This document shows positions 1 through 23,457 of a stretch of 23,457 nucleotides of DNA, piece by piece. The translations under genes and the position numbers were made by a program. This DNA is from Streptomyces sp. NRRL S-118 (GTDB lineage Bacteria; Actinomycetota; Actinomycetes; Streptomycetales; Streptomycetaceae). Numbering within the stretch: the first letter of the stretch is position 1; each line of letters opens with the position of its first letter. Location of the stretch: NCBI RefSeq assembly GCF_000716335.1, contig NZ_KL591003.1, positions 1 through 23,457 of the forward strand. Direction: 5' to 3'. A model generated the notes under the pieces. It was not told the DNA's origin and ran no database searches. It was given only the letters and a program-made list of their open reading frames with translations.

Positions 1-24
1 ACCGACACCGACACCGACACCGAC
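1..24. repeat. ACCGAC hexamer microsatellite, four copies
   Basis: Four perfect tandem ACCGAC units open the window. Read in frame they give Thr-Asp repeats (frame 1) or Pro-Thr repeats (frame 2). They may belong to the 3' end of a gene that lies mostly outside the window. The left border cuts the tract, so its full length is unknown. Confidence 0.7.
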
Positions 25-294
25 AAGAGCGAAAGCTCCTGGCACTCGCTCTGTACGTCCGCCGCCCCGCCCGTCCTTGACCCGGGCGCGGTGGTTTGCC
101 GCCCCTCCCCCAGCGGATCTGCGCGACCGACCTCCAGCCACGTCGGCGTCCTGTCCCGGCGACGTCCTGGCACAGCTCCCGCACCAGGAGGTGCTCGCCC
201 CGGGCACCGCCCACGCGATCCGCGCAGCCGGCGGTGCCCTCGAGCGGAGCGGCGAGACGCTGGTCGGGGTTCTTGAGCCCCTGCCTGTGCGGGC
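25..294. other. Left edge, no confident gene
   Basis: This stretch lies between the window edge and the stop codon of the TIGR04222 gene. A plus-strand frame is open from base 2 through about 400, but its end reads antisense through the Gly/Cys-rich tail of the neighbouring gene. I therefore do not call it. The part around 150-290 has G/C-rich third positions in that frame and could be the last codons of an upstream plus-strand gene. No clear terminator hairpin was seen. Confidence 0.4.
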
Positions 295-1167
295 TCACCC
301 GCCGCAGCCGCCGCACCCTCCTCCGCCACCGCAGCCGCCCCCTCCGGACGACGGGCGCTCGTGCGCCTTGCGGATCACGCGGCGCAGTCTCTTGTCCTGA
401 ATGCCGTGCGTCCCGAACAGGGCTACGCCGACCGCTTCCGGATCGGTGTGGTCCTGGGCGTGCGTGCAGGCCGGGGCGTCCACCCAGGAGGAGCGGTCCA
501 GATGACGGTGGGCTTCCCGCAGCCGTGCCAGGGCCGCGGCGCCCGCCGGGGTCAGCCGGCCCTGCGGCGTGAACCGGTCGAAGGGCGCAAGGAAGAGGCC
601 CGCCACCAGCAGCGCGAACGCCAGCAGCGAGGTGGCGTTCAGCCAGGCTGCCGATCCGCCCTTGCCGGCGGCGGCGAAGGGCCCGAGGAAAGCGGACACC
701 AGACAGACCGCGAGGTGCCACCGCCAGGCCCGTCGCCACGCCCGCAGAGGCGGGAGCGGCCGCAACAACCCCTCCTCGACGAGTCCCTGGTCCAGGGCCT
801 TCATCCGACCGGACGTCACCAGCGCCTCGTGCAGTTGGTGCACCCTCGTCTCGCCTCCGGCTGTCTCCTCCCGCACGAGAAGGTGCAGGCGTTCCGTGCC
901 GTACGCCTCGCTCTCGCCCGCCCGGGCCCTCTTCCCGTCCAGGACGAGGAGCCCGGCCTGGTGCATCCGGACGAGCACCGTGTCCGCGACGCGTTCTGGA
1001 CCGCCGGCGAGCAGCGCCATGGCGAGGGTATCGGTCGGGTCGGGCGGGTCGGCCATGTCCGTTGCCCCCACCGGCGCACGCCCCTGGAACCGTCTGCCCA
1101 CCAGCAGGATCAGTGTCGCCCCGCCCGCCACGAGCGGTACGAGCCACGTCAGACCGCCGTCGTACAC
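295..1167 (-). CDS. TIGR04222 domain-containing membrane protein
   Basis: This 290-residue protein of unknown function starts at a GTG that lies inside the last codons of the kinase gene, a 19-base overlap. A GGAAGG ribosome site sits about 8 bases upstream of that GTG. The protein opens with a membrane segment (about residues 5-22). A cytoplasmic stretch with a TIGR04222-type core follows (the region containing LAMALLAGGPERV and the Arg-Leu-Thr-Pro-Ala-Gly stretch). A hydrophobic pair of helices lies near residues 160-205. The protein ends in the hallmark Gly/Cys-rich tail, in which single Cys residues are spaced by runs of Gly. Known family members are actinobacterial membrane proteins with no proven role. 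The overlap makes translational coupling to the kinase likely, so it may act in the same signalling unit; that is inference. Confidence 0.88.
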   Translation of the reverse strand: MYDGGLTWLVPLVAGGATLILLVGRRFQGRAPVGATDMADPPDPTDTLAMALLAGGPERVADTVLVRMHQAGLLVLDGKRARAGESEAYGTERLHLLVREETAGGETRVHQLHEALVTSGRMKALDQGLVEEGLLRPLPPLRAWRRAWRWHLAVCLVSAFLGPFAAAGKGGSAAWLNATSLLAFALLVAGLFLAPFDRFTPQGRLTPAGAAALARLREAHRHLDRSSWVDAPACTHAQDHTDPEAVGVALFGTHGIQDKRLRRVIRKAHERPSSGGGGCGGGGGCGGCGG

Positions 1168-3011
1168 AGCACGTTCCTTCCCCCGTCGACCTCTAAGGTC
1201 CAGTAGATGTTCCGGTCGTCCCGGCTGCGTGAGCAATACCCGGCCGGATAGAACGTCCGGGCCTTGTGGTAGCCGGTGATCTGCAGCACGGTGTTGAAGC
1301 CATGGGGGACCTCGGTCGCGTCGCAGTTCCAGAGATTCAGGGTCCGCGACGCGGTGATCGTGCGGCCGCTGCGCTTGGCCACGAAGCACTGGCCCTTGCG
1401 GAACTGGCGCTCCACGCAGAGCGTGGTGGCGAAGGAGGAGCGCGAGCCGGAGTGGTACCAGTAGCTGCGACCGTTGCCGGAGGGGCAGTCCGCGAAGTCG
1501 ATGCCCTCGCTCGCCGAGGTCACGCGCAGATATGCGTTGGCGGCGGAGCAGCCGACCGTCTGCGGGGTCCTCGTCGACCAGGATGCATGGCCGTCGTCGT
1601 ACGCGGTGAGACAGTCGCCGCTGTCGACCGCGCGGAAGGCCAGGTCCACGGCGTCCGGTGCAGGGGTCGGCGCGGAGGTGTGCCGGGAGTCGGAGCCGTA
1701 CGAGGAGTCGTAGGTGGAGCGCGACGAGGACGAACCGCTGCGCGTCGAGCCGGAGTCCTCGGCGTTCGCCTGGTAGATGAAGAACACCACGACCGCCAAC
1801 AGGATGAATCCGAACCATCCGCCGTCGCCCTTTCCCGCCGCTGGTGCGGGTGCCGGTGCCGGGGCCGGTGATGAACGTGGCGGCGCCGGCGTACTGGCCG
1901 AGGAAGCAGCGGGCGGCTTCCGGGCGGCGCCGGCGCGCCTGAGCTTTTCCTCCTGTGCGGCGAGGGCCGCGGCCATGGAAGCCTGCGCAGCCCGCGCCCG
2001 TTCGGCACGCCGTGCCCGCTCCTCCGGGAGCACGCGGGTCGGGTCCGGCGGTGGGAGCGCGCTCGTCCTCTGGTCCACGGTCGGCCCTTCGGCCTCCCCC
2101 GTCTCCTGGAAGCTGCGCCCCTGGCTCTCGTACGCCCTGATCAGCTCCGTCCACCGCGGCGGCAACCAGCGGCTGCCGCTGGGGGTGTTCGGCAGGCCGG
2201 AGAGCGAGGCGGTGAACTGCTCGAGGACCTCGGCCGGTTCGGGCCTGGCGGCCGGATCGGGCGCCAGGCACGGACGGATCAGCGGAGCCAGCTCCTTCGA
2301 CAGCCCACCGAGATCCAGGTCGGCGCGCTGGACGCGGGAAAGCAACCGCAGCGTGTCCCCGTCCATCGGGTAAGGCGGCCGGCCCACGGCGAGGTGGAAG
2401 AGGGTCGCACCGAGCGAGTAGACGTCCGCCGCCGCCGTCGACTCCTCGCCCCTCGCCTGCTCCGGCGAGGTGAACGCGATGGTCCCCAGCGTCAGCTGGG
2501 TCCGGGTGAGATCGCTGGCGTGCGAAATGCCGAAATCGATCAGGCGTGGCCCATCCAGCGGCAACAGGACGTTCTGCGGCTTCACGTCCCGGTGGACGAT
2601 GCCCATCCGGTGCAGGGTGACCAGCGCCTCCGCCGTGCCGGCTGCGACCCACCGTACGGCCGAGGCCTGCAGCACGCCCTTCGCGCTCACCAGCTCCGCC
2701 AGCGAGGGAGCGGCGATGTACTCTATCGCCATCCACGGCCGGTCGGCCGTGGCGTCCGCGTCCAGCACCTGAGCCGTGTGGACGCTGGACACCCGCTGGG
2801 CGAGCGCGACTTCCCGCGCGAAGCGACGGCGGTCGGTCTCCTCGACAACCCCCTCGGCAAGCAGTGTCTTCACGGCGACGAGCCGTCCTCCGCGCGTGCG
2901 GCCGAGATAGACACGCCCCATGCCGCCCGAGCCGAGCCGGCCGAGCAGCCGGTAGCGACCGAGCTGACGTGGATCGTCCCCACGCAGTTCCTCTACGCGC
3001 GCCCCCGTCAT
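1149..3011 (-). CDS. Transmembrane Ser/Thr protein kinase with LppU-like extracellular domain
   Basis: This is a 620-residue Hanks-type kinase that should phosphorylate proteins on Ser/Thr at the membrane. ATG 3011 was chosen because GGGGGAGG lies 6 bases upstream; an in-frame start 36 bases further up has no such site. Visible kinase elements are the Gly loop (GSGGMG, residues 27-32), Lys48, the likely helix-C Glu67, the catalytic HRDVKPQN (140-147) and DFG (159-161). A Pro-rich linker with an Ala/Arg/Glu-rich, probably coiled-coil stretch follows. One transmembrane helix lies near residues 398-413. The outer part is Ser-rich and then Cys-rich, with about eight Cys that probably form disulfides, and resembles LppU/SCO3897-type domains. 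There are no PASTA repeats, so the ligand is unlikely to be muropeptide as in PknB. It overlaps the downstream TIGR04222 gene, and its start overlaps the stop of a small upstream frame. Confidence 0.95.
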
Positions 3012-3337
3012 GCCGTACCTCCCCCGTGGTACCGGTCCCGTCTCCACAGTGACACGAGGGAGGCGGCTCGGACACGGTGCTTTTCCGTCCCGGACAGGGT
3101 CGGGACAGGGCGTTCACTCAATCGATACCAACTCGCGCATCGCTGGCACGCCTTGCCCTCGATCACCTGGTCGGGCCGGTGGAAGCCGCAGCCGGAGGAC
3201 GAGTCCGAGTACATCTCGCGCGTGCAGCCGAAGATCTTCCGCTGCGCGCACCACAGGTGGTCCCCGATCGACCCGTCCGTGCTGCAGCGGTGCAGGTCGG
3301 TGGACCTCTCGACGGTGGAGCCGTTACTCGCGGCCAT
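3008..3337 (-). CDS. Small Cys-rich hypothetical protein, possibly a gene remnant
   Basis: This is a possible 109-residue protein of unrecognised family. From the ATG at 3337 down to about 3145 almost every codon ends in G or C, as in real genes here. The peptide contains six to seven Cys (HRC, WCA, GCT, GCG, ACQRC) that could bind zinc or form disulfides. After about 3145 the codon bias is lost, which suggests a frameshift, a truncated gene or a wrong end. The frame stops in an ATGA overlap with the kinase start codon, the signature of translational coupling. No strong ribosome site precedes 3337, and an upstream GTG at 3403 is also possible. It may be the tail of a decayed gene rather than a functional one. 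Confidence 0.4.
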
Positions 3338-3540
3338 CTTCTGTCCCAGGGGCGCGCGAAGGCATCGCGGTCGGCCAGGGGCCTTGAGCGGCGGGTGGGA
3401 CACGCAACGTCGGATCGGAGTCGCTGTCCGGGGGCGCGGACTTGACCGGGCGGTCGTTCGCGTCCGACCGTTCCGTAGTGGCCGGGGCCGGGTGGCCCCG
3501 GTCCTACCACCGCCGTACCCAGCTTCCGAGGGAGTGCCCA

Positions 3541-4776
3541 GTGACCCAGCAGCCCACCCCGATCGTCCTCGACCCCACCGGCTCCGACCGGCACGCCGAG
3601 CACCGGCTGCTCCGCGCCCGAGGCGCCGTGGCCCGTGTCGACTTACTGGGTGTGCAGGCCTGGTCCGTGTCGGATCCGGTCCTGTTGAAGAACCTGCTCA
3701 CCAGCCCGGACGTGTCCAAGGACGCGCGCCGGCACTGGGCGGCGTTCGACAGCGTCGTACCGCACTGGCCGCTGACCCTGTGGGTCGCGGTGACCAACAT
3801 GTTCACCGCGTACGGCAACGATCACCGCAGGCTGCGCCGGCTGGTCGCGCCCGCGTTCACGGCGCGCCGCATATCCGCCCTGAAGGCCGGCATCGATGAG
3901 CTCGTCGGCCGGCTGCTGGACGACCTGGAGGCGGCCCCGACCGGCGAGCCCGTCGACCTGCGTGAGCGTCTCGCCGTGCCGCTCCCCATCGCGGTGATCG
4001 GTCGGCTCATGGGGCTGCCCGAGAGCCGGAGGGAAGGGTTCCGTGCTCTTGTCGACGGTGTCTTCGACACGACGCTCACCTCCGCGGAAGCCGCGGCGAA
4101 CGGCGAACGCCTCTACGGTGTCCTGGACGAACTCATCGCCGCCAAGCGTGCCGACCCCGGCGACGACATGACCTCCGTCCTCATCGCCACGCGCGACGAG
4201 GACGGCGACGGCTCGGCCCTGGCCGAGGAAGAACTGCGCGACACGCTCCTGCTGATGATCAGTGCCGGGTACGACACCACGGTCAACGTCATCGACCAGG
4301 CCATCACCGCGCTGCTCACCGATCCTGAGCAACTCGAGCACATCCGTTCCGGCCGTGCGGACTGGAACGCCGTCGTCGAGGAGACCCTGCGCCACGAGCC
4401 GGCGGTCAAGCACCTGCCGCTGCGCTACGCCGTCGCCGACATCCCTCTGCCCGACGGGCAGGTCATCGCCAAGGGCGAGGCGATCCTCGCCTCCTACGCC
4501 GCGGCCAACCGCCATCCCGACTGGCACGGCCCGGACGCCGACGCCTTCGACGTCACCCGGATCACCAAGGACCACCTCGCCTTCGGCCACGGTGTCCACT
4601 TCTGCCTCGGCGCTCCCCTCGCCCGCATGGAGATCACCGCCGTGCTCCAGGCCTTCTTCGCGCGGTTCCCCGAGGCCCGACTGGCCGTCCCCCTGTCCGA
4701 ACTGGAACCCATCCCCTCCCTCATCAGCAACGGCCACCGCACGCTCCCCGTGAACCTGCGCCCCACCGCCGCTTAG
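3541..4776 (+). CDS. Cytochrome P450 monooxygenase
   Basis: This is a soluble bacterial P450 of 411 residues, the normal length, with no membrane anchor. It should hydroxylate or epoxidise a small lipophilic substrate using electrons from a ferredoxin. The GTG at 3541 was chosen for the GAGGGAG site 6 bases upstream. Visible signatures are the I-helix oxygen-activation motif AGYDTT (242-247), ExxR (E281-R284) and the heme loop [10 protein letters not shown] with ligand Cys355. The overall style is CYP107/CYP105-like, but I cannot assign a subfamily. No ferredoxin or reductase gene lies next to it, so redox partners must come from elsewhere. Its TAG stop sits exactly where an IS end appears to begin. 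The substrate is unknown, and a link to the operon starting at 11305 is not supported by distance. Confidence 0.95.
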
Positions 4777-4784
4777 ACGCCGTT
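4774..4784 (+). repeat. Putative IS end (TA + GACGCCGTT), first copy
   Basis: TAGACGCCGTT occurs here, just outside the 3' end of the minus-strand IS5-like transposase. It occurs again at 8187-8197, upstream of the plus-strand IS5-like fragment. In both places GACGCCGTT points into the element and is preceded by TA. This fits a terminal inverted repeat next to a TA target duplication, which some IS5-family groups make. The matching other end of this element was not found near 5520-5600. Confidence 0.4.
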
Positions 4785-5516
4785 TCACTTGGTGAGTCGG
4801 CGGTAGCCGATGAGGGCTGCGGCTGTGCCGACGAAGGCCAGGAAGTGTTCGGCCGTGCGTTCGTATCGGCGGTGCAGTCGGCGGCAGCCGACCAGCCAGG
4901 AGACCGTTCTCTCGACGACCCAGCGGTGTCGGCCGAGCCGCGTGGACGACTCGATGCCCTTGCGGGCGATGCGGTGGCGGATGCGACGCTCGCGAAGCCA
5001 TTTCCGCAGGTGGCCGTAGTCGTATCCCTTGTCGGCATGAAGCTTGGCCGGACGCCGGCGGCGGGGTCCGCGGCGGGAGCGGACGGGCGGGATCCCGCGC
5101 ACGAGCGGCTGCAGGCCGAGGCTGTCGTGCACGTTGGCGCCGGAGATGCCCAGCGACAGCGGCACGCCATTCCGGTCGGTGATCAGGTGGATTTTCGATC
5201 CTGCCTTGCCGCGGTCGGTCGGATCGGCCGCGAGGTCGCCGCCGTGGTCTTCGGGGCCGTTCGCGGCCAGCGGCCGCAGCCACAGGTCGGCATGGGACTG
5301 CACGACCTGGGCGTAGGGTCGGTAGTCGGTGACGGTGCCGCACTGTCCGCCGGCGCCGTCGGTGCTGCGGCGTCCGGTCCAGTTGCTCGACAGCCACCGG
5401 TGGCGCCGGCAGACCTCCAGCCGGTAGTCCACCGACCGGTCGTGTGCGCGGACGCGGCGTTCGATGACAACGGTCGACGGCTCGGTGCATGTGGTGATCT
5501 GGCGCAGGACCGGCAC
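4785..5516 (-). pseudogene. IS5-family transposase, 5' part lost or scrambled
   Basis: From about residue 95 to its end (243), the frame is a clear IS5-family DDE transposase. It shows the conserved DRGKAGSKIHL stretch, the second catalytic Asp in HADKGYDY (Asp162), and the catalytic Glu in RHRWVVERT (Glu202). The CRRLHRRYER region and the usual RRLTK end follow. Residues 1-90 do not match the normal N-terminal half: no helix-turn-helix-like start and no first catalytic Asp context could be found in any of the three minus frames. The expected full length is about 270-290 residues. It is therefore most likely inactive, a truncated and shifted copy, and it lies convergent to the P450 with only 8 bases between the two stop codons. 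Confidence 0.8.
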
Positions 5517-5683
5517 AGCGATACTCCCTCCTGGTCGCGACTGAGGGTCTGATCATGACCGTCGGGAGGGAGGGCTGTCGTCCACGATTGGACACTCCTG
5601 CTGTGCCCCAGCTCTCATCCTGGGAGCCACGGTGGGGCTACGGCTCGCGCGCGGCGGCGCCCACGGGGGAGGGGTGCGTCTCG

Positions 5684-6370
5684 TTAGTCTCTCTGTGCGG
5701 GGCCGAAGGCGGGCGGCCGCTGGTCGTCTCCGGCAGGGCCGACATCGCCGTGCTTCCACTCCGGGTCGTAGGCGCAGGGCACGGAGGCGCCGCCGGTAAA
5801 GTACTCGCGGTCCGGGTACCAGGTGAAAGACATCCGCTCGTTGCCGTCGTCCCGCTGGACGAACAGGTCCCAGGACCCGCCCCGCTCGCCTTCGCTGTAG
5901 GACGTGACCTTCCAGCCCTCGTCCTGGAGGAACCGGTGAAGGCGGCGGAGACCGGGGACCGCCTGGCCCGCCGGCACGTGGTCGAGTGCCCACCTGTGGC
6001 TCATCGAGTAGGCGCCGTCGATGGTCTCGTCCTTCAGCCCCAACAAGCCCCCGTCGTAACAGAAGCTGGAGCCGAGCGTGTTCTCCGTGCTGACGCCGAT
6101 GTCCTCGACTCCGGGTTCTATGGTGCGCGTGAAACCCATGACGCTGTAAGCCTCCTGGGAACGCTGGAGGGCGCGGTTTGCCATCTCCTCGGGCGCCACG
6201 CGGGGGAAGTCCGTCGACGCCCACGAACCCCATGCGAGCAGGCCGATCAGAAGGAAGACGCCGACGAGCGCGGCGCCGCCGCATCCCAGAGCGCCCAGGG
6301 CGCGAGAGGAGGCCCTCGGTTCGGGCGCCTCGGGGTTGGTGGCGGGGCTGGGCACGGTCTGGTCAGGCAT
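5684..6370 (-). CDS. Membrane-anchored hypothetical protein
   Basis: This is a 228-residue protein of unknown function. A short Pro/Ala-rich cytoplasmic start (about 25 residues) is followed by one strong hydrophobic segment near residues 26-51. The rest is probably extracytoplasmic. That part contains two Cys (in SSFCYDGG and VPCAYDP) that could pair, and a compact region with many aromatic residues (SYSEGERGG, MSFTWYPDREYF). It resembles the many Streptomyces single-pass proteins with a small sensor-like outer domain, but I recognise no named family. An AGGGTG stretch lies just upstream of the ATG. It stands alone, facing the IS5 remnant. The 167 bases between its stop and that remnant hold no gene. 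Confidence 0.8.
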   Translation of the reverse strand: MPDQTVPSPATNPEAPEPRASSRALGALGCGGAALVGVFLLIGLLAWGSWASTDFPRVAPEEMANRALQRSQEAYSVMGFTRTIEPGVEDIGVSTENTLGSSFCYDGGLLGLKDETIDGAYSMSHRWALDHVPAGQAVPGLRRLHRFLQDEGWKVTSYSEGERGGSWDLFVQRDDGNERMSFTWYPDREYFTGGASVPCAYDPEWKHGDVGPAGDDQRPPAFGPAQRD

Positions 6371-6379
6371 ACGAGCACC

Positions 6380-6826
6380 CTATGAAGACGTGGCGGCACG
6401 GCGGATGGGTGCGGCGACCGGCTCGGCGTGAGTACGCGTACTCACCTTCGCCCGTACGGTCTCGAGGGACCAGGGCGCCGCAGACCGACCAGCTTTTGCG
6501 GCCCCGGGAGGATCGTCCCAGACGTCAACTGGGCGCATGCCGGCGGCGCTCAGGACCACATGCCAGGGGGGCGATGGACAGAGGCCGAGCGCCGTGCGCA
6601 CGGCCTCCGGGCACCGGGCACCGGGTCTGCCGGGCTCGAGTCCGGCAGAGCCAGGGGCGTGCGACCGGCCGCGCGGTGACGGATCATGCCCGGACGTCGC
6701 CAGCGGACATGTCGTCCCGGAGCCGCAGGTAGCACAGCGGGTGAGGTGACGGTGCCGGCACAGGTGGAGGGCGGTGTCGGCTTCAACCTCGGCGATGAGG
6801 TCGGTCACCACGGGCCGGAACACCAA
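6380..6826 (-). CDS. Doubtful small Cys/His-rich hypothetical protein
   Basis: This possible 148-residue frame starts at GTG 6826 with AAGGA about 7 bases upstream. The first 35 codons have good third-position G/C and encode a Cys/His cluster (LCRHRHL followed by C-x2-C and a further Cys) that could bind zinc. Later codon use is mixed, with many A or T third positions, as in a decaying gene. The end lies 10 bases before the start of the next minus-strand gene, so the two could form an operon. I recognise no family; it could be a pseudogene or a chance frame. Confidence 0.35.
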   Translation of the reverse strand: MVFRPVVTDLIAEVEADTALHLCRHRHLTRCATCGSGTTCPLATSGHDPSPRGRSHAPGSAGLEPGRPGARCPEAVRTALGLCPSPPWHVVLSAAGMRPVDVWDDPPGAAKAGRSAAPWSLETVRAKVSTRTHAEPVAAPIRRAATSS

Positions 6827-7004
6827 CGGTTCCTTCGCTCCTCACCCGGCCGATTCTCTGTCAAGTTCAGCATGTTGACGCGCAACGTCCGACCCGAGCT
6901 CAAGCGATGACCGGGCTGCAGCGTTCGACGGAACCCGGTCTCTCGCCGAACGAGTCGCCCGGGATTGCGTCCACCGGAGACGTTGCCGTTCCACTACTCG
7001 GTGA

Positions 7005-7039
7005 TACCGTATAGCGGTACTCGGTACCACGTAGTACCG
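7005..7039 (+). promoter_or_regulatory. PadR operon promoter/operator region with inverted repeats
   Basis: Just upstream of the padR-like gene lie two inverted repeats: ACCG-N5-CGGT (7006-7018) and a perfect six-base arm pair CGGTAC...GTACCG (7022-7039). Several GGTAC/GTACC half-sites are shared between them. A TATA-containing stretch (7009-7014) could serve as a -10 element. PadR proteins usually repress their own operon by binding such dyads, so autoregulation is likely but not proven. Confidence 0.6.
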
Positions 7040-7061
7040 GCAGGGTTGAGGAGCACCCGCG

Positions 7062-7388
7062 ATGGATGACCTGACGGAGATGTTGAAGGGCACGCTCGAA
7101 GGGTGCGTGCTCGAAATCATCGGCAGCGAGGAGACCTACGGGTACGCCATCACTCGCCAGCTGAACGAGCTCGGCTTCGCCGACGTCATCGAGGGGACGG
7201 TGTACACCATCTTGCTGCGGCTGGAGAGGAACGGGCTCGTCCAAGTGACGAAACGTCCGTCCGGGGTCGGTCCGCCGCGCAAGTTCTACTCGCTCAACGA
7301 CGCCGGGCGCGAGGAACTCGCGAAGTTCTGGGCGAAATGGCAGTACCTCTCATCGCGCATCAACAGGCTCAAGGAGGGCGGGAGATGA
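7062..7388 (+). CDS. PadR-family transcriptional regulator
   Basis: This is a 108-residue DNA-binding regulator of the PadR family, close to the usual length of the short subfamily. The winged helix is visible: the LKGTLEGCVLEII helix, then ETYGYAITRQLNELGF, then the recognition region EGTVYTILLRLERNGLV and the wing with PRKFYSLNDAGREEL. GAGGAG lies about 8 bases upstream of the ATG. The stop overlaps the start of the next gene in an ATGA, so it is co-translated with two DUF1048 genes. Members of this family are typically released from DNA by small hydrophobic ligands or stress. The likely target is the dyad-rich region directly upstream. Confidence 0.93.
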   Translation: MDDLTEMLKGTLEGCVLEIIGSEETYGYAITRQLNELGFADVIEGTVYTILLRLERNGLVQVTKRPSGVGPPRKFYSLNDAGREELAKFWAKWQYLSSRINRLKEGGR

Positions 7389-7741
7389 ACTTCTGGGAGA
7401 AGATCACAGGCAGCGATCTCACCAGGGACTGGAAGGCGTTCGGAGCCCGGGTTGAGGCTCTGCCGGACGACTACCGGGAGGCGTGGGACCAGATCGTCGC
7501 TCACCTCTTCCCTTACGGGGACTTCACCGGCCGCAACCTGACACCGATCCTCGACTCCGCCCTTGGGCTGCTCGAAGTGTCGGCAGCGGACGGGCAGAGC
7601 GTCCATGAGGTGCTCGGCGACGACATCCAGGGCTTCTGTACGGCGCTGGCCGGAGGAGCCGGGGCCCGGACTCATCGCGACCGGTGGCGCGAGCAGTTGA
7701 ACAGGAACGTCGCAAGGAAATTGAGCCGGCTGGGAGGCTGA
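7385..7741 (+). CDS. DUF1048 family protein
   Basis: This is a 118-residue, probably all-helical cytoplasmic protein of the DUF1048 family, whose biochemical role is unknown. Family members are commonly encoded next to PadR regulators, as here. It shares with the following gene the pattern KxxWxxxxARVxALPxDYxxxxxxIxxxLF in the first half. Later it shares the run ILDSALGLLEVSAADGQSV, then a (G/T)DDIQGFC-type turn. It starts in a 4-base overlap with the regulator gene and ends one base before the next start codon, so the three genes form a tight operon. There are no membrane segments. It may be a ligand- or partner-binding protein of the regulator; that is inference. Confidence 0.88.
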   Translation: MNFWEKITGSDLTRDWKAFGARVEALPDDYREAWDQIVAHLFPYGDFTGRNLTPILDSALGLLEVSAADGQSVHEVLGDDIQGFCTALAGGAGARTHRDRWREQLNRNVARKLSRLGG

Positions 7742-7742
7742 C

Positions 7743-8069
7743 GTGAGCATCCAGGACATCATCGAAGGCAAGAATCAGTGGCGGGCACATGTTGCCCGGG
7801 TCAAGGCGCTCCCGCCGGACTACCAGATTGTGTACAAGGAGATGCAGAAGTACCTGTTCAAGGTCGGACCGGTCAGCCTGTCCGACGGGCCCCTCCTCCC
7901 TGGAATCGTCGACTTCTTCGAGGAGGGCGTCGCCGAGGGAAAGGGAGTCTTGGAACTCATCGGCACCGACGTCGCCGCGTTCTGCGACGACCTGATCAAG
8001 GACTCTCCCACCTACGCGGATGCCTACCAGGAATCCATGAGCGGGGAACCCGGCGCGGCCGGGAAGTGA
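7743..8069 (+). CDS. DUF1048 family protein, second copy
   Basis: This 108-residue paralogue of the preceding gene starts at GTG 7743. GGGAGG ends about 5 bases upstream, inside the previous coding end. Shared family features are WRAHVARVKALPPDYQ, the YLFKVGP stretch, a helix with IVDFFEEGVAEGKGVLELIG and the TDVAAFCDDLI turn. The divergence between the two copies is large, so the duplication is old and is probably kept because both are needed, for example as a heterodimer. Function is unknown. It is the last gene of the PadR operon. A GGCGG/CCGCC hairpin at about 8090-8101 could help to end transcription, though it is weak. Confidence 0.88.
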   Translation: MSIQDIIEGKNQWRAHVARVKALPPDYQIVYKEMQKYLFKVGPVSLSDGPLLPGIVDFFEEGVAEGKGVLELIGTDVAAFCDDLIKDSPTYADAYQESMSGEPGAAGK

Positions 8070-8186
8070 CAGCTGCCGGACCGGTTCGTGGCGGTTCCGC
8101 CTCGGTGGGGTTCATGGCGTCGTCGGCGCCGGCAGCACGTGCACAGGTGTCCCGACATCAGCTTTGAGCTGGCGGACCTGCTGGCG

Positions 8187-8197
8187 TAGACGCCGTT
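8187..8197 (+). repeat. Putative IS end (TA + GACGCCGTT), second copy
   Basis: This is identical over 11 bases to 4774-4784 and again preceded by TA. Here GACGCCGTT points rightwards, towards the plus-strand IS5-like fragment at 8434-8688. It therefore fits the 5' end of that element, as the other copy fits the 3' end of the minus-strand element. The base after it differs, so identity does not run on. Confidence 0.35.
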
Positions 8198-8269
8198 CGC
8201 TGGCCGGTGTCCCTCCTCGACCAGGGTGCAACGATGGTTGGCGCGCCGTCGGGAGATGTCGCGGGCCTA

Positions 8270-8305
8270 TGGTGGGTGGGGATCGACACGGCGAAGGCTG
8301 GCACC
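8270..8305 (+). mobile_element. Short IS110-like transposase N-terminal fragment
   Basis: In one plus frame this reads WWVGIDTAKAGT, which resembles the first residues of IS110-family transposases, where GID(x)(G/A)K carries a catalytic Asp. The match ends after about 12 residues and no IS110 body follows. It seems to be a splinter embedded in other IS debris. The assignment rests on a short motif only. Confidence 0.3.
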
Positions 8306-8433
8306 TGCGCCGCGGGGCGGCGTGTGATCACCGTCCCGGAGGCTGGGGCTGGGTAGGTAGCAGTCGAACGATGGGGCCTGGCGTGGCCAGCTGTTGGCGG
8401 AGTTGCCGGTTTTCCAGGGTGAGCTGATTGACG

Positions 8434-8688
8434 ACCCGGACAAGGGCTACGACTACGACCACCTGCGCCGATGGCTCCGGTCTTGCAACATCACCCCTCG
8501 CATCGCCCGCAAGGGCATTGAGTCCTCCCAGAGACTGGGCCGCCACCGTTGGACCGTGGAGCGAACAGTGGCCTGGCTGGCCGGCTGCCGCCGCCTCCAC
8601 CGTCGCTACGAGCGCAAGGCGGAACATTTTCTGGCCTTCGCCGGAATCGCAGCCGCTCTGATCTGCTTTCGTCGATTGGACCGGCCGA
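8434..8688 (+). pseudogene. IS5-family transposase, C-terminal fragment
   Basis: About 85 residues match the C-terminal third of the transposase at 4785-5516: DKGYDYDHLRRWL, RIARKGIESS, RHRWTVERTV with the catalytic Glu, CRRLHRRYERKAEHF and a final ICFRRL. The N-terminal two thirds are absent, and the frame runs on past the normal end into the antisense of the DUF2625 gene. It is a dead fragment. At shared positions it differs from the first copy, so the two are separate, diverged elements and not a recent duplication. Confidence 0.8.
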
Positions 8689-8693
8689 CCATG

Positions 8694-9422
8694 TCACACG
8701 GCGCCGAGAAACCCCGGATCGACTCCATCGAACTGTCGGCATGAGTCCCGGGCGACGCCGAGCAACTCCGTCATGGGCACGGAGCGACGACTGGCCGCGG
8801 AGAGGTCCTGACGTGCCTCGGTAGACCACAACGGCGGAAACAGCGACAGGCCCTGGTCCCCGTGCAGTGCTTGGACTTCTTCCTTCCAGCCAGACCAGCG
8901 AAGATCCGCGTAAAACTCATCAAGCGCCCCTGATGCCAGCCAGGCCATCCACGCTGAGTGACCGACCCCCAAACCCTCCCAGCGAAGCGCATCCGGAGCG
9001 AAGTACACCATCTCTCCTGGAACCCCAGGACGCCCGTGGCCTGCTGGAGACCCGCCGTTGAGCGCGAAGACCCCGCCCAGCACATCGTGTGCCACCACCA
9101 GACCGGAATCCACTCGCCACGCAGCGTCGAACGCTCCAGGGAACTGGTTGACCTGCGCCAGACTCGGCACCCCATGCGCCGCCCCGTCCGCCGGGCTGCC
9201 GAAGACCCGCAACCATCCGCCGTCCACCAGCAGACCGCCGCAGTGCAGCACCACCGCACCCAAGTACGACCTGGCTGTGACCTGCAATTGGAGAAGCGAA
9301 GCCTTCCCCAGGCTGCCATCGGGCGGGAGTACCTCAATAGACACCGGCCCGGCACCGACGATCTCCCGGAGTTCTGGCCAAGCCGGTTCCTCGACGTCGA
9401 TCAACTCGCTCAACCTGCGCAT
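8694..9422 (-). CDS. DUF2625 family protein
   Basis: This 242-residue protein of the DUF2625 family has an unknown role. Recognisable blocks in order are the opening RRLSELIDVEEPAWPELREI, the core LQVTARSYLGAVVLHCGGLL with GGWLRVFG, then VVAHDVLGGVFALNGG. PGEMVYFAPDALRWE, LDEFYADLRWSGW and the end with SRRSVPMTELLGVARDSCRQ complete the set. The length fits the family, so the neighbouring IS debris did not remove its end. It is probably cytoplasmic, with no signal or membrane segment. The start ATG has only a weak purine stretch upstream. Homologues often stand alone, and here too no operon partner is seen. Confidence 0.92.
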   Translation of the reverse strand: MRRLSELIDVEEPAWPELREIVGAGPVSIEVLPPDGSLGKASLLQLQVTARSYLGAVVLHCGGLLVDGGWLRVFGSPADGAAHGVPSLAQVNQFPGAFDAAWRVDSGLVVAHDVLGGVFALNGGSPAGHGRPGVPGEMVYFAPDALRWEGLGVGHSAWMAWLASGALDEFYADLRWSGWKEEVQALHGDQGLSLFPPLWSTEARQDLSAASRRSVPMTELLGVARDSCRQFDGVDPGFLGAV

Positions 9423-10090
9423 GCCCGCATCGTCGCACCCGCACCGTGCACCCCAACGACAGGGCCCTTCGGCGCACCAATCGCCTATCGAGACGACCGC
9501 TTAGGAAGAACGGCACCGGCTGCCGGCCCCCCCGAGGATGCTCTCGGGCGGTTGCCGGTGCTGCCGTCTCATGCGCCTGGCGAGGGAGTCGCCGTGTGGC
9601 CGAGCCCTCCCACCTCGCCGGAGTCCGGAGGTCGTACGGCACCGTCGCCTCCGCCCACGTCCAGCTGATCAGGACACCCGCGGAGCTGGAACCGCTGTCG
9701 CGCGATGCCGGCCGCGTCCACCGAACGGGTGCGGGCCGCGGGCCCGGGGCAGGCGGATGTCCCGGCTGCGGGCGGGGGCGGGTGACGGCGCGTCCGGCCG
9801 GCCTGGCTGACGGCGTTCGGCGTCGATCTGTCCCCGAGATGATCCAGCTCGCGCGACAGGCGTATCGGGATCTGCGGTTCACCGTGGGCTTGATGCCGGC
9901 GCTGGAGGTGGGGGACGAGGAACTCGCCGGCGTCCTGGCGTACTGTTCTCTCCCCCGAGTGGTTGCCGGTCGTCAGTGCCGAGTTCCGTCGCACGCTCGC
10001 CCCAGGCATCCATCCAATGCTCGCCGGGTACGCCGGGGGGGACGAGCGCCTCCACCCGACGCACGCCCCCGGAGCGGCAGAGCGCCTCGT
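9423..10090. other. Gene-poor stretch with probable decayed sequence
   Basis: These 668 bases between the DUF2625 start and the stop of the membrane protein hold no intact gene. Several frames are open on both strands because of the high GC content, but codon bias switches frame often. The best coding-like piece is a short plus-strand segment at 9839-9943, listed separately. The upstream part of this stretch must contain the promoter of the DUF2625 gene, but no clear -10/-35 pair was recognised. Confidence 0.5.
9839..9943 (+). pseudogene. Possible remnant of a SnoaL/NTF2-like gene
   Basis: About 35 residues (MIQLARQAYRDLRFTVG followed by EVGDEELAGVLAY) look like the beginning of a SnoaL-like/NTF2-fold domain, where a helix is followed by a strand and an acidic turn. 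The similarity is lost by frame change after about 9943, and nothing convincing precedes it. It is weakly supported and based on recalled family style only. Confidence 0.22.
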
Positions 10091-10945
10091 TCAGCGGGTC
10101 AGGACGTACCAGTCCGGCGAGTCCGGGTCGCCGTACTCGTGGTTCAGCTTCAGGCGCTCCGGTGTACCTCCCACCGTCCAGCCGCCGGACCAGCAGTCGC
10201 CCAGGGTCACATCGACCCGCTGGAACCAGGGGCTGGAGCCGGTGTCGTACGTCCATGTGCCCGTGCCGTCGCAGCGGCCGGCGGGGCGGTTGTCGCCGCG
10301 GAAGGTGTCGGGCATCAGGCCCTCGGCCGTCGCCCGGCCCGTGGGGTCGAGGACGAGGGTGCCGCCACGCGTGTCGCGCCAGGTGCCTGAGAGTTCCGCC
10401 ATGGGCGTGCGGGGCGGGCGGTACTCGTCGACGAGGCCCGTGCCGTACACCACCAGGCCCGTCACACCGACGGCGAGCATCGCCAGCGTCCCGCCGAACA
10501 GGACGCTGCGGTAGGGCCGGCGGACGGGCACCGCACGGCGGGTCACGAGGGCGACAGCGGAGAGCGTGACCACGGCGGCCGACCACCACCACCAGGGCGC
10601 CGTGCGACTCGGCGGAAGCGCGGCCACGACGGCGACGGGCAGCGTCGACGCCACGGGCACCCACCACCAGGCCTCGCGGCCCGAGCGGCGGCCCGCCCAG
10701 CCGGCCAGCGCCAGGGTGGGGACGACGCCCAACAGCGTGACCAGCAGCGCCACCGGCAGGCCGAGGCACATCAGGGAAGGTGCCATCAGGACGACGATGC
10801 CCGGCCCGTCATGGGGCGCGGGCGCCTCCAGGGCCAGTTCGATGAAGCCCCAGAGCTCCACCAGCAACGGCATCGCCATCATCAGCGTCAGCACGGACGC
10901 CACGATCGTCCGCTGTACCGGTCCTCCGGCCCATGTTTCCCGCAC
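10091..10945 (-). CDS. Five-helix membrane protein with a C-terminal outer domain
   Basis: This is a 284-residue protein of unknown function. GTG 10945 was chosen because GAGGGGG lies 8 bases upstream; the frame is open further up, but without coding bias. Hydrophobic segments lie near residues 12-36, 50-82 (possibly two), 95-112, 117-136 and 147-169. A domain of about 115 residues that is probably extracytoplasmic follows. It begins with ELSGTWRDTRGGTLVLDPTG and contains two Cys (GRCDGTGTW, LGDCWSGG). The SGTW...LxLxxxG pattern is typical of small beta-rich lipocalin-like domains found in many Streptomyces membrane proteins. It is divergently transcribed from the reductase operon, with 359 bases between the starts. 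Confidence 0.82.
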   Translation of the reverse strand: MRETWAGGPVQRTIVASVLTLMMAMPLLVELWGFIELALEAPAPHDGPGIVVLMAPSLMCLGLPVALLVTLLGVVPTLALAGWAGRRSGREAWWWVPVASTLPVAVVAALPPSRTAPWWWWSAAVVTLSAVALVTRRAVPVRRPYRSVLFGGTLAMLAVGVTGLVVYGTGLVDEYRPPRTPMAELSGTWRDTRGGTLVLDPTGRATAEGLMPDTFRGDNRPAGRCDGTGTWTYDTGSSPWFQRVDVTLGDCWSGGWTVGGTPERLKLNHEYGDPDSPDWYVLTR

Positions 10946-11304
10946 CCGAGCATCCCCCTCTTTCCGGCAGGCATCCTCCCCTGGCCGGAAAGGCACGTCG
11001 CCGCGGGGTCCCGTATGCGTGACGTCAAGCCGGCCCGGCGCGTCCGCCGCCCGGACCGGCCAGGCCCACCCGTACCGCAAGTTGCTTCGTTTTCGGCCAG
11101 GCATAGCGAAATAATTGCGGTCAATTTTGCGATGGTCGCCAAAATGATCCATCATCGTGACCGCGCGTCAGATTCCGGGCGCTGCAGGGGCGGGGGGCTC
11201 GGGGGTCTCCCCGCACACCGTTCGATCCCGCAGGCGGCGAGTTCGTGGTCTCGCCATGCCGCGGTGACTCCCACCCTGTTCCTTTTCACCTAGGCAAAGG
11301 CCGC
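10946..11304. other. Divergent intergenic region upstream of the reductase operon
   Basis: These 359 bases separate the starts of the minus-strand membrane protein and the plus-strand operon and must hold both promoters. Most of it is GC-rich, but 11100-11160 is clearly AT-richer, with short dyads listed separately. No small gene with a ribosome site was found. No clear sigma-70 promoter pair could be fixed. Confidence 0.6.
11100..11155. promoter_or_regulatory. AT-rich dyad region, candidate operator/promoter
   Basis: Within a GC-rich setting this segment has runs of A and T and two inverted repeats. One is ATTTTG-N10-CAAAAT (11124-11145) and the other ATGAT-CC-ATCAT (11144-11155). On the minus strand TTGACC (11118-11123) looks like a -35 element pointing to the membrane protein gene. 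The location between divergent genes fits an operator for a regulator that is not encoded in this window. Confidence 0.4.
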
Positions 11305-12576
11305 ATGTCCGCCCATCAGCTATCGGACCTCGTACGTTTCGCTCGTCACAACTCCCCCTTCTACCGGGATCTCTACGCGTCCCTGCCGCCGGACGCCGAC
11401 CGCCTCACCGACCTTCCGGTGGTCGACCAGCAGGAGTTCTGGGCGGCCAACACCCTCCACCACAACCGCGTCCTGACCGGGCCCCTGAGCGAGGCGACGG
11501 TCTACAAGACCGGTGGTACCACCGGGGCGCCCAAGTTCTCCGTCTACACCCGGGACGAGTGGCGCACCTTCGTGAGCGTCTTCGGCCAGGGACTGGTGGA
11601 CGCCGGCCTGCGTCCGGGGCACCGTGTCGCGGACCTGTTCTACGCCGGTGAGCTCTACGCCAGTTTCCTCTTCGTCCTCGACTCACTCGCCGCCTGCCCC
11701 GTCGACAACGTCCGGCTGCCGATCGGCGGCGCCGCGCCCCTGGAGACGACGGTTCCCACGCTGCGCGACTTCGCCGCCCAGGTCGTGGCCGGAACGCCGA
11801 CGACGCTGTGCCGGCTGGCCGAGCACCTGATCGCGGCCGGTCTGCGGCTGGACGCCGTGGAGCTGGTCCTCTTCGGCGGCGAGGCGCTCTTCGCCGACCA
11901 GCGGCGCCTGCTCGCCGCCGCGTTCCCCAACGCCGAGGCGCGGTCCGTCGGTTACGCCAGTGTCGATGCGGGCCTGCTCGGGCGTCCCGTGCCGGGTCCC
12001 GACGCGCGCGTGCACCGCGCCTTCACGCCGCACTCGATCGTGGAGATCCTCGATGACGCGACGGGCGAGCCCGTCACGGAACCGGGGCGGCCCGGCCGCG
12101 TCGTCGTCACGAGCCTCTTCCGCCGTCTCATGCCCGTCATCCGCTATCCGGCGGGCGACCGCGCCGAGTGGACCGACACCGCGGCCGGTCACTTCCGCAT
12201 CCTCGGACGCTCCGAGGAAGGCGTACGCGTGGGGCCCGTGTCGCTGTACGCGCAGGACGCGCAGGACGCCGTGGCCGACGCGGACGCCGCCGGACGGATC
12301 GTGGGCACGCAGCTGGTCGTCCGTCGCTGGAAGGGCCGCGACGGGCTGGTGCTGCGGCTGGCCACCGCTCCGGGCGACGACGACCCGGCCGGTCTGGAGC
12401 CGCTCGCCAAGGCGGTGGTCACCGAGCTGGAGAACGCCCGGCCGCTGTACCCGGACAGTGTCCGTGCCGGCTTCGTGCACCCGCTCGCCGTGGAGTGGGT
12501 GCGCCACCGCGACCTCGCCGTCAACCCGCGTACGGGCAAGCTCGTCCGCGTACTGGACGAGAGGCCGACGGCATGA
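11305..12576 (+). CDS. PaaK/F390-synthetase-like adenylate-forming enzyme
   Basis: This 423-residue enzyme of the phenylacetate-CoA ligase / coenzyme F390 synthetase branch of the ANL superfamily should activate a carboxylic acid with ATP. ATG 11305 follows AAAGG by 5 bases. Visible motifs are the phosphate-binding TGGTTGAPK (residues 69-77), ELVLFGGEAL near 190, VGYASVD near 215 and RYPAGDRAEW. The small C-terminal domain ends in NPRTGKLVRVL, with the Lys expected for adenylation. It lacks the Cys pair that often follows the GD motif in this group and is present in the two related proteins of this operon. The grixazone enzyme GriD belongs to the same branch and works with a LuxC-like reductase. 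The substrate is unknown, perhaps an aryl or short acyl acid. It is the first gene of a five-gene coupled operon. Confidence 0.9.
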   Translation: MSAHQLSDLVRFARHNSPFYRDLYASLPPDADRLTDLPVVDQQEFWAANTLHHNRVLTGPLSEATVYKTGGTTGAPKFSVYTRDEWRTFVSVFGQGLVDAGLRPGHRVADLFYAGELYASFLFVLDSLAACPVDNVRLPIGGAAPLETTVPTLRDFAAQVVAGTPTTLCRLAEHLIAAGLRLDAVELVLFGGEALFADQRRLLAAAFPNAEARSVGYASVDAGLLGRPVPGPDARVHRAFTPHSIVEILDDATGEPVTEPGRPGRVVVTSLFRRLMPVIRYPAGDRAEWTDTAAGHFRILGRSEEGVRVGPVSLYAQDAQDAVADADAAGRIVGTQLVVRRWKGRDGLVLRLATAPGDDDPAGLEPLAKAVVTELENARPLYPDSVRAGFVHPLAVEWVRHRDLAVNPRTGKLVRVLDERPTA

Positions 12577-13934
12577 CCCGCTGCCGGACGGACAGCGCCG
12601 CGCCCACGCCCGCGCCCATATCCATGCCCGCGCCCGTGACGGCTCCAGAGCCCGCGCTGCCTCCCGCGCCCGAGGGCCGGCGGCTGCCGCTCGTCCTGCG
12701 CAACCGGGCCTTCGGTGCCGTATGGCTCGGGCAGGTGCTGACGCAGGCCGCCGTCCGCATGTTCCAGGTCGGCGTCTCGTGGTGGCTGGTCGCCTACGCC
12801 GTCGACGGCGCGCCGGGCCTGGCCTCCGGGCTGTTCATGGCCGTCAGCACGCTGCCGGCTGTGGCCCTGGCCCCGGTCGTGGCCCGGGCGGTGGCCCGGA
12901 ACGCCCACCGGTCCGTCCTGCGGACGACCGCCGGGGTGGCGGGCATCGTCGCCGCCGCGCTGGCCGCCTGGGCCTGGACGAGTGGCCTGCCGCTGCCGGC
13001 CGCCTACGCCGCGGCGCTCGCCCTCGCCACCTGTCAGGCCTTCTTCGATCCCTGTCTGACCACCTCGGTGCCCGAACTCGTCGATGACGAGGACATCGAG
13101 ACGGCGACCGGCTTCGAGCTGTCCACGCAGTCCCTGGCCGGACTCGGAGGGGCGCTGCTCGGTGCCCTGGTCGTCGACCGGGCAGGGGTGGCCGGCCTCG
13201 CCGCCGGCTGCGCCGCCGCCTACGGCACGGCCGCGCTGCTCATCTCGGGCGTACGCTTCCGCACCCCCGCCGCGTCCGGTGCCGCCGACGGTGACCCGGG
13301 GGCGGCGCCCGGCGGGCGGACCCTGCGCCGCATCCTGGCCGAGCTGCCCTACGTGCGGCGGATCCTGGTCTGCTTCACGGTGGCCAATCTCTTCACCACG
13401 GCCGTCTTCGTGGTCATCCCGCTCTACACCCGGTCGGTGCTGGCCGAGGGCGGCGGGACGGTCGCGCTGCTGGAGGCGTCCCTGGGCGTGGGCACGCTCG
13501 TCGGTTCGTTCACCGGCGCGCGGGTGCCGGGCCGGCCCACCGTCACCGGCGCGTACTGCCTGGGGCTGATGGCCCTCGCGCTGGCCCTGCCGGGGCTGGT
13601 CGCCGGGCGTCTGGTCCTCGCGGGCTGCCTGGCGGTGGCCGGCTGGTGCGTGGGCGTCATCGGAGTCCGGTTCGTGTCCCTGTTCCAGCGACTGGTGCCC
13701 GCCGCCGACAAGCCCGGCTTCTTCGCCGTGATGCAGGCCGTGCTGGGGGCGACGTTCCCCGTCGGCTCGTTGCTGTTCGGACTCGCCGGGGACCACGTGT
13801 CGGCGCAGACGCTGTGCCTGGTGCAGGCCGCCGGTCTGGTGCCCGCCGCCTGCGCCCTGGCACTTCTGGGCGCACCGGAGTCCGTGGGGCCGGTGGGCGA
13901 GCCCCGGCCCGCGACCGTCGGAGGCGGACGGTGA
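12573..13934 (+). CDS. MFS transporter, probable exporter
   Basis: This is a 453-residue major facilitator protein of the MFS_3 type (EntS-like exporters), with about 12 hydrophobic helices. After a Pro/Ala-rich cytoplasmic start of about 35 residues, the first helices follow LRNRAFGAVWLGQVLTQAA. A charged central loop (after FRTPAASGAADG) precedes TLRRILAELPYVRR and the second half. The ATG overlaps the stop of the preceding gene (ATGA), and GAGAGG lies about 8 bases upstream. Its place inside a biosynthetic operon suggests export of the pathway product, which may also give self-resistance. Direction and substrate are inferred. Confidence 0.93.
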   Translation: MTRCRTDSAAPTPAPISMPAPVTAPEPALPPAPEGRRLPLVLRNRAFGAVWLGQVLTQAAVRMFQVGVSWWLVAYAVDGAPGLASGLFMAVSTLPAVALAPVVARAVARNAHRSVLRTTAGVAGIVAAALAAWAWTSGLPLPAAYAAALALATCQAFFDPCLTTSVPELVDDEDIETATGFELSTQSLAGLGGALLGALVVDRAGVAGLAAGCAAAYGTAALLISGVRFRTPAASGAADGDPGAAPGGRTLRRILAELPYVRRILVCFTVANLFTTAVFVVIPLYTRSVLAEGGGTVALLEASLGVGTLVGSFTGARVPGRPTVTGAYCLGLMALALALPGLVAGRLVLAGCLAVAGWCVGVIGVRFVSLFQRLVPAADKPGFFAVMQAVLGATFPVGSLLFGLAGDHVSAQTLCLVQAAGLVPAACALALLGAPESVGPVGEPRPATVGGGR

Positions 13935-15067
13935 ACGCCCTGATCGCACCGGCCCGCGCCTCGGACATCGCCGAGCTGCGCCAGCTGTACTACGCCGTCT
14001 ACGGGCCCCACTACCCCACCGCCCTCGGCACCGATCCCGCCGCGATGGCCCGGCTCATCCAGGACCCGCATACGCTGTGGCTCGTCGCCCGCTGCCCGGA
14101 CACCGGCGCCCTGGCCGCGTCGGCCGCCGTCCATGGCGAGCCGGGCAGCGGCATCGGCCGTCTGGAAGGGCTCGCGGTGCACCCCGACCACCGGTCCGGT
14201 GGCCTGGCCGCCCGCCTGACGGAGGCGCTGTGCGCGGGGACGCTGGACGCGGGGCGGCTGGACTCGGTGTACGCCACCGTCCGTACCGTCAGCGCGGGCC
14301 CGCAGCGCGCCGTCGCGCGCAACGGCTTCCGTCCGCTGGGCATCCTGCCGAACGCGGTCGACCTGAGCAGCCGTGAGAGCCTCGCCCTCTACGCGCGTCA
14401 CCGTCCCGGCGTACTGGAACGGCGCTTCCCCGTGCCCGAGGTGCCCGCCCCGCTGCTGCCGCTCCTGCGGACCGTCGAGCGCGGACTGGGCGTGCGGTAC
14501 GACGGCACGCGGGCCGTGGCCCCGGCGCCCGTGACCGGGGACGGGGCGGCCGAGCACCTGGAGATGATCGAGGCCCCCGCCTTCGTACGCCGGCGCTTCC
14601 GCGAGCGGTTCCCGGATGCGGGCGGCTGGTTCTATCCGCTGCACACGCCCAATGCGCTGCTCACTCCGGAGGACGGGCGGTTCGAGGTGTACGCCTACCT
14701 CAACCGCACCGGACGGTACTGCTCGCTCGTCGCCGCCCACCCCGATCCGGCCGCCGCGGCCGGGTACCTGGAGCCCGTCACCCGTGCCCTGACCCGGGCG
14801 GGCGCCGGCTATGTCGAGGCGCTGGTGCCGCTGTCGCACCACGGGGCGCTCTCGGCCTTCCTGGCCCAGGGTTTCGTGGCCGGCGCGCTCTACCCGGCGA
14901 TGCGGCGGGAGGGGGACGGTTTCCACGACCACGTCGTCCTGTCCCGTTCCACCGAGCGGATCGACTTCCGTGACGTCGTCGTCGAACCGGCCCTCCAGCC
15001 GTATCTGGACTGCTATTCGTCGGCCTGGGCGTCGACGTACCTGCCCACACTCGAGGTTGCCTCATGA
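13931..15067 (+). CDS. GNAT-family acyltransferase with two GNAT-like halves
   Basis: This is a 378-residue protein starting at GTG in a GTGA overlap with the transporter gene, with GGAGGCG upstream. The N-terminal half (about 1-130) is a clear GNAT fold. It opens with IAPARASDIAELRQLYYAVYG, and LEGLAVHPDHRSGGLA (78-93) is the acyl-CoA pyrophosphate loop. The second half (about 210-350) looks like another, degenerate GNAT domain that lacks the R/QxxGxG/A loop, with RFEVYAYLNRTGRYCSLVAAH and GYVEALVPLSHHGALSAFLAQGF. It probably transfers an acyl group from CoA or from a carrier to an amine on the pathway intermediate. A role in acyl capture next to LuxE/LuxC is plausible. The acceptor is unknown. 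Confidence 0.88.
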   Translation: MNALIAPARASDIAELRQLYYAVYGPHYPTALGTDPAAMARLIQDPHTLWLVARCPDTGALAASAAVHGEPGSGIGRLEGLAVHPDHRSGGLAARLTEALCAGTLDAGRLDSVYATVRTVSAGPQRAVARNGFRPLGILPNAVDLSSRESLALYARHRPGVLERRFPVPEVPAPLLPLLRTVERGLGVRYDGTRAVAPAPVTGDGAAEHLEMIEAPAFVRRRFRERFPDAGGWFYPLHTPNALLTPEDGRFEVYAYLNRTGRYCSLVAAHPDPAAAAGYLEPVTRALTRAGAGYVEALVPLSHHGALSAFLAQGFVAGALYPAMRREGDGFHDHVVLSRSTERIDFRDVVVEPALQPYLDCYSSAWASTYLPTLEVAS

Positions 15068-16212
15068 ACCCTCATCTCGCCCCCGTCGGTGTCCCCGACC
15101 CCGCCCTGCTGCCGCATGTGCAGCGACTGTGCGACCTGGCCGACCCGTACGCCCACGGGCCCGCCGAGGACGAGCTGTTCGCCGCGGCCATGGCGGAGAT
15201 CAACGCCTGGCACACGGACCGGTCGCCGTTCTTCCGTTCCCTGTACGAGGCGACGCCGCCCGCGCGGCCGTACCGCACGCCGCTGGTGCACGCCAACTTC
15301 TTCAAGCGCCACGAGGTGCTGTCCATCCCGCGTGACGAGGTCGAGCTGCATCTGACGTCCTCGGGCACCACGGGGCAGAAGTCGCAGATGTTCTTCGACC
15401 GGTGGACCATCCGCTCCGCGCAGCGCATGGTGGCCCGGATCTTCGAGCGCAACGGCTGGATCACCCCCGAGCAGGAGGTCAACTACCTGCTCTACAGCTA
15501 CGAGCCGGCGCCCGCGCTCAACCTCGGCACCGCCTTCACCGACAACTACCTGTGCGACTTCGCGCCGGCCCGCACGGTCGAGTACGCGCTGCGCAACACC
15601 GGGGACGGCCACGAGTTCGATCCCTTCGGGTGTGTGGCGGCGCTGCGGCGCTTCGAGCGGGACGACGCCCCGGTCCGCATCCTGGGCTTCCCCGCCTTCC
15701 TCTTCTTCACCCTGGAGCGGATGCGGGCCATGGGCCTGCCGCCGCTCCGCCTGCCCGAGGGCTCGCTCGTGGTCCTCGGCGGAGGCTGGAAGGGGCACGC
15801 GGACCGGCGCATCGGCAAGGAGGAGCTGTACGCCCGCGTGACCGAGCAGCTGGGCGTCCCGGGTGAGCGCATCCGCGACACGTTCGGTTCGGTCGAGCAC
15901 TGCATCCCGTACATCGAGTGCGACCACCACCGTCTGCACGCACCCGTCTGGTCGCGCGTCACCGTCCGTTCCACGCGGACGCTCGAGCCGCTGCCGTACG
16001 GCGAGACGGGCTATCTGCACCTGGTGTCGCCGTACATCACCTCCGTACCGGCGCAGAGCGTCGTCATGGGCGACCTCGCCTCCCTGCACCCCGGGGACGC
16101 GTGCGGATGCGAGCTGGGCACCGACTGGTTCACCGTCCACGGCCGCGCCGGGGTGAGCCGCAACCGAAGCTGCGCGGTGGCCGCCGCCGAGCTGATGAAG
16201 GGAATGTCATGA
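15064..16212 (+). CDS. LuxE-like acyl-protein synthetase
   Basis: This 382-residue enzyme resembles LuxE, the subunit of the bioluminescence fatty acid reductase complex that makes acyl-AMP and takes the acyl group onto a Cys before the LuxC reductase. Visible motifs are SSGTTGQKS (99-107), the stretch YEPAPALNLGTAFTDNYL, VVLGGGWKGH near 240, DTFGSVEHCIPY near 275 and MGDLASLHPG. A Cys pair (ACGC) follows and resembles a zinc site. Cys370 in NRSC near the C-terminus lies where LuxE proteins carry the acylated Cys; this is positional inference. It starts in ATGA and ends in ATGA, coupled to the reductase gene. The length equals that of typical LuxE. No luciferase luxA/luxB is present. Confidence 0.93.
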   Translation: MNPHLAPVGVPDPALLPHVQRLCDLADPYAHGPAEDELFAAAMAEINAWHTDRSPFFRSLYEATPPARPYRTPLVHANFFKRHEVLSIPRDEVELHLTSSGTTGQKSQMFFDRWTIRSAQRMVARIFERNGWITPEQEVNYLLYSYEPAPALNLGTAFTDNYLCDFAPARTVEYALRNTGDGHEFDPFGCVAALRRFERDDAPVRILGFPAFLFFTLERMRAMGLPPLRLPEGSLVVLGGGWKGHADRRIGKEELYARVTEQLGVPGERIRDTFGSVEHCIPYIECDHHRLHAPVWSRVTVRSTRTLEPLPYGETGYLHLVSPYITSVPAQSVVMGDLASLHPGDACGCELGTDWFTVHGRAGVSRNRSCAVAAAELMKGMS

Positions 16213-18628
16213 CGACCGTGCAGCCGCACGCCGCCGCCGAACACCACTACTGGCAGGGGGCCTTCATCGGCGACGAGGAGGCCGGGCGCCGCCTGGCCGC
16301 CCTGCCCGAGGCGGTCGAGAGCGCACTCGGTACGCCGCTGGAGACGGAGACCCTGCTGGCCGCGTGCGACGCCCTGGCGAGCGCCCTGCTCGACCCCGGG
16401 CACCCGGTGCGCGCCCGGCTCCTGCCCCATCTGCCCGAGGGCGAGGACCCGGCGGTCCTCGCCGAGCTCGGGGGCATGCTCGGCCGCCGGGAGCTCACGC
16501 GCAAGCTGCGCCGCGAGCTCGGCGGCGCCGCCCCGCAGCGGCTGAACCGTCCCGACGCCCGCGAGACCGTGTACGAGGCGTGGGCACCCGTCGGGCTGGT
16601 CGCGCACGTCGCACCGGGCAACGCCGCGACCGTCGCGCCGCTCAGCGTCGTCGAGGGGCTGCTCGCGGGCAACGTCAACGTCCTGAAGACCAGCAGCGGT
16701 GACACGCTGTTCACGCAGCATCTGCTGGCCGAGCTCGCCGCGCTGGACGCGACCGGTGCCATGGCCGCGCGCGTCGTCGTGCTGCGTTTCCCGTCCTCGC
16801 GGCAGGAGTGGCTGCGCCTGATGTGCGCGCCGGCCGACGCCGTCGCCGTGTGGGGCGGCGAGGGCGCGGTGGAGGGAGTCGCCGCCCATGTGCCGCCGGG
16901 CTGCCGCCTGGTGGAGTGGGGGCACCGCATCTCCTTCGCCTACCTCACGCGCGACGCGTGGGACGACGCGGCCACGCTGGACGCCCTGGTGGACGACGTC
17001 TGCCTCTACGAGCAGCAGGCGTGCGCCAGTCCTCAGGTGGTGTACCTCGACACGGAGTCCGACGCGGAGGTCTTCGCGTTCGCGGAGCGTTTCGCGGGTG
17101 TGCTGGCGGCACGGGGCCCGGCCCCAGCCGATCAGAGCCCGGATCTGGCGGAGGAGGCGGAGCTGACGACGACCGAGCTGATCGCGCGGCTGGAGGAACA
17201 CCTCGGGCTGACCCGGGTGTTCGCCGCCGACGACGGCTCGTGGCGGGTCATGGCCGACACCCGTCCGGCGCTCACCGCCTCCCCGCTGCACCGCAGCGTC
17301 TGGGTCAAGCCGCTGCCCCGGAAGCGGCTGATCGGCACGCTGCGCCCCATGCGACGTTACTTGCAGACCGCGGGCCTGGCGGGCAGCCGTACCGACATCT
17401 CCGAGCTCTCGCGTCTCGCCCTGGCCGCGGGCGTCACCCGGGTCACGCCCGTCGGCACCATGCACACCAGCTACTCCGGCGAGCCGCACGACGGGGTGTA
17501 CGCGCTCCAGCGCTACAGCCGCCGCGTGGCCGTGCGGGCGGACGAGCGGTTCGCCACCACCGCCTGCCTGGACGACCTGGCCCGTCCGGTCGTCCTTCCC
17601 CCACCCACCGGTCCGCTGCTCGGCAAGGAGGAGGTGCAGGAGCGGGCCGGGCAGGTCGCGCGCGCCGACGCCGAGTTGTACTTCCGCAGCGGCGGCACCA
17701 CGGGCGCGCCCGCCCTGTCGCTGTTCAGTTACGACGACTACGACACCCAGATGCACGCCGCCGCCCGAGGGCTGCTCGCCGCGGGTTACGACCCGCTGCG
17801 CGACCGTACGGCGAACCTCTTCTACTGCGGTGGCATGTACGGCAGTTTCATCAGCTTCTTCTCCATCCTGGAGCGGCTGGGCGGCGTCCAGCTGCCCCTG
17901 GCGGCCGGTCCCGATCACCGGGCCACGGCCGAGGCGCTGATCGCGCACGAGGCGGACACGCTCTTCGGGATGCCGTCGTACCTGTGGCAGCTGCTGCACG
18001 ACCAGGCCGACGCGCTGCGCGCGTACGGCGGCATCCGCAAGATCTTCTACGGCGGTGAGCAGTTCACCGACGAGCAGCGGCGCACGCTGAAGGAGGCCTT
18101 CGGCGTCGAGGTCGTCCGCTCCCTCACGTACGGCAGCACCGATCTCGGGCCGCTCGGCTACCAGTGCACCGAGAGCAGCGGCGGTGTGCACCACCTCCAC
18201 GCCGACCTGCACACGATGGAGATCCTCGAGCTCGACTCGGACAGGCCGGTGCCGGCCGGGGAGACGGGCCGCCTGGTCTTCAGCACCCATGCGCGGCGCG
18301 GCCAGGACCTGGGCCGTTACGTCATCGGCGACCTCGGCCGGGCCGTGCCCGGGCGCTGCGCCTGCGGCAGTCACGCCCCGCGCTTCGAGCTGCGCGGCCG
18401 GCTGGGCGACGTGATGCGGGTCGCCACGTACTTCCTCAACCACCGGCGTTTCGTGGCCCTCGCGGAGGAGAGCGGCTACCGGGGTGAGCTCCAGATCGTG
18501 CTCGTCGGGCAGGACGCCCGCGAGCGGCTCACCGTCCGCGTGGAGCGGTCGAGTCGGTGGACGGTTCGTCGCTGGACCGCAGTCCGACGAGCGGCAAGCT
18601 GCGCTGTGTGGTGGACACGCGGGGGTAG
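16209..18628 (+). CDS. LuxC-like acyl reductase fused to a PaaK-like adenylation domain, frameshifted near 3' end
   Basis: Residues 1 to about 470 are a LuxC-type acyl reductase that should take an activated acyl group on Cys272 (QQACASPQ) and reduce it with NAD(P)H to an aldehyde. VGLVAHVAPGNAATVAPLS and NVNVLKTSSGDTLF are typical. Residues from about 485 on form an AMP-ligase domain with RSGGTTGAPA (P-loop, about 491-500), FYGGEQF, SLTYGSTDLG and a zinc-like Cys pair (CACG). In the LuxC/LuxE and GriC/GriD systems these two activities are on separate chains. After LTVRVE (18545) the frame is wrong. In the -1 frame AVESVDGSSLDRSP followed by SGKLRCVVDTRG ends at TAG 18628, the normal family end with the catalytic Lys. 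Comparison with the first operon gene suggests that about 35-40 residues are missing. Without correction the frame would run to 19076, over the next gene's start. Confidence 0.85.
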
Positions 18629-18991
18629 CTTCCCCTGTACTGCCGGACACGTGAGCCGTCATGTCCTGGGCGACACCGCCCGGCCCTGGTCACCGTGCCG
18701 TGTCCACGGAGCCCACGGCCAGGAGCAAGCCGTTCAGGTAGCGCCGGAGAGGAGACGCCTGCGCCAGGTGCTCGTCCCCGCCGCGCGCGACGTGTTCGAC
18801 GGCGCCCGCCTCCCCCGTTCTCTGGCCGCATTTCCCTCCCGGGACCCGCCCGCACGGCCGGCGGGCACACCTGATCCGGTGACACCGGGCGCCGGCCGCG
18901 CGGCCGGCGCCCGGGAGTCCGCGATTGCGCCCCGTATCGACGCGGAAGTCTCTAGGGTGGGAAGCCACAACGGTGTGCAGGGGGCGGATCG
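18629..18991. other. Intergenic region after the reductase operon
   Basis: These 363 bases hold no confident gene. A minus-strand frame (18690-18968) has good codon bias only in its last 35 codons and lacks a start with a ribosome site, so it may be debris. The region contains a perfect 30-base palindrome (listed separately). Close to the next gene, GGGGGCGG precedes ATG 18992 and should be its ribosome site. Confidence 0.5.
18885..18914. terminator. Perfect 30-base GC palindrome, likely terminator
   Basis: The 30 bases are identical to their reverse complement, made of CCGGGCGCCGGCCGC and its mirror image. RNA would fold into a very stable hairpin. There is no T run, which is usual for Streptomyces terminators. 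It lies 257 bases after the end of the reductase gene and 77 bases before the next start. It could end the operon or, being dyadic DNA, bind a protein. Confidence 0.55.
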
Positions 18992-19426
18992 ATGGAGCCG
19001 GTTTCAGCTGCTTTGCTGCTGGCCCTGGCCGGAGGTGCGGGCAGCGCCGCCGGCCAGCAGATGTGGACGGGCCTGAGCGCGCTCGTACGGCGGCCGTTCG
19101 GGCGCGGCGGGGATGTCGGTGGCTCCGGCGAGTCGCAGCTCCTCGCCCTCGAGCAGGCGCCGGACGAGGAACGGGCGCGGGATCTGGCCGCCGTGCTCAC
19201 GGCTCGCGCCGAGGCCGACCCGGTCTTCGCCCAGGCACTGGCGGCCTGGCGGCAGGAGACCATCGCGCGGATGCCGTCCACCGGGCAGGGGGACGTGCAC
19301 AGCACCGTCTGGGGCGGCCGACAGAACACCGTCGTCACCGGACGGGACTTTTCCGGCCCGCTCAGCTTCGGTACCCCGCCGTCCACGCCGGACGACGGCG
19401 CGCCGTCCTCGCCCTCGCGGGGATAG
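18992..19426 (+). CDS. Small conserved-type hypothetical protein, partner of the TPR-STAND protein
   Basis: This is a 144-residue protein of unknown function. A hydrophobic, Gly/Ala-rich first helix (about residues 4-22) is followed by a Trp-Thr-Gly-Leu stretch and a basic patch (LVRRPFGRG). A helical region (LALEQAPDEERARDLAAVL, then VFAQALAAWRQE) comes next, and the tail has the motif GGRQNTVVTGRDFSGPLSFG (108-127). The same motif occurs near the start of the following protein. Small proteins of this build often precede NTPase-TPR genes in Streptomyces. The ATG has GGGGGCGG upstream, and the stop lies two bases before the next start. The first helix may be a membrane anchor or may pack against the partner. 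Confidence 0.8.
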   Translation: MEPVSAALLLALAGGAGSAAGQQMWTGLSALVRRPFGRGGDVGGSGESQLLALEQAPDEERARDLAAVLTARAEADPVFAQALAAWRQETIARMPSTGQGDVHSTVWGGRQNTVVTGRDFSGPLSFGTPPSTPDDGAPSSPSRG

Positions 19427-19428
19427 GT

Positions 19429-22400
19429 ATGGCCGGCGGGCCCGGCGCAGGTGACGTGTACGGCAGCGTCTCCGGCGGCCGGCAGGACGTCGTGCTCACG
19501 GGCCGGGACTTCTTCGGGCCGGTCACCATCAACACGACCGGATCCGGGGTGCCGGCGTGTCTGCGGGACCCCGGGCGCTGGCCGTGGGCCGGCCGGTGGG
19601 ACGCGCTGGCCGCCGGTGCGCACCGGGCCCGCCCCGGCGAGGACGGGGGCGGCGTACCACCCTACGTCCCGCGGGACATCGACGCGGTGGTGCGCCAGCG
19701 GCTCGCTTCCGCTGCGGAACAGGGCGGGATGGTCCTTGTCGTCGGCGACTCGACCGCGGGCAAGACACGCGTCGCGTTCGAGGCGGTCCGCGACGTATTG
19801 CCGGAGCATCGGGTCCTGGTGCCTCTGCAGGGCAGTGACCTGCCGCCCGCCGTGGACGTGCTGGCCGGCCTGCGGGTGCCTTGTGTGGTGTGGCTGGACG
19901 ATCTGGAGAACTACCTCGGGCTCGACGGTCTCGAACCGAACCTGCTCGCCGAGCTGACCCGGCTGCGCGTGCCCGTGATGGCCACCATGCGTCTGCAGCA
20001 GTACCGGGCTTTCACCCCGTACGGCGACGACAGCCGGGCCGACCCTGCGGCCCGCCGCATTGCGGAGATCGGGGCGCGCGTCCTGAATCAGGTCGAGCCC
20101 GTCGAACTGGAACGGCTCTGGAGCGACGCCGAACTCGATCGCGCCGCCGAGTGCGGCGACCAGCGGATCATCGAGGGGCTCCTCCACCACGGAGCCTATG
20201 GGCTGGCGGAGTACCTCGCCGCGGGCCCGGCGCTCTGGCAGGAGTGGCGGCACGCGATGCGTGTCGGCGGGAACCCGCGCGGCGCAGCCCTGGTCGCCGC
20301 CGCCGTTGATCTGGCCCGGACGGGCCTGCGCGCCCCGTACCCCCTGCGCCTCCTGTCCGCACTCCACGAACGGCGCTTGGCCGACGCCGGCGGGCCGCGG
20401 CTGCGCCCCGAGGATCCGGCGGAGGCGCTGGCCTGGGCCACCCGTGTACGGCACGGTACTGCCAGCCTGCTGCTGCCCACCGACGATCCTGAGGCGTGGG
20501 CCGTCTTCGACTACCTCGTCGACCGGACCCGCACCCCGATCGGCGACGAAACGTGGCAGGCCGCCCTCGACCACGCGGCGGACGGGGCCGACCGATTCAC
20601 CATCGGCCTCAACGCCTACCGCGCCGACGCTCCCCGCTTCGCTGAAGAGGCCTGGCTGCCGCTGGCCACCGCGGGTGAGCCCAGCGCCGCGTTCAACCTC
20701 GGCAACCTGCACGTGCGGGCCGGTCGCGCCGAGGAGGCGGAGGAGTGGTTCGGCCGCGCCGTCGCAGCCGGACACACGCGCGCGGCCAACAACCTCGGCA
20801 TTCTGCTCACCGACGCGGGGCGTACCGAGGAAGCGGAGGCGGTGCTCCGTATCGCGTTCCACGTGGATCCCGCCGCCACCGTCAACAGCCTGGCCGGACT
20901 CCTCGTCGACAGCGGGCGCCAGGCCGAGGCCGAGGCGCTGCTCCGCCAGGCCGCCGACGAAGGGGTCACCATGGCGGCGGTCCACCTGGGCATCCTGCTC
21001 GTCCAGGCGGGGCGGACCGACGAGGCCGAACAGATGTATCGCCGGGCCGCGGACGCCGGCCACACCGGCGCCGCGTTCAATCTTGGGACCCTGCTGGTGA
21101 AGGCGGGTCGCCCCCACGAGGCGGAGCCGCTGCTGCGCCAGGCCGCCGAGGCGGGACACACCGGCGCCACGGTGAACCTCGGACTGCTGCTCACCCAGGC
21201 CGGACGCCAGGAGGAGGCCGAGCCGCTGCTGCGCCAGGCCGCCGAGGCGGGACACACACGCAGCAGCTTCAACCTGGGGGTGATTCTGCAGGACGCGGGG
21301 CGTACTGAGGAGGCCGAGCAGATGTACCGGAGTGCCTTCGACGGCGGACACAGCGGCGCCGCGGTCAACCTCGGACACCTGCTCGCCGACACCGGACGCG
21401 CCGAAGAAGCGGAGGCGCTGTACCGACGGGCCCTGGACGACGGCCACACGAACACGGCCATCCACCTGGCCGTCCTGCTGACCGACACCGGTCGTCTGAG
21501 CGAGGCGGAGGCAGTGTGCGGCCACGCGGCCGCCACCGGCGACACCGAGCCCGCGCTGGGGCTCGGCTACCACCTGGCCAGTGCGGGACGCACCGACGAA
21601 GCGGAGCGGCTGTACCGCAGAGCTGTCGACGCCGGGGACCCGACCGCCGCGGAAGTACTCGGCATCCAGCTCGCGCACACGGGCCGCATCGACGAGGCCG
21701 AGGCGCTGCTGCGCCGGGCCGCTGAGGCCGGGAGCACTGGCGCCGCGGTCAACCTCGGTGCTCTGCTCCTCAAGACTGGGCGTGACGACGAGGCCGAGAC
21801 CCTCTTGCGCGGCGCCGTCGACGCGGGCGCCACCGAGGCGGCGCCCAACCTGGGAGCGCTGCTCGCCCGGGCGGGGCGTGACGACGAGGCCGAAGCCGTA
21901 CTCCGCCTCACCGTGGTCACGGGGCACGAGGACTCGGTGTTCAACCTGGCCCTCGTCCTGGACCGTACGGGACGTACCGAAGAAGCCGAGGAGATGTACC
22001 GGCGCGCCCTCGCCGACGGCATCACGGACGCCGCCTACTACCTGGGCCTGATGCTGGAGCGCACCGGGACGGGCGACGCGAACGACGCGGTGCACCGCCT
22101 CGCCGCCAACGAAGTCCGGGGCAGGCACTTCACCCACCTTGTCCAGCAGCTCGTGGAAAGCGGCGGCATGGAGGACCTGGAGGCGAGGTACCGCGCCGCA
22201 GCGAACACCGGTGACGGCGACGCTGCCTTCGATCTCGCCGTCATCCTCTCGGAGACGGGACGCCTGGCGGAAGCCGAGGAGATGTACCGCCGAGCCAGCG
22301 GTGCCGGACACGGCAAGGCCTCCTACCACCTCGGCACCCTGTTCATGCGGACCGGGCGCACCGACGAGGCGGTGGAGACGTTCCAGCACGCCGCGGACGC

Positions 22401-22557
22401 CGGAGACCACGACGCCGCCAGCTCCCTCGGCGTCCTGCTGTTCCAGTCCGGACGGACGGAGGAAGCCGTCGCTGTCCTGCGCGCCGCCGCGGAAGCAGGC
22501 CACCCGGACGCCGCACACAACCTCGCCGTCGTGCTCGCCGAGTCGGATCACGAGTGA
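19429..22557 (+). CDS. STAND-type P-loop ATPase with C-terminal TPR-like repeats
   Basis: This is a 1042-residue cytoplasmic protein. ATG 19429 lies two bases after the previous stop, with GGGGATAGG upstream. Residues 10-36 carry the GGRQDVVLTGRDFFGPVTI motif shared with the neighbour. A P-loop ATPase follows, with Walker A GDSTAGKT (106-113) and Walker B VVWLDDLE (153-160), then a helical region to about 416. The C-terminal 625 residues are nineteen 32-residue repeats plus a partial one. This design (trigger, NTPase switch, repeat sensor) is that of STAND signalling proteins, which in bacteria act in regulation or antiphage defence. No effector domain such as a nuclease, TIR or CHAT is visible, so the effector may be the small neighbour or encoded elsewhere. 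Role is inferred. Confidence 0.88.
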   Translation: MAGGPGAGDVYGSVSGGRQDVVLTGRDFFGPVTINTTGSGVPACLRDPGRWPWAGRWDALAAGAHRARPGEDGGGVPPYVPRDIDAVVRQRLASAAEQGGMVLVVGDSTAGKTRVAFEAVRDVLPEHRVLVPLQGSDLPPAVDVLAGLRVPCVVWLDDLENYLGLDGLEPNLLAELTRLRVPVMATMRLQQYRAFTPYGDDSRADPAARRIAEIGARVLNQVEPVELERLWSDAELDRAAECGDQRIIEGLLHHGAYGLAEYLAAGPALWQEWRHAMRVGGNPRGAALVAAAVDLARTGLRAPYPLRLLSALHERRLADAGGPRLRPEDPAEALAWATRVRHGTASLLLPTDDPEAWAVFDYLVDRTRTPIGDETWQAALDHAADGADRFTIGLNAYRADAPRFAEEAWLPLATAGEPSAAFNLGNLHVRAGRAEEAEEWFGRAVAAGHTRAANNLGILLTDAGRTEEAEAVLRIAFHVDPAATVNSLAGLLVDSGRQAEAEALLRQAADEGVTMAAVHLGILLVQAGRTDEAEQMYRRAADAGHTGAAFNLGTLLVKAGRPHEAEPLLRQAAEAGHTGATVNLGLLLTQAGRQEEAEPLLRQAAEAGHTRSSFNLGVILQDAGRTEEAEQMYRSAFDGGHSGAAVNLGHLLADTGRAEEAEALYRRALDDGHTNTAIHLAVLLTDTGRLSEAEAVCGHAAATGDTEPALGLGYHLASAGRTDEAERLYRRAVDAGDPTAAEVLGIQLAHTGRIDEAEALLRRAAEAGSTGAAVNLGALLLKTGRDDEAETLLRGAVDAGATEAAPNLGALLARAGRDDEAEAVLRLTVVTGHEDSVFNLALVLDRTGRTEEAEEMYRRALADGITDAAYYLGLMLERTGTGDANDAVHRLAANEVRGRHFTHLVQQLVESGGMEDLEARYRAAANTGDGDAAFDLAVILSETGRLAEAEEMYRRASGAGHGKASYHLGTLFMRTGRTDEAVETFQHAADAGDHDAASSLGVLLFQSGRTEEAVAVLRAAAEAGHPDAAHNLAVVLAESDHE
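20680..22554 (+). repeat. Tandem 96-base repeats encoding 32-residue TPR-like units
   Basis: Nineteen full units of exactly 32 codons and one half unit lie in register with no insertion. The consensus is roughly TGAAxNLGxLLxxAG followed by RxEEAExxYRRAxxAGH. This is 2 residues shorter than a classical TPR and close to Sel1-like spacing. Units 15 and 16 (about 22024-22215) are the most degenerate. Two neighbouring units share 38 identical bases (21124-21161 and 21220-21257), which points to recent duplication or gene conversion. Confidence 0.9.
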
Positions 22558-23087
22558 GCAGCGGCGGGACGGCGGCGCCGGGCAGGAGGAGTGCCACGGC
22601 ACCGGGGCGGCAGCCCGCCGGAACAGCCGCATACCGCGGGCGCGGCACGGCGGAAGGGACAGCGCCGGCCGAAGGCCGACGGCGCGGCGCCGGAGGCGGT
22701 ACGGACGAGGCCGGACGACGCCAGGCGCGAAGCCGGGCCGCCGGCCGCGACGGCGATCGCCCCCAGCATCCGGAAGACCACAGCGACACCATCGGAGCCG
22801 GCCGGCGCCGCCGAAGCTGGAACGGGCACACGGAGCCGCAGTTGACGGCAAGCGGCGTAGCGGCGGGGCCCGGGCGGGCGGTGGGCGGTGGGCGGCGCGG
22901 ACGCCGGGACAACGAGCGCCGCCCCGCAGGGGCACGACGACGGAACGGCGACCGGGCCCGCCGACGACGGACCACTAACGCCGGCTCACTTCCGGACGAC
23001 AGCGACTATGATCTACGGTGACATCGCGTGTCGGTCACCGGCTGGGTGAGGCATGGAGGTGTCAGGAGATGCCCTCGGAGGCATTCC
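22558..23087. other. Long intergenic region, no confident gene
   Basis: These 530 bases are extremely GC-rich. A minus-strand frame at 22548-22829 has high third-position G/C and a short hydrophobic stretch, but no ribosome site, an unlikely Arg/Pro-rich end and no family resemblance. I do not call it. Between 22860 and 22900 there are repeated GGGCGG-type runs. The last part is less GC-rich and holds a likely promoter for the VOC gene. Confidence 0.55.
23007..23012 (+). promoter_or_regulatory. Possible -10 element for the VOC gene
   Basis: TATGAT matches the sigma-70-type -10 consensus closely, in an otherwise GC-rich region 75 bases upstream of the TTG start. The hexamer 17 bases upstream is a poor -35 match, so the promoter may be weak or need an activator. 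Confidence 0.35.
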
Positions 23088-23457
23088 TTGTCAGTCGAGT
23101 TGAACCACACGATCGTCCACGCCCGGGACAACCGGGAGTCAGCAGAGTTCTTCGCGGACCTGCTGGGCCTTGAGATCACCGCCGAGTGGGGCCCGTTCAT
23201 CGCGGTCGACCTGAGCAACGGCGTCACGCTGGACTTCGCAACAATCCCCGCGGACAAGATCACTCCCCAGCACTACGCTTTCTTGATCTCTGAAGAGGAG
23301 TTCGACGCGGCGTACGCGCGGATCACACAGCGCGGCATCGAGCACTACGCCGACCCGCGCAGGCAACTGCCCGGCACGATCAACCACAACGACGGCGGCC
23401 GCGGCGTGTACTTCATGGACCCGGTGGGCCACGCCATGGAACTCATCACCGTGCCGT
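23088..23457 (+). CDS. VOC-family protein (glyoxalase/bleomycin resistance fold), cut by the window edge
   Basis: About 123 residues are visible and the frame is open at the right border, so the protein is partial but probably nearly complete. It starts at TTG 23088, supported by GGAGG 6 bases upstream; the ATG at 23069 is in another frame. The sequence is a single VOC module. The opening LNHTIVHARD holds a likely metal ligand (His7). NRESAEFFADLLGLEI follows, then the middle strand FIAVDLSNGVTLDFA, and the end GVYFMDPVGHAMELIT carries the usual C-terminal Glu ligand. Such proteins are metal-dependent isomerases, dioxygenases, or thiol- or drug-binding resistance proteins. Which applies here is unknown. 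Confidence 0.9.
   Translation, partial: MSVELNHTIVHARDNRESAEFFADLLGLEITAEWGPFIAVDLSNGVTLDFATIPADKITPQHYAFLISEEEFDAAYARITQRGIEHYADPRRQLPGTINHNDGGRGVYFMDPVGHAMELITVP

Follow-up and report, generated by a model that had tools for sequence, protein, structure and literature searches.

Actinomycetes were the first reported source of leupeptin, in 1969 (reference in PMC10548850), and laboratories now use this peptide aldehyde widely as a standard protease inhibitor. In the passages of later papers available here, its operon is described from Klebsiella michiganensis/oxytoca, Photorhabdus and Xenorhabdus, where it consists of leupABCD with an adjacent transporter gene (Li et al. 2020; PMC8283571, PMC11480411, PMC11212599); in Xenorhabdus bovienii, the compound is made by separate AMP-dependent ligases and a reductase (PMC11212599). 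For Streptomyces, the accessible passages tell of nonribosomal peptide synthetases (NRPSs): the leupeptin of another Streptomyces strain was credited to the antipain NRPS in 2024 (PMC11212599), Streptomyces leupeptin was still listed as NRPS-made in 2023 (PMC10548850), and antipain, MAPI and other Streptomyces peptide aldehydes are given as NRPS products (PMC10548850, PMC11212599). The livipeptin genes of S. lividans 66, as excerpted from the same source, encode a tRNA-utilising enzyme and a C-minus NRPS (PMC10548850).

Here, we describe a five-gene operon in a window of 23,457 nt, the whole stretch of Streptomyces sp. NRRL S-118 DNA that was analysed (contig NZ_KL591003.1, positions 1 to 23,457). 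We consider it likely that this operon is the Streptomyces form of a leup-type, NRPS-free peptide-aldehyde pathway, whose product would most probably be leupeptin (acetyl-/propionyl-Leu-Leu-argininal) or a close analogue.

Layout and conservation of the operon

Genes A to E all lie on the forward strand between 11305 and 18628, and each neighbouring pair shares 4 nt. The features of the locus are as follows:

11158 to 11170, no strand assigned: palindrome TGAC-N5-GTCA upstream of gene A, a possible operator
11305 to 12576, + strand: gene A, PaaK-type adenylate-forming ligase, 423 aa (AMP-binding, PF00501, 35.5 bits)
12573 to 13934, + strand: gene B, MFS transporter, 453 aa (PF07690, 51 bits; PF05977, 27.8 bits)
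13931 to 15067, + strand: gene C, tandem GNAT N-acyltransferase, 378 aa, GTG start (PF00583, 29.5 bits)
15064 to 16212, + strand: gene D, LuxE-type acyl-protein synthetase, 382 aa (PF04443, LuxE, 87.4 bits)
16209 to 18628, + strand: gene E, LuxC reductase (PF05893, 302.8 bits) followed by a PaaK-type adenylation domain (AMP-binding, PF00501, 33.6 bits), frame broken near 18540
18539 to 18553, + strand: junction at which gene E, compared with five relatives, has lost 97 nt out of frame; the lid and its SGKL motif resume in a different frame, which stops at 18628

An earlier note on this DNA had named an adenylating enzyme, an MFS protein, a two-domain GNAT, a LuxE-like protein and a LuxC/adenylation fusion, and Pfam places every one of them where it had been seen. 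Its remark that luciferase, PKS and NRPS are absent also holds among the 19 window ORFs that were searched with Pfam, in which no acyl carrier was found.

Third-position GC is about 0.9 within the operon frames. The five-gene order, which had been proposed as something to look for in other genomes, recurs with all modules in 72 of 77 related loci, so the operon does not reflect a chance run of open frames; a contig end truncates its start in three loci, and the MFS gene alone is absent in two (L003, S. lavendofoliae, and L004), being otherwise part of the unit. The flanks are variable: with operon genes and operon-overlapping frames set aside, the most frequent flank family reaches at most 14 of 78 loci, a rough count given that the ORF picker missed many genes, and we reject the flanking genes as pathway members on this ground. 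Upstream of gene A, a match to TGAC-N5-GTCA occurs within 300 nt in 36 of 76 loci (L026: a different site), the expectation for the same loci being 0.006 per 300 nt. Because the conserved stretch varies in its residues, a possible operator seems likelier here than a leader peptide, which we set aside. At L082, a ribosomal-peptide cluster, a LuxE/LuxC pair is accompanied by a YcaO protein, an MNIO enzyme and a candidate precursor of 51 aa.

Kinship with leupABCD and occurrence in producers

We identified leupA and leupB through the translated primers leupA_f and leupB_r, as printed in the available part of PMC8283571. The leupB_r peptide was found in 66 of 362 proteins, which are LuxC/PaaK fusions and, where named, from Klebsiella; the leupA_f peptide was found in one, the LuxE P0260, and the primer spacing is consistent with a LuxE of 375 aa. 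The possibility that leupA is the GNAT or an ATP-grasp ligase was rejected, since the primer peptides fit LuxE (leupA) and the fusion (leupB). On a Salmonella plasmid, LuxE, fusion, PaaK and GNAT genes follow one another over 5759 nt, and leupABCD measures 5831 nt; from gene order and length, we infer that leupC and leupD are the PaaK and GNAT genes. When the DNA of the Salmonella operon was compared with E. coli genomes, only the transposase end appeared among the matches listed and none of the records reached 80% query coverage, and a search of viral contigs for the Klebsiella fusion found none.

The proteins of the window compare with this family to different degrees. Gene D, with the core motif SSGTTGQK, is 52.8% identical over 373 aa to P0260, and its C-terminal RSCA cysteine is retained in gammaproteobacterial relatives. 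Gene E, with its LuxC domain at about residues 46-438, is 40.4% identical over 745 aa to the Klebsiella fusion P0138, a carrier of the leupB primer peptide. Gene A (core motifs TGGTTGAP and RTGKL) is 39.9% identical to the Salmonella-plasmid PaaK-type gene adjoining LuxE and LuxC/PaaK. Gene C gives a weak match to the GNAT of the same plasmid (25% over 173 aa, E 1e-5 in a two-sequence comparison); its AlphaFold2 model (pLDDT 83.9, pTM 0.84) has the tandem GNAT 2wpw as first Foldseek match and the histidine acetyltransferases 9en3, 9emp and 9emd further in the list, all with low TM over the whole chain.

The earlier note had pointed to lux and GriC/GriD as precedents, and membership of genes D and E in the LuxE and LuxC families agrees with a fatty- or aryl-aldehyde route of that sort. 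Gene D, however, shares 50-56% identity with the proteobacterial leup-type LuxE proteins in the comparison and only 23-28% with the plasmid-borne LuxE of Rhizobium, Azospirillum, Priestia and similar; acyl carrier and luciferase are also absent in the window ORFs scanned. We therefore regard a bioluminescence-type, fatty- or aryl-aldehyde pathway as highly improbable. A tree of LuxE proteins that took Rhizobium and Priestia for its outgroup, and from which the S. cattleyicolor and Azospirillum rows were left out, is not counted as evidence, and its root is unreliable because branches reach 8 to 10 changes per column. The suggestion that the pathway is undescribed finds no support: the search for homologous operons yields a match to a characterised one, the leupeptin operon, with chemistry of the same kind.

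Two strains with reported leupeptin production carry the whole cassette: S. roseus ATCC 31245 (L043) and S. cattleya DSM 46488 (pSCAT). This link is a correlation, and the leupeptins of S. cattleya were annotated by MS. A further reported producer, S. griseochromogenes DSM 40499, lies outside the 77 loci surveyed. An NRPS route in S. roseus was considered and rejected: no thioester-reductase domain in its assembly passes the cut-off (best 66.5 versus 213 bits), and the best partial match, for which 866 of the 1657 aa of its frame were scanned, is an epimerase/3-beta-HSD-type domain. In S. anandii (L072), a split thioester-reductase match of 194 bits falls just below the cut-off (213). No NRPS with a terminal thioester reductase occurs among the window ORFs scanned, and the sole thioester reductase over the cut-off in the strain's own genome lies at C2:73764, in a protein with KR and carrier-protein domains in the 855 aa that were scanned.

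The same machinery could also build an N-acyl peptide aldehyde other than leupeptin, with different amino acids or another acyl group. Leupeptin producers, in the excerpts at hand, also yield Leu-Val-Arg, lysinal, propionyl and strepin-like analogues (PMC12235219, PMC5511137), and the window proteins share just 57-84% identity with their counterparts in the two producers, with gene C the most divergent (57% in S. cattleyicolor). S. roseus is closer to the window than S. cattleyicolor is (75-84% versus 57-76%), yet both are reported producers, and we consider a product with other residues improbable.

Proposed pathway and the break in gene E

The count of steps fits leupeptin itself, which would need a single acyl transfer, two amide bonds, an activation for reduction and the reduction. 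We propose that the tandem GNAT (gene C) would N-acylate leucine from acetyl- or propionyl-CoA. One PaaK-type domain would then adenylate acyl-Leu and couple it to Leu, and the other would couple acyl-Leu-Leu to Arg; gene A would form one of these bonds and the C-terminal domain of gene E the other, in either assignment, so that there is one such domain for each peptide bond of acyl-Leu-Leu-argininal. LuxE (gene D) would adenylate the tripeptide acid, activating it for reduction, and relay it via its own C-terminal cysteine to the LuxC cysteine, which in gene E may be that of QQACASPQ, aligned with the LuxC of 7xc6. LuxC with NAD(P)H would reduce the thioester to the argininal, and gene B, the putative exporter, would carry it out of the cell. 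Acid activation, an aldehyde from LuxC, acylation by the GNAT and export, without PKS or NRPS, had been anticipated in kind and persist in this scheme. The three acid-activating domains once thought to feed one reductase are all present, but only LuxE is expected to feed LuxC.

No single open frame carries gene E to 18628, a break on which the earlier note was silent. The frame that encodes LuxC and the greater part of the adenylation domain continues out of register to 19076; the expected end (...SPTSGKLRCVVDTRG) is read in a different frame, with its stop at 18628. Alignment with the five relatives places the missing 97 nt near 18540, and copies of CGGTC flank the corresponding stretch in L003 and L004. 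Since the lid of the adenylation domain is out of frame, the operon copy in this strain may be impaired or inactive. Whether it is a decayed copy, its product no longer made, seems to us evenly balanced, and such decay is compatible with a leup-type pathway. The out-of-frame deletion points to decay, as do the rarity of a split gene E (L058 only among the 77 relatives, L031 running off its contig) and the single LuxC over the cut-off in the genome; however, genes A to D and the LuxC domain are uninterrupted, the draft assembly of 114 contigs could be wrong at the break, and a lidless adenylation domain may retain partial activity.

Comparison with known systems

A conserved five-gene operon in reported producers is a direct candidate for the Streptomyces leupeptin genes. 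If this holds, the pathway has been found in the group of organisms in which leupeptin was first discovered and where recent papers credit NRPSs. Among the literature matches listed, no paper ties a LuxE/LuxC operon to Streptomyces leupeptin, although Li et al. 2020 may already show it, and nothing relevant appeared on the older leupeptin acid synthetase enzymology. More tentatively, and with somewhat less than even confidence, we suggest that the cassette is the missing Streptomyces leupeptin pathway and, beyond this, that its LuxE/LuxC pair represents a peptide-C-terminus-reducing branch, a portable acid-to-aldehyde module also recruited by the ribosomal-peptide cluster of L082. The operon compares with described systems as follows:

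(i) Lux bioluminescence (7xc6) shares the LuxE and LuxC families, with cysteines that align. The relationship is remote (52 and 58 bits), and the operon has a PaaK-type fusion, a separate PaaK and a GNAT, whereas luciferase is absent among the window ORFs scanned.

(ii) Antipain/MAPI-type clusters share the product class, a peptide aldehyde protease inhibitor. They use NRPSs, whereas the operon has separate ligases with LuxE/LuxC.

(iii) Livipeptin, in the accessible part of its description, shares a compact route, a proposed N-acylated Leu-argininal and an N-acyltransferase (PMC10548850). The tRNA-utilising enzyme and the C-minus NRPS are on the livipeptin side.

(iv) The leupABCD operon differs in that the Gammaproteobacteria start with LuxE and the Streptomyces operon with PaaK and MFS; LuxE and the fusion are 40-53% identical, whereas the GNAT is hardly alike (25%), and gene E is broken in this strain. 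The transporter is MFS here, and that of leupABCD adjoins its operon, mentioned without family in the passages available. By primer peptides, LuxE (leupA) and the LuxC/PaaK fusion (leupB) are shared; PaaK and transporter are probably shared as well, the GNAT may be, and neither operon has an NRPS.

The operon and the lesion in its last gene

The assembly totals 7.9 Mb in 114 contigs, and the window forms the opening 23457 bases of one that is 555 kb long. The earlier note described the operon correctly: all five genes are present at 11305-18628, co-directional and with a 4-nt overlap at every junction.

Features of the window
1149-3047, minus strand: protein kinase, upstream of the operon
3442-4776, plus strand: cytochrome P450, upstream of the operon
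4785-5516, minus strand: DDE transposase fragment, upstream of the operon
11158-11170: TGAC-N5-GTCA palindrome, some 150 nt before gene A
11305-18628: the operon, comprising
gene A, first of five: PaaK-type ligase, 423 aa
gene B: MFS transporter, 453 aa
gene C: GNAT, 378 aa, GTG start
gene D: LuxE-type synthetase, 382 aa
gene E: LuxC reductase fused to a PaaK-type adenylation domain

The palindrome is a possible operator: of 76 loci, 36 have a match in the 300 nt before gene A (in L026 at another site), against 0.006 expected per 300 nt, and the more distant loci lack it.

Core motifs were found in all three adenylation domains, and the end motif of gene E is out of frame. Gene E is not open to 18628 in a single frame; the frame shifts near 18540, where alignment with five relatives reveals 97 nt absent, and the expected end, with its SGKL motif, sits in a different frame. 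In the related loci L003 and L004, copies of CGGTC flank the stretch that the window has lost. Among 77 relatives, only L058 also has a split E, while that of L031 runs off its contig; six further flagged entries have a tail longer than the search pattern allowed, with the GK motif visible in them. Given the missing 97 nt and the change of frame, and barring an error of the draft assembly at gene E, the window copy of the operon may be inactive. The lesion goes unmentioned in the earlier note.

Distribution of the five-gene unit

A scan with one genome per species gave 77 loci. All are in Streptomyces or Kitasatospora except L024 and L044, whose records bear other names. Every module is present, in identical order, in 72 of the 77. 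L003 and L004, the window's nearest relatives, lack a single module, the MFS gene that would lie between A and C, and L013, L032, and L065 start at a contig end. The flanks are variable: by a rough ORF picker, and with operon genes and overlapping frames excluded, the commonest flank family occurs in 14 of 78 loci. A strong GNAT relative (E < 1e-50) exists in 34 of the 295 genomes of the genus sample, the window's own included and three being divergent or split; at E 0.001 the count is 51, those beyond the 34 being weak matches. LuxE at E 1e-30 was found in 7 of 394 class-sample genomes, all of the window's genus and again including its own. One genome with an 83% identical GNAT has a second, 41% identical relative (G168:C48:6870-7952), possibly from a paralogous cassette.

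Related LuxE and LuxC genes lie on an S. europaeiscabiei plasmid (L082; NZ_CP109155.1, 3061-11519). The LuxE there is 50% identical to gene D, and the LuxC, which stands alone, shares 43% identity with the corresponding domain of gene E; an ORF of 51 aa and an MbnB/TglH/ChrH-type (MNIO) gene directly precede the pair, and MBL-fold and YcaO-nitroreductase genes are neighbours. The product of the locus is possibly a ribosomal peptide with an aldehyde formed by reduction of its C-terminus.

Leupeptin producers and a possible alternative NRPS route

Leupeptin itself was found in actinomycetes, and two strains reported to make it have the cassette. S. roseus ATCC 31245, used as a leupeptin producer in PMC10548850, has all five genes (L043) at 75-84% identity to the window. 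S. cattleya DSM 46488, assigned a leupeptin family by MS annotation in PMC12235219, has all five at 57-76% on the plasmid record of NRRL 8057, the same strain. Links that hold at species level only come from S. virginiae (L009; m/z 427.3032, leupeptin called tentative), S. anandii (L072; leupeptin as a metabolomics match), S. xanthophaeus (L016; acetyl- and propionyl-leucylleucine in a mutant), and S. cattleya RLe1. S. griseochromogenes DSM 40499, which makes leupeptins according to PMC12235219, is counted against a link with the operon; it is not represented among the 77 loci.

More than one leupeptin route may exist in Streptomyces, since PMC11212599 ascribes the leupeptin of a further strain to an antipain NRPS. 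Thioester reductases in the S. roseus assembly stay below the curated cut-off (best 66.5 vs 213 bits), and the best partial match is epimerase-like; S. anandii has a match just under the cut-off (194 bits, split). The cut-off is exceeded in one of five genomes searched, the window's own. That reductase, outside the window (G000:C2:73764-74795), lies within a 4123-aa open frame; the KR and carrier-protein domains in the 855 aa scanned make a PKS-like product with reductive release likely there.

Kinship with leupABCD and a proposed chemistry

According to PMC8283571, which prints two primers, leupABCD in strain CAV1374 occupies 315353-321183 (5831 nt) and adjoins a transporter. The leupB_r primer translates to EQLKDH, matched in 66 of 362 compared proteins, all LuxC/PaaK fusions of 777-802 aa and Klebsiella wherever an organism is named. 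Should EQLKDH begin at codon 47, the fusion would start at 316482, 1129 nt past the published locus start, a spacing that a LuxE gene of 375 aa would fill. The leupA_f primer gives EDSDSQ in one frame, matched in one of the 362, the LuxE P0260; as printed it falls two letters short of the site given for it, which leaves an uncertainty of about 2 nt in that match. On a Salmonella plasmid, LuxE, fusion, PaaK, and GNAT are consecutive in 5759 nt, and from this order and length we infer that leupC would be the PaaK and leupD the GNAT. These leup-like genes occur on two conjugative, IncF-type S. enterica plasmids (L080, CP053580.1; L084, CP054717.1), with genes for recombinases and transposases alongside; the GNAT of L080 is split over two frames, and the MFS-like ORF upstream there is short.

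The window LuxE is 52.8% identical to P0260 and 52-54% to those of Photorhabdus and X. bovienii, the fusion 40.4% to Klebsiella P0138, and the PaaK 39.9% to the Salmonella plasmid gene; the GNAT matches its Salmonella counterpart weakly (25% over 173 aa). The LuxC and LuxE cysteines, which presumably carry the acyl group, align with those of the bioluminescence structure 7xc6 and are kept in the aligned gammaproteobacterial relatives. An AlphaFold2 model of the GNAT (pLDDT 83.9, pTM 0.84) has as its top Foldseek match the clavulanate tandem GNAT 2wpw, alongside histidine acetyltransferases and many single GNATs; whole-chain TM-scores to 2wpw and the histidine acetyltransferases are low (0.30-0.37). 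The model supports a tandem fold and does not point to a substrate.

Leupeptin, an acyl-Leu-Leu-argininal, requires a single N-acylation, two amide bonds, and a C-terminal acid that is activated and then reduced. For these steps the operon would supply one GNAT, two PaaK-type domains, one LuxE, and one LuxC, together with a transporter, in numbers that match. Aldehyde chemistry, acylation, and export, as the earlier note proposed, hold in kind; its suggestion of novelty does not. The portions of the literature searched do not name the operon. In X. bovienii, PMC11212599 credits leupeptin to separate AMP-dependent ligases and a reductase. The best reading of the operon places it in the leup-type leupeptin pathway as an actinobacterial member, with damage to one end in the window strain.
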